Assembly (NCBI GenBank): GCA_963575645.1
Contig: OY754465.1
Span: 59,977,901-60,041,900 of the forward strand
DNA length: 64,000 nt
Origin: Xanthostigma xanthostigma
Taxonomy: Eukaryota; Arthropoda; Insecta; Raphidioptera; Raphidiidae
Direction of reading: 5' to 3'
Of the stretch, positions 1 to 64,000 are shown in pieces; the stretch's first letter is position 1, and each line of letters starts with the position of its first letter. The position numbers and the translations under genes were made by a program. The notes under the pieces are model-generated. The model did not search any database. It saw only the letters and a program-made list of their open reading frames with translations, and was not told where the DNA came from.

Positions 1-199
1 AACTAGTAAAACTGGATTTGTCGGGTTTTGCATGTTTGCTCTTCAATTTTACTCCAGAATATCACTTCTCTATGGATATTTTGGTTATTATGATTATCAG
101 CGATCCTAATTATTTTAACTCGGTAGAACTATGTACAGAATAGATTTAGGATCTACAACTTTCTTAATTTCACCTCTAGTACCCTCAAATTTGTGAAAT

Positions 200-533
200 T
201 CGATGAGATGCTAAAATTCGATTTGTGAAGTTAGCATCTTATTTTTTCAAAATGCGGTTTTGATAGTAAAATCGACGGAACTATTGTTAAAACTTGTCAA
301 GAACTGTAGAACTATGCGGGGTGCCAGTTTATATGCAGTTTATTTGTGAGATGCTGACACTTGAAAAATCCGATTTGTGAAGTTAGCATCTCATTTTTTC
401 AAAATGCGGTTTCGATTGTAAAATTGACGGAACTATTGTTAAATCTTGTCAAGAACTATAGAACTATGCGGGATGCTAGTTTATATGCGGTTTATTTGTG
501 AGATGCTGACACTTGAGATGCTAACTTCACACA
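200..533. repeat. Short tandem repeat, two ~150-bp units
   Basis: Two head-to-tail units with a period of about 150-152 bp. Each runs from 'gagatgct' through 'gatttgtgaagttagcatct' and 'ggaactattgtta' to 'tttatttgtgagatgctgac'. A third start (about 500-533) carries the inverted form 'gagatgctaacttcacaca', which can pair with the unit starts. No coding potential is seen. A 17-bp T run lies downstream at about 595-611. Confidence 0.8.
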
Positions 534-725
534 CGTGACAATTTGCATCTTCAATTACCCACTGTAATTAGGTACGTGTATTATGTCGTTGCATTTTTTT
601 TTTTTTTTTTTGTTGAACAAGTTTGTTGCAGAATATATAGAATATAGACCCGAGTAATTTTCATACGTAAATTGCTTCTTTTTTTCATAATTTTTGTGAG
701 ATGAAACTTACGAGCTAAAAAATAG

Positions 726-1019
726 CTGGTGCCTAGTATACTCAACGAAATGTGTAATCAATCTGATTCGAAACCTCAAACTTTTTTTAGAGCAACCAAG
801 ACGGGTAAATTTGATTTAGCTGATGATCTCAGTTGCTTAGCGTCTATAATCTACGACAACACCGCTTTCGTGAAATTTCACCAACTCTATAGAAGAACTT
901 TGATATTCAAATCATGGAAAAGTACAATAAATTTCCTGGAAAACCTGGAATTATCAGGTAAATTTAATCATTTTTCTGTGGCCACCTTGTTACAGTATCA
1001 ATTTAATCATATATATTAA
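726..1019 (+). other. Unassigned 97-codon open frame, possible exon remnant
   Basis: The frame is open from just after an in-frame TAG (723-725) to a stop at about 1019. Codon content looks mildly protein-like (for example a stretch rich in D, L, K and F), and a reasonable splice donor, CAG|GTAAAT, lies at 957/958. The upstream AG has no pyrimidine tract, no family is recognised, and the frame runs into Helitron sequence at 1007. It is reported only as a weak exon candidate; chance is the likelier explanation in AT-rich DNA. Confidence 0.12.
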
Positions 1020-1596
1020 TACGCTAAGGTTAAGAATGTCGCCTCCCTTTTTAGAAAAAACCTCACAATTTCTCCACATAAATTATATCATTTTAGAGAT
1101 AATTGCTTGCTCTACTGACATCGACAACTAAAAAATTTATTTTTGCTTTTGTTTTTGTAAATTAATTAAAATACAGCAACGCTGAACAACGTCTGCCATC
1201 TGAAGGCTTTAATTTTGAAACAACGTCAACACTTCGATCTGTCATCTGACCTTCATATTGTAATACAACAGACACAATACTGCCATCTGACGGTTTTAAT
1301 TTTGAAACAGCGAGCAACGCAGAACAACGTCACAGCAATGCTGCATGATGCTATCTGACGGCTTAGCTCAACGCTTTTGCTACTTGCGCCCTCTATATGA
1401 CAATTTTAGTAAAATATTTCTTCGATCTGTCATCTGAGCTTCATATTGTAATACAACAAAAAGGAGAACGTTACTATAAGCAGTGTGCAAAATTAGAAAC
1501 GAATTGAATACCTGCAATCATATTTAAAAAATAATTGTGTAAAGTGATAATTATTACACTTATTTAGTGCGAATAATTCGCACAGGTCACACTAGT
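1007..1596 (+). mobile_element. Non-autonomous Helitron, family A, copy 1
   Basis: Starts TCATATATATTAATACGC after an A and ends ...CACACTAGT before a T, fitting the Helitron rule A|TC...CTRRT|T. About 12 bp before the end is the hairpin GTGCGAAT-A-ATTCGCAC. No Rep/helicase frame is present. The interior carries partly duplicated 'gccatctgacggctttaattttg' modules. Two more copies lie at 8146-8764 and 43123-43465. The termini and hairpin are seen directly; the Helitron class is inferred from them. Confidence 0.8.
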
Positions 1597-2201
1597 TTTG
1601 AAATAATAAGTTGAAAATACGTATTGATGCTTTTGGTTGTTAACTCTGGCCGCTGGGAGAGCCCTAAACGAATTTCCTTTCGGCCCCACAATAATGCTTC
1701 GACGGGAATAGATATGGAATATTGCAAGAGTTAATATAATTTGTTCTCGACACGGATGCTATTTCTGTACCCATAATGCAATATTCAGGAAGTTGTTCAT
1801 CTGTTCGTTAAGTCGTTAAGACATAACTCATATATTTACATGGCGATCGCTTCTGTTGGCCGTTTAATAGCCCAATCACTCGGAACTGCATTAACATACA
1901 TAAACGGTTAAGCAACAGTGCACACGTGCTGCTATACATAAAATGAGGCCACCTGGTGCATTTACTTTTATTAGTTAAACAAACAGTATAACACACGGGA
2001 TGATATGATGATGATGATGATTATTGGATCACGGGTGGGAATAAAATATGGGATCAACGCACTTCTGATAATTTTATTTTTAACATTTTTTGTAAACACT
2101 GACGCCTGAAGGTGTAGAAATGATCTTCGAAATATTAACAGGGATGATTCCGAATCGCTGGATACTAACACTTTTTAGCCAAACAGTAATCTTATAATCA
2201 T
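1597..2201. other. Unannotated spacer with (GAT)n
   Basis: No gene or recognised repeat is seen, apart from a short GATGATGATGATGA microsatellite at about 2005-2021. Short open frames on the minus strand have no recognisable features. Confidence 0.6.
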
Positions 2202-2265
2202 ACTAGCGGTACGTCCCAGTTTCTCCCGGGTGCGATAGATATAAGTCTGCAAAATGTGTTTCGTT
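2202..2265 (-). mobile_element. 3' end of a Helitron-like element, family B
   Basis: On the plus strand it reads ACTAGCGGTACGTCCC...CCCGGGTGCGATAG, the reverse complement of the CTAGT terminus and GC-rich hairpin shared with better copies at 9305-9947 and 48121-48471. Only the terminal ~60 bp are convincing here. Confidence 0.55.
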
Positions 2266-2341
2266 TGCGACCCGGCGTCTGAACTAATAGCTTTGAGCAA
2301 ATTTTACCGGATTTGCTTCTGAACTAACAGCTTTGGTTAAT

Positions 2342-2644
2342 TTTCTGGTTTCACGTCCATTGTAATGATGTTTGTGAATGATAGCGGGAAAGTGGACAGG
2401 CACACAAATCAAACACCTTATTTAGCTTTGTATAACGTTTCGCTGGTGATCCCAGCTTCTTCAGATACCAAAAATATATTTAAAAAAAAGTTTAGTTTTA
2501 CAATTGTACATATTGTAAAACTAAACATTTTTTTTAAATATATTTTCAGTTACTGAAGAAGCTGGGATCACCAGCAGACGTTATACAAAGCTAAATAAGG
2601 TGTTTGATTTGTGTACCTGTCCACTTTCCCGCTATCATTTACAA
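2342..2644. mobile_element. Palindromic Penelope-like fragment with 13-bp direct repeats
   Basis: A long palindrome: the arms (about 2371-2505 and 2511-2645) are near-perfect inverted copies meeting at a tiny AT centre. The insert is bracketed by AGCTTTGGTTAAT at 2329-2341 and 2645-2657, a 13-bp direct repeat that looks like a target-site duplication. On the minus strand at 2464-2434 the left arm carries CTGAAGA, a 5-bp stem GCTGG/CCAGC and GAAACGTT, the same layout as the Penelope-like copies elsewhere in the window. Assignment to Penelope-like retroelements is inference from that motif; no reverse transcriptase is present. Confidence 0.55.
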
Positions 2645-2657
2645 AGCTTTGGTTAAT

Positions 2658-3244
2658 CTCAATGTTTATATTAACACTGGGTCATTTTACAGAACATAAT
2701 ATGTTTTTTTCTCTAAAACCATTTATTCGTTGGTTCTTTTGTATACTGTCATCATGCCTATTAAGTACATGCCATGCTTCTTCTTCGATTTTTCAATGAC
2801 GTGTATGACTTCCATAATTGTAAACAATGGATATTTACAAAAATACATAGCGTGCAATGCTTCGCATAGAATAGTTCACTGAAATGCTGAGTATAGATGG
2901 CGCGTGTAAAAAAAACACATTCGGAATTCACGATTTCCGGCAAAAAGCAGCCAGTTTTCCATTTGTTCAAATTTGATCGAGCTATCTATCTGTCGCACGA
3001 GGCTGCGATATTTCACTCAACGCAAAATCCCTCGTAAGGCCGCTTACACATTGAAGCGATCTCCAGGTAATGCTGCGACGAACCGAACACAGAATCGAAT
3101 ATAAACTATCAAACTTATGTGCCTATCTGCTTGGTATGTGCACCGAATCAGTGATACGACGCTGTACCGGTAAGGTTATTGGCCGGGTGCAGAGTATAGA
3201 GCGGGGATAACTGAATTTGCTCACAGCGTGAGCTGTGGACTAAA
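2658..3244. other. Unannotated spacer
   Basis: No gene or repeat family is recognised. The part from 2990 to 3200 is richer in GC and CpG than its surroundings, but no frame in it extends convincingly. Confidence 0.5.
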
Positions 3245-3360
3245 TCTATAATAATATATAATGCTGAAGAGTTTGTTTGTTTGGTTGAACACGCTAATCT
3301 CAGGAACTACTGCTTCGAATTGAAAAATTTTTGAAATGAAAACTTCTTTAGCGGCGTTGT
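3245..3360 (+). mobile_element. 5' end of a Helitron-like element, family B
   Basis: Begins TCTATAATAATATATAATGC and continues 'gaagagtttgtttgtttgg', 'cgctaatctcaggaactact', matching the 5' part of the copies at 48121-48471 (same strand) and 9305-9947 (opposite strand). The element is interrupted by, or gives way to, the tandem array that follows. Confidence 0.65.
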
Positions 3361-3905
3361 ACATTTTTTTTGTAATGGGTATAAAAAATGTTAAACTCGC
3401 TTCAGATCGAAAATTCGTAAGACCTGATCGAAAATTCGTAAGACGAAAACTTTTGTACACTTTTTTTGTAATGGGTAAAAAATGTTAAACTCGCGTCAGA
3501 TCGAAAATTCGTATAAGACGAAAACTTTTGTACATTTTTTTTGTAATGGGTAAAAAATGTTAAACTCGCGTCAGATCGAAAATTCGTAAGACCTGATCGA
3601 AAATTCGTAAGATCTGATCGAAAATTCGTAAGACGAAAACTTTTGTACACTTTTTTTGTAATGGGTAAAAAATGTTAAACTCGCATCAGGACGCGTGACC
3701 TGATCGAAAATTCGTAAGAGGAAAACTTTTGTACACTTTTTTTGTAATGGGTAAAAAATGTTAAACTCGCGTCAGATCGAAAATGCGTAAGACCTGATCG
3801 AAAATTCGTAAGACGAAAACTTTTGTACACCTTTTTTGTAATGGGTAAAAAATGTTAAACTCGCGTCAGGACACATGACCCGATCGAAAATTCGTAAGAC
3901 GTTAA
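3353..3905. repeat. Minisatellite of ~6 units with a 20-bp inner subrepeat
   Basis: About six units of roughly 78-113 bp, each with 'ttttgtacactttttttgta', 'atgggtaaaaaatgttaaac' and 'tcgcgtcagatcgaaaattcg'. Unit length varies because a 20-bp subrepeat, 'cctgatcgaaaattcgtaag', occurs one to three times per unit. Open minus-strand frames here simply translate the array ('LTNFRS' repeats) and are not taken as genes. Confidence 0.85.
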
Positions 3906-4283
3906 TATTCAAGTTTTCACTTCTGCCGGCACTCCCGAATGCAACCCGTCTTTTTTTTTTGTTGGATAGTAATGGGCAATGGCAAACCTTTTTTTCTATA
4001 AGCATGATGATTTTGCCAAAGTTCCGAAAAATTTCGTCAAAAATCATATGCATTGAAAAAATTGCATAAATCGAATACTGTTGTTTTCGTCGCGTTCCCT
4101 TAAGAAGCTTTGCGGCTTAAAACAATAACAAGGCAGTTCAATCCCGCTCTATTGCCCGCTAGCGGCGCTAGTAGTTTTCGGGAAAGTAAACGTCGAATAA
4201 TACATTTTTTTTTTAATAATTATTATACTTGAATGTTTTTTCAGTGCAACAACATAAACTCTATATCTCCTTAACTGGGTATA
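3906..4283. other. Unannotated spacer
   Basis: No gene. A stretch at about 4150-4175 ('attgcccgctagcggcgctag') is an inverted match to the start of the TIR element at 42653-43081, suggesting an eroded relative. Confidence 0.45.
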
Positions 4284-4500
4284 AAAATATAGTTTAAAAA
4301 AAACTAAAAAACACGCTTTATATCGGACTAAAAAGTAAAAAATAATTGTTTTAAAATAAGCTTAAAAAGCGTGGGGCGCTCGATGTACGAAAATGTGGAA
4401 CAAAGCGCCCCACGCTTTTTAAGCTTATTTTAAAACAATTATTTTTTACTTTTTAGTCCGATATAAAGCGTGTTTTTTAGTTTTTTTTAAACTATATTTT
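4284..4500. repeat. Perfect 97-bp-arm palindrome
   Basis: Arms 4284-4380 and 4404-4500 are identical as reverse complements over all 97 bp, separated by a 23-bp loop. Such perfection implies a very recent origin or continuing correction. No obvious target duplication or family match elsewhere in the window was found, so its class is unknown. Confidence 0.9.
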
Positions 4501-5405
4501 ATTTTTCACTTTTTAGTTTGAGGATCTATAAAAGAATTTATTAATCCTGGGGGTCCTAATAAGGATAATGGGAAACTGTTATCAAATTATTGCATTGTCA
4601 TCGGTCCTTGATACGTATGCAAAGTTTCAAATTAATCAGACTTCGGGAAATTGGTGAAAATTATGCTCAAAGATTCCGTTACATACTTACAACCCAAACT
4701 AATATAAAGCGTTTAAAAATGCAATAATTAAAGGTTTCGTTTAATTATTTGTGGTTATTTGAAAAATGCTCGTTTGACACAATGTTAGAAGAGCGTGAAA
4801 AATTGCAGACACTAAGCGGTGCTGCCGTCACGCACCCAGCGAATACTTGCCAATGCAATATAATAAGTTTATTGACCGCTCTCTGGTCATTTAAATTGAG
4901 TACTTAATCACGGCACTTCATTTGTTTAACCCCTGCGGTTTTTAACGAATTTAAAGATGACCGGCCTTGACAGCTGTTGTATAGTCGCGAATATTTTTTT
5001 ACATTGCAATTTTTAAGTCGGTCAAGTATACCGACTCCGCTTTTAAACGGCGGCCTCAGCCCTTGCAGCTATATTATTACGAGTTTCTGAGGCGCTTATT
5101 TCAGAAAACACTTAACCGAATTTGATTGAACGTAATTTTTTTGCAATCTACTACAGACCTGAAATTATCAGGGAATTTAATGCAACCTGGAAATATCGGA
5201 GAATTTTACAAAGTATCAGGAAAAAATAGTATTTTGGAGTTTGAAATTTCTAGTTTTGAAAATTTTTTGTTGTTATAAAACTGCCGTCAGACTCGAAAAA
5301 AATTTTTTCCAAGCTTTATGAATACCTGGTTCAAGCTTCAATTTGGTGTTTTTTTTTGTTTGCTATGAATAAAATAGAATATAATATATTGGCATAACAT
5401 CGTCT
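4501..5405. other. Unannotated AT-rich spacer
   Basis: No gene, repeat array or terminal inverted repeat recognised. 5020-5100 is locally GC-richer without a coding frame. Confidence 0.5.
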
Positions 5406-6010
5406 GATACAATTAAAAAAAATAAAAATAAAAAACAAGTAAAGTTCACTAATAAAAGAAATCTTCTACAGAATAATGACCAGCCTCAATCAACCTCCTC
5501 CGCACAAGATTTTTGAACTGTTTTAGGGGAAGGTTTTGAACATCTAGAGGCAGTTTATTGAATTGATATGCAGACGAAACTGCTATTTGTTTTTTGTAGT
5601 CGGTGAGGTGGTAATCTCAGATTATGTTTATATCTTACATTATAAGAGTGACAATCAGAGCTGCAATTCAAGTTCATCATATATTTGGTTTAACGTACAA
5701 TAACGCATGAAGAATTAACAATGACGGTAGAGTTAATATTTTGTAATTAACAAAAATTGGTTTGCAGTGTTCTTTAGTTGAAACTCTGGCCATAGCCCTA
5801 ATAGCTCTTTTTTGGAGTGCGAGTACTCTATTCGATTCCGTAGAGTTTCCCCATAATAGCACACCATAGCTAAAATTAAACACTCAAATAATTCGAAATA
5901 TGCTGTTCTTGCAGCCTCAATTGATACATCCGAAACCCTTCTTATAGCATATATTGCAGAATTCAGTTTTCGACAAATTTGGGATTATTTATCGCTGAGA
6001 TACATATCGG
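5406..6010 (-). mobile_element. 5'-truncated LINE 3' end (reverse transcriptase C-terminus)
   Basis: On the minus strand, translation gives the C-terminal part of a non-LTR reverse transcriptase. In order it reads 'LNSAIYAIRRVS', 'SIEAARTAYFE', 'YGVLLWGNST', 'ALQKRAIRAMA', 'ILTLPSLLILHALLYVK', 'AYQFNKLPLDVQNLPLKQFK' and a stop at 5451-5449. This block is typical of Jockey/CR1-like LINE ORF2 proteins. At least one frameshift (near 5885) and others separate the pieces, so it is dead. An A-rich 3' tail ends it at about 5406. The clade is not certain. Confidence 0.8.
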
Positions 6011-7333
6011 CGATTAAGGACGTAGACCTATGTTCAGGCTCGTTTACAATCGTTATTTCAGATTTTTTTTTAATATCAAAATAATGTACGATGTTTTCAA
6101 TTTTGTTACTGAATTTTGTCAACTGAATTATAAAAAAAAATTGGTTATTGTTTAGTACGCTTGTGGCTCTATCCCGTACTAGAAGTAAACATTTTTATTG
6201 ATAAATACAAAATGGCGGGTCTTAGAAAAAAAACAACGAGAAAATAGTGATTTTCTCGTTGAAAATCGGTTAAAAAAATAGAAAAGTTTTTATAATTAAG
6301 TAATTCTAGTACCGGACGGAGCTATTGTTGTGTAGAATACCCTGTGCAAAACTGAAAGCAATCGGTTGTATACAATTGTTTCAGTCACCCGCGCCGCTTA
6401 GGAAAACGTAGTTTTGAGAAAAACGCGTTTAAAGTTTTAATTTCAAATTTTTTACAAAAAAATAAAAATGAATATTTACACTAATCAGCTATGCCTGGTG
6501 TATAGTAAACCTTCCGTTTCTTCAAAGGCATCGTTTTCTGCTAATTTGTTTGCTCTACTCTGCAAGAGTATAAGGATAACGTGATAACAATTGAGAGGTA
6601 AGAGCAGGTGAGAGTCTTACCGTAAGACCGTTGCTGCTCTCGACTGTATGCTATAGCTTTGTAAATATTTAATATTTCGGTCTAAATTTTTTACAGTATT
6701 TTCTCAATATATTATACTTACTAAAAATGTAAAAAAAAAAAATTCGTTTTTCAAAACCCGAACACCAGACTACGTCCTTAAGTAAAAAGTAACCTTTGGT
6801 TATAGTATAGCGCCGACTTCTAATTGTATGCAGGTAGGGAAGGTGATTGAAAATTACTTTCATATCTGAAAAAATATCAAGAAGAGTTAGTATCAGAGAA
6901 TGGAGAATGGATTGTTTCGAAATGGACAGTGGTCGTTGGATATTGTACATAGATGGGCATTAATTCGCCTTGCTTGACTTTGTATATGCAGTACTTACAA
7001 ACTTGGAGCTCGAGGAACGAGTTTTAACTCACCAGTTAACCGTACGTGTTTGTCGTTTTAATGTTGTGTCTTTACTCTTTATGACAGCCTTATGTACTGT
7101 ATGTGATTATAATGAGTACACGGAGAAGACCTGGCTTATGAGCTGCCACTGAGGACAAGGAGAGTCCCCCGCTTGTCTCGCTCCACTGAACACTGGGCAC
7201 TCCGACACTGCTGCAGTAGGGATGCCCAACGCTAACGGACTGTTTCCTCTTCAAGGTCAGCCTGTCAAACTGTCTAAACGGTCCGATGGTCAATTAAGAC
7301 TTAAGACTGTTCAGGAAAAAAATATATTCGTCC
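6011..7333. other. Unannotated spacer
   Basis: Several short open frames overlap on both strands (for example 6669-6950 minus and 6970-7152 plus), none with recognisable motifs. 7150-7300 is GC-richer. No inverted repeats were found. Confidence 0.5.
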
Positions 7334-7341
7334 ATCCGGCA

Positions 7342-7878
7342 CAGCGTTGCCAGTTTTTTTTTGCCAAGTCGGGATTTTAGAACAATTGAGTGAAAACAGC
7401 GGGATTCTTTCGTCGAAAGCGGGACATAGTATAAAACGTATATAATCTGAAGTTTTCAAATATTTATCTTTTTATTTGAATTAAAATTACGTTTACTTAC
7501 GTGACAATAGTATGCAAAAATAGCCAAAGAAAATGTATTTTAATAAAAATATAATATTTTAAATCAGATTTTCCCTATCGTTAAATAGTCTTATTCGTCT
7601 TCAGAATAAAAAAAAAAAAAAAAAACAGAAATCAAAATCAAAAAAGGTTTATTTATTAGAAAAATATGGCGTTTCAAACAATAGTCTGTGGAGTGAGTGT
7701 TACAAATTGCAACTTACTATAAGAGAATAATTATTTATAAGAATGATATTTCTGTGAAGATTTAACTTCTTTTAAAGTTATCCCCGAAAAGCGGGACTGA
7801 ACCTGTCCCGCGCAGGACATTTAATTTTGATTTAAAAATCGGGACGTCCCGCCAAAATCGGGACGTCTGGCGACGCTG
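7342..7878. mobile_element. Non-autonomous hAT element, 537 bp
   Basis: Flanked by a perfect 8-bp target duplication ATCCGGCA (7334-7341 and 7879-7886). Termini are CAGCGTTGCCAG and its imperfect inverse CTGGCGACGCTG. The subterminal parts contain repeated 'gcgggac' and 'cgggacgtc' motifs in opposite orientation. The interior is AT-rich with no transposase. The 8-bp duplication and CAG-CTG ends place it in hAT. Confidence 0.92.
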
Positions 7879-8045
7879 ATCCGGCAGGCCCGCCAAAGGC
7901 GAGGGAAAATCAAATTTTAATACCTTTGCGATTTTTTTTACTCTAAATTGAAGAAGTTTAGAAAAAAAGTTGTAATATTTAGATTTTTCCTCGCCGGATA
8001 ACTCAAAAAAGTGACATTTTCAGAAAATCTGCGAAGAAAAATAGA

Positions 8046-8145
8046 GGTTTGGATACGCCAATGCTTACGGCTTAAAAAAAGATACAAGTATATGTTTGCA
8101 CCCTAATAGTTGGATTGCGATTTTATTCCTATGCTCAGTATAGAA
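8046..8145 (-). repeat. Interspersed repeat M, copy 1
   Basis: Inverse match to 33163-33262 (shared blocks 'gcgattttattcctatgctc', 'tatatgtttgca' and 'ggatacgcca'). The family A Helitron at 8146 is inserted at one end of it. Class unknown. Confidence 0.6.
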
Positions 8146-8764
8146 TCATATATATTAATACGCTAAAGTTTAAGATGTTTGCCTCCCTTTTTAGAAAAAA
8201 CCTCACAATTTCTCCACATAAATTATATATCATTTTACAGATAAATTGCTTGCTCTACTGACATCGACAACTAACAAATTTATTATTGCTTTTGTTTTTG
8301 TAAATTAATTAACATACAGCAACGCTGAACAACGTCTGCCATCTGACGGCTTTAATTTTGAAACAACGTCAACACTTCGATCTGTCATCTGACCTTTATA
8401 TTGTAATAGAATAGACACAATCACAGAACAATAATGACACAATACTGCATACTGCCATCTAACGGATTTAATTTTGAAACAGCGAGCAACGCTGAACAAC
8501 GTCACAACAATGCTGCATGATGCCATCTGACGACTTAGCTCAACGCTTTTGCTACTTGCGCCTCTATATGACAATTTTAGTAAAATATTTCTTCGATCTG
8601 TCATCTGAGCTTCATATTGTAATACAACAAAAAGAAGAACGTTATAAGCAGTGTGCAAAATTAGAAACGAATTGAATACCTGCAATCATATTTAAAAAAT
8701 AATTTTGTAAAGTGATAATTATTATACTTATATAGTGCGAATAATTCGCACAGGTCACACTAGT
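8146..8764 (+). mobile_element. Non-autonomous Helitron, family A, copy 2
   Basis: Starts TCATATATATTAATACGC after an A and ends with the hairpin GTGCGAATAATTCGCAC and CACACTAGT. It is close to copy 1 at 1007 throughout. It is followed directly by an inverted copy of its own 3' end, so the 3' flanking base is not the usual T. Confidence 0.8.
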
Positions 8765-8804
8765 AAAACTTTTACTAGTGTGACCTGTGCGAATTATTCG
8801 CACT
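8734..8804. repeat. Palindrome of two tail-to-tail Helitron 3' ends
   Basis: Arms 8734-8768 and 8770-8804 are perfect reverse complements (35 bp each) around a single C. Each arm contains the family A terminal hairpin and the CTAGT end. Two Helitron 3' termini therefore face each other across 'aaaacttt'. Confidence 0.9.
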
Positions 8805-8807
8805 AAA

Positions 8808-8882
8808 TAAACTTTCGTCAGTAAAAAGCATATTATACTTTTACTGTAAAAGTATAATATGCTTTTTACTGACGAAAGTTTA
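8808..8882. repeat. Perfect 75-bp palindrome
   Basis: Arms 8808-8844 and 8846-8882 (37 bp each) are perfect inverse copies around a single T. It abuts the palindrome at 8734-8804, making a double cruciform-capable site. Origin unknown. Confidence 0.9.
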
Positions 8883-9304
8883 CCCCATAAATCACAATAA
8901 TTTGTCCTTGGACAGCCCTGTGGAGTTCGGGCGGATGTCTCAAGCGTGTATGCGTGTCTCTTTGTGCGTGTCCCGTGTACCTGTTCGAACTTTTATAAAT
9001 ATAATACGCACAGTAGCACTGCATACAAACTCGGTACCTGCAATTTAAGTCTTTGTATGTCCACCCTACCTGTCTAGATGGATTTTAAATAGGACACTAA
9101 TGGAAGTATAAAAGTAGGATCAGTCGGATTATTAAAGTGGAAGTAATCCATCGACAAAGACGTGGAAAAATAGACTTTTCTTGATAGCAAGCATACTAGA
9201 ACTTGTATGCAGCTAATAACATAGTCTCCGCTAATTTGACTTCATAATATAATTCTTATATATTTCGAGATGGGTTTTAGAAAGCTGCTTTGTATACTTA
9301 TTAT
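8883..9304. other. Unannotated spacer
   Basis: No gene or repeat recognised. Confidence 0.5.
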
Positions 9305-9947
9305 ACTAGCGGTCCCGCCCGGTTTCACCCGGGTGCAAAAGAATGAATGGGGAAAGAAGAGACATGAGTACACACATTCATCTTAGTATACCGAGATGAA
9401 TGTTGTGTCCAAACTTCATAATGATCGGAGTTACCGTTCAAAAGTTTTTGTCGTTAAAAAGCAGTATTTATACTTTTTTAATAAAATTTCTATCAATACA
9501 TAGGTATAATAAATATTTAATTTTAATTAGTCGTAATAAAATTTAAAAAAATTGAAATGTAAGTCTTAGAAGAAAGCAATGTAGAAAATAAAAAAAATAG
9601 AAATATATTCGCCGACGTGGGGCTTGAACACAAGACCCTGGCATTAAGAATCTTACATTCTACCGACTGAGCTATCCGACCTGTAACCGTCACGCGCTAA
9701 TATTGCAATATTTAGTTAAGGCATCACGTGATAATATTTGTCGGACGAACTAATTTTGAGATACATCTTGCAATATTTTTCATTGATGTTTCGCTCCAAT
9801 TGGTCGTAGCGTGGTATTACATAGCCTATTTCCTCGATAAATGGGCTATCCAACAATTTTTTTTTCAATTCGAACCAGTACTTTCTGACATTAGCGCGTT
9901 CAAACAGACAAACAAACAAACTCTTCAGCTTTATATATTAGTATAGA
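9305..9947 (-). mobile_element. Helitron-like element, family B, with embedded tRNA-like sequence
   Basis: Read on the minus strand it starts TCTATACTAATATATAAAGC, continues 'gaagagtttgtttgtttg', and ends with the hairpin CCCGG-GTGAAA-CCGGG and GGACCGCTAGT. TC...CTAGT ends with a 3' hairpin suggest a Helitron-like element, but the base after CTAGT is A, not the usual T. Compared with the 351-bp copy at 48121-48471 it has ~250 bp extra in the middle (about 9450-9720), including a tRNA-Lys-like segment. Confidence 0.7.
9610..9681 (-). tRNA. tRNA-Lys(CTT)-like pseudogene or SINE head
   Basis: The minus strand reads as a 72-nt tRNA-like sequence. It has an intact A box TAGCTCAGTCGG, an anticodon loop TTCTTAA (anticodon CTT, Lys), a near-consensus B box TGTTCAAGCC and a T arm ending CCCCAC. 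The acceptor stem pairs only partly and the anticodon stem is weak, so it is not a working tRNA gene. The pol III boxes are good enough for a tRNA-derived SINE inserted in, or captured by, the Helitron-like element. Confidence 0.7.
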
Positions 9948-10059
9948 TAATAGTTCCTGAAATTTTTGCTGAAACACAGTCTTACCAGCCCCATTGTCTT
10001 CAGAAACTAGATCTCACGTGCCCCAATATCTATATTTTTACAAGCTTTTATTTAGTTCC

Positions 10060-10240
10060 ACCTGTCCCGATAACTGTTTGTTTGAAATCAAATCTTGCAA
10101 GTTACATTTGACTCACTTCTCGGTTTCCGATTGAGCTGAAATTTTGCATACGTATCTATGTAGTTCCGATGACCATACAATATTATAATAACTAACTGAC
10201 TGGTCCGGCTTTCGTCTGGATGCAAATAGCACTTTTAATA
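10060..10240. repeat. Interspersed repeat C, copy 1
   Basis: Shares 'gattgagctgaaattttgca', 'acaatattataataactaac' and 'ggtccggctttcgtc' with 56570-56735. This is a conserved insect repeat block I associate with Lepidoptera. No coding sequence. Confidence 0.65.
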
Positions 10241-10256
10241 AAGCACACTAAAAACT

Positions 10257-10602
10257 TAAAAATAAAAAACATTTTTAAAATCATAGCTTTTATTTAAATG
10301 CTCTAAAAAGAAGAAAATAAACTTTTAATTAAACCAAACCCAACCATTCATTACATTATATACAATTTATATGATGTAAAAAGCTTGTGAGATTTTCCTG
10401 TGTAAATAAACAAGAATACAATATGTAACTTGATCTTGACACAAGTAATTCTAAGAAAAACATAGGAAAACGTCGTGACAAGCTTTTATATCATTTAAAT
10501 TGTATAATGTAATGAATGGTTGGGTTTGATTTAATGTAAAGTTTATTTTCTTCTTTTTAGAACATTTAAATAAAAGGTTGTTTTTAAAAACGTGTTTTTA
10601 CT
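10257..10602. mobile_element. Fold-back element, ~125-bp arms
   Basis: Arms at about 10257-10387 and 10479-10602 are imperfect inverse copies (for example 'cccaaccattcattacatta' against 'taatgtaatgaatggttggg'), with a ~90-bp loop. It lies directly against repeat C. No transposase. Superfamily unresolved. Confidence 0.75.
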
Positions 10603-10690
10603 AATAATTTTTTAAGAATATAAAATCAGTTTGTTTATCTGCCCCACTATTAGTGGAACGATAATAAAGCTCAGTTGCTGAAAGCATTGT

Positions 10691-11082
10691 CAGAAAATTT
10701 AATTTGACAATGACCTTAGATTGTGAACGTACACATTTTTCAATATGAAAAGCATATAATAGAGTTTTAAATCGATCCTGCTCGAAAAATAATTGATCGA
10801 TTGAAACGATATTTTTCTTAAATTATGCATACATGTATTTAGCATCGTTTTTTGTACAAGTCTACTTCGAAGCAACGTTTTTCTACGCACTTTGATCAAA
10901 ATTTCGCTTGAAAAACGATCTTTTTCTATGTAGAACAATCATTTGTTTTTGTGTGAGTACAATCTAATGTTCTAGAATCTAGATGACAGGGAGTTTGAAT
11001 ACGACATCAGACTGCTCCCGATGTATGGAAACTGTAATGATATGATTACAGTCGAAGGTCATTGTCAAATCAAATTTTTTGT
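10691..11082. mobile_element. MITE-like element with ~35-bp TIRs
   Basis: The left end 'aatttgacaatgaccttaga' is inverted at the right end as 'gaaggtcattgtcaaat'. The total is about 390 bp with no transposase. Target duplication is unclear, so the superfamily is not called. Confidence 0.55.
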
Positions 11083-11636
11083 CCATATTTTGTGCAACCC
11101 GGCATAGGAGAGGTTCAGCCACTGGCTGTTTTTTAACCTAACCCCTTATGCCATATACAAAAACAAAAAAGATACAGCAACACTTTTAAAATACATTCAA
11201 TCCTTTGTTTAATTTTACCGAAATTCTGGCGTGTCTTTTGGCTTTATGTCAAATAATCACGGATATGTGAGCACTATTTCTTGTCTGGAATCATAAATTT
11301 CCAGTTTTAGAAAACTAATTTTAAACATTTAAGAAACGATTTGCAATCCTTTTGTTTCACACGACGAGAGTGTGTATCTTTTGTTTTGTTTGGTGCAATA
11401 AAAGGTATATCGTTTGTGCTTCTTATGAAAACAAATGCACGTAAATATAAGAAAACGCGCGTACGTGACTGTCGACCTTCACGCGTTGACAGCGTGACTC
11501 TGAAGAACAGTTGTAAAAAGTAACTATGTACATATATTTGGTACGGTACTGTACAAACGATTTTATCATCGATTTTTCGATTTCTTCGAAGTGATTGTTT
11601 AAGCAGCCAAACATACATGTTCGCACGAAAATAGTA
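11083..11636. other. Unannotated spacer
   Basis: Overlapping open frames of 60-103 codons lie on both strands (11307-11677), none recognisable. Shadows on both strands usually mean chance openness. Confidence 0.5.
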
Positions 11637-11967
11637 CAGTAGAACCTCTGTAAGTCGAACTTCAAGGGAGACGCCAAAAAATCGATTTTTAGAGTTTTTG
11701 ACTTACGTGGATATTGTAAGGAAATATTCGAGTTGTATAGAGGTTCATTCTAACTAATTTTGAGTTGCTATGTTCGAAATACAGAGGTCCGATTTATTTT
11801 TACGAGTTATGGAGGGAAAATATGTACCGAAATGGATTATTTAGACCTATAGAGGGTTGACATTTCGAATAATGGAGGTTTTGGGGCTTGAAGGGAAGGG
11901 AACAATACATTTTTTCGAGTTTTGAGGTTTTCAATTTATCGAGGTTTGACTTAAAGAGGTTCTACTG
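11637..11967. mobile_element. Pogo/Tigger-type MITE, 331 bp
   Basis: TA target duplication (11635-11636 and 11968-11969). Inverted ends are CAGTAGAACCTCTGTAAGTC and GAGGTTCTACTG. Short CAG-CTG TIRs with TA duplication are typical of the pogo branch of Tc1/mariner. No transposase is encoded. Confidence 0.88.
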
Positions 11968-12064
11968 TACTAATTTAGGTCTAAATTCACTTTTCTCAAT
12001 TCATAATTGGATTTCCTTTAAAAAGGGTAACTGAAAAGCATAAAATGATAATGACATTTAATTA

Positions 12065-12735
12065 CTAATGCCGAACACTATTAAAATTAGAAGCTACTAA
12101 TCTTGGAACTTTGTTCATTACAATATAATTTACTTTCAATTCACCAAGCAAAATATCAGATAGAAAAGTTAGAAATAAAAATACACTGCACTATACTCCT
12201 TGCTCTTTTTGCTGAATATTTTGATGTTCACCCAAAAATCCGACCGATGGCGTTAGTGTAAACGTCAAAAAAAGTTTCACAAAATAATAATGTTGTATCC
12301 TAACCCAATTGCTCACAAAACGTCCACCAGCTTCAATGTTTTACAACTATACACTTCACAAAAGGTTAATAAACAACACATAAATAAATTCACAAGAGTA
12401 AACTGTAGACATAATACTCCACGTCTATAGGTTAGTTATTATGATCAATGTGACGACCATTATTATTTTATCAGGTGAATAAATATTCATACCCTCGAAG
12501 CAAGAGAGAATAGTATACCTGCAGTAAATATAATTATATTTGATACATATTTTCTACACGTCCTAAAACCATACTCCTGCCCTAGCACTGGCTTCAGCCA
12601 AGTTGGGCAGGATTATTCCAACTTTAAAATTGTAAAATAAATGTATCACAAATATTTTGGAATTAAATAAATAAATAAATGAAAAACTGAATTATCGCTA
12701 TTTATTAGGTACTTACATTCGGTGAATAACACTTT
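12065..12735 (+). mobile_element. TIR element family E, copy 1 (interrupted)
   Basis: About 490 bp shared with 37918-38460 and, inverted, with 17441-18880. Shared blocks include 'gccgaacactattaaa', 'ctccttgctctttttgctga', 'gttcacccaaaaatccgacc' and 'cattattattttatcaggtg'. The best ends across copies give inverted termini near TTATGGCCATATTCRCCGA. In this copy a retroelement tail is inserted at about 12541-12680. No transposase. Confidence 0.75.
12541..12680 (+). mobile_element. SINE- or LINE-type 3' tail inserted in family E
   Basis: A block with 'cagccaagttgggcagga' and an (AAAT)n tail, 'aaataaataaataaatg', interrupts family E relative to its copy at 38330-38370. A related inverse block with 'cctacccaacttggc' and a (TTTA) start lies at 16625-16800. 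A simple tail at one end indicates target-primed retrotransposition. Confidence 0.55.
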
Positions 12736-12744
12736 ACGTTTGTT

Positions 12745-12830
12745 AAATTGGCACCGACCTCAAAATTTCATTATTTACCACCTTTCAGTAGCTTTTTTGA
12801 AGGAGGTCGACTTTTTTAAAGATTTTTTAT
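12745..12830. repeat. Lepidopteran-type 'gaaggaggtcgac' repeat fragment
   Basis: 'cctttcagtagcttttttga' followed by 'aggaggtcgacttttttaaa' resembles 31840-31895 ('gtggcttttttgaaggatgc'). A fragment of a common interspersed repeat; class unknown. Confidence 0.4.
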
Positions 12831-12974
12831 GTTTCCACACACCTGTAAGAATGTATGAATAATGCAATGGAACCGGCATAGAGGCAATATATGTTCACTA
12901 AATAAGCAAAAGTAGTTCAGGTAAGCTGGCATATAAAGGTATTGCATATATGTATGCGTATTTAAGTATCACAG

Positions 12975-13160
12975 AGACGTCGGGAACGACCTGCGAAAAA
13001 CTATTGTTGTATCCCGCGGGACTCGAAATGGCCGACTGTTGTCCGCTTCTGAATAAACCAGGACGCTCACACTTCCGGGGAGTGGTGCGTTCCGCAGGCA
13101 TGCGGTCGAACACGTTGTTACCTCCGGGGTGGAAATTAACCCTGGAGAAAAAAACGCCAT
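12975..13160. other. GC-rich island of unknown origin
   Basis: About 185 bp of distinctly GC- and CpG-rich DNA in AT-rich surroundings. Frames are open on both strands (12950-13189 plus, 12898-13170 minus) but neither product resembles a known family. It could be an old exon, a regulatory island or foreign insertion; the sequence alone does not decide. Confidence 0.4.
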
Positions 13161-13664
13161 TAATTGACAACGCTCTGATTTTTTTCTGATTGAATTATTC
13201 TAGAACGCTCGGATGTTTGATTATTATCGTTTTAATAGAACCCGAGTAATATTATTTGTTGGCGCTAGGGATTCTATCGAGCCTCGAGTTGTTATTATTT
13301 TATGTCCCAAAATCTATATACAGTGTAAACTTTCTTTTAACGTCACTCGATATAACGACAAACTCCTTAAAACGTTGAAATTACTTAACTCTAGTTGGTT
13401 TAATTTTATCTTGTTGCTCGTACAATGATACACTCTAAATAATGACACATCCAATCTAAATAACGACAACAATACGTCATCATTAAGCAATAAACAGTAC
13501 TTGTTTGTTATTTTGTTGCTTTGTTGTCGGCATCATACGTACCGAAGATAATAAGAAATTCGTTTTTTTGTTTGTTGGGAGATTATCTTTCATATGTTTA
13601 GCTCAGCTGCTTATCGTAAGTTATCATATCTTAGTTGCCCACTAACTTGCAAACTGTGTACGTG

Positions 13665-13778
13665 GCGAATAACAGAAAATCTTTGTGTATTAACGAAAAA
13701 GTTTTATTAATACGCACAATAAAGGCTGGAGAAAAAATAAGTGATGTTGGAAGACGCTTTGGATTCCTAGTCGTTTGA
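13665..13778 (+). pseudogene. CENP-B/pogo-type HTH remnant of a transposase
   Basis: The frame gives about 37 codons ending at TGA (13776-13778): 'RKSLCINEKVLLIRTIKAGE' followed by 'KISDVGRRFGF'. This matches the pattern of the N-terminal helix-turn-helix of pogo/Tigger/CENP-B proteins (basic K-x-L, E-K, I-x-x-I-x-x-G, then a D/A-R-x-F-G-I recognition helix). The rest of the transposase (DDE domain) is missing, and the segment is followed by noncoding AT-rich DNA. It supports the pogo assignment. Confidence 0.75.
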
Positions 13779-13943
13779 CTGTATTGGTCAGTTGTAAATT
13801 GTATATATCATGAGTAAGTACATATTTGGTATAGTAAAAAAATATTAATGGATTATTTCTTCTCTCCGTTTAACGTCAACTCTCAATAACGCCACAAAGT
13901 GCACAGCCCATTGAGTGTCGCTATATAGGTATAGAGTTTAGCT

Positions 13944-14252
13944 CAGTGGTTTCCAAACTTGATGTTACTACGCCTCCCTTAAAAATATTTAATCATTTTG
14001 CGCCCCTCTGAAGATTTCATAAAATAAAAACTTTTTACTGTTATAAAATATAAAATTTATTCATACAAACTAATGGAAAACGATATTTTATTATTGTTTT
14101 TTATGAGATGGATGTGCTTGTCTATTATTTTTTACATAGAAAACTTTAGCAGTAATTTGGAAAATTGTTCACTGGGACTAATTTTCGCGGCTCCCTTTAG
14201 ACTACTTCGCGCCTTCCTAGGGAGGCGCGCCTCCCAGTTTGAAAAAAGGCTG
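13944..14252. mobile_element. hAT MITE nested in pogo element P
   Basis: A perfect 8-bp target duplication GTTTAGCT (13936-13943 and 14253-14260). Ends are CAGTGGTTTCCAAAC and, inverted, GTTTGAAAAAAGGCTG. A palindromic 'gggaggcgcgcctccc' lies near the right end. 309 bp, no transposase. The duplicated site is the pogo element's own terminus, so the hAT is younger. Confidence 0.92.
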
Positions 14253-14264
14253 GTTTAGCTATTG

Positions 14265-15540
14265 TTTAGAGTGTTCTTCAGAATTTTGGCCGCTCTAATC
14301 TCCGAAACCACTAAACCGATAATAATGAAATTTTGCAAATGTGTCTTGCTTGGTGCAACTAACGCTATAGGATAGTTTTTATTAAATATTTTGCACAAAA
14401 TTATTATGTTTTCTCATGATTTATACAACTTTTTGGACGATTTTTTTTTTAATTTTTAAGGAACAAGTCTAATTTTGTGAAGGTTAATAAAAAAAATTGG
14501 TTGTCTGTAAAGTCGGTTTACGGACGATAGTTTTACGTGATAACGTATTCCGTAATACATAACCTAAATTTATAATATAATAATTATAATAATTCGAATC
14601 TATGATAAGTATTGCATCTTTTGCTTCAAATTTAGGTTAATTTTATTTATTAAAATTACTCACCACCTATAATATAATTGTTTTTTTTAACTTTCTTTCT
14701 TTCGTATTTATTTTAAGTCTCAAAGATTAACTGTCATAATATTTTGAAAACAATTGTTTCATTGTATAAAATTCCAAAACCTACTTACAATATTTAAGTA
14801 TTTTCAAACGTCAAAAATTTATTTTTATAATGATAAAATTTGTAAGAAAACGATTTTTTCGAGAGATGAGACCTAGCTAAAACGATTTTTTGCCCCCCAA
14901 AATCCCTTTTCAGTAAATTTCATCCAAATCGTTAGGGCCGTTTTCGAGAAAAGCACGCACAGGGTCAGGCGGAACGTTAGGAACGTTACACTTTTTCGTG
15001 CATGCAGCCGGTGTTTTATCAATTTATAAGATTGGTGATTCATCAATTTATAAGACGTTATCACGTCAAAACAGTAGTAAACTGTCTTTTGTGACCACAG
15101 TTTGAAATTTGTCGAGAGCACTTGTTACAAATCTGAGTGAACAGTCAAAAATTGCAACAGGGATGCCCAATACATCGCACTGACGTCGAACGTGTCGTCG
15201 GGTTCACAGCAAGCGAGCAGTCGGGAGTGTTAATTTAATAAAGCGATAAATCAACCCCACTCCACCCTCGAGGCGCGCTTGCATTATATACGTACGCACT
15301 TAAGTACATGTGTACACACAATAATAATAATATATACATGAGGCGTTTGCATATGTAGTGGTGGTGACGGTGTTGGTGTGTTGTACGGATATTTGTTTAG
15401 ATACAGCTCTATAATCTGTTGTATTAATATCTGCACACTTGCGTACAGGGCTGCTTCTAAGGGGGACTTCCAATCTACAGAAGCCTGTTTTTGATACCTG
15501 ATTACGCGATTTTTTTCTGGGAAAAGTTTATTTAGTAAAA
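14265..15540. other. Spacer with scattered repeat debris
   Basis: No gene. 14281-14345 ('ctccgaaaccactaaaccga') and 14920-14985 ('atccaaatcgttagggccgt') resemble conserved stretches of insect interspersed repeats. 15150-15240 is CpG-rich without a coding frame. Confidence 0.45.
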
Positions 15541-15817
15541 ACTAGCGGCCCGATCTGGCTTCGTCCGAATTTGTAAATTGCCATCGTTTTTTAGTCGACT
15601 TACGTTGCCAAATTGGTCACCATGAAAAGTGCTTTTGTTTTAACGCGAGAATGTATAACCTATCCTGAAGGTCAATTCTAAATATTGGTGAAAAAAATTT
15701 GAAATCTGATGAGTAGTTTCGGATATTATCTCCTAGTTTTTCAATCGTAAATGTGAGACTGTGATTTTTTCTCTGAACTTACAATATTTACTTCTTTACC
15801 TATAATATTAGTATATT
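15541..15817 (-). mobile_element. Helitron-like element, family B subfamily
   Basis: The plus strand starts ACTAGCGGCCCGATC and ends 'tataatattagtatatta', i.e. on the minus strand a TC-type start and a CTAGT end followed by T. Close to 26208-26397 and 43975-44173 (shared 'ggcttcgtccgaatttgta' and 'tagtttcggagatt'). Confidence 0.7.
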
Positions 15818-15819
15818 AT

Positions 15820-16030
15820 GATGAGTATTTGGAAAGAATTCCGTGGCATAAGGATCGAAAATGAAGCAATACTGAGACTTTTTTAAACTTGCATTTAATA
15901 CTAACGTTTCGATACGTTTTGTACTCTGAAGATGATACAAAACGTTAGTATTAAATGCAAGTTTAAAACAGTCTCAGTATTGCTTCATTTTCGATCCTTA
16001 TGCCACGGAATTCTTTCCAAATACTCGTCA
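15820..16030. mobile_element. Palindromic Penelope-like fragment, second family
   Basis: Two ~90-bp inverse arms ('ggaaagaattccgtggcata' ... 'tatgccacggaattctttcc') with a centre containing CTGAAGA and a GATAC stem half on one strand and GTATC-GAAACGTT on the other. This is the same signature as the Penelope-like copies but with a different stem sequence. No protein remnant is seen. It is fossil material in an inverted arrangement. Confidence 0.5.
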
Positions 16031-16425
16031 TTATGGATCACAGTTACTCTATTTATTGAATAGAGTCAATCTTCATTAGTATATTATATAGAAGTTACAA
16101 AAAATCGTTTTTTTTTTTTCTTCAAAAAAATTCTAGCATGAAGTGCTACAGAGCACGCTGAATTGATTACAGTCACAAAAAAAAACGCGGTCGCACGGTT
16201 TCCCTTCCAGTTATGAGATTCTCAAGGTGGAGGTTTGTGGCTTCTTTTTGATCTGATTCATGTCAATATTTCTACAAATAACGCGATATTACAAAATATA
16301 ACAAATTTTACATTTTTTTCGTTACATTTAATTCAGTAGCCACAACAAAATACAAAAAAACTATATACGGCTTAAACTCAGTTTTCGAAAATCTTCTATG
16401 TTTTCTTATAAGAAGAAGATCTTAT
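16031..16425. other. Unannotated spacer
   Basis: Poly-T/poly-A tracts; no gene or recognised repeat. Confidence 0.5.
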
Positions 16426-17027
16426 CCGGTATTAGAAATATATACCCTCATCTGTTATTTGATGATGACAAAGATTATACGTTAGATAATATATACATTA
16501 ATAAATCGCGAGTTGCCTAGCTAAATCGCGTGTAGATACTGTTAAATTAAAAAAAATTGTTTTTTGGATCAACTTCCTCGATTTGTTAATCATAAAAATC
16601 GAGCATAAGATGAGAGAATATGAATTTGAATTTATTTACTTACTTTTACATTATTTTTACAAAATATAATTATAATATGTAAGTTTTCCTACCCAACTTG
16701 GCAGAGTCACAAACAAAATGTTAACAATTACAAATAAACTCAAAGTACACCGACACAACTATTTACAAGGTATGTTTATGTGGATGATCTATATTTATGT
16801 ATAGAATCAATATTCCTTGTGTCATATTCTCTCATCTAGGCTCGATTTTTATGATTAACACATCGGGAAAGTTGATCCAAAAAAGTTAATTAGATTTTAT
16901 TTAACTTTTTAACAGTATCGGTACGCAACCCATGTGTAATTTATCAATGTATATATTATCTAACATATAATCTTTGTCATCATTAAATAACAGATGAAGG
17001 TATATATTTCTAATACCGAATCTTAGA
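16426..17027. mobile_element. Fold-back element with ~190-bp arms
   Basis: Arms at about 16426-16625 and 16828-17027 are inverse copies ('ggtattagaaatatatac', 'catcaaataacagatga', 'cgatttttatgattaac'). The ~200-bp centre (16625-16800) looks like an inserted retroelement tail with a (TTTA) start and 'cctacccaacttggc'. No transposase. Confidence 0.75.
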
Positions 17028-17440
17028 CTATAAGTGCGAATACAATATTATGATCAGCAGTTGATGGAACACTCTGTATAATGCATAAGTTAGTGTGCGT
17101 TCCACCCTGTATATTCCGCGATATATAGTATTACGGATTCGACAATTAACGAAACGCGTGCCGCTGTTGTACTTTTAATTGATAAATCTAATTAAGCCGA
17201 CACGACCGCCGCCATGTTGCTGTGCTTTAAATGCCCGATGTAATAATACACAGTTAATTGTATTGCATGTCAACACTTAACGCCGTCAATGGTCCGCTAA
17301 TTAAACGGATTTTATTACTCTAAAATAATGCACGAATCACTGTTAATATCATTATTATGCACGCTTGATAACGTTTTCTCGTCCAGTTCGGTTATGTATT
17401 TTAAAAGTAGGTAATGTATCTCAGAGGCAGTTAATTTTAT
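17028..17440. other. Unannotated spacer
   Basis: No gene. 17100-17230 is CpG-rich with no coding frame. Confidence 0.5.
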
Positions 17441-17720
17441 CGACACAATGTAAGTAGTTATTTATTCGGTTCATTTGTTTTTCAGGTAACTATTCCTCCG
17501 AATAAATAGTGATTCAATTCACCAACCATAATTATGTTTAATTCAGGTATAAATCTATTCTGTCCCACTTCCAGGGTATAAATATTCATTCGCCTGATAA
17601 AATAATCATGGTCGTCACATAGATCATAATACCTAACCTATAAACGTGGAGTATTATATCTACAGTTTACTCTTGTGAATTTATTTATGTGTTGTTTATT
17701 AATCTTTTGTGAAGTGTATA

Positions 17721-18571
17721 TGTTATTCGCAATAGCCGAAATCGGCCACTGCCCGAATTTTTTGCCCACAACGCGTTGCGGGTAAGGAAATATACTCACA
17801 AAGCGTTTTCTGTTAGTTTTTGCGGGGCATGGGTAAAATTAAACGCCCATAACGCGTTGTGGGTAAATGCCCGTACCCACTACACGAATTAAAAGTTTTT
17901 GAAGCGTCGCATCGGTTTGTGGGCATTCCAATCTACCCACGTCGCGTTGTGGGCGTCTCTTCTTACACACGATGCGTTGAACCTGCTATGGTTTCCTCGG
18001 GATCAAAACAAGGATTTCTTCACTGCCAGTGTTTTAAAGCATGCGGAACAAAGGCATGTTCTTGTGTCAGGAAAAATGTTAAGTGCTACTCAAAATGTCA
18101 CAAAAGCAATCCGTGCAAGAATAAGTAGAGCGTAGAAGAAAAACTGTTGTGATTTTTTTAATACATACTTTCATATTTAAAAAATAAACTCAGTGTTTAT
18201 TAGGTATTTAGATACTATACATGTTTTTTGGAGTTAAAACTTTATTTTTATTATAATATATGATATTAATGGTATTATTAAAAGCTATTAGAAAAATTGT
18301 TATTATTATTATTAAAACACATCGTGTGTAAAGAGACGCACACAACGCGACGTGGGTAAATTGGAATGCCCACAAACCGATGCGACGCTTCAAAAACTTT
18401 TAATTCGTGTAGTGGGTACGAGCATTTACCCACAACGCGTTGTGAGCGTTTACTTTTACCCATGCCCCGCAAAAATTAACAGAAAACGCTTTGTGAGTAT
18501 ATTTCCTTACCCGCAACGCGTTGTGGGCAAAAATTTCGGGCAGTGGCCGATTTCGGCTATTGCGAATAACA
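17721..18571 (+). mobile_element. Ginger-like (TGT...ACA, 4-bp TSD) transposon, 851 bp
   Basis: Ends TGTTATTCGCAATAGCC and its inverse ...GCGAATAACA, flanked by TATA (17717-17720 and 18572-18575). Intact family E shows a single TATA at this site. Terminal inverted repeats are about 255 bp (17721-17975 and 18313-18571). They carry several palindromic CCCACAACGCGTTGTGGG-type motifs, probable transposase-binding sites. TGT-ACA ends, 4-bp duplication and long TIRs fit Ginger DNA transposons, which use a GIN integrase. The centre keeps only the C-terminal piece of a gene, with AATAAA near 18182, so it is a miniature derivative. Confidence 0.75.
17859..18128 (+). CDS. Truncated Ginger-type integrase cysteine-rich tail (89 codons)
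   Basis: The frame encodes 89 residues. The first ~40 come from the terminal inverted repeat and are probably not ancestral protein. From Met44 the product is cysteine-rich, with the pattern C56-x-C58-x3-C62-x4-C67-x-C69-x6-C76-x3-C80-H81-x4-C86, and ends at a stop. As I recall, tails of this kind close the integrase-like proteins annotated 'KRAB-A domain-containing protein 2-like' in insects, which relate to GIN/Ginger integrases. The DDE integrase core is absent, so no catalysis is possible. It is followed by AATAAA. Whether it is translated is unknown; alternatively it is a passive relic preserved by deletion of the interior. Confidence 0.6.
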   Translation: MGKCPYPLHELKVFEASHRFVGIPIYPRRVVGVSSYTRCVEPAMVSSGSKQGFLHCQCFKACGTKACSCVRKNVKCYSKCHKSNPCKNK

Positions 18572-18880
18572 TATATAATAGTTGTAAAACATTAAATCTG
18601 GTGGACGTTTTGTGAGCAATTGGGTTAGAATAAAACATTATTATTTTGTGAAACTTTTTTTGACGTTACTCTAACGCCATCGGTCGGATTTTTGGGTGAA
18701 CGTCAAAATATTCAACAAAAAGAGCAAGGAGTATTGTGCAGTGTATATTTATTCTGTAACTAACTTGTCTACCTGTTGTTTTGCTAATTGATGAATTGAA
18801 AGTAAACTTTATTCTAACGAATAAATTTGTTCCAAGATTAGTTACTTCTATATCTTTAATAGTGTTCGGTGAATATGGGC

Positions 18881-19500
18881 ATAAGATCGACTGACGAATA
18901 ACGCACAGTCTAAACTGATGGATCTATAGAAGCATGAATTTTTGCACAAGAGTTTGTATATAACGTAGGTGGGCACTAAGAAAGGATTTTTGAAAATTCA
19001 TTTCCAACGGGGGATTTCTAACCCAAATCCAATATTTTTAAAGTGGTGCTGCAATACGGTGGAGTCGAAGGCTCTACTACTGTTATCGCGTGCGGAGCTG
19101 CAGGTAGCGGCTAGTCTCTTATAAAATATGTAATCTTCAAACGAAAACGTTTTTTTTTTTACTTTTAATTAACCGTTTACCTTTGAAGTTTGGTAAAGAA
19201 ATGGAAGTCGGTGAGTGAATCGAAAAACCGTATTCGAGATGAGAACAGATTTGATTGCACCATTCTTAAAAGTAATTATATAGATGTGTAGCTACTATAG
19301 CTTGTAACAGTTTAGAACTTAGATGTATATGAATAAACTACGTTCTACTTGGTTCTACTACCATTTTTTCTTTCAATGTTCCATAGTGATATGAAAGTAT
19401 GATGATTGGGTTTGGGAATTGTGTCCGAGATTAGATCATCAGGTTCTTATTGTACTTCCCTCAAAACGTAAAGAAACATAGTATTCCGCATGGCAGCTGG
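18881..19500. other. Unannotated spacer
   Basis: No gene. 19040-19120 is GC-richer ('ctgcaatacggtggagtcga') but no frame extends. Confidence 0.5.
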
Positions 19501-19504
19501 TTTA

Positions 19505-19740
19505 AATCGAATAAATAAAATTGTCGACTATATATTGACAAAAAATAATATAAATCAATATAGCAAAAGATGACGTTTCGATCCGGATTTGGACCTTCTT
19601 CAGAAATATCTAAATAAAAATATAAAAATTAATTAGTATTAGCTACTTATTTTCTAATAGAATGCAAGATTGGATGATAGTTTGAATGATTGAAAATTAA
19701 TAATGGTCGACAATTTTATTTATTTGAAGAGCTCTATTCA
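19505..19740 (-). mobile_element. Penelope-like fragment, family D, copy 1
   Basis: Bounded by 'ataaataaaattgtcgac' and its inverse 'gtcgacaattttatttat'. On the minus strand 19603-19572 reads CTGAAGA, stem GGTCC/GGATC, then GAAACGTC, a hammerhead-like layout. The right flank 'cagacgttaatcaaagattt' is shared with the copies near 37220 and 56890. A fossil with no protein left. Confidence 0.6.
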
Positions 19741-20267
19741 GACGTTAATCAAAGATTTGAATTTGTCTCGTTTACAACTTCTGCGAAAAATATACCAGCT
19801 TAGCTCTCTATAAATATTAGGACTTTTATGCGTTTGATTATTATTAACTATTTAATTAATATGTTGTTTTCTTTTTGTTTCAGGTAAGCCATTTTGACCT
19901 TCATGCTTAACATCATATTGGTATAATATATTCATAATTAATAATATTTTACTCAGTTGTTGAAACTACAAGGCAAGTATGTATACCCTTTAATATTAAT
20001 GATTATACTTAACATTGATATCATTAAAAAACTTAAGACGCTATTTTAAAATCAAAGATCCACCATTTCAAGTTTGGTTTGAAAGAATCACAGACTTAGA
20101 AATCGAGTTGACAAAGTTAAGATAATTTACATTCTATCGTTTTCATCTACTTTTTGCGCTAATTCCCCAAAGTATGAACACACACTATTTTAGTAGCATG
20201 CTTACCGTCGTCTGTTTTTCTTTTCTTTTTTTTTTAATAAACGCAACACCATAACCAACTCTTCATA
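19741..20267. other. Unannotated spacer
   Basis: No gene or recognised repeat; one T-rich tract near 20218-20236. Confidence 0.5.
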
Positions 20268-20740
20268 CATTTATTCAACTCATGCGCGTTATTCATGTTT
20301 TATCATGCCTAAAAACCGAACCCTAAATAGCCATTTACCGACTGGTGACAATTACTTGTCATAACTCAATGAAGATTCCTACTAGCTCGGCCATTGTGGA
20401 GTAATGAAAATAAACGTAACTATTTTCTGAGTCGTAACGAAATAGTAGGTAACAACAACTCCGTTGTTACCCATTGAGACTAAAATTGAGAGGCCGAATG
20501 TTTTCGACATGGAGTTTATTCATAACCGGCTAACCTCAAACCAAAACATCGAATCGTGCTGTTTGGTGCTGTTAGTATTGACAGTTTTTTTTATAAAGAA
20601 ATAAATAGATATTTACAACATCTCATTATAATTAAAACATGAATAACGCGCAATTGTTGAATAAAATTATGGGCGCAACTTGTAGGCTAAGTCATGACCT
20701 GTCAGCGCGATGAATGACTAGTTACGCCAATAACTATTTT
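20268..20740 (+). mobile_element. TIR element family F, copy 1 (empty site for the micro-element)
   Basis: Starts TTTATTCAACTCATGCGCG and has the inverse GCGCAATTGTTGAATAAAA at about 20650-20668. It then continues through 'gggcgcaacttgtaggctaa'. An inverse copy lies at 41590-42145. The segment 'taggctaagtcatgacctgt' here is the uninterrupted version of the site that carries the 75-bp palindrome at 41646. No transposase. Confidence 0.75.
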
Positions 20741-21266
20741 ACCACGAATGGGTGGAGCGACTTGAGCACACACGCATATGCGACGATAAAAGTATGCAAC
20801 GAATGCAGAGAGCGCGAATGGATTGAGTACGAACGCATATGCGTAGCTTCTCACCGCATGTGTGTGCAGCTTTAAAGGTCCGAGCAAGAATAGCGTTAAT
20901 TAAAGAGAAAGGGAGAGAAAATTGACGACAGTGTCATGTGATACTGTATGGACATAATATTATCAATACAATGAAGCCTTGCGAGTGTCAGCTGAAGTAC
21001 TTTTGCTTTTTCCTTTCTTGTAGACAACCTTTTTCTATATAATGAGTGACTAATAATAATGATGGGAACATGCTTATATTTAAAAATATCTAAATACAAC
21101 TAACGCGGTGCGAGCATCAGCGACTCTCAACATTTATATTCTTGGAACGATTTGTTCTTTCATCTTAACAAACCGAAGAAACAAATTATGCTCGGATGCC
21201 TTGTGCTTCCGGAAATTTTATGTAGTGAGTTTCCCAAATTGATCGTTAAAGAGTAAAGACCCCCCA
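20741..21266. other. Unannotated spacer
   Basis: No gene. 'cgcatatgcg' recurs at about 20774, 20830 and nearby ('gaacgcatatgcgtagct'), a small palindromic word without obvious role. Confidence 0.45.
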
Positions 21267-21766
21267 CAAACCTTATGGGATTTGATTCTCGGTTAAATTG
21301 ATCGAAAATGGTTTTATTTTATAGTTTAAAGGTCACTGAGAAAAAGTGTCCATGGGCGCATGGCCTAAAAACCAACAGATTTTTAGCTACAGATATGTTT
21401 AGCGATATTTTAGGTATATAGGGATATCTATTGAATTCACACTCTTAAAAAATCCTAAGTTCTAGAAATATGTTTTCGAGTGCACTGAATCCGAATATGA
21501 CATTATTATTTTATACAGACACGTTCCAACATTACCTAGTTTTGACTATTTTTCTATTTCTAAAAAAATCACAATAGGTAACCTGGAACATGTTTGTGAA
21601 TTCAATGGATATCCCTATATCTAAAATCTCACTAAATAAAGCTGTAGCTAAAAATCTATTGGTTTTTAGGCTATGTGCCCATGGACACTTTTTTTAGTGA
21701 CCTTTAAACTATAAAATAAAACCATTTTCGAACAATTTAACCGAGAACCAAATTCCATAAAGTTTG
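21267..21766. mobile_element. Fold-back element, ~170-bp arms
   Basis: Inverse arms at about 21267-21436 and 21597-21766 ('tttgattctcggttaaattg', 'gtgtccatgggcgcatggcc', 'tagggatatctattgaattc'), with a ~160-bp unique centre. No transposase and no clear target duplication; superfamily unknown. Confidence 0.8.
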
Positions 21767-22259
21767 ATTATAAATTAAAACGATTTATAGCCTTTGCTAA
21801 ATGACATATCTTTGCATAATTGTCAAAGTATTGATTGCGTTTATTTCTAAATAACAGTTTACGAATTGCGTCATTTTTACATTGAATCACTATTATTGTA
21901 TATCCTTTATAATTATACGGCCCGCCGATTGATGGAATGAGGAAGATGCGAAAACCGCGTTATAATAAAAGATTATATTTCTCAATTTCCAAATATATTC
22001 GTTTTAAAACATTTGTCTTGAATCGTGTAATTATTACAGCCATTTCTGTTTTATTTATCATTTCAATTTTGCGTTCATATAAAATGAATTAGAACGTTCA
22101 AAAAACAAATTATGACATATGTCGATCTTCAGTTGTCACATCAAACCGCCAGAGGCTTTAGTTCACAATATATTGCGCTCAAGGGAAAAACGTCTGCAGA
22201 GGGGAAAGGGAGTTAGTCCGTATGTACCGACGAGAATCCTGCGAAACATTTTTTTTTCG
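21767..22259. other. Unannotated spacer
   Basis: No gene. 22119-22313 contains a 64-codon open frame with no recognisable motif that runs into repeat G. Confidence 0.5.
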
Positions 22260-22530
22260 ACAGGCGTACTTTTCCCGGACCCGGTCGCGTATTTCCGTTT
22301 GCGTATTCAGTAGGAGGCGCTATTGCCTCCAAACAAACACGATTTTGTTATGCAACAATGACTTATAAAAGCGTATTCAGCCTCAGGAGAAGGTTTTTCC
22401 GTGCGCGATTCGAAGACGACTGATGTTAACTTATAAACACGCTTTTGTATAGTTAATGTTGCAATATACAAAATCGTGCTAGTTCGGAGGCAGTAGTGCC
22501 TTCTAACGAATACGCTTTTCTAAGTTAATA
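22260..22530. repeat. Interspersed repeat G, left part
   Basis: Contains 'cgtattcagtaggaggcgct', 'attgcctccaaacaaacacg' and the related 'cggaggcagtagtgccttct', with paired GGAGGC/GCCTCC motifs. Related pieces occur at 25985-26035 and 29105-29205. The pogo element at 22531 is inserted into it, so G is older. Confidence 0.6.
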
Positions 22531-22594
22531 CAGTGTAAACTCCATTTGGCGTCGCTCGATATAACGACAAACTCCTTAAAACGTCGAAATTACT

Positions 22595-25018
22595 ACGTCC
22601 ATTAAGCTAGCAGAACAAAGTCAGCAGAACAAAATATGACATAACTAATAATTAAGTGCTAATATAATGCTAATTAAATGCCCCAATCAAAAATTTATTG
22701 CTCCGTTTTTTTAAAAAAATATCGCATGTTCTGCTAGCTTAAGATTAACTCAGCAGAGCAGATACTGATAAAACCATTAAAAACAAATCTGACCGAATGA
22801 AAATCAAGTGAAAATTAAGTGCTAATTTAATGCTCTAATCAGAAATTTATTGCTCCGTTTTTTAAAAAAATATCACATGTTCTGCTAGCTTAAGATGAAC
22901 TCAGCAGAGCAGATACTGAAAAAACCATTAAAAACAAATCTGAACGAATGAAAATCAATTGAAAAATTAAGTGCTAATTTAATGCTCTAATCAGAAATTT
23001 ATTGCTCACTTTTTTTTAAATATCACATGTTCTGCTAGCTTCAGATGAACTCAGCAGAGCAGACTACTGATAAACCATTATAAACAAATCTGGTGGTAAG
23101 AAGTAACTATTCTTTCATTTTTAGTGTATTTGCCATATATGGCACATACACTAATTTCATGTGTTTACGTTAAATAGATTTTGAGTTATTAAGAGGTCAA
23201 AAGTGGCTCCAAATGGTTCGTGTAATATAACACACGGCTGGTGCGCTTTTTCTTTGTTGAACTGACACTGATGGTGACGAAATGTCACCTTATGAGTGCA
23301 TAAATGCAACAATGTGTCCAGGAACTATCGTGCGGCGACATCTAGGTATGACTGAAGCAGAAAATTGGCGCGAAAAATACAAATTATACGTTTTCACTCC
23401 TTTTTCGGAGCATTAAATTAGCACTTAATTTTTCAATTGATTTTCATTCGTTCAGATTTGTTTTTAATGGTTTTTTCAGTATCTGCTCTGCTGAGTTCAT
23501 CTTAAGCTAGCAGAACATGTGATATTTTTTTAAAAAACGGAGCAATAAATTTCTGATTAGAGCATTAAATTAGCACTTAATTTTCACTTGATTTTCATTC
23601 TGTCAGATTTGTTTTTAATGGTTTTATCAGTATCTGCTCTGCTGAGTTCATCTTAAGCTAGCAGAACATGCGATATTTTAAAAAAAAAAACGGAGCAATA
23701 AATTTCTGATTAGAGCATTAAATTAGCACTTAATTTTTCAATTGATTTTCATTCGGTCAGATTTGTTTTTAATGGTTTTTTCAGTATCTGCTCTGCTGAG
23801 TTCATCTTAAGCTAGCAGGACATGTGATATTTAAAAAAAAGTGAGCAATAAATTTCTTATTAGAGCATTAAATTAGCATTTAATTTTTCAATTGATTTTC
23901 ATTCGTTCAGATTTGTTTTTAATGTTTTTTTCAGTATCTGCTCTGCTGAGTTCATCTTAAGCTAGCAGAACATGCGATATTTTAAAAAAAAAACGGAGCA
24001 ATAAATTTCTGATTAGAGCATTAAATTAGCACTTAATTTTTCAATTGATTTTCATTCGTTCAGATTTGTTTTTAATGTTTTTTTCAGTATCTGCTCTGCT
24101 GAGTTCATCTTAAGCTAGCAGAACATGTGATATTTTTTTAAAAAACGGAGCAATAAATTTCTGATTAGAGCATTAAATTAGCACTTAATTTTCACTTGAT
24201 TTTCATTCGGTCAGATTTGTTTTTAATGGTTTTATCAGTATCTGCTCTGCTGAGTTCATCTTAAGCTAGCAGAACATGCGATATTTAAAAAAAAAAACGG
24301 AGCAATAAATTTCTGATTAGAGCATTAAATTAGCACTTAATTTTTCAATTGATTTTCATTCGTTCAGATTTGTTTTTAATGTTTTTTTCAGTATCTGCTC
24401 TGCTGAGTTCATCTTAAGCTAGCAGAACATGTGATATTTTTTTAAAAAATGGAGCAATAAATTTCTGATTAGAGCATTAAATTAGCACTTAATTTTCACT
24501 TGATTTTCATTCGGTCAGATTCTTTTTTAATGGTTTTATCAGTATCTGCTCTGCTGAGTTCATCTTAAGCTAGCAGAACATGCGATATTTAAAAAAAAAA
24601 AACGGAGCAATAAATTTCTGATTAGAGCATTAAATTAGCACTTAATTATTCAATTGATTTTCATTCGTTCAGATTTGTTTTTAATGGTTTTTTCAGTATC
24701 TGCTCTGCTGAGTTCATCTTAAGCTAGCAGAACATGTGATATTTTTTTAAAAAACGGAGCAATAAATTTCTTATTAGAGCATTAAATTAGCACTTAATTT
24801 TCACTTGATTTTCATTCGGTCAGATTTGTTTTTAATGGTTTTATCAGTATCTGCTCTGCTGAGTTAATCTTAAGCTAGCAGAACATGCGATATTTTTAAA
24901 AAAAAAACGGAGCAATAAATTTTTGATTGGGGCATTTAATTAGCATTATATTAGCACTTAATTATTAGTTATGTCATATTTTGTTCTGCTGACCTTGTTC
25001 TGCTAGCTTAATGGACGT
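22595..25018. mobile_element. Large fold-back (MULE-like?) element built of tandem units
   Basis: Flanked by a 9-bp duplication GAAATTACT (22586-22594 and 25019-25027); copy 1 of element P has the site once. Ends ACGTCCATTAAGCTAGCAG and the exact inverse. The left arm (22595 to about 23090) holds three units, the right arm (about 23396-25018) about ten inverted units. Between them is a ~300-bp centre (23091-23395) partly shared with 61305-61425. A 9-bp duplication with long composite arms suggests a Mutator-like fold-back, but no transposase is present and the superfamily is inference. Confidence 0.8.
23396..24990. repeat. ~152-bp satellite array with a two-unit higher-order pattern
   Basis: The word 'aagctagcag' recurs with GCTAG at 23505, 23657, 23811, 23961, 24114, 24265, 24418, 24569, 24723 and 24874, a spacing of 150-154 bp. 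Units alternate between type A ('catgtgatatttttttaa', 'ttttcacttgattttcatt') and type B ('catgcgatattt', 'tttttcaattgattttcatt'). The true repeating block is therefore a ~304-bp dimer. One unit (23811) departs from the order. Confidence 0.9.
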
Positions 25019-25263
25019 GAAATTACTTAACTATAGCTGGTTTATCTTGTTGCTCATAATGATACACTCTAAATAGCGACATCATTACGTCATCATTAAG
25101 CAATAAACGGTTCTTGTTTGTTATTTTGTTGCTTTGTTGTCGGTATCACGCGTACCGAAGATTCTAAGAAATTCAGTCTTTTGTTGGGATTATCTTTCAT
25201 ATGGTTTAACTCAGTTGCTTGTCGATATATTCTTAGTTGGTCAGTTGTAAATCTTATATAAAT

Positions 25264-25762
25264 ACTAGCGGCCCTGTACGTGCTTCGCTACGTATAAAGT
25301 GAAATAATAAAACAATAGCGTAAAGTTTTCGTGGATAACTGGTCTTTAAAACACTTGCTCGAAAAAAAAGCATTTGTTTTAAACGTTATTCAGTTTTTTT
25401 ACATCCTCGATCTAGATATATGGTTGTTAAGTTCGTTGCGCCATCTATTGAATATTCACTCAATCCAGTCAACAGGTATCGCCATCTTATATGGTTGTTA
25501 AGTTCGTTGCGCCATCTATTGAATATTCACTCACTCCAGTCAACAGGTATCGCCATCTTATATGGTTGTATTATGACTGTCAAGGAATAGACAAATAATT
25601 TGCAATAAAATAATATTGCGACTATAAATTGAAATGTAAGCTATCCTATCTTTCAAGTTGGGTCGAATTGCACACGGTGTGCAAATCAAATGTAAAATCG
25701 GTTCAGTAGTTTAGGAGTTTATCGCGGACAAACATGTGACACGTAATTTTTATATATAAAGA
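25264..25762 (-). mobile_element. Helitron-like element inserted in pogo element P
   Basis: On the minus strand it starts TCTTTATATATAAAAATTAC and ends ...GGGCCGCTAGT. It contains 'cagtagtttaggagtttatc' and 'gcacacggtgtgcaaatc' blocks that I recall from a widespread lepidopteran repeat. Copy 1 of element P has the uninterrupted site near 13800-13810. No protein. Confidence 0.65.
25420..25568. repeat. 74-bp tandem duplication inside the Helitron-like element
   Basis: Two nearly identical copies of a 74-bp segment ('tatatggttgttaagttcgt' ... 'caacaggtatcgccatctta') lie head to tail, differing at about one position (caatcc/cactcc). A very recent duplication. Confidence 0.9.
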
Positions 25763-25984
25763 TTATGAGTAAATACATATTATAGTAAAAAAATATTAAT
25801 GGATTATTTCTTCTCTCCGTTTAACGACAACTCTTCGTAACGCCACAAAGTGCACAGTCCCTTGAGTGTCGCTATATAGAGTTTACACTGTTATTGTATG
25901 TGTTTTATAGCGTGAATGATTTAATCAATATGTTATTTTTAATATAAATTTTATTTATTTTTTTATGACGACTCACACACATGT

Positions 25985-26035
25985 CTGGTGCTTGCTTGGA
26001 GGCAATGATGCCTCCTATTAAATACGCAGCCCGGT
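25985..26035. repeat. Interspersed repeat G, right part
   Basis: 'cttggaggcaatgatgcctc' followed by 'ctattaaatacgcagcc' continues repeat G on the far side of the pogo insertion. Confidence 0.5.
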
Positions 26036-26207
26036 TACAGTATATTTGAGATTAAAATGTCATTTTATCCCAGATTATAATAGCAATCCAAAAGGGGCAT
26101 TTCCTTTGATCTTTTTGTATTGTAGTTGAAAAATTCACATTTACGCGTTTCTTTTGAGTGTTGATATAAAAAAAATATTTTCTTTATATTATTGAATACT
26201 AGTGACG

Positions 26208-26397
26208 CGGTCCGGCTTCGTCCGAATTTGTAGATTGCCACCGTTTTTTCGTCGACTTACTTTGCAAAATTGACTCCACGAAAAGCACCATTCGGAAGGT
26301 AAGTAAATATCGGTGAAACATTTTTTGAAATCGGATAAGTAATTTCGGAGATTGCCTCCTACATTCAAACTTTACCTATTTATAATATTAGTATAGA
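26208..26397 (-). mobile_element. Short Helitron-like element, family B subfamily
   Basis: The plus strand starts ACTAGTGACGCGGTCCGG and ends 'tataatattagtataga' before T. Same layout as 15541-15817 but with internal deletions (190 bp). Confidence 0.7.
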
Positions 26398-26635
26398 TGT
26401 TTTCTTCGTTCAGTTTTTTGTGTGAATTATTTTAAAAGGGACAATAGAGACTCATAAGGACAGACGTAATTCATATTTAGAAACACCGAGCTCCACGCGT
26501 TCATTTATATCGTCATTGAAAGGTTTCCTCTATATCCCCTCGCCATGCTACGACTGGATCATGTATTACGAAGGGTACGTCCGGCTCCGAATGAACGGAA
26601 ATGTGTGCCTGTAAAATAATGTTTTACTAGCTACT

Positions 26636-26953
26636 AAACCCGGCTTCACTCGGATCAAGTTCTGTGAGTATTTAAAGTCGTAGCCATATATAAACAGTAC
26701 TGATCCTGAGAGTCGGATATTTTCTCCTCTTTAATGGTCTTCCAGTTATCGTGTACACCAGAGATCTCAGACTGATTTTTCTAAAGGATTTTAGGGTATT
26801 AGTGGGCCAGACTCTAAATTAAAAACTAAAGCAAAAAATTCCAGCCAATTGGGCGACGGAACCATTCCAACTTCCAAAATGTTGACATTTGATTATAATA
26901 AAAAAAAAATAAAATTTCTGATATCGCGTGAGGTGACGCGGGTAATGGCTAGT
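26636..26953. mobile_element. Element with CTAGT ends facing outward
   Basis: Begins ACTAGCTACTAAACCCGG and ends CGGGTAATGGCTAGT, so both ends look like Helitron 3' termini in opposite orientation. Inside is hAT-like 'ctcagactgatttttctaaa' (shared with 54535) and 'aattccagccaattgggcga' (inverse of 44735-44760). A composite of older pieces. Confidence 0.5.
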
Positions 26954-27014
26954 ATTCAATATGATATTAACTATTCGTTGCCATGGTTACATACATAGTA
27001 TGTTCCACGTCATG

Positions 27015-27055
27015 TAAAAATTACCATTCCCCACTTGTGGGCTGGAATGGTAAAA
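27015..27055. repeat. Short palindromic element (TACCATTCC...GGAATGGTA)
   Basis: 'ttaccattccccacttgtgg' followed by 'gctggaatggtaa' is an inverse copy of the site at 62581-63155 that is split by a hAT there. About 33 bp with inverted ends. Confidence 0.5.
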
Positions 27056-27354
27056 GGAAATAAAAAGGGTGAATTATCTTGAGCTTGAGGATCCAGCAAT
27101 TTTAAAAATACGTGGTGGCATCGAATGCCGTCTAGAATCATCACTGGATAGATTCTGGTCGCGGCCTGTATCTTTGACATTACTGGTGTACACAGTGCAG
27201 GGTATTGTCGCCATAATTTTGTTGTGAAACGTTTACTGGCGCGATTAGACGGGAGTAAAAAGCTGCAAATGCCGTGACGCTAGACGATGTTCATGACGAG
27301 AATTTCGTTAGATGACAGCGCGAAAATGTGTGTTAGCGCTTGCCGTGTGTATAT

Positions 27355-27550
27355 GTAGGCTTTTGTTGATGGGGACATCCAACCTACATTTATTTTAGTT
27401 AGTCATTTAAGTGGCGCTGCTTGTAACTGAAAATTACATACGGCGAGCGTGGCGTCTGTTGATGGCGACATCTAACTTGTGTTTATTAGTTACTAGAATA
27501 GTCATTTAATGGGCGCTGCTTGTAACTTAAAATTGCATTTGGCGAGTTAA
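27355..27550. repeat. ~106-bp tandem duplication
   Basis: Two diverged copies of 'tgttgatggggacatcca' ... 'ggcgctgcttgtaac' ... 'ggcgag' lie in tandem at roughly 27361-27465 and 27466-27550. Confidence 0.7.
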
Positions 27551-30119
27551 AATTTACGTTTCGCATCTGTTAGGCGTTCCACGACGGCTCCTCTTTTTTT
27601 TTGTTGCTGTATCCAAACAATTTCAATTTAATACTTATTTATCGTAGGTCTAGGTCTGAATTTATTATTTAAAAAATAAATATAGTCTTCTTTTATTAAA
27701 ATTAACCAAATTTTGATGCGTTACGATGATGGCATCTAGGCTATTCTTAACTTGTTAATAAATCCCTTTAAACATTCATGAACAAGTAGGGGCACTGTTC
27801 ATTTTATATACCGGATGTTTATGTGAAAACTTTTCACGCGTTTTATTGTTATTACAAGTTTAAAACTTTTGGAGTAGGAGACAATCTTATACGGGTTTTG
27901 GGTTAAAAATTGGAAACTTTGGAGGATTGGACACAATCTGACAAATGTGTAGAATCGACGAGCCGCCCCCAACCCACTCAACTTTGCTATTTTAATAGTA
28001 TCCTATATTTTTTTTCGACGGATTCAGAAAAAGATCGCATTTTGAACGTTTTTGAATGTAATAAAGTATCAGACTAAAGTGAAGGTTTCTGAAATATTTG
28101 ATGTCAAGGTTGAAGAAAGAAACCATGTATTTAATAGTTTTAATTTGCATCGCGTGAGCTACGAATAGTCCCGAAGCTATTTCGCTTTTGTATAACTATT
28201 TCTCCAACTATTATTTCAAATTAACCAATCCTGATGTTTCTTTGTATAAAAATGCTCAAAATGAGATCGTTTTTCTGATATACAGGCGACCGGTAATAGG
28301 GTCCTATAGTATAGAAAACGCAAAGCAGTGAAATGCGCGGAAAATGTTCGCATGGACACTCGGTATATTTTATATACACCTCTATATAGTATATAGTACA
28401 ATGTTCCTTGATATAGCGTTTTCTTATTTAGAGTGCCAACAGTAATTTGCAAGTTCGTAGTAATTGGGTAATAGAATACATAATTTTGGTTGTTTCTTGG
28501 CGGCCCGGTCGTAATGAGTAATTAGCCACGTAGTTATTAACACGCCCTTCTCCCCATCGACCCCTATGCTTCTCCTCTTTTTAGACCCTTCGTCTATGTC
28601 GTGCATCTTACTTAAGATTAACGGATTGTCAACGTCGACAGCCACATTGTTTTTAGGATTCCGCTCGTCTTCTCTAATCTGAATTGAAAATTTTAAATTG
28701 TTTGTTCTGTAGGAAATTTAAATTTGGAATGCAGTGTGATGTGGTGTTTCACAAATATTTCACCGGCCATTTTAAAAAATGGCATTTGACGCGTCATACA
28801 CGGTTGAAGTGAAACTTCTAATAATTTAAAAATCAATTATACCTCTTATTTTTTTTATTATTTGAATAAAAAAAAACAAGTTGACCATTATCATAAAAAA
28901 TAAAAAACTACATCCAATTAATTAGAATGTATAGTATGAGAGAATCGAAGTCTAAGCGGTCATTTGATCAACAGACCGTTCCCCGTATAAGTATACCTTT
29001 CATTTAAAATACGTCACTCATTTGTGAACGCAATTGTGTCACTCTTTTAATTTTCGAGTCATTCATTTTATTTTCCAACTCGCTAAGTTACCGCATAAAT
29101 TGTGACAATAGCGCCTCCTACTAAATGCGCTTTTGTAAGTTGATATTGTAGTTATTACAAAACCGTGCTCGTTTGGAGGCAATATGGTCTATTGAATACG
29201 CAAACGGAAATTCACGGCCGAGTACAACATATTTTATGATCCAACCAACTGCAGAAATCTTGACCTGTTTATATTTATGTTAACGACAACGGATAACGGC
29301 CCGATTTTTATGACGGGCGACGGGCCGACACGCAGTGTTCAATAGGTTAGTGTGGGTGTTTGTTATGACGCGACGGGCATGTAACCGTTGCAACAAAATT
29401 CAACGGATACCCGCACGTCGTCCCTCGGCGCGACGGCGGTCGGTCCGATGCAGTGGTAATTTCATAGAAGTCTGTTGACGACGACAGATGTGCGCGCACG
29501 TTTTTACCTGTACCTACCTACCTACCTTGTGCTGCTCATTGTGAATATGGAGTTTAAAATTGATATTGTTATGGATTTATAATTAGCCTTGTTCATAATA
29601 GGCCAGTGTTGGGACAAGACTAAAAAATTACAAAAATAAACAAGCAAGACATAACGTACTTGCACTTCTTCACCTTTCAAGTATAGAACTGATATCGATA
29701 ACAATGGACGCGCTCTGCACGTATATGCGGATCGTGTATAAAGGAAAACGTTACCCGTTGACTAAAACGGTCGTTAACAAGAGCCCTTAGGAGTGAAGAA
29801 TTTGGTTGATGAAACGTATTCTCCGTATGAATGAAAAAATGAAATAATCAGTCTTTTTGATGATGAACCTGTAGACTGCACGGCTGTAGACTATATACAA
29901 TGTATATCTGGAGCGCTAGATGGCTTCAGTACACGCAGTCGTCAGTCTGTTCTAATTATTGTTAATTATTGACAGCCCGACTATAAATATATATTGCATA
30001 CGCGTAGTTGGCTGTGCAACGTGCTAGGTTATGTCGGTGCGCTATCAGTTATGGAAACTATGAATATCAGATGAAGGTTCCACCCTTGCTTAGTAACGTG
30101 AATTGAAGCTGTGTGGGGT
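27551..30119. other. Long unannotated stretch, CpG-rich part near 29.3 kb
   Basis: No gene is recognised. Open frames of 60-78 codons (27799-27981, 28216-28452, 28424-28645, 29522-29704, all minus) show no family motifs. A fragment of repeat G lies at 29105-29205. 29280-29460 is strongly CpG-rich ('gacgggcgacgggccgac') and could be an old promoter-like island, with nothing coding beside it. A short (CTAC)n run lies near 29513-29526. Confidence 0.5.
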
Positions 30120-31010
30120 GCGTTCTCATTTGAAGCGATTGAAACGCAAAACTGGGCAGCGTTTTAGGGAGCGTTAAGGTAGTGTTAAGACTGAACAACA
30201 CAATGGCGTGTTCTGGAAAGCGATGTATTGAGGTTGAGTAGCGCTCTAGGGAGCGTTCTGTTGCAAAAAATAATGCTAGGTGCAGGGTTTACGACTGAAC
30301 ACACGATGACGTGCTCTGGAAAGCGATGTATTGACGTTGAGTAGCGCTTTAGGGAGCGTTCTGTTGCAAGAAATGATGCTAGGTGGGTTTACGACTGAAC
30401 ACACGATGGCGTGTTCTTGAAAGCGATATATTGGGGTTAAGTAGCGCTTTAGGGAGCGTTCTGTTGCAAAAACTGATGCTAGGTGGGTTTACGACTGAAC
30501 ACACGATGGCGTGTTCTGAAAAGCGATATATTGAGGTTGAGTAGCGCTTTATGAAGCGTTCTCTTGCAAAAATGATGCGAGGTGGTGTTAAGATTGAACA
30601 CATGATGTGTTCTGGAAAGCGATACATTAGCGCTGAACAGTGCTTTAGGGAGCGTTCTCGTGCTAAAATGAAGTGTTAGAACTCAGCGCTCAATGATATA
30701 ATTGTTTTCATTCTTAAAAGCGATGTATTGAATCAAGCAGCGTTGTCCAGTGTTCTCACTCAAAAATGTTTGCTCTAAAAAGCTTTTGACGCTAAACAGC
30801 GCTTTTGGAAGCATTCTCGTACAAAAAATAAAGCGGTTGGCGCTGCTTGTTGTCGAAAGCGACATGTTGGCGTTGAAAAACGCTTTAGGGCGCGTTCTCT
30901 TACAGAATGCTGCACAACAATGTGTTCGTTCTGATAAACGATTTGTAGGCAGTGAACAGCGCTTTAAGAAACGTTTTAATACAGGAAAAAGGTTTGCGAT
31001 TTAACACATA
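30120..31010. repeat. Degenerate ~100-bp minisatellite, ~9 units
   Basis: 'agcgctttagggagcgttct' recurs near 30158, 30240, 30345, 30443, 30543, 30640, 30798, 30880 and 30958. Each repeat is followed by 'ttgcaaaaa' and 'actgaacacacgatggcgtg'. Early units are ~99-106 bp and fairly alike; later ones shorten to ~80 bp and diverge. Units of 99 bp keep one minus-strand frame open, which produces spurious repeated peptides. Confidence 0.85.
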
Positions 31011-31139
31011 TAAAAATTGTGTTCTTTGGGGAGATGATATATTTAGCGCTGAATAATACTGCCAAAGGCAAAATTCAATTTGATGTTCATGTTCTTCAAT
31101 CTTGACTATATACTTATAGCGATTTTGACACTCAATCAC

Positions 31140-31510
31140 TTACCTAGTACCTTCCTGGTCAAAATTTACGCACCTCTTAGTTTTTAACCGAGTTAATAAA
31201 AAAGGAGGTACGAGGTGCTTTATGTATGTATGTTCCCCGATATCTCAACCCGTTGAGAATCGATTTTAATTATTTTTGTTCTGAGAGCCCACATAAATGT
31301 TACTAAAATCGGTCCAAGAGTCTTTTTTTGTATTTTTTATGTATTTCTGCGTTTTCTCCGCCAGTTGTGAAGCGTTTTTATGATTCTTATTATATTTAAT
31401 AGAGCATACCTTCAAGGTGGTTCCACATAAATTTTACTTAAATCGGTTCAGTAATTTCTCGATATGTCTAGTTTTAAGTTCAGTAAGTAAGTAAATATAT
31501 CAAAAAAAAA
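31140..31510. repeat. Lepidopteran-type interspersed repeat fragment
   Basis: Contains 'tttttaaccgagttaataaa', 'aaaggaggtacgaggtgc', 'cgatatctcaacccgttgag' and 'ttacttaaatcggttcag', wording familiar from common lepidopteran repeats. No coding frame. Identification is from memory. Confidence 0.5.
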
Positions 31511-31544
31511 ATTAAAAAAATTGAATCTTCTTCAGAAAAATTCT

Positions 31545-31690
31545 TCAATAAATAAAATTATCGACCAATTTTTCAGACAATATATTAACAAACAATATAA
31601 AATTAATACATTAACGTTTCAATCCGGATTTGGACCTTCTTCAGAATTGATCTAAAAAATATAAAAATAATTAATAATTAAATATAATTT
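31545..31690 (-). mobile_element. Penelope-like fragment, family D, copy 2
   Basis: 'aataaaattatcgaccaatt' start and, on the minus strand at 31644-31612, CTGAAGA, stem GGTCC/GGATT, GAAACGTT. A short fossil piece, one-sided (no inverse arm). Confidence 0.55.
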
Positions 31691-31984
31691 GCTTTTTATA
31701 GATTTTTTCACAATTAATTATGATTGTCATTAAAAGGAGGAAAATGATAAAATTTTGAAGTCGGCGCCAATTTAATAGAATTAGAAATGTAAAAAGTTAT
31801 AGTAATTAAATTGGCGCATATCTCAAAACCACATTTTCCTCTTTTTAGTGGCTTTTTTGAAGGATGCCCACTTTTTTTAAAAGTTTTTTTTTTATAATCT
31901 ACAATTACTGCTTAGTAGACCGCTATCAACATACCTTTTGTTTGAAAGCTTATACCCCGCGATTTTTTGACTTATAGTCCTTGC

Positions 31985-32526
31985 TGCCCCCACCTTAAAG
32001 TAGTACGAGCACCAAGGCAATTTAAAAGGCTTGATTTTTTTATGGAAAAACGTTAGATAGATGGATATGTTTTCATTGATATCTCCAAAACTAGTCGGTG
32101 GAAATTAAAAAAAAAACTATTTAAATTAAAGTTAAAACATTAATAAATTATTGAAAACAAAAAAAACCCGTTGTGCCCGACTAATTAAAAAGATATTTAA
32201 TTAAAAAGATTCTTTTTAATTAGTCGGGCACAACGTTTTTTTTTTGTTTTCAATAATTTATTAAGGTTTTAACTTTAATTTAAATAGCTTCTTTTTTAAT
32301 TTCCACCGACTAGTTTTGGAGAAATCAATGAAAACATCATCCATCTACCGTTTTACCATAAAGCCAATGTTAAATATGCCTACTTTTGAAGTCATTTATT
32401 TATTTAAATAATAATTGGGCAACTCCCCCTAAAATTTTCAGAATTGGTTTAGACTTAGTCCAACTTCATATAAAAAAAATCAAGCCTTTTTTTTAAATTG
32501 CCTTGGTGCCCGTACTACCTTAAAGC
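31985..32526. mobile_element. Large fold-back, arms ~190 bp, right arm interrupted
   Basis: The left arm starts 'agtagtacgagcaccaaggc' and the right arm ends 'gccttggtgcccgtactacc'. Inner arms ('ccaaaactagtcggtggaaa', 'gttgtgcccgactaattaaa') are nearly perfect around a ~20-bp centre near 32195. About 110 bp of unrelated sequence (32360-32470) interrupts the right arm. No transposase. Confidence 0.75.
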
Positions 32527-33162
32527 TCGCGATATTGCCGTATTCTTTGTAGCAATCAAGCTTGAAATAAAAAACAAACTAAAATGCCATTTGTAAGAAA
32601 TGCATTCTATATTATGCTAACATCGTGGTTTGTTAACGAGTTGGTATTATACGGTATTGTTTCTCATTTGTTTTCTTCTGTTGTTTTTATGACAGTTGAA
32701 TGAAGCGAGCATTCTGTTCATCTGTTTATTGTATTAGCTTACATCCCAAGCCATGTATAATTTGTATTTATGTAGCGGACATTAAGTTACCCAAAATTTA
32801 ATTTGTGTAATTGGTTGTTTGTTGTAATTTATTTTTATGACACTCTCGGTTGACGGGTTTTTTTTGCGGACCGTTTAAACTATGTATGAACCAGAAATAT
32901 GAACAGCTCTGCACCCTTTTCTGTTGAGAGATGCCAAGCTCGCTATGCTCCATTTTTTATTACCTTTATATTCTCTTATTTCTTATTCTGATCGAAATGC
33001 GTCTTCCATTTCCATTTGATTGTGATATTTCTAGTGAGAGTGATTTTTATTATTTTATATAGAATCAAGAAAAGTGCAAAGGGTTGGCAAAACTGACTCA
33101 CGCATCTGTAGTGTGGGTCAACATTTGAATTATGTGTAAACACCATATTATACTTTTATTCT
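32527..33162. other. Unannotated spacer
   Basis: No gene or recognised repeat. Confidence 0.5.
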
Positions 33163-33262
33163 ATAGTGAGCATAGGAATAAAATCGCAATCGAACCATTA
33201 GAATGCAAACATATACTTCTGTCTTTTTTTAAGACGTAAGCACTGGCGTATCCAGTAGGGCA
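33163..33262 (+). repeat. Interspersed repeat M, copy 2
   Basis: Inverse of 8046-8145 (shared 'gagcataggaataaaatcgc' and 'tgcaaacatatact'). Uninterrupted here, so it shows the context of the Helitron insertion at 8146. Confidence 0.6.
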
Positions 33263-34053
33263 AAACAAGCACGGAGGACCCAGGTTACGAAATATAAAAA
33301 ATGAGAATATTTTTTTTTAAGTTTTAACTCCTAAAATTCGGATTTTTGTAAAAAGAAAATCGAAATAGATTTTCTCGAAAATGACGCATTTCCGACCTCC
33401 AAGTGATAGAGGTTAAATCATTCCAAATTAGTCATACAGTTTCTTCTTCCGAGAGGAATACGAGCAATTACCGGTAATTCTGTATAATTGATATAAATAA
33501 TTTGAAAACATTTTTATTTCGCTTATACTTATGTATAATGTATCTAAAATTTATCGACCTGATAATTTTTATCGAAAAGATAAACTTTGCCCCTCTTAAG
33601 TCTAAGCTATTCGAGGTCTGAATGTTACACACAGAGAGGACAAGGGAGAGAGAGAGAGATTGCAGATTATAGACTCTCGACAACTGAGATCATTAGCGAC
33701 TAACGTCGGAAAATGTTACAACTATAGAGGATAGTCGATATCTGTTTGAGTAAAAATAGCTATATTTGAACAGTTACTGTTCTCAATTTACCGGTTTTTT
33801 GTTGGAATGTGTCTATTAATATATGCACACAGCATTATTAAATATGTGCAACCGTGTCATGGGTGCTGGTTGTGTAAGCATCACATCTAACTTATTATCA
33901 TTTTTAAATAAATTGTTATAGAAACGCTTCATCTAAAATTGAAACAACACGAAATTTTCGGGAAAAACCCGTTGGAATGAATTTCGTGTGTCGCAATAAG
34001 ACTTAAGAATAATCGAATTATTTTAATATAATTGAAAGGTTACAATTCGAATG
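33263..34053. other. Unannotated spacer with (GA)n
   Basis: No gene. A (GA)n run lies at about 33643-33659. The following 'gattatagactctcgacaac' recurs at 57850 as 'gattatagacgctcgacaac', a short shared word of unknown meaning. Confidence 0.5.
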
Positions 34054-34061
34054 ATTTTTAT

Positions 34062-34913
34062 TAGAGCTGTAAAAGTAACGAGAAATTGTGTACCCGTATG
34101 TATTCGTTACTTAAAGAACCAGCACCCGTTACTTTCGTATCGTTACGTTTCTCGTTACTTTTCATACGACATACAATCGTGTACTAGCTGCATCAAGCAT
34201 GTAGGCATCGCATCGAGGCGCGTCGTATACGTAATACAATATGACATCGTACTTTATTTACTGCACTGAATAGTGAATATTATATACGTAAGAATAATCC
34301 CGAATATCACAATAACACCGCAATAAAATCAACTAATTTTAAAACTACTACTTATATAATAATATATATTATTGTATTATTAGTTATTAGTTAAAACATC
34401 TGAAATTAAGAAGTTTTAACTAATAATACAATAATTTGTTCAAAGCGCTGCGCTAATAATAAAGAATTTTAAACAATGTTTTTTTAAATTAAAATTTAAG
34501 ATTTTTAAACTAATAATATTCTGTGTAAAATACAATAATTTGTTAATTATCTTATGATGACTTCTTTTGGTTGAAAACGCTAATAATAAACAATTTTAAT
34601 CAACATGTTTGGAATTGTTTTTCTGTACAATAATTTCACATTTACGAATTCAAAATTACCAGTTACAATGATGCTCGTTCACTCAGTCGCTAGGTGAACC
34701 GTTCCTGGTTCCAATTCACGCATCCGTATGAGGCATGTTATATGATGCATATTGCATTGTATTCGTTCGTATAACCGCATCAAACGAGTCGAACTGACAT
34801 GGATACGACAAATGCGAATAAAGAAATGAATTTGTAAGTAACGATTCGTTACTTCGAGTCAGACGATGTACCCGTTGCTCGGTAACGAATACGTACGGTT
34901 TGTTACAGCTCTA
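34062..34913. mobile_element. Non-autonomous hAT element, 852 bp
   Basis: A perfect 8-bp duplication ATTTTTAT (34054-34061 and 34914-34921). Ends TAGAGCTGTAA and the exact inverse, matching the hAT terminal rule YARNG. The interior has an AT-rich hairpin ('attattagttaaaac' ... 'gttttaactaataat', about 34375-34430) and subterminal 'acgaatacgtacgg'/'gtatgtattcgttac' motifs. No transposase. Confidence 0.93.
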
Positions 34914-34921
34914 ATTTTTAT

Positions 34922-35299
34922 AATCGAATACAAACAAGCACGCAAAATAGCCCCGGTACTAATTTTGAAATCCATTTTGTGATCACGCACGCGAGCCCGC
35001 AGTGACGTCATTTCAATCTTCGCAGCCAGTGCAAGTCCCAGCAGCAAAACCAGCCTCGTGTGCAGCGATCTTAATAAAGGCGTGTTTAAAATAAAAATTT
35101 CTAAGCTAGTGCTGATATTTATCATCGTCTGATGATGTTAACATGATTACGAAACGAAGAAAGTGTTTGTGGTTATATTAGGGTTACATATTATATAAAC
35201 AGACATTTCCAAAAATGGTGCTAAACTTCTTAGGGTATGAAACGTCGAGAAATTTTGGTCCGACCCCTTGATCTCGCCATCCGACCAATAGTGTAAGTG
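34922..35299. other. Unannotated spacer
   Basis: 34960-35060 is GC-richer; an 88-codon minus frame (34859-35125) overlaps the hAT end and has no recognisable motif. Confidence 0.45.
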
Positions 35300-35675
35300 C
35301 CTTATGACAAATATACTAAAAAAAAAAACAAACAAAAATATACAGTCGAACATAGAACCTCCTCCTTTTTTGAAGTCGGTTAAAAAGGAACCCTTATAGG
35401 ATCACTTTGTTGTCCATCTGCAGTCAAGACTCTTGGGAATCAAAACCTATAGGGTACTTCCCGTTGACATCGAATCATGAAATTTGGCAAGAAGCGATAT
35501 CTTATAGCAGAAGTAGAGGGAAAAATCAGAAAATCGTGTTGTTACATCACAAAAAAATAATGTTTTTAAACCGCAGCAACATGCTACGCACGTACACCGT
35601 AACATATCTAATACAAAACAATATGAGAACTCTCGCATACAACACGGTACAACAACTAGGCTGTCAGATATAGCC
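35300..35675 (+). repeat. Lepidopteran-type 'ggaacccttatagg' repeat
   Basis: Contains 'ttttttgaagtcggttaaaa', 'ggaacccttataggatcact', 'cctatagggtacttcccgtt' and 'gacatcgaatcatgaaattt', blocks I recognise from a very common moth/butterfly repeat. It is the clearest single hint to the organism. The 88-codon frame over it is part of the repeat. Confidence 0.6.
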
Positions 35676-36639
35676 ACGAGTTACAATACAGTTCAGTAGT
35701 CCATCTGTACTCATTGCAATTACACGCTTAGTTGGCAAACTGACCGCGAAGTTTGTCGAACATTTAGTGTCTTCACACCGAATGTGACGTCACTCGTCAG
35801 GAGATTCATGAAAATCAGTTCGCATTCAAATGTCACAATTTTTTCAGCATGAACATTGCCAGAAGAGAACTCATGCCCAGATGGGGATAGACGTTGTTAT
35901 TATGCCCAGAGGAAAACATTTATTAGTTTATGAATAAAAATGGGATGGTTACGCAAAATTTTATGATTAATTAAAACGTAGAGCTTGTAAAATTGAAAGT
36001 ACGGAAAACTTAAGAAATTAGATAATAAAAACGAGACATTCGTTTTCACTTAGACTCAATATTTTTGTCAACTGGATCAATAGATTGCGGGTGTCAGTTT
36101 TCTTAAGCCAACTTTTTACGTTTGAAACCGTTTTCTAAAAAAAAAATGTAGAATACATTTGTGTTGAATTGGTCGCAAATTTTTTGAGCTATAAGTTAAA
36201 ATTTATTTTTTTATTACTTGTTCCAGAGCTGTCAGTGGCTTGTCATGATGTATCTTTATCTATACCAATACCTATATCGGGTGTATTTTTTTTGAAAACT
36301 GGACGTTTTTCTTTAAAAAACAACGGGTTGAATAAAAAAAAAGTTCGAACGAAAGTTTGGGGGGAGTTATTTAAAAAACAATTACGGGGTCGTGTATACA
36401 AAGTGAGATAGTAATACAGTAATTCTACACCAGTTGTTATGACGTGTATGTGTGATTTTTGATTGGTTATAGATTAAAGAAATTACAGTGAAAGACGAAA
36501 AGTTTTTACATATTTTTGAGGAAATTTTTTTTAACGTCAAAATTTTGCGTTTTTTATGGCTTAAAAAAAGTCAAATTTTGGACACATCGAGTTATCGAAC
36601 CGAACCCGACTTATGAATCCTGCAATTATTAATTACATT
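35676..36639. other. Unannotated spacer
   Basis: No gene; an 80-codon plus frame (36169-36411) is lysine/phenylalanine-rich and unremarkable. Confidence 0.5.
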
Positions 36640-37230
36640 GTTTTTATTCAATAAATAACATTATCGACCAATTTTTCAGACAAATATACAGTAGGGCTTC
36701 GCTAATCCGGACTCCCGCTTGTTCGGTGATCGCTGTAATCCGGCCGTGCGAAAATTATAAACAGAAGAGTATTACAGACTTTTTCAAGATGAATTAACTA
36801 ATGTTTTATTTTGACTTACTTGTTTTTCTTACATAGTTGTAATTTAAAACATGTACATTTTTGTCTTTATGCTTTAATTTAAAAATTGATTAAAGAAACT
36901 ACGGTTAAACATGTGTTTTATTACCAATAAATATGGCATACTATAATCTGGACGCCTCGATAATCCGGAAAGGGTCTTGTTTTTGTCTCTCCGGATTAAC
37001 GAGGCCCTACTGTATTAACAAAAAATATAAAAATTAATACATTAACGTTTCGGTCCGGATTTGGATCTTCTTCAGAACTGATCTAAAAAATGTAAAAAAT
37101 TAATTAATAATTAGATTCTTATCCGGACCGAAACGTTAATGTATTAATTTTTATATTTTTTATATTAATATATTTGTCTGAAAAGTTGATCGATAATTTT
37201 ATTTATTGAAGAGTTCTAATCAGACGTTAA
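36640..37230 (-). mobile_element. Penelope-like palindromic copy, family D, copy 3 (interrupted)
   Basis: Left 'aataacattatcgaccaatt' and right inverse 'gatcgataattttatttatt'. On the minus strand at 37075-37044 it has CTGAAGA, stem GATCC/GGACC, GAAACGTT, and an inverse partner 'tatccggaccgaaacg' near 37120. A pogo-type MITE (36689-37012) is inserted at the left. A fossil; no protein. Confidence 0.6.
36689..37012. mobile_element. Pogo/Tigger-type MITE, 324 bp
   Basis: TA duplication (36687-36688 and 37013-37014). Ends CAGTAGGGCTTCGCTAATCC and GGATTAACGAGGCCCTACTG. Subterminal 'atccgg' words recur. Inserted in the family D fragment, whose uninterrupted sequence is seen at 31575-31590. Confidence 0.9.
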
Positions 37231-37917
37231 TCAAAAATTTGAACATTGTTTTTTGTATTTATAGTAACGCTGATGACCTAAGCTGTTGAACGTCTATAAC
37301 GTATAAGGTGTGAGCACCACTGGTCTAGTACCTACTCTAGTCGACATCTCATGTGCTGGTCGGAAATGCATATAGATAAAACAAAGTTTTTATCTATGTA
37401 CCTACATTATTTAGTTAGTCTTCTGTACTACACGTAGTACAGAATATTATATAACGTATATACCACATGTTGCTTACTGTATACAAGCTGTCCGATTAAA
37501 GAATATCTAATCCAGGTCACGACAAACCCGAAAATTTTCCAGGAATTCAGAAAAAGTGAAACTTAATTAGACACGGTAGGACAATTGGGCCTGGATCAGA
37601 CGAAAAACAAAACGATTCCTCCCCCTTCTTCAACTTTCACCGTCAGTTGAAAAGAAAGAGTGAGAGAATCGTTTTTGCTCTCTCTGTCAAAGCATCATAC
37701 GCACTCTACACGCATGCGCAGTGCGTACTTAGACTCTATGTGACTACGTAGCATTTTCTTTAGTCGCGGTAACAAATTCTACACGACCATTTCCTAATCC
37801 TGAATAAATAAAATCGTCACCAAATGCTAGACCCGTAAGAACTTTCAGTTCTAACGCGCCGGAGTCACGCTTGTCTTTTTTTTTCTAGTGACTCTAGTCG
37901 GGAGTCGATTTATTCGT
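37231..37917. other. Unannotated spacer
   Basis: No gene. 37690-37900 is GC-richer ('cacgcatgcgcagtgcgtac') without a coding frame. Confidence 0.5.
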
Positions 37918-38460
37918 TAGAATAAAATTTACTTTCAATGCACCATGCAAAATATCATGTAGAAAAGTTAATTAAAAAATAAATATACACCGCACTATAC
38001 TCCTTGCTCTTTTTGTTGAATATTTTGACGTTCACCCAAAAATCCGACTGATGGCGTTAGTGTAAACGTCAAAAAAAAAGTTTCACTAAATAATAATGTT
38101 TTATCCTAATCCAATTGCACACAAAGCTTCCACTAACTTCAATGTTTTACAACTATACAGACACACTTGACAAAAGGTTAATAAACAACACATAAATAAA
38201 TTCACAAGAGCAAACTGTAGATATAATACTCCACGTTTATAGGTTAGGTGTAATGATCTATGTGGCGACCATTATTATTTTATCAGGCCAATAAATATTT
38301 ATACCCATGAAGTAAGACAGAATAGATTTATGCCTGCAGTAATCATAATTATGTTTGGTAAATTGCAGTATCGCTATTTATTCGAAGGAATAGCTATCTG
38401 AAGAACGAATGAACCGAATAAATAACTGTTTACGCTCGGCGAATATGGCCATAAATGGAA
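37918..38460 (+). mobile_element. TIR element family E, copy 2
   Basis: The longest uninterrupted copy: it matches copy 1 and the inverse of copy 3, and keeps the right terminus 'cggcgaatatggccataa'. The left terminus is missing. It provides the reference for both insertions seen in the other copies. No transposase. Confidence 0.75.
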
Positions 38461-38984
38461 AGCACCCATTATAGAATATGTTCGACCCTTGGGTCGACTA
38501 GGTAACGGATATCTAAACTATGTCCCCGCTTCTACGAGGACACACGTCGTGCTAACACGATGAATGATTGATACGCCTGCTATACAAGCTGTCGCAAAAA
38601 ATATATGCCAGCGGAGACGTTTAATTATTCCTTACATATTGTATATTTCATAGTTTGAATGTCTCCGAGTCGAGAAGGCCGTGAATAGCTAGCGAAACAA
38701 TAGAATAACGTAAGATCTTAGTGAAAAGTAAACATGTACAGAGTCGAACTGAAAAACATTAAAAAAACACTGCACTAGCATCTCTTTAAATTGTTGTTTA
38801 GATCAGCTCTTCCAGACGTTGATTCCTACGCCGCACCAACAATGCGAATATTCACTTTTCAAATCTGGCGTCATTTGTTCAAGGTTAAAATTTAACGGCT
38901 GATTGGCCGCGCAAGTCACAGACACACATTTGTAGTGGTTCTGGGTACTAGGTTGATTTAATTAATAATAAGTTTAAAGCTTTA
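38461..38984. other. Unannotated spacer
   Basis: No gene or recognised repeat. Confidence 0.5.
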
Positions 38985-39205
38985 TTCCCTAACTAACTGT
39001 AACCCGCGACTTAGTTCGCGTGGAATTTATGTATTTTCAGTTCGCAGAGCTTACGAAAAGATTTTTCTTTTTTATAGTCTAAGTTACTCATTATAACATC
39101 AGCTATCTGCCAGTGAAAATCCCATCCAAATCGGTCCATTCGTTTCGGAGTTTAGCCGGAACGAACAGACAGACAGACAAAGATTTTAAAAATTGCTTTT
39201 TGTTA
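38985..39205. repeat. 'CCCGCGACTTAGTTCGCG' interspersed repeat
   Basis: 'aactgtaacccgcgacttag', 'ttcgcgtggaatttatgt', 'aaatcggtccattcgtttcg' and 'acagacagacagacaaag' form a block familiar from many insect repeats (Helitron or SINE related). No protein. Confidence 0.5.
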
Positions 39206-39395
39206 TAAGTACCGTATATATACTTTTATATGCATTTAGTAATAAGCTGTTAGTTTGACATTACAAACACACCTTAATTTTATTTAGGTATATGTAAGTA
39301 TAGATCGATGTTAAATTAATTGATATAAGATATAATTGCAAGGTAACCGTAACAACAAAATTAAATTATTTTTTGAAAAAAGAATAAGAATAGTA

Positions 39396-39512
39396 TATTG
39401 TGCGACTAGTGAGAGAAGGAGAAGATTCCATGAGCGTGAAATTTGCCGCACGAGCTTAGCGAGTGCGGTAACACGCGAGTGGAATATTCTCCTTCGATCA
39501 ATGGTCGTACAT
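39396..39512. repeat. Palindrome preceding family H, copy 1
   Basis: Inverted words 'gaaggagaagattcca' and 'tggaatattctccttc' with 'tgtgcgactagtg' against 'caatggtcgtacata' outside. Also present, shorter, at 49260-49350 before the second H copy, so it belongs to the same mobile unit. Confidence 0.6.
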
Positions 39513-39513
39513 A

Positions 39514-39890
39514 ATATTTTATTCAACTAGCACGAGTAATATGTAATCGGGGCCCTGATAAAAGAGGGAAAAATAATAAATCACTTCATTGATTGACGTA
39601 CCCACCGCCCTCGATCCACACAAGATGGCCCTGACTTTCGCTGAATTGCGATGCTGTTTTCATATATACAAATCGCTACCGCGTTCCTATTGGTCCAGAA
39701 ACTATGCAGTTATTATTCATTATTGTACGCTTCCACTCTTACTGCGTTCTTATTGGTCCATAAAATTTATTATCGTACAGTACGGCTCATTATTAGCACT
39801 CTACGCGTCAACATGAAGTAATTTATTATTTCTCCCGAATTTAGCAGGGCCCCGAAATTATATATTACTCACGCGTGTTGAATAAAAAAA
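39514..39890. mobile_element. TIR element family H, copy 1
   Basis: About 90-bp terminal inverted repeats: TTTTATTCAAC...GAGTAATATGTAATC, GGGGCCCTGATAAAAGAGGG, AATAATAAATCACTTCATTG and inverse. The interior includes a near-duplicate ('cgttcctattggtccag' and 'cgttcttattggtccat'). Second copy at 49340-49680. The outermost bases resemble the ends of family F. No transposase. Confidence 0.8.
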
Positions 39891-40950
39891 AATATCTAAC
39901 AAAAATACTATGAAATTAGTATTTTTTGTCTTAGTTAATGTTATATTGACATTTTTTTTAAATATGATTTTTTTCTGATACTATTATTTGCAAAATATTC
40001 GCATGAATTTAGGAATGCGAATCTCAAAAAAAGCGACTGTGCTTTAGACCACACGACTGAACAATAATACGCAGTCGGTTCGTCTCAAAGTTTATCGAAC
40101 ACAATATAACCTCACTCTGTAGCACATATCTACAAAACATAATTTTTGGTTTATTAATAGGCAAAATATGTAGGTATATATATTTATAAGCATAATTTAT
40201 AATACATTTAAAAGGATTTATTAACTAACCTACATTATTTCCCGTTACAAAATGCAGCAAAATTCGATGAAATGTATTTTTGATACAAAAAAAAAACAGT
40301 TGTTTTCATTTTAAACGTCAAATAGTTGTATTAATGCTCCGTCTTTGTCGGACTCACTAACTTATATCTTCCTCTCAACTCCGATGATGCACTTCCGCAA
40401 ACGATTTCGTCAGGCATCGCGATATGATGCACTTCCGTAAACGATTTCGTCAGGCATTTACCAGCTTACTCTCCAAGTCAAGCGTGCCTAAAGAAGTTTT
40501 ACTTCTGAAATATGCGAATATTCGGTCGTTCTTCCATAATGTCACAGCTCGTACCGTAATAACTGCATTTACGTTCTAGAAACATTAAAACTTTGGGCAT
40601 TGCGGAAGTCTTCTGCATTGAAAATATTAAATTTCTCATATTTTATTTATACCGCTCGTTTAAGAAAATAATACTGGTCTGCGTTACGTATTGTCTTAAG
40701 TATATAATAAAAAGCAACATTGTCTTTAAAGCGGGCGTTCCATCATTGCAAGTGGTTTGTTTCTATCTTGCCTTGTTCCTTTTATTTTCACCAATTCATG
40801 TTTTTGTGCCGTAAAAGTTTTAATATAAATATGGAGTAGATATTACTTTAGTATTTCAGCAACGTTCAATTCATTCGCCTCAAGCACAGGTCCTGTAGTC
40901 CAGTCAAGATAAACATTTCAATTTACTTATAATTCGCAAAGATCTGAAAA
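39891..40950. other. Unannotated stretch with a 40-bp duplication
   Basis: No gene. 40386-40465 contains two copies of 'gatgcacttccgcaaacgat' + 'ttcgtcaggcat' spaced 40 bp apart. A 73-codon frame (40593-40814) is hydrophobic, possibly membrane-like by chance, with no family match. Confidence 0.5.
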
Positions 40951-41475
40951 TTGGTACAGGTCTTAAGTACAGTATTACAAATAAAATATCAAAAGTCCTC
41001 ACCGATCGTACGTCGGCCTCAAAATTTATTCAAGGTCAAAAGTTACAGCTTAATCAATTTTAATGAACCAAGATTCTTGAGTAGTAAAATAAATTTTTTA
41101 TCAACATATCATAACTATAATACCCGAAATGATAAACTTATGATACCATATAGCAGAACCAGTCTCGGAGCAAGTTCATTTTTTATATTTTGCTGTAAAT
41201 TGTGGAACGAAATACCGCCACACATTCGTAATTCACCATCTCTTACAAATTTTAGAAAAAATTGTAAAATGTTCCTGCTTCAAGAAATGTATGATGAACA
41301 TGCTATATAGTGTCATAAGTATCTTACACTCTATTTTCGTATATCTGTTCTATTGTATATTTTATTTTGATCAATTCATTATTGCTCTATTATATTTATT
41401 TTAGATTCTAGTTTTTAATTTTTGTAACTATTTGTCATTTATTATTGTATGGCTTTGCGGCTTTTACCTAAATTT

Positions 41476-41510
<35 letters not shown>
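40951..41510 (+). mobile_element. 5'-truncated LINE 3' end with (TAA)n tail
   Basis: Codons to 41308 encode the C-terminal tail of a non-LTR reverse transcriptase protein: 'YHNYNTRNDKLMIPYSRTSL', 'SSFFIFCCKLWNEIPPHIRN' and 'SPSLTNFRKNCKMFLL'. The 'YNTR' and 'LWNxxP' blocks are the usual end of Jockey/CR1-like ORF2. The open frame runs to a stop without breaks. A ~170-bp AT-rich 3' UTR and a (TAA)~11 run (41477-41510) follow. 5' truncation fits ordinary target-primed insertion. Clade uncertain. Confidence 0.85.
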
Positions 41511-41513
<3 letters not shown>

Positions 41514-41589
41514 GTATCGGTTTTTTGTTCTTTTTTCTTAAACGTTAAATGTTATCTAAAAATAGGTCAGACAAAAGTTGTCTATAATA

Positions 41590-42145
41590 GTTATTGGCGT
41601 AACTAGTAGTCTAAGTCATTCATCGCGCTGTCAGGTCATGACTTAGGCCTAGTTTATATGAGAGGCGTTCAACGCGCGTTAGGCCAACGCGCGTTGAACG
41701 CCTCTCATATAAACTAGGCCTTAGCCTACAAGTTGCGCCCATAATTTTATTCAACAATTGCGCGTTATTCATGTTTTAATTATAATGAGATGTTGTAAAT
41801 ATCTATTTATTTCTTTATAAAAAAAACTGTAAATACTAACAGCACCAAACAGCACGATTTAATGTTTTGGTTTAAGGTTAGCCGGTTATGAATAAACTTC
41901 ATGTCGAAAACATTCGGCCTCTCAATTTTAGTCTCAAAGGGTAACAACGGAGTTGTTGATACCTACTATTTCGTTACGACTCCGAAAATAGTTACGTTTA
42001 TTTTCATTACTCCACAATGGCCGAGCTAATAGGAATCTTCATTGAGTTATGACAAGTAATTGTCACCAGTCGGTAAATGGCTATTTAGGGTTCGGTTTTT
42101 AGGCATGATAAAACATGAATAACGCGCATGAGTTGAATAAAAACA
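41590..42145 (-). mobile_element. TIR element family F, copy 2, with nested micro-element
   Basis: Inverse of 20268-20740 over its full length, including 'atagttattggcgtaactag' and the end 'cgcgcatgagttgaataaa'. It differs by a 75-bp palindrome plus 3-bp duplication at 41643-41723. Confidence 0.8.
41646..41720. mobile_element. 75-bp palindromic micro-MITE with TTA duplication
   Basis: Arms of 35 bp (41646-41680 and 41686-41720) are perfect inverse copies: GGCCTAGTTTATATGAGAGG...; loop AGGCC. Flanked by TTA (41643-41645 and 41721-41723). Family F copy 1 shows the empty site with one TTA. A 3-bp TTA duplication and GGC ends suggest PIF/Harbinger mobilisation. It is close to the minimum length for a mobile unit. 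Confidence 0.88.
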
Positions 42146-42652
42146 GTTCTTTTATTTTTTTCCTACGAATTACTATTCCTGAGATATGGGACCAAAATGT
42201 CTATATGTACATACTGAACGTATTTATCAAAAATAACGTTAAATATTAATATGCATATTAGTATTTTTGATGTATGAAATCACCATTTCGAAAGAATGGT
42301 GGTTCGTAGGGAAAAAAGTAGAAGAACAATTCTTGTAGACAATTTCATGATCTACAACTTTTCTCTGACCTACATTTATATAACAGTTACCGTTTACGAG
42401 AAAAGTGCAAAAAAACGATACTTTTAAATAAATTTTTCGAAACGTTGGCCACTAGCGAAACATTGGTAAAGCTTATTTATTTATGATCCTCAACCAAAAC
42501 CATCCTTCATCGTAACATTCTATTGGATCAACACTACTTTATGCTGAAGATACTTTTAATCTTTGAAATTTTTTATCAGATGTAGGATCGGTGGGGACTT
42601 TCGATATTCCATTTGTAATAGTGCACCTAAGACCTGAATTTTCTGCTCTATA
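42146..42652. other. Unannotated spacer
   Basis: No gene or recognised repeat. Confidence 0.5.
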
Positions 42653-43081
42653 GGCTGTGTGCACGAAGCCTATTCGCGCCGCTAGTGGGCAATAGAGAAT
42701 TATTGAACTAAATTTTTATGGAAATCGCGGTGATAAGTCAAAAACTTTAGTTGGCCATGATTTGTCAAAAAAAAATGTAACGAGGAAAACTGATGTTAAT
42801 TTGTTTACACTGACAGCGGAACGTCAAATTAGGGCGCCAATGGTCTTTATTTTACTTAAATCGCCATCAGCGCAACAGCCCGGAACACACCAAGCATTTC
42901 CAGATCGCTTAGTTTTCCTGTTTTCTTTGTAATTGAAAAACTTCATAAAGTTATAACTATTTTCACTTTTAATAAACATTTCTCACTGACATACGGAAAA
43001 TTGGAGTTCGAAGTTTCCCCTAGTGCTCACCACAAACGCTCGCATCGAAAAATTTGTAACTCCGCCTCCGTGCACATAGCC
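42653..43081. mobile_element. TIR element, 429 bp, unknown superfamily
   Basis: Ends GGCTGTGTGCACGAAGCC and inverse GGCCTCCGTGCACATAGCC-like sequence (43063-43081). No clear target duplication. An inverse match of its left part lies near 4150-4175. No transposase. Confidence 0.6.
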
Positions 43082-43122
43082 CATACGAATTATTGTAAAC
43101 CTACCATTATTTTTTTGTCTAT

Positions 43123-43465
43123 TTTGTAATACAACAGACACAATACTGCATACTGCCATCTGACGGCTTTAATTTTGAAACAGCGAGCAACGCTGAACAA
43201 CGTCACAGCAATGCTGCATGATGCCGTCTATCGGCTTAGCTCAACGCTTTTGCTACTTGCGCCTCTATATGACAATTTTAGTAAAATATTTCTGCGATCT
43301 GCCATCTGAGCTTCATATTGTAATACAACAAAAAGAAGAACGTTATAAGCAGTGTGCAAAATTAGAAACGAATTGAATACCTGCAATCATATTTAAAAAA
43401 TTATTTTGTAAAGTGATAATTATTATACTTATTTAGTGTGAATAATTCGCACGGGTCACTCTAGT
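43123..43465 (+). mobile_element. Non-autonomous Helitron, family A, copy 3 (5'-truncated)
   Basis: Matches the 3' ~340 bp of the copies at 1007 and 8146, ending 'gtgtgaataattcgcac' hairpin, CTCTAGT and then T. The 5' half is missing. Confidence 0.8.
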
Positions 43466-43974
43466 TTTATTTATAATGAAATAAATAAATTTAAAGTACC
43501 TAGTTGCGACTACTATAAAACTGCATACTTAATACATTTTTACAATTAGGGTTTTGAAAGTGGCAGTTCGTAACAATTTTTTCATTGCGAACGTTTAAAA
43601 GCATTTTAGATCGAGCCCTATATGAAGGACGAATTGCAAAGGGTTTCGTAACATTTCTACGAGCGTCAAATGATGCCTATTGAAGTCGTCACGAGAAAGA
43701 AGAAGGTAATTGTCCACGCACTCAAAACACGCCTTGTATTTCTTTTTTCGTAATGAACTTCTTACGTCATAAACAACGTTGGCCGTTAATTTAAGATAAT
43801 TAAACGTTTATATGTTCTGAACTCAGAATTGACCTTTGATAGTACTTAAACGTAACTTTATTATTTTAAGGAAACATGTTTTTATCAACCTGCAGACTAT
43901 TTTCAGTTGCTATCTTTTGTTTATGTTTTTGGGGGGGGGGGGGTGTTTCGCATATTTTTATCACATCATCAATG
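43466..43974. other. Unannotated spacer with poly-G
   Basis: No gene. An uninterrupted G13 run lies at 43931-43943, rare in AT-rich insect DNA and a likely place for assembly error. Confidence 0.55.
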
Positions 43975-44173
43975 AGCTCATACCAAATTGGTCTCCACGA
44001 AAAACGCATTTATTTTAACGCGACAATATATAGTCTATGTCCATCCTGAAGCTCCATTCTAAATATTGGTTGAAACAATTTTGAAATCGGACGAGTAGTT
44101 TCGGAGATTACCCTCTACATACATACACAAACTCACAAAATTCGCACTCTCTCATTATAATATTAGTATAGAT
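43975..44173 (-). mobile_element. Helitron-like fragment, family B subfamily
   Basis: 'accaaattggtctccacgaa', 'tagtttcggagattaccctc' and the terminal 'tataatattagtatagat' match 15541-15817 and 26208-26397. The CTAGT end is missing. Its last 8 bp are the target duplication of the hAT that follows. Confidence 0.65.
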
Positions 44174-44421
44174 CAGGCCTGTGCAAATGGCGGCCCGCGA
44201 AGCATTTTAGAAAAATAGTAACCTTTTTTTTTTTGCTCTCCAAATACGGAAATAGAATGTGAGGACCTTTTTTTTTTGCTCTCCGAATGCGCAAATAGAA
44301 TGTGACGATCTTTTTTTCTGCAAATTTTTGGCCCGCGGTCAAATTTTCGTCAGTCATCCGGCCCGCGGTCAAATTTTCATCAGCTATGTGGCCCGCCGAT
44401 CAAAAGATTTGTTCGCCCCTG
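44174..44421. mobile_element. hAT MITE, 248 bp, at a Helitron terminus
   Basis: A perfect 8-bp duplication GTATAGAT (44166-44173 and 44422-44429). Ends CAGGCCTGTGCAAATGG and TTCGCCCCTG with GC-rich 'ggcccgcgg' subterminal motifs. The centre holds two copies of 'tttttttttgctctcc' + 'aaatagaatgtga'. A relative lies at 58274-58588. No transposase. Confidence 0.93.
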
Positions 44422-44429
44422 GTATAGAT

Positions 44430-45190
44430 CATGAACTCTGTAACCAAGACAGCCAGCTCGAGCGTAGCGGTGGACCGATATCTGTCGCATTAACTAATAA
44501 TTATGGCGTCAGCTATTAGGTAACGCACACACGCTTATGGCTTACGTGTGTGTACTTTGGTAAGTATGGCAAAAACAGGTGGAAAGAACCGAAGTTTTCC
44601 CAGGCAGTGATAACAGGGCCATCTCGCGGGCGCCAGAAAACGGACTGTCTCGAAACACAGCAAGCATAGAAAGCTAGGTCTCCTAGTTACAGACCATTTT
44701 AAATGTTAATATTTTTGAAGCTGGAATGGTTCCGTCGCCCGATTGGCTGGAATTTTTGAGATAATATGCCTGCTTCTTTGTGGGATTAACAACGAGTCAA
44801 AGAAATTTCGAGTGTTTGATTTCATGCCCTTAAGATCTGTGTCGGCGTTGCATTATTAGTTACGCTGAATCAACATATTCCAAGCCCTGAGTCAACACAA
44901 ATTTATTATTTTATTGTGCACCTAACAAGTAAACATAAAACATAAATCAAAATTAAACTGTGACGTAAATTTATTCTCGGAAAAAAATGACCATAAATGC
45001 ATTTTATAGTATATGCAAGATTGCTTTATGCGCACACGGCACAGGTACCTACACACAATAACAAGTGAACACTGACATGAATATAGTATAATAAGTAACA
45101 ACAGGCATGAATGTAGGTCGGGGCGTTCTTTGTGCACGATCTTAAATATTGCCAACCTAACCGAGTACCTACACGGGTTGGCAGACGTTA
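44430..45190. other. Unannotated spacer
   Basis: No gene. 44715-44760 ('gctggaatggttccgtcgcc') is the inverse of 26845-26880. A 91-codon minus frame (44922-45197) has no recognisable motif. Confidence 0.5.
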
Positions 45191-45821
45191 CTTCCACCGA
45201 ACTAGCTGCTGCATGTTTTTCTATATGAAACTTGTCACCGGCAACGGAGCCAATTAGGCTTTCAGAGAAGCTCTATGTTTGGTACACTTGTTCCAGGATT
45301 GTCAGTAGAAAAATGGCCAGTGGAATAATATTTTAATGGCATCATTGAGAATGACTAATTTGGTTGAAGACTGAAAGATTTCCAGTCGAACGAAGTTCGG
45401 TATTTTTAGTTATTTACAATATCATTGTTTTTTGTTTATTCTTGAGGCCTTTGGGTAATTACTTAGTCTCCTTATTATCTTGAATCCAACACCGATTATT
45501 AACTGCACTTCCACCGAAACTAGCTGCTGCGTGTTTTTCTATATGAAACTTGTCACCGGCAACGGAGCCAATTAGGCTTTCAGAGAAGCTCTATGTTTGG
45601 TACACTTGTTCCAGGATTGTCAGTAGAAAAATGGCCAATGGAATAGCATTTTAATGGCATCATTGAGAATGGCTAATTTGGTTGAAGACTGAAAGACTTT
45701 CAATCGAACGAAGTTCGGTATTTTTTGGTTATTTACAATATACTTATTTGTTTATTCTTGAGGCATTTGGGTAGTTACTTACTCTCCCTGTAATCTTGAA
45801 TCCTGCACCGATTATTTAACT
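45191..45821. repeat. ~317-bp tandem duplication
   Basis: Two head-to-tail copies (45191-45507 and 45508-45821) begin 'cttccaccga' and end 'caccgattatt'. They differ by scattered substitutions and small indels but are clearly alike throughout. No coding frame in either. A recent segmental duplication. Confidence 0.9.
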
Positions 45822-48120
45822 TCTGGTTAATAATCAATGTTCGGATTTGAGACTAGGTAAACTGAGCAATAAAACCAAACCTGTGGCATTTGATGCCTAA
45901 TTTTAGTGTTAAGGGTCCCCGATCATTTGAGATTTTAATGTTTACGTGGTTGGAAGTTTCAAATGATGTGCAATTGAAGGTGTATCACTCTCTCACGTCT
46001 CAGTCGATTGCTGAACTGTGAATTAATTGCCATCAATCAAAATTTGTTTCATTTGCTGTCCATCTCGTAGTAAGATTGACAATCGTGTCAATCACGTAAA
46101 TATTGGCAATCGAAATTGACTGTCTCGAGGATACTTTATACTTATATCAGGTCTTATAGAACTTGATGAAGTTGTGATAATTGTAACGAATCCGATTGTC
46201 AAAAGTAGACTTAGTAATTCGACCTTCGATGCGACTAAATCAAATAAAAAATCAATCGATTATTCGATAATTCCCGATACAGCAGGGTTATTCCGTTTAA
46301 CGTGCCTCTTTTACGGACCGACTCGTTCGTAAAAACTAGACGATATTATGTACATTAAGATCTGAGGAGACTTACGAGGTGTAGCAAGAAAGAAACGAGA
46401 TTTGTCAGTGAGACAAATTATAACATTCAAAAATTGTTTTCTTCCGTGCTGAGAAACATTTTTCTTCATACCTTGATCGAAAGTACATACTTTCGGCATC
46501 AATTGTAAGGCGGAACGTCTAACATTTACGCATTGGTGAGATTACACGCACTGATGCGGGGAGTACGTACGTTCGGGCGACAGTTAAGAAAAAAATAACC
46601 TATCGACTGTTGTTTCCATAGCAACCCTATTACATTTTAGCTAATAGTCACGAACAGCTGTCATTCGTGTTTTTACGTAAAACCTCAAAGCTGCTTGCTT
46701 GGAATTTATCTGTATTTTTATATAATTAATAAGTAATTAATTAATTAATAAATAAGCGTACTTACGGCCGAGGTATGAAAAAAAATAGTATACACCACAC
46801 TGGCCAAAAATTTGATATTTTTACACTGCGCGCCATGATACCCGAGGCGAAGTCGAGTTTTTACTTCTCACGCAAAGTGTATCCTACGCTGTGCAGCCAA
46901 TGAAAAAATACGTTAAACAATGTTTAACCTCAAATTAATTAAGGTTTTTTTTTCTAATTGGTTTATGACTGCCACCAAGTGAGGATGAAGGAGAAGATGA
47001 AAATACATGAATCCATTCGTCTCGGTTGAAAATACACGAGTTTCTGCTGTTTATCTATCTGTATGTGGTTATCATATCTACATAATATATTGATCGTCCA
47101 GAAATGCTTTATGTCACTCAAATATGCGATAAGGCTATATAACTGGCCTGCAAGGGAGTCGTGTTTGGGGAACCCTGCATACATTTGTCTACAAATTAGG
47201 CCATTAATATTTTTACATTAGAGCCAGAGTGTTTCAATTTCGAACATTTATTTTAATTTTGTTCTGCGGCAAGCTTTTTGGAAAGACGAATTTAAAAATT
47301 CTTTTTGTGTATTCTTCGATACATTTCAATAATTGAACTGAACTCATTATTTAACGTGTTCCATTTAAGAATAGGCTTTGATGACCTCGACTGTTATTCG
47401 TCTATAATCTTTCTTTCTTTCCATTTAAGAAATCGAAGAGTGTCTAAAACCTGATCTAGTTTTAATAGATCGATGATTCAAAGGCAACTTTGATTTTGAA
47501 AGACATATTGCGCAAAGAAATCTTTCATTCCCGTTACATTTTTCAGATTCGTCGAGACAGTTTAGCAATCGATTGAAAGTACTCTGATTTTGATGTAGTT
47601 TAATTTTTTTCTTGTCACACCTCGTAAAGTATATATGGTTCTTGAAATCTTTAATGCCAGACTGAAGCACTCGCGTATTTCGAGTTGAACCCACTTACGA
47701 ACACGCAAGGGCGCCTTACCTTGGTGTATCATTTATTCAAGTGGTGTGATCCCATCGTCCTGCTGCCCTCCTGCTTCTGTCCTGCAACACAGACGCCGCC
47801 TTCTCTGACTTAATTACATTTGTTATTATCACGTTGGGCACCGCTTTATGACATTCATCTATAATACAGGGTGTTAAAAAACAGTCGTTAAATTTAGAAT
47901 GATACTCATTTAATAAACAACTAAAAAAGTCTTACATTCTTCTAAAAATAGTTTACGGATATAGGGATGCTAGTAGTAAACAAATTTTCAGTTTCAATTT
48001 TAATGTAGATTCTTATTAGTTTTACTTTGTTAAAATGCTAAATATTATTGTTATTAATTTATAGGACAATGTTTGCTATTGTTGTTGCATGAAACTGTCA
48101 TTGTTAAAATTACAATGCTA
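45822..48120. other. Long stretch without recognised features
   Basis: No gene, tandem array or terminal inverted repeat recognised in 2.3 kb. The longest frame is 47425-47694 (minus, 89 codons, lysine-rich, no family match). This is one of the least repeat-marked stretches in the window and could be unique sequence. Confidence 0.5.
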
Positions 48121-48471
48121 TCTACTAATACTATATTGTAAAACTCAAGAGTTTGTTTGGTTGAACGCGCTAATCTCAGGAACTATTGGTTTGAATTGAA
48201 ATTTTTTTTTTAATTGTCCATTTATCGAGGAAGGCTGTAGACTATATTATATCACTCTGTGACCAATAGGAGCGGAGCATCAATGAAAAATGTTGCAAAA
48301 TATAACTCAAAATTTGTCCGTTCGACAAGAACTTTTGAACGCTAACTCCGATCATTATGAAGTTTGGACACAATATATTCATCACGATAAACTAAGATGA
48401 ACGTGCGTACTCATGTCCGTCCCACCATTCGTTCTTTTGCACCCAGGTGAAATCGGGACGGGACCGCTAAT
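48121..48471 (+). mobile_element. Helitron-like element, family B, most complete short copy
   Basis: Starts TCTACTAATACTATATTG after an A, continues 'gagtttgtttggttgaacgc', 'ccatttatcgaggaaggctg' and 'gaccaataggagcggagca', and ends 'cacccaggtgaaatcgggac' + GGGACCGCTAAT (CTRRT form). 351 bp with no Rep/helicase. It lacks the tRNA-like insert of 9305-9947 and so serves as its reference. Confidence 0.75.
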
Positions 48472-49259
48472 ATAATATTAAAAAAAATAGTTTTCAATAA
48501 TGTCACTCTCGGGGCTTACACCCGAAACTGCCACTATCGCCGCGGATGACTTTATCAGATAGTCAACAATAACACATCATAGAATACGCGCATCGAAAGA
48601 TGGAGGCACCGCGTCATAGTAATAGCATAGGTGCCTGGCTTCATCTCTCACCGCGTGCCCTTAAAAAATCAATCATTCTCATAATAAAGCGTGTTTGTAA
48701 CTGTATTCCACATACTCCGAGAGCAAATTTTTTACATTAGGCTGCTATATTATGTCATAGCTACAATCATATAAGAAAGATTTCTGTTAAAATCGCCATT
48801 AACGCTAATGAACTAACGATAAAGGCTACTATTTAATATTTCTGGAATGACGATATTATGTCCCTGATGACCGGTTCTCTTGGAATAAATTCCTTTCTCG
48901 TAGTTAAACATGTTCATTGTTCTTTTGATGTGACAATATTTATGCACTGCACATCTTTTAAACGATTTGCGTATGGCATCTTCATAGAATTCCTCAACTT
49001 ACGTATGCAGCAAGAACTCTTTCAAACTCTTTTTAAATTCAACGTTCATCAATAATGAAACATGATGTATTCACCGTAGTATGGACATAAAAAACTTCTT
49101 TTAACAGCCAGCCATTCTGTCTTTTGATTGGCGTCTGGAACTTTAGCTTTAACACTTCTGGTTAACTTTCCATCTCATGACTCGCAATTGATAGTCGAGC
49201 TCATATTATGAAACGAACATTTTTTGAAGTGAGATTTCTATAGGGTACGTCATTGTCAG
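48472..49259. other. Unannotated spacer
   Basis: No gene. A 65-codon plus frame (48858-49055) has no recognisable motif. Confidence 0.5.
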
Positions 49260-49680
49260 TAAGAAGGAGAAGATTCCATGAGCGTAGCGTAGGAGTGCGG
49301 TAACACGTGAGTGGAATATTCTCCTTCGATCAATAGTCGCACATAATACTTTATTCAACTAGCACGAGTAATATGTAATCGGGGCCCGGATAAAAGAGGG
49401 AGAAATAATAAATCACTTCATTGATTGACGAACCCACCGCCCTCGAAGCACACAAGATGGCCCTGACTTTCTCTGAATTGCGATGCTGTTTTCATATATA
49501 CAAATCGCAACCGCGTTCCTATTGGCTATTGGTCCAGAAACTATGCTGTAATATATTACCGTACAGTTTCGGCTCATTATTCGCACTCTACGCGTCAACA
49601 TGAAGTAATTTATTATTTCTCCCGAATTTAGCTGCAGGGCCCCAAATTATATATTACTCACGCGTGTTGAATAAAGTTAT
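49260..49680. mobile_element. TIR element family H, copy 2 with its leading palindrome
   Basis: 49260-49350 repeats the 'gaaggagaagattcca' ... 'tggaatattctccttc' palindrome. From about 49343 the family H inverted ends follow (TTTATTCAACTAGCACGAG ... GTGTTGAATAAA). The interior is ~65 bp shorter than copy 1. No transposase. Confidence 0.8.
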
Positions 49681-49744
49681 TTATACAAAAAATAGAAAAA
49701 ATTAATTTTTTTTTAATTTTTATTTGTAGAATTTTAAGTATTGT

Positions 49745-49915
49745 TTATTTTTAGTATTAAAAATTTTCAAGATGCTCCAAATCCGGACTGAAACGTAAAA
49801 ATTATATAATAATAATAAATTTTTCCGACTAATTTTTGAGACTTAAGTATTAATAATTTATTAATATTAATAAACCTAAGTCTGAAAAAATAGTCGGAAA
49901 TTTTATTTATTATGT
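49745..49915. mobile_element. Penelope-like family D fragment with hairpin
   Basis: 'ctccaaatccggactgaaac' is the stem-loop part of the family D motif. It is followed by inverse words 'ttccgactaatttttgagac' and 'gtctgaaaaaatagtcggaa' around an AT-rich centre. A short fossil. Confidence 0.45.
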
Positions 49916-49920
49916 ATCTA

Positions 49921-50333
49921 CATTAACAGTGTTTATTACTAATTTTTTTAATAAACAAGTAAACTTTTATCATGTTATTTCGTAGATATAATAATAGTTC
50001 AAGGCCTACTCCGTGTCATGTGCGAGAACGGAGTAAGGCGGCTATGAAATAAGTGAATAAACGAATAAACGATATGATTTTGTTTTATGAAGTCGCGTGC
50101 ATGTATAGAGAAACAGAAGCAGATCGATAGTATTCGTAATAATAGTATTGTGTATACGCGGGCTATATGGATATAATAATAGTACCTTTAACCTTACCTG
50201 CTCGTGGTAGCAACGTCACATGCCGCTGGGATCGAACGCGCGGTCAACGATTTACACCGCTGCACATATTTATGTATGAAATTATGAATTGGATGCGATA
50301 CACACGACTTATGCATTCCAGGATACTCTGTAA
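49921..50333. other. Unannotated spacer
   Basis: No gene. 50205-50260 is GC-richer and faintly tRNA-like ('gctgggatcgaacgcg') but no fold was found. Confidence 0.4.
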
Positions 50334-50443
50334 TAATTGCAAGAATTCTGGAGACGAAAATATTCGTCGTGTTGGCCCCAAAAATAAGTCATAGGTGTAA
50401 ACTAAAAGTCTCCAGTTAAAAATTTCCGATGGTTTCTCTGGAA

Positions 50444-51602
50444 TACTGATGAGCAAAGTAAGACCAAGATACGGCTAAGAGCTGGCTACGGAGAAAATGG
50501 GTGACTCGGTGCAAAGCTGAAAATTTGCAGAATAATAGGAGATAGTACAAGTAAGTAGGGAAAACATTGCCAGAAGGCTAGGCGGAAGATAAAGAGCCGC
50601 CAGAAGGCGCTAATATTGCGAAAAATCAGTGCACTTCTGGCAATTTCTATAATTATTATGTAATTAAAAACTAGATTATATATTATATTATACATTATAT
50701 AGTTATAAGGGCATACTGAAAATTCAAACATGATAATATAATAATTACATTCGACAAATATTCCAAATTATTAATGTCATTTTGATAGAAATAAAATTAA
50801 ATAAATTAATAAAATTACGTTGTTATAACAACGTAATTTTGTGCACTGATTTTTCGCAACATTAGCGCCTTCTGGCGGCTCTTTATCTTCCGCCTAGCAA
50901 TTTTTTCCCTACTTACTTGTACTATCTCCTATTCTGCAAATTTTCAGCTTTGCACCGAGTCACCCATTTTCTCCGTAGCCAGCTCTCCGTCTAAGATAGT
51001 CTTGGTATCAATCTTAAACATGGGAAAAGTCGTTACTATGTGATGACAGTGACTGTTATTCTATAGTTACACAAAAATCACAGTGGAAAATCATCGTGAC
51101 TTTGTCACGTCGATCCCGGTCGGATGTTTCGTCGGCTACTCAGGTGGAGCGTTCGTCGTGACTGCGGTGATATAGAACAACATACGGTACTTTAGAACGT
51201 AGTTCCCTCTTGTCAGATCACAGTGATCTTTTTTGACGGCTGGTCACAGTAATTTTTTCATCGGGAAGTTATTTATTCCCCAACTGTAATCGATCTTGGT
51301 CTTGTTCTTGCTCAAATACTTCTAGTCTTGGTCTTGATCTTGCGTATTCAGTCTTGTACTTGCTCATTTAACATGTCTCTTTAATAATTTTACTAAATAC
51401 TATCATCATCAAGGTTTCTTATAGGTATAAATTATATACAATTAATGTTAATAATACCAAGTCTGAAATAGTCTTAGTATCGGTCTAAATCTTGCTTATT
51501 CGGACTTGGCCTTGTCCTTGCTCAAATACTTCTAGTCTGGGCTTTGATCTTGGTCTTGCTCTTGTGAAAAAGCAAGACCAAGACCGATTTTGTTCATCAC
51601 TA
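50444..51602. mobile_element. Non-autonomous hAT element I, 1159 bp, with nested fold-back
   Basis: Flanks CTCTGGAA (50436-50443) and CCCTGGAA (51603-51610) are a 7/8 match. Ends TACTGATGAGCAAA and TTTGTTCATCACTA (TAGTG form, hAT-like). Much of the interior is a 'tcttggtcttgc'-type simple repeat. A fold-back (50472-50992) is inserted near the left end. Another copy begins at 55372. No transposase. Confidence 0.8.
50472..50992. mobile_element. Fold-back element, 521 bp, 6-bp duplication
   Basis: Inverse arms of ~165-175 bp ('gagctggctacggagaaaat', 'gcggaagataaagagccgcc', 'cgaaaaatcagtgcac') around an AT-rich ~200-bp centre that itself holds 'acgttgttataacaacgt'. Flanked by AAGATA (50466-50471 and 50993-50998). 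The superfamily is not clear; no protein is encoded. Confidence 0.8.
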
Positions 51603-51800
51603 CCCTGGAACGATTAATCCAATTACAAAAGCTCTGGAGACGAAATTATTCGTCGTGTTGCCTCAGAACACGAGTCACGAAATAAACGGTGTAAAATCAA
51701 AAGCTTCCAGTGACGACTTTCCGATGATTTCTCTGGAACGATTAATCCAATTGCAAAAGTTCTGGAGACAAAAATATTCGTCGTGTTGGCACTGTTTTTC

Positions 51801-52321
51801 TACAAATGATTTTGTCAAGGTTTCGCCTGTAGGATTCTGGTGTTTACCCGAACCCTATAACTTTACAATAGCGTCGGGAGAGCTTTAATCGTTTTTAGTC
51901 GAGGCTTGAGGATTTGTGATGAAGAGTTCAGGGGGTATTTGCTCCTAACAGAATATTGACGAACGAAAAAACGGCACATATTCGTATGCTTTCGGATACA
52001 TGTTTTCTATTACCTATTTCTTTAGAACTTGATTCGCAGAACGCCAAAAATGGCTCCTTTGTAGAGATAGTTGCTGTTCCAGGAAGGCATTTGCTTCATC
52101 GCGCGCATATAGTTGTATAGAGATGTTGCAGAAGACAGCAAATCTTTCCCCAGGTATTCGCCATATTCAGAAGCGGATGTACATAAGGGGTAATAGGGCT
52201 AAGCCATGGATCCCCAACTGTTAAGGGCATAAAAAAGTTGAATTATTATCATACATTTTTAATACGTTTTCATTAACAATGATCATTATCATGGGTGAAT
52301 ATTGACAATTTTTTGGATGAA
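51801..52321. other. Unannotated spacer
   Basis: The 77-codon frame 51655-51888 begins in tandem repeat J and runs on; it has no recognisable motif and is not called. Otherwise featureless. Confidence 0.5.
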
Positions 52322-52615
52322 TTTATAATATTATTTGTTTATTTATTTATTTAATGACATAAACCCTACCGGCCATACAATATCAACCATTAAACAATAA
52401 TTTAATCAAAACAAAATATGTAATGACATTGTAGAATTTCAATTACAATTTTTTCATTACTGCTTGTTGAACAAATATGATTTACACATATTTTTATTTT
52501 TTTTAAAGATGAACTTTCTGTAATAGTTTGAAGCAGATCATTCCATAGTTTTGGGCCAAAAACATAAAATGAGATGGCACGACAGGCAGGTCATCAGAAA
52601 ACTCTGATTTTGATG
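52322..52615 (-). mobile_element. 5'-truncated LINE 3' end with (AAAT)n tail
   Basis: The minus strand encodes 'RAISFYVFGPKLWNDLLQTI' then 'TESSSLKKIKICVNHI' and a stop, the last part of a Jockey/CR1-like ORF2 ('GPKLWNDL', 'SSSLKKIK'). A stop lies in frame just upstream of this block. The 3' UTR ends in AAATAAATAAATAAAC (plus-strand (TTTA)n at 52329-52345). A short, dead fragment. Confidence 0.75.
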
Positions 52616-52659
52616 TTATTATAAAATAATTTTAAACCTCAATTTAAAGTTTACTAAAA

Positions 52660-52880
52660 TCAAATCTTTGATTAACGTCAAGTAAATAAAATTGTCGACC
52701 AATTTTTCTCAGACCATATATTGACAAAAAATAATAAAAATACAAATCAATATAACACAAGATAAAAATGTGGAATTTTTATCTTGTGTTATATTGATTT
52801 GTATTTTTATTATTTTTTGTCAATATCTATATGGTCTGATAAAAATTGGTCGACAATTTTATTTACTTAAAGATTACTAA
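52660..52880. mobile_element. Penelope-like palindromic fragment, family D
   Basis: Left 'aaatctttgattaacgtcaa' and 'aataaaattgtcgaccaatt', right inverse 'aattggtcgacaattttatt'. The centre is a hairpin of 'caatataacacaagataaaa' and its inverse. The CTGAAGA...GAAAC motif is not intact here. A fossil. Confidence 0.55.
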
Positions 52881-54527
52881 TCTAACAGAAATGGGGCCTC
52901 GTTGGTCATCAATAAGTCCTAGGCTCCGAAAAACCCAGATCCGCCCCTGGCTATTCTCGTGCACGCTGGTTTCAAATTTAACCTATAAGTTTCGTCAGTC
53001 CAAACATTCCTCACTAAAAATATACCAGAAAAACCGAGTGATGCTTTGAACGGAAGTTTACTTAACATCGGTGTGTATTCGGCTTTACAAGTTCGTGTCC
53101 ATCGAGCGTGTTGACTATTGAGCCGGTATAAGTAAAGGTTGTTGTTATTCTGCTAACAGGACGGGGCAATGTCGGGTCGTTTAACGTCAAAAAAGTCAAA
53201 TTTAAACTGGCCGTCGAAAATCAGATATTATTGGAATTGAACGGTTTTATTATATTTTATGGTACAGAAAATGCATTCGTTTTTTCTCCGAACTTTTAAT
53301 TTCAGAGTTTAGCGTTATGTAAAAGAAACTGTATAATGATGAGATGAGCCCAAACTTCGGTTTTCCTAAAATATTAATCTTACTTAATTTAAACACTGAA
53401 AACTAATAGACATTTGATAAGACGTGCGTGAACTGCGCACTTTCTTAATCTTTTTAACATGAATTCCACACTAGTCCAATTGCTTCTATTTACAAAAATA
53501 ATTATTAATCTATTTTCTTAATTAATTTATCTTCGCATTGTCAGGTAGATGTGAATTTGCTTTTGATGCGGAAATGTTCATTTTTCAATTGTTCTTCAGA
53601 TTTGTTTTGTGGAGGTGCTTATAGTGAAATCTTGCTAAAGTTACTCTAGCGTCTGATATTCATTATGAATCCCGTTTTTGAGTATAGTGAAAGAGGAAAC
53701 GAAGTTTTGGTTTTGGAAGGTGTAAAGTTTTCCTTTTCGAAAGTTTTAAAAAATGGCGAGTCATTTTGGCGCTGTGCTTTTAAAACTTGCAGAGCTGTTA
53801 AGTTTTATTTTTCTTTCCTTTGACCATAAATAATTATTATTATAATTGCCTGGTGCGCAGTTCGTGTACTGTGAATTTTTATGGTTTCTTGTCAGTGCGC
53901 AGTTCGAGGCCGGCGATTTGATAAATATTGGATATGAATAGGGCCTCTTATATCGGATAATCCTGAATTCCGGAACTGGTTTCGATATTTGGGTTTCAGT
54001 TTCGGAATTCAGTTAAGCAATTTGTGAATGACTTATATTTTTTTCTTTAATACCTTACTACCGAAATTTCGATATTAATTCCAGAATTGATACTTTTAAA
54101 AAGTGTTCTAAATTTCAGAATTGCGAATTCTCGGAATTTCGAAATGGAAGTCTTAGGTAACATTTCAACAATTACGTACTATTTTGGCATATCATTACAT
54201 ATTCTTCACCAATGGTTTACACATTGAAAAGGTGTGCTATAGGCTATAGTGTGTGTATTATAGTGTTAAAATTGTTCCCCTTTGTAAAATTATTTTTAAA
54301 CGTTAAGCATGCAAATGTGTATACCGCGTCCATTGTTATTAAACTGTATTCCCATGTATATAACGATCAATATTTGATGTCTTGCATAAAGAAGACTGAC
54401 ATATTATGTGTAAAAAATGTGGTGTCTAGCAGTGAGATATTTGAGGCAAATTTAAATGAAACTTAAGCATTGTTTTTTAACACTCAGAATCTCTTATTAC
54501 AATTAAATGTTTTGAACATCTATAGAA
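52881..54527. other. Unannotated stretch
   Basis: No gene is recognised. Frames at 52846-53049 and 54212-54466 (84 codons) lack motifs. 53950-54140 repeats 'ggaattc' and 'tcggaattt'-type words loosely. Confidence 0.5.
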
Positions 54528-54620
54528 CAGGGGTGTCAGACTGATTTTTCTAAAGGGCCATTTATAAGATTTAGGGTGTTTTATCGGGCCAGACTCTAAA
54601 TTCAAAACTAAAACACATTC
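54528..54620. mobile_element. hAT-type 5' end fragment
   Basis: 'caggggtgtcagactgattt' then 'ttctaaagggcca' and 'gggccagactctaaatt', a typical hAT terminus also present, eroded, at 26755-26840. A second hAT-like end, inverse of CAAGGGTGACCAACCTTT, lies at about 55100-55120, but no matching duplication joins them. Confidence 0.5.
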
Positions 54621-55371
54621 TAAATTAAAATCTTTATTTACTTTAAAATATTTGAAAATTAAGTGAAAACCAGCTGTTTTTATATGAGGTGTTTGCTTTT
54701 TTTATAACTTACTATTTAAAAGTAATCTTTTCTAATTGTCAAAAGATTTGAAAATTAAGTGAAAACCAACTATTTTATGAGGTACGCACAAAAATACCAT
54801 ATAATATACCTTGTGAGTAATTGTATTGCGACTCGTGTGACTGTTAAAACTTGCTGGCACTCGTTTTAAACATAATGCTACAGCTCGTCGTAATGTAACT
54901 CTAAACCCATTACAACTTTTAACCGTTTAAATAGACGACCTTGTATTACAACGCCACGATATTAGGTGGAATATAGTAGGTTTGTATAGTTTGTTGTAAA
55001 ATGCATTATATATGAATAAATTGTGATTGTTGTAGTTTGGCCACCATTTATGACTAATTTATCAGTTGTCAGTTATCGTGTGTTATCAACGATCGCGGGT
55101 GAAAGGTTGGTCACCCTTGGTTCGCAGCTGTATCTCACTTCAATTGGGTCAATATTATAATATTATATTGTACGTGAATATAAAGCATATAGTTACCAAT
55201 TTTATGTTGTGATAAAATATAGTTAGGTAAAGTCTGCTTTGGAACACTGAAAAAATAGGCCTGCGTAGTGTTCCGTAAGCATGCTAATAAAACGTATCAA
55301 TGGATACAGCTTTGGAATATGGAATTGGGGGATTATAAATTAAAAGCATCCAACAATTGAATAATTGAAAT
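54621..55371. other. Spacer with a short duplication
   Basis: 'tgaaaattaagtgaaaacca' occurs twice (about 54652 and 54749). Otherwise no gene or recognised element apart from the hAT-like end near 55110. Confidence 0.5.
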
Positions 55372-55657
55372 TAGATGATGAGCAAAGCAAGACCAAGCCT
55401 GAGTCTTGGTCTTGCTTATTCGATCTTTGTCTTGTTATGCTCAAATACTTCTAGTTTTGAATCTTGGTCTTGCTCATTTAATCTGTTACGTCTTTTTAGT
55501 AATGTTTCTAAATACTATCATCGTCAAAGTTTTTTAAAGGCGTAATTTATAAATTAGTGATCTTGCGCATTTGATCTTAGTCTTGCATACTCGGTTTTGG
55601 TCTTGCTAGTGTAAGTACGGTCCTGGTGTTGGTCTTGTGAAAAAGTATAGTCAAGAC
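55372..55657. mobile_element. hAT element I, copy 2 (truncated)
   Basis: Starts TAGATGATGAGCAAAGC and carries the same 'tcttggtcttgc' simple repeats and 'aatactatcatcgtcaaag' as 50444-51602. The right terminus is replaced by element K, which begins at 55658. Confidence 0.65.
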
Positions 55658-56145
55658 TAGTGATGTGCCGGATATCCGTATCCGCGGATATCCGAGGGAG
55701 AAGAAAGATCCGTATCCGTTAGCTTTTGGCGGATCTTTTACCTTATTAATTTTCAATTCATAGATGAAATTTTATATATATACCTATAGGTGATTAGATA
55801 ATAATGAAAAACTGTTAAATTCCATTCAGATTATTTTTTATTTTTTTAAATCGTATTTGGCACCTTTATATTGCAAACATTATTTGTCGTAGTGAGTACC
55901 ATACCAATAGTACATAACTCAAAGGTACTAAAAAACTATCTTTATAATGAGATATTGCACATCGATCTTTGGAAAGAGACAATCTGTTATGAGAGTTAAC
56001 TCTTAAAGAGGTCAATAACTTTTTCCCATAAGGTCGATGTGCAATATTTACCGCCGTGTACTCTAAGAAAGTTAAGATCCGTATCCGTATCCGCGGATCT
56101 TGAAACCAAATATCCGTATTCAGATCCGTATCCGCGGTTATACAT
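55658..56145. mobile_element. hAT element K, copy 1 (3'-truncated)
   Basis: Starts TAGTGATGTGCCGGATATCC. The ends are rich in alternating 'atccgtatccgcgg' words. The interior matches 62595-63130 inversely ('atctttggaaagagacaatc', 'caataactttttcccataag'). The right end stops in 'ccgcggttatacattttta', short of the terminus. No transposase. Confidence 0.75.
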
Positions 56146-56569
56146 TTTTAGAGTAATTTTGAGAGGGTGAAATTGATTCAATCCATTGAACGATGTAAAC
56201 CGGACATACAGATCTAAAACGCGCTTAGAGAAAATGGTAGGGACCACAAAACGTCTTAATTCCATGAAGATTTGGAATTCGACTCGTTTAACGGACTTTC
56301 TTCACTCTTGTGGTCGCTTGAAAAGTAAAAAAAAAGAACAAGACAGCGACTCATGTTTAAAATATTTTAACGGGCTGCATGTTACCTTTGTATTTATTAT
56401 CATTTGTTGTACTTGATTAACATTCTGTACGTTATGAGTCAACCAAAACTGTAACAGGACATAAAGCATGATCAGATCACATACCGCGTGTTCTTTAAAA
56501 TAATATCTTTCAAGCTTTTATGTAACTTCAACTGGTCATGTGAAATTGCCACACTTTTTAAACGGTTTT
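56146..56569. other. Unannotated spacer
   Basis: No gene; the 76- and 89-codon frames here overlap element K or each other and lack motifs. Confidence 0.5.
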
Positions 56570-56735
56570 ATTTAGCCCGACTATATTTTGATAACTATCT
56601 TTGTTTCAAATCTTGCGACAGCTTCTTCAACTACTTCCCGTTATCCGATTGAGTTGAAATTTTGCACACGTATGTAGGTCCAATGACAATGCAATATTGT
56701 AGTAACTAACTGACCGGTCCGGCTTTCGTCACAAT
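56570..56735. repeat. Interspersed repeat C, copy 2
   Basis: 'gattgagttgaaattttgca', 'cacacgtatgtaggtccaat' and 'accggtccggctttcgtc' match 10060-10240. Conserved insect repeat block; no coding sequence. Confidence 0.65.
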
Positions 56736-56876
56736 AAAATCTTAAAAATAAAATATATATAGGTAAAAAAACTTTTAAGTTAAACGGCGATGTACTAAAA
56801 ACTAGAAAATTACTATAAGTCACCCAAGCGTGCTTTGATTAAACTAAAATAAAATCGTGGGGCTCGTTTAGTAGAA

Positions 56877-57175
56877 AACTTGTTTAAATCTTTGATTAAC
56901 GTCTGAATACAACTCTTCAAATAAATAAAATTGTCGACCAATTTTTTTTAGACCATATATTGACAAAAAATAATAAAAATATAAATCAATATAACAAAAG
57001 ATGACGTTTCGATTCGGATTTGGATCTTCTTCAGAAATATCTAGATATTTCTGAAGAAGATCCAAATCCGGATCGAAACGTCATCTTTTGTTATATATAT
57101 ATTTATATTTTTATTATTTGTCAATATATGATCTGAAAAAAATTGGTCGACAATTTTATTTATTTGAAGAAAACT
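56877..57175. mobile_element. Penelope-like inverted pair, family D, best copy
   Basis: Two family D ends lie head to head: 'aataaataaaattgtcgacc' at the left, its inverse at the right, and at the centre 'atatctagatat' joining two motif copies. The plus-strand motif at 57051-57082 is CTGAAGA, A, stem GATCC/GGATC, GAAACGTC; the minus-strand copy is 57034-57003. The inverted arrangement is common for Penelope-like elements. A fossil; no protein. Confidence 0.65.
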
Positions 57176-58273
57176 TGTTTGTTTGGCGGTTCTTCTATGA
57201 GTGCTGCAGGGCTGCATGACAACTAAAATCTTCGATACTTCATAATTTTAACATAACTTATCTTCAATGTTTAACCAATATATTTAGTGTTAGGAAATAG
57301 TGTCACTCTCAAACCCCAAAACTCGTGCGCGTTCTGTGTGGCAGACTTTCTTGCGTTCAGGCTCCGAAGCAGCTCATGAAGCATCATCATCAGATACCCC
57401 CGGTGTACACCGTGCAAAAACAAATAAGCATCATGCACATACATGATACGACACACGGCTTATGGCAGTAGTGACTAGTGTTACAGTAGTGAAGTTTGTT
57501 ATCAGCAGTGTTAATAATTAAAACATTATAAACATAGATGTGATTCGTAATTTAGTCCGACAGCTTAATCAAAAAGAATGTGATTTTTGTAATCCTACTC
57601 CAGGATCCAGCCTTGTTTTGTCGGTTGACAAACGGAAAACTACGCTGGTGTATTTTTTTATCGTTTAACTTGTATCTCTACATGTAGTGTATAAGAGACA
57701 TGCATTATTTACATACATACATCCTGACATGTGGTACGCATTGAAATTCACATGTGTTGCTTACGTCAGATGATGACGCTCTGCTGATACTGCAGCAAGG
57801 GTGCGTTCAGAATGTGTGGCGTACAAGCGATACGTTGCCAGTTGTGGATTATAGACGCTCGACAACTGCGCGGTCGTGAGCGTCTCGTCAGAGCCGAGGT
57901 GAGGTGAGCGGCTCTTGCGGTGGTAAAATTTATTTGAATGGACACCAACGATTTTGGCGAATTTTGGAAAGTACTGCGCAAAAAAAACGCCATCGCATGG
58001 ACCCTCTCCCCCTGTTATCGTTTTTTTTTTTTTTAAGGAATTCCCCCCAAACGAACTCTTCTTTTCACTGCGAAAAAAGACGTCGTCTCGGGTCGTTGTA
58101 GAGCCCCTAGAAAGACCTAAAAATAGGCCCTGTACAATACTCCTAAATATCTAAATTTGAAATGATTGACTTACTTTTACCTAAAATATTCGTTTTGAGG
58201 AGAAATTTCACTATCTCCCTAAAGCTCGATTTTGAACCTTAAAGTCTCTTTGTAGGGCCCCTAAAAGATCAAA
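57176..58273. other. Unannotated stretch
   Basis: No gene. 57770-57940 is GC-richer with overlapping open frames on both strands (57766-57993 minus, 57904-58154 plus), none recognisable. A T14 run lies at 58021-58034. Confidence 0.5.
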
Positions 58274-58588
58274 CAGGCCTGGGAAAATGGCGGCCCGCAG
58301 TAGACTTTTGTCCAGCCCGCGATGCATTTTATAAATGATAATTAAGAGCGAAAATAGTTTGCCAATATATTGGCGCATAAAAAAATTTGGAAAAATAGGA
58401 AATATCAAGGGCCACAACAGACGAAAAAAGACCTTTTTTTGTTGCGAAAATGAAAGGATCTTTTTTTTGCTCTCCAAATTTCTGTAGCGAAAATGAAAGG
58501 ACCTTTTTTTTGCTCTTCAAATTTTTGGCCCACGGTCAAATTTTCATCAGTAATGTGGCCCGACGATCAAAAAATTTGCCCGCCCCTG
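58274..58588. mobile_element. hAT MITE, relative of 44174-44421
   Basis: Ends CAGGCCTGGGAAAATGGC and GCCCGCCCCTG with 'ggcccgcgg'-type subterminal words and duplicated 'gaaaatgaaaggaccttttt' + 'tttgctct' modules inside. The target duplication is eroded. Frames on the minus strand are translations of the poly-T modules. Confidence 0.75.
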
Positions 58589-58636
58589 GTCTAAAAGGAT
58601 TCGGAGTTGAACAAATCTTAATTTGAATTCGCTTAA

Positions 58637-60571
58637 GCCGGGTACTCATTAGCGAGCTGTAACTGTAACATGTGTGATACAGTAACGAGGTTCTAGTGTG
58701 TACGCGTGTTACAGTTACAGCTCGCGATGTCGCCGGATCGCTTTCACCGAGCGTACTCATTAGCGAGCTGTAACCGTAACATGTGTGATACAGTAACGAG
58801 GTTCTAGTGTGTACGCGTGTTACAGTTACAGCTCGCGACGTCGCCGGATCGCTTTCACCGAGCGTACTCATTTTGCGAGCTGTAACTGTAACCAAACAGA
58901 TACAGTTCGAAGTTCTAGTGTGTACGAGAAGGCCGGATTTATCCGCAGGTTTACTCCACGATGTCGGACGAAGTGTCTCTCGCTTGTGCAGCTACATACA
59001 TACAATAGTTGTCGATGTTGATACAACACAAGTTACAACCTCTCCTCTTGACGTCCACAAGCGCACTGCGAGCGCCCTTTGATTCGCGGCAAAAACCGAC
59101 AATCGTCGGCTCGCTGCAAACGGCACGCGTACCGCTCGCAGCAGGTTTACGAACCACGTACACACTATGTTTTTGGTAACAGTAACGGTTACAGTTACGT
59201 GCAACGTTACGGGTTAGAAATGAGTACGTCGTAAACGTCGGCTCGCTGCAAGCGGCACGCGTACCGCTCGCAGCAGGTTTACGAAACACGTACACACTAT
59301 GTTTTTGGTAACAGTAACGGTTACAGTTACGTGCAACGTTACGGGCTCAGAAATGAGTACGTTGTAAACGTCGGCTCGCTGCAAGCGGCACGCGTACCGC
59401 TCGCAGCAGGCTTGCGAACCACGTACAAACTATGTTTTTTGGTTACAGTACATGCAACGGTTACGGTTACGGCTCGCTAATGAGTACCCGGCTTAAGTAC
59501 TCATTTCTGAACCCGTAACGTTGCACGTAACTGTAACCGTTACTGTTACCAAAAACATAGTGTGTACGTGGTTCGTAAACCTGCTGTGAGCGGTACGCGT
59601 GCCGCTTGCAGCGAGCCGACGTTTACAACGTACTCATTTCTGAATCCGTAACGTTGCACGTAACTGTAACCGTTACTGTTACCAAAAACATAGTGTGTAC
59701 GTGGTTCGTAAACCTGCTGCGAGCGGTACGCGTGCCGCTTGCAGCGAGCCGACGATTGTCGGTTTTTGCCGCGAATCAAAGGGCGCTCGCAGTGCGCTTG
59801 TGGACGTCAAGAGGAGAGGTTGTAACTTGTGTTGTATCTACATCGACAACTATTGTATGTATGTATGCTGCACAAGCGAGAGACACTTCGTCCGACATCG
59901 TGGAGTTTCAAACCTGCGGATAAATCCGGCTTGTCAGGCCACTGGCCTTCTCGTACACACTAGAAATTCGAACTGTATCTGTTTGGTTACAGTTACAGCT
60001 CGCAAAATGAGTACGCTCGGTGAAAGCGATCCGGCGACGTCGCGAGCTGTAACTGTAACACGCGTACACACTAGAACCTCGTTACTGTATCACACATGTT
60101 ACGGTTACAGCTCGCTAATGAGTACGCTCGGTGAAAGTGATCCGGCGACATCGCGAGCTGTAACTGTAACACGCGTACACACTAGAACCTCGTTACTGTA
60201 TCACACATGTTACGGTTACAGCTCGCTAATGAGTACCCGGCTCTATGTTTTTGGTAACAGTAACGGTTACAGTTACGTGCAACGTTACGGGTTCAGAAAT
60301 GAGTACGTTGTAAACGTCGGCTCGCTGCAAGCGGCACGCGTACCGCTCACAGCAGGTATACGAACCACGTACACACTATGTTTTTGGTAACAGTAACGGT
60401 TACAGTTACGTGCAACGTTACGGGTTCAGAAATGAGTACGTTGTAAACGTCGGCTCGCTACAAGCGGCACGCGTACCGCTCGCAGCAGGCTTGCGAACCA
60501 CGTACACACTATGTTTTTTGGTTACAGTACATGCAACGGTTACGGTTACGGCTCGCTAGTGAGTACCCGGC
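58637..60571. mobile_element. Composite fold-back element of three inverted modules
   Basis: Module 1 (58637-59492) starts GCCGGGTACTCATTAGCGAG, ends with the inverse, and is bracketed by TTAA (58633-58636 and 59493-59496). Module 2 (59497-60242) is an inverse copy of most of module 1. Module 3 (60243-60571) is a direct partial copy of its right half. Module 1 contains two ~110-bp units of one kind, a unique ~150-bp core and about three ~133-bp units of another. It is GC- and CpG-rich. The TTAA flanks could mean piggyBac, or a TTA duplication Harbinger. The long frame 59695-60390 only translates the repeats. Confidence 0.8.
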
Positions 60572-61299
60572 TTTACTTAATATCTTAAATACTTTTTTCA
60601 GGATGAAATTTTACAAAGTTCTAAATTGGGCCCCAAGGCCCTATGATGTATTAATTTATAAAATTTCATCCCGAGACTCTAGACGATTTCCTATCTTCGG
60701 TGGAAACGTACTCTTTAGTAGTAGGTATATTTATTGTCTGTCAAATGCGAGCTGAGCCTTAATGTGCAATAAAAATGTAAATTTTTTGAGATTAGTTGAA
60801 AGAAAAAAACAGTGTACATACTTAAAACCACACAGTAGAAGAGAAACTTACATTGATCACCAAAGCATAGATGGCAATACCAACGAAACGCATTGATTAG
60901 TTCATAAATAGTGCGTCAATTGTTGTGTTCACAATCTATATGTCGCTTTTTAATTTTATTGCCTCACGGTCTTATCTCCATTATATAAGTTTCCCTTGAC
61001 AAAATTGTTTTTGAAAATTAACTCTTGTGATGCTATATCTCGTCGATTTTTCCCTGTACATGCATAGTATTCTTTTTCGAAAGGTGCTATAGAGTATAGG
61101 TGTTAATAAAAATCGATTGCTTGGAAAATATTTCAAATCTTAAAAAATCACTGTTTTCTGAATTTTTCCTTTGCATACACACAATTATCTAGCTGGACGC
61201 CTTTCAACTTTCTAGGTCATCTGGAAGTGGGTTAGGTTTTTGATCTTCAAGATGTAAGTTGAAATTTGAGGTTCTAGTTAATCAGGGGTTTTAATAAAT
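60572..61299. other. Unannotated spacer
   Basis: No gene; AT-rich with no recognised repeats. Confidence 0.5.
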
Positions 61300-61304
61300 A
61301 AACG

Positions 61305-61425
61305 AAATTTCATGTGTTTATGTTAAATAGACTTTGAGTTATTAAGGGGTCAAAAGTGGCTTCGAATGGTTCATGTAATATAACACACGGCCGCTGCTTT
61401 CTTTTTCTTTGTTGAACTTGGCTTG
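61305..61425. repeat. Interspersed repeat N (also inside the 22.6-kb fold-back)
   Basis: 'aatttcatgtgtttatgtta', 'gactttgagttattaagggg' and 'tgtaatataacacacggc' match 23150-23266, the centre of the large fold-back. Either the fold-back captured it or both contain an older repeat. Confidence 0.7.
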
Positions 61426-61454
61426 ACACCCTGCCGCGTGTTTAGAGATAATAT

Positions 61455-62038
61455 TGTAACAAAACTGCTGTAGTCCGTGGCGGAAATTATTTATTTACAA
61501 TATTAAATGTTTAACAAACAGTAAAAACACACAAACGAAAGCGTACTTCTTTAACTTAACGAGATAATAACGTTAACAGAAACAAAACTAGTAGTTCTAA
61601 ATTATGTACAAAGAAATATTTACAACGCACAGGAACACAAAACAAAGTTTATCGGCACACTTGTCTATTAACTATAAGTCATTTATTTAAAACCACTTAC
61701 TAGAGTTATAATTTATTTCCACAGTATAGTTTATGTCGTAATGCCAGAGCACTGTATCCCGAACAGCTCGAATACTGACCCCTGACTTGCTCACTCTGCT
61801 CCCTTATATAGTTTTTTCCATCTCTAGAATGTTCTCCACGTATCGAGATTTCTTCTATTGTTCTCTTCAAGCAATTCTAAGAAATCGGGTCTAACTTTGC
61901 TACCTGCTTGACGCACCTAGTACCTTTCCTTTACATGTATGTGTGTCTCCAAGGTCGGGTGTTCTGACCTGTTTCCATTGTTGTTGTTTCTAGTAGTTTC
62001 TACCGAATTCGATAGGCGTCCCATCAGGGCACGCAACA
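61455..62038 (-). mobile_element. Solo LTR of an LTR retrotransposon
   Basis: 584 bp bounded by TG...CA on both strands: the minus strand starts TGTTGCGTGCCC and ends TTTTGTTACA. Flanked by a 4-bp duplication ATAT (61451-61454 and 62039-62042). The minus strand has CTATATAAGGGAGCAG, a good TATA box, near 61810. No internal coding part and no second LTR lie nearby, so it is a solo LTR left by recombination. The family is not determined (Ty3/Gypsy or Bel/Pao are both possible). Recent enough to keep its duplication. Confidence 0.72.
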
Positions 62039-62042
62039 ATAT

Positions 62043-62586
62043 TCTGATGTGTAAAATTTCGTTCACGTAAAAATAGACCGTTCATTTTCGATACTTAAAA
62101 CACTGTTTCGCACTGAGTAAGTTTGAATATACGCGCTCTTTTTTGTAATGTTAATGACGTCACTATAGTTCGGTGTCCTTTCGATCGAGTTGTACACGAA
62201 ATAACGGTCCCTTTGTGCGACACGTGCGGTCATAAAACTCGCCGTCAATCTCCGCATATGCCGGCGTGTTTTAGCTATCAAATGTGAAGACAAGACGGTG
62301 GCGCGCACGAGGGTGGAACGCCTGGGGCCGAGCGCCGTCGACCCACCGCCAAACCGAACTGAACCGCTACACTGGAGTTATTATTTTGTATAGAGAAAAG
62401 ACATAAAACCGTGTAGGTAATATTACAAGGTGTATAAAACGGTATTATCAGTTTATATACACCAAGTCGTTGTAATCACTCTTGCTGGATAGGACCGTGT
62501 ATATATGGACCTGAAAACTGAATCATCGTTCAGAATTACTTACAGATGTTCGTTGTCAATGCTTTACCGGGCCTCAGGATTTTACC
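62043..62586. other. Spacer with CpG-rich part, possible regulatory island
   Basis: 62150-62350 is clearly GC- and CpG-rich ('gagcgccgtcgacccaccgc'), with an 81-codon minus frame (62063-62308) that has no motif. It could be promoter-like, but no gene start is recognised next to it. Confidence 0.4.
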
Positions 62587-62594
62587 ATTCCAAC

Positions 62595-63130
62595 TAGTGT
62601 GATGTGCCGGATCGTTAAAAATGTATATCCGCGGATACGGATCTGAATACGGATTTTTGGTTTCAAGATCCGCGGATACGGATACGGATCTTAACTGTCT
62701 TAGAGTACGCGGCGGTAAATATTGCGCATCGACCTTTGGAAAGAGACTATCTGTTATGGGAAAAAGTTATTGACCTCCTTAAGAGTTAACTCTCATAACA
62801 GATTGTCTCTTTCCAAAGATCGATGTGCAATATCTCATTATAAAGATAGTTGATTTAGTACCTTTGAGTTTTGTACTATTAGTATGGTACTCACTACGAT
62901 AAATGTTTGCAGTATGAAGGTGCCAAATACGATTTAAAAAAATAAAAAATAATCTGAATGGAATTTAACAGGTTTTCATTATTACCTAATCACCTATACC
63001 TATGTATAAAATTTCATCTATGAATTGAAAATTAATCAGGTAAAAGATCCGTAAAAGATCCGCCAAAAACTAACGGATACGGATCTTTCTTCTCCCGCGG
63101 ATACAGATACGGATATCCAGCACATCACTA
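62595..63130. mobile_element. hAT element K, copy 2, 536 bp
   Basis: A perfect 8-bp duplication ATTCCAAC (62587-62594 and 63131-63138). Ends TAGTGTGATGTGCCGG and CAGCACATCACTA. Subterminal 'gcggatacggat' arrays in inverse orientation and an internal hairpin ('tggaaagagactatctgtta' against 'aacagattgtctctttcca'). No transposase. It splits a short palindromic element also seen at 27015-27055. Confidence 0.93.
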
Positions 63131-63239
63131 ATTCCAACCCACAACTGGGGAATGGTACTAGTTTAGGTCAAAAATCAATTTTCAAAAATTATTTTACGAT
63201 ATTTTTTAGTTTTGAGGTCTCCCGAGTCCAAAAAACACA

Positions 63240-63330
63240 TACATTTGGAAAAACTCTGCGTCTGTTGGTTTGTTAGTCTGTTTGTCTGTGAGCACGATAC
63301 AGGTCAAACGGATGAACGGATTGAAACCAA
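63240..63330. repeat. Lepidopteran-type repeat fragment
   Basis: 'tttgaggtctcccgagtcca', 'gttagtctgtttgtctgtga' and 'tcaaacggatgaacggattg' belong to a repeat type common in Lepidoptera. Fragment only; class not determined. Confidence 0.45.
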
Positions 63331-64000
63331 ATTTTGGGAAGATGTTTGATACGAAAATATGAAAAGTCCTATTGCTTTTGAGGAAAATCAGCGCATGCGC
63401 CAGAAGAGATATATGTTATAACGGTGACTTTTATAATAATGGTATACTTTCCATAACGGCTTATTATTCTATTTATTTTTTCAAGAAAGTTTCGTTAAAG
63501 TTTTTTTTTTCTAAACTTTGTGGTTTCCGAAAGATTTTGAAAACTAAAAAATCAGCTGGAATTTTTTTCGATCAAGTTTCCAAAAAGTTGTTGTTTCTTA
63601 TATACAGCGAATTTTTTTCATTTTTCTGGAGCCTTCCTGGTGCTCCCTTTCGTTGGGCTCTAAACGCGTGTCCCGGTTGCCTCTGTCTACTTATTGCCCT
63701 GAGAATGACAACATTTGAAAATAAGAGAATATTTATACATATTTAAAAAATAAAAAAACAGATGCCAAAAAGTATAAAATATTTTTTTTTTTTTTGTTAA
63801 AAATAAAAAAAAATCTGCTTTTTCTGTAACCTTTTAAGCATGTTGAACACTAGATGAATTAAATAAAGGTAAAGTGAGTGAACCACTCTTTTAAACGATT
63901 ATAGAAGAGAAATAAACGTATTTTCTTCTTTTTTTCATGCGTTGATATGTCTGTCTTTTATTTATTTTTTATATATTTTCATTTTTAAAAAATGTTTTTT
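63331..64000. other. Unannotated end of window
   Basis: A 124-codon frame (63372-63746, no ATG at its start) is open but hydrophobic, phenylalanine-rich and biased by T-runs, with no family match. Poly-A/T tracts follow. Nothing else is seen. Confidence 0.5.

Follow-up and report, generated by a model that had tools for sequence, protein, structure and literature searches.

A foldback transposon family with satellite-like tandem units and whole-unit turnover in Xanthostigma xanthostigma

Introduction

Can a tandem array that grows inside a transposon seed a satellite? The question is raised by a stretch of 64,000 nucleotides of the Xanthostigma xanthostigma genome (the window), part of a 623-Mb assembly of 28 contigs. 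A sequence-only reading of this stretch had described a 2.4-kb element with inverted ends that is built almost wholly of ~152-bp units, and had proposed that a satellite array is growing inside a transposon, a possible route for seeding satellites. The FB (foldback) element of Drosophila has long inverted arms of tandem repeats, with a ~155-bp higher-order unit that is itself built of ~31-bp repeats, a 9-bp target duplication and variable arm length. By this general description, the element in the window resembles FB in its arms and their variable length, its unit size and its 9-bp duplication. A route from foldback element to satellite has been published for Tetris of Drosophila virilis (PMC4079207). 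We therefore consider here what kind of element occupies the window, how its array changes among the copies of its family, and whether its units have left the transposon in the assembled genome.

Results

Structure and insertion of the element

The element is a transposon insertion of 2,424 bp whose parts are collected in Table 1. Its position, its inverted ends and its 9-bp duplication were read correctly from the sequence to the base: the 22-bp inverted tips (ACGTCCATTAAGCTAGCAGAAC) are exact at both ends, and an exact target duplication (GAAATTACT) lies on either side. The outer 96 bp of the left and right ends differ by 1 base. The element is non-coding, with a spacer of 315 bp between inverted arms of 3 and 10 units. 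These unit counts, and the opposite orientation of right-arm and left-arm units (profile search), also agree with the first description; that the element consists almost wholly of units does not hold in full, since the spacer and terminal domains of ~90 bp are present as well. Tandem Repeats Finder resolved the left arm into 2.8 copies of 151 bp. For the right arm it gave two solutions, a 153-bp period in 10.1 copies (score 2605) and a 305-bp period in 5.1 copies (score 2837).

Table 1. Parts of the foldback element and its target-site duplication, in positions of the window
Feature	Position	Strand	Evidence or remark
Element, 2,424 bp	22595..25018		
Target-site duplication, left (GAAATTACT)	22586..22594	.	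sequence; empty site
Target-site duplication, right (GAAATTACT)	25019..25027	.	sequence; empty site
22-bp terminal inverted repeat tip, left	22595..22616	+	
22-bp terminal inverted repeat tip, right	24997..25018	-	
Left terminal domain, ~90 bp, outside the first unit	22595..22684	+	
Right terminal domain, ~90 bp	24929..25018	-	
Left arm, three ~152-bp units, innermost partial	22685..23102	-	profile search
Left-arm units	22685-22835, 22836-22987, 22988-23102		profile; arm similarity stops at 23092 (blast)
Spacer, 315 bp, non-unit	23093..23407	+	
Right arm, ten ~152-bp units	23408..24928	+	
Right-arm unit starts	23408, 23560, 23713, 23863, 24016, 24168, 24320, 24472, 24625, 24777		
Off-type units breaking the right-arm A/B alternation	23713 and 23863		

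The surroundings of the element belong to a dispersed repeat, the host repeat. When the window flanks were joined with one copy of GAAATTACT (207 bp) and searched against the assembly, 39 of the 40 scored rows (643 candidates) matched through the junction at 86-91% identity, the remaining row, row 40, being the window's own left flank. Empty sites were judged by this match through the junction as a whole. The matching rows are therefore other copies of the host repeat that do not carry the element.

Within the spacer, window positions 23153-23263 (spacer positions 61-171, 111 bp) are 90-95% identical to 29 of 40 scored places, family spacers excepted, and one of these 29 places directly adjoins the family fragment L028. 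This stretch probably stems from another dispersed repeat, a piece of which became lodged in the spacer.

A recently spread family

Relatives of the element were found through its tips. With at most 2 mismatches allowed, the genome has 41 places that match the 22-mer tip, compared with 0 for a reversed control; with at most 3 allowed it has 46, compared with 1. Numbers so far above the control are not due to chance. Perfect tips are present at 36 places, made up of 17 convergent pairs that bound 306-5,028 bp and two single ends. An exact 9-bp duplication flanks 16 of these 17 copies, and the 16 duplication sequences are all different; the exception is L022. L025 and L030, two older pairs whose tips have 2 mismatches each, are likewise without an exact duplication. 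Six single matches to the 16-mer core of the tip were found in viral contigs, one per stretch.

At 34 of 40 scored family ends (47 candidates), the sequence is 99-100% identical to the first 96 bp of the left end, and the spacer is 99-100% identical in nine copies, including that in the window. Since both the terminal 96 bp and the spacer are so nearly identical among copies, the spread of the family looks recent. Unit counts in the nine spacer-sharing copies run from 13 to 30, partial units included. Shorter spacer matches are present in L020, which retains 143 bp, and in L025, with 130 bp at 91%, and a spacer match was not found in L015, L016, L017, L022, L023, L027, L029 or L030. In the 13 perfect-tip copies longer than 2 kb, the arms hold 3 to 22 units each. 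The family thus has the attributes of foldback elements: long terminal inverted repeats with tandem repeats inside, insertion as a unit with a target-site duplication (16 of 17 perfect-tip copies, and the empty sites of the window copy), and arm length that differs between arms and between copies through repeat number.

Units were collected from 19 copies, leaving out L021, L024, L026 and L028, in each of which one end was recognised. With the poly-A/T tract ignored, the resulting 266 units represent 112 sequences, 43 of them seen more than once. Of the 254 full units, 249 contain the 16-base tip core (TTAAGCTAGCAGAACA) with at most 1 mismatch, and 201 contain it exactly. Inside the units it runs opposite to the tip of their own arm, and no exact copy in the other orientation was found in the 254 full units. 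The presence of the tip core in nearly all units suggests that the ~152-bp units and the terminal domain probably share an origin. It also suggests that the units may act as extra transposase-binding sites, that is, as putative secondary sites of the kind proposed for Galileo and Tetris. Conservation in the part of the unit that bears the motif does not significantly exceed that in the remainder (9 of 111 segments of equal length vary as little or less), so that a role in binding gains no support from constraint.

Units in the assembly and the order of units within arms

A genome-wide search for the unit had been suggested as a check on satellite seeding. With at most 3 mismatches, a 32-base core of the unit occurs 280 times in the assembly. 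All except two of these occurrences (278 of 280) lie inside the window element and 22 family loci, either elements or fragments, 13 of them in the four copies that have one recognised end; a further occurrence lies in an older relative, L063, and one is unplaced. This search of the whole assembly found no stand-alone array of units, and the longest array seen, of 22 units, lies inside one element, L014. Long arrays that are independent of the transposon were not found in the assembled sequence, and for this sequence the genome-wide count speaks against the element having seeded a satellite. The family could still be regarded as a satellite in the making, whose units would break free and form independent arrays like the TIR-220 repeats of Tetris. 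The length of the array in L014 and an exact 603-bp block duplication in the right arm of L009 (see below) would suit this idea, and Tetris demonstrates such a route from foldback element to satellite (PMC4079207). We nevertheless consider it improbable, because the unit cores lie almost without exception in family elements or fragments, the old relative and the unplaced occurrence apart, and stand-alone arrays were not seen in the assembled sequence.

The right-arm units had further been described as alternating between A and B types, a ~304-bp higher-order unit as in satellites. The alternation is real in this arm, where, counted inwards from the tip, three A B pairs are followed by two off-type units and one more A B pair, so that 2 of 10 units break it; identity is 0.955 at lag 2 versus 0.920 at lag 1 (permutation p = 0.0235). 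It is local, however, and does not amount to a satellite-like higher-order unit, since none of the 19 other arms, sister copies included, showed lag-2 identity above lag-1 identity at p < 0.05 (permutation, 20 arms in all). The 13 arms with at least 8 interior units were also examined lag by lag, in 65 uncorrected tests. The right arm of L009 has a period of 4 (p = 0.0005), the sole result of the 65 to survive Bonferroni correction; the right arm of L020 has a period of 3 (p = 0.0015, uncorrected), and weak periods of 2 appear in the left arm of L009 (p = 0.037) and the right arm of its sister L011 (p = 0.034), both uncorrected. The window arm gave p = 0.052 at lag 2 and p = 0.027 at lag 4, and the remaining eight arms showed no period at p < 0.05. 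Were the alternation a stable higher-order repeat of the kind seen in classical satellites and fixed in this family, the higher Tandem Repeats Finder score of the 305-bp period and the lag result of the window arm would be explained, but the other arms would be expected to share it; instead the period differs from arm to arm, the mixture is what block duplication would leave, and no multi-unit order is repeated across arrays. On both analyses we reject a stable A/B repeat as a family feature, and we regard such a repeat as very unlikely indeed. The most plausible reading of the alternation is that block duplication left it as a local trace.

Sister copies differ by whole-unit blocks

Three pairs of copies have a common unit order: L018 and L019, L009 and reversed L011, and L015 and reversed L016. 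L018 and L019 both carry one 13-unit order and differ by 1 base and no block. Between L009 and reversed L011 there are one 603-bp block (4 units) and 3 mismatches over 3,193 bp, and the block, in the right arm of L009, repeats its neighbour exactly and in tandem. In the comparison of L015 with reversed L016, one 458-bp block (3 units) and 1 mismatch were found over 3,414 bp. Over the three pairs, 5 base changes therefore accompanied 2 block changes. The target duplications differ within each pair. The 1.5-kb flanks gave no match within L009/L011 or L015/L016, and those of L018 and L019 have in common a 224-bp stretch at 84% and a 28-bp stretch, with no long similarity. Runs of at least 4 common unit types were not found between any two arms outside the sister pairs. 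The proposal that the array is changing inside the transposon is thus borne out by sister copies at unrelated sites that differ by clean 3- or 4-unit blocks; these changes may have taken place during transposition or later.

Tandem arrays are prone to mis-assembly, our analysis is based on the assembly, and the exact 603-bp duplication in L009 is of a kind that an assembler could make. If unit counts and unit order were assembly artefacts, however, the errors would have to have arisen independently at each site, and such errors would not agree: one and the same succession of 13 units is found in L018 and L019, which sit at unrelated sites, and within the sister pairs every unit matches its counterpart once a single clean block is set aside. 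We therefore hold it to be most improbable that the observed orders are artefacts.

The position of a unit in its arm was then compared across 20 arms of 10 copies, excluding the sisters L011, L016 and L019 as well as short and old copies. Position-1 units are 98.1% identical across copies versus 92.7% to units elsewhere, and position-2 units 96.2% across copies versus 93.6% to other positions, whereas at positions 3 to 8 the difference lies between -0.2 and +0.6 points. Interior units are 93.3% identical between copies and 93.5% within an arm. The two outermost units keep their position and the deeper units are shuffled. One base marks the outermost unit: it is carried by 29 units, 26 of them at position 1 and three in the interior, and two of these three belong to the sisters L018 and L019. 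Nine position-1 units are without the marking base, all of them in L020, L022 or short or old copies.

Homogenisation of the left and right arms by conversion within a copy was also considered. For units at the same position, identity within a copy departs from identity between copies by no more than 0.4 points at positions 1-3 and exceeds it by 0.8-0.9 points at positions 4-5 (8 to 10 copies). With gains this small, such homogenisation is at most weakly supported.

Matches to transposases

MULE target duplications measure 8-11 bp. A duplication of 9 bp, as in 16 of the 17 perfect-tip copies, points towards Mutator, a superfamily in which this size is common (PMC3169594). The genome contains 53 MULE domain matches. 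In 20 of these, read with ~1.5 kb on each side, the tip core never came closer than 3 mismatches, and none of the 46 tip places (at most 3 mismatches) adjoins a MULE match among the matches listed. No coding copy was found via the MULE matches, the tip places or the 96-bp terminal domain, for which 40 of 47 candidates were scored. L030, which is older and two-tipped, contains no complete open frame of 80 aa, and the open stretches from MULE loci found no meaningful match in L030 or other family copies (best E 0.22). One of the MULE matches, L049 (C3:12631834-12632112), has a 422-aa MULE open frame; in its flanks a short C-rich repeat (AATCTCCCC...) forms inverted arrays, which represent a second end structure of the foldback-like kind in this genome.

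The MULE matches are unevenly distributed. A transposase-dense island on contig C10, outside the window at about 8.7-16.3 Mb and ~1.2% of the genome, holds 31 of the 53 and also about 71 of the 119 match rows of piggyBac type (116 of 311 candidates were scored); many of these transposase matches have long open frames. It is perhaps a heterochromatic or non-recombining region.

A foldback of the P superfamily, Galileo-like rather than Mutator-like, would also have long arms, in which the number of internal tandem repeats varies (PMC3573991). The duplications of Galileo are 7 bp long (PMC3573991), whereas here 16 of 17 perfect-tip copies have exactly 9 bp; 9 bp is the usual size in Tm1 (PMC3169594) and falls inside the 8-10 bp from which Tetris was proposed to be Mutator-like (PMC4079207). 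We find little to recommend the P superfamily, and other superfamilies with 8-9-bp duplications are formally possible.

Discussion

We conclude with good confidence that the element is a non-autonomous foldback DNA transposon that is mobilised in trans, most likely by a MULE, inserts with a 9-bp duplication and undergoes whole-unit turnover. According to our model, a transposase acting in trans, most likely Mutator-like, would recognise the conserved ~90-bp terminal domains, move the element and insert it at a staggered cut of 9 bp. The arms consist of long, nearly identical repeats, both direct and inverted, and for this reason we propose that break repair after excision, or unequal exchange, could lead to the gain and loss of whole units. 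The ends would stay fixed, presumably since they are needed for movement, and the interior would change fast. A further step, which we put forward as a tentative and rather unlikely possibility, is that movement itself rewrites the array, with excision and repair deleting or duplicating 152-bp blocks and keeping the two outer units. If this were true, the element would be a mobile minisatellite that mutates mainly when moving, and the unit order would be a record of each copy's descent.

Close structural precedents exist in Tetris, Galileo and Tm1, and the element is ordinary in kind and informative in detail. Tetris, likened here by structural description, is also a non-autonomous foldback element with an outer flanking domain and an inner array of variable unit number (PMC4079207). 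Its units are ~220 bp long and AT-rich, compared with ~152 bp here; its duplications are 8-10 bp, compared with exactly 9 bp in 16 of 17 copies; and its units share a 37-bp stretch with the outer domain, where here they share the 16-base tip core (PMC4079207). Its middle domain is described as being without coding capacity, alleles one unit apart are known, and for Tetris, too, a transposase partner was not found (PMC4079207). Three structurally complete Tetris copies are reported there, compared with 17 copies with two perfect tips here, and stand-alone arrays of the kind known from Tetris were not found in the assembly. In Galileo there are up to three internal tandem repeats of ~210 bp; in one subfamily their number rises and falls in each arm independently of the other, and the repeats have been proposed to carry secondary transposase-binding sites (PMC3573991). 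Galileo differs from the element in its 7-bp duplications, its encoded P-type transposase and its few repeats per arm (PMC3573991). Tm1 of root-knot nematodes has foldback-like arms, variable tandem repeats and mostly 9-bp duplications, and a coding relative is known, with a MULE transposase in one subgroup; unlike the element, it has repeats of 13-15 bp and asymmetric end motifs outside the inverted repeat (PMC3169594). Literature word searches by topic did not bring up a paper recognisable as describing the present family.

A recently spread multi-copy family is thereby added to the foldback elements with satellite-like units. Its near-identical copies in one contiguous assembly reveal single events of whole-unit gain or loss, and it is thanks to their number that fixed outer units can be seen beside a shuffled interior. 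In contrast to Tetris, the family represents a stage at which expansion inside the transposon has not visibly led to a free satellite.

The window contains other repeats. Positions 58636-60573 hold a compound of another repeat family, with inverted arms, CCGGGTACTC ends, TTAA at the left end and at an inner joint, and inner tandem repeats of 111 bp and 133 bp; its first ~860 bp match 31 other places nearly or fully at 94-99% identity (40 scored of 151 candidates). Short tandem arrays lie at 213-554, 3357-3901 and 30185-30658, with periods of 152 bp, ~75-94 bp and 100 bp.
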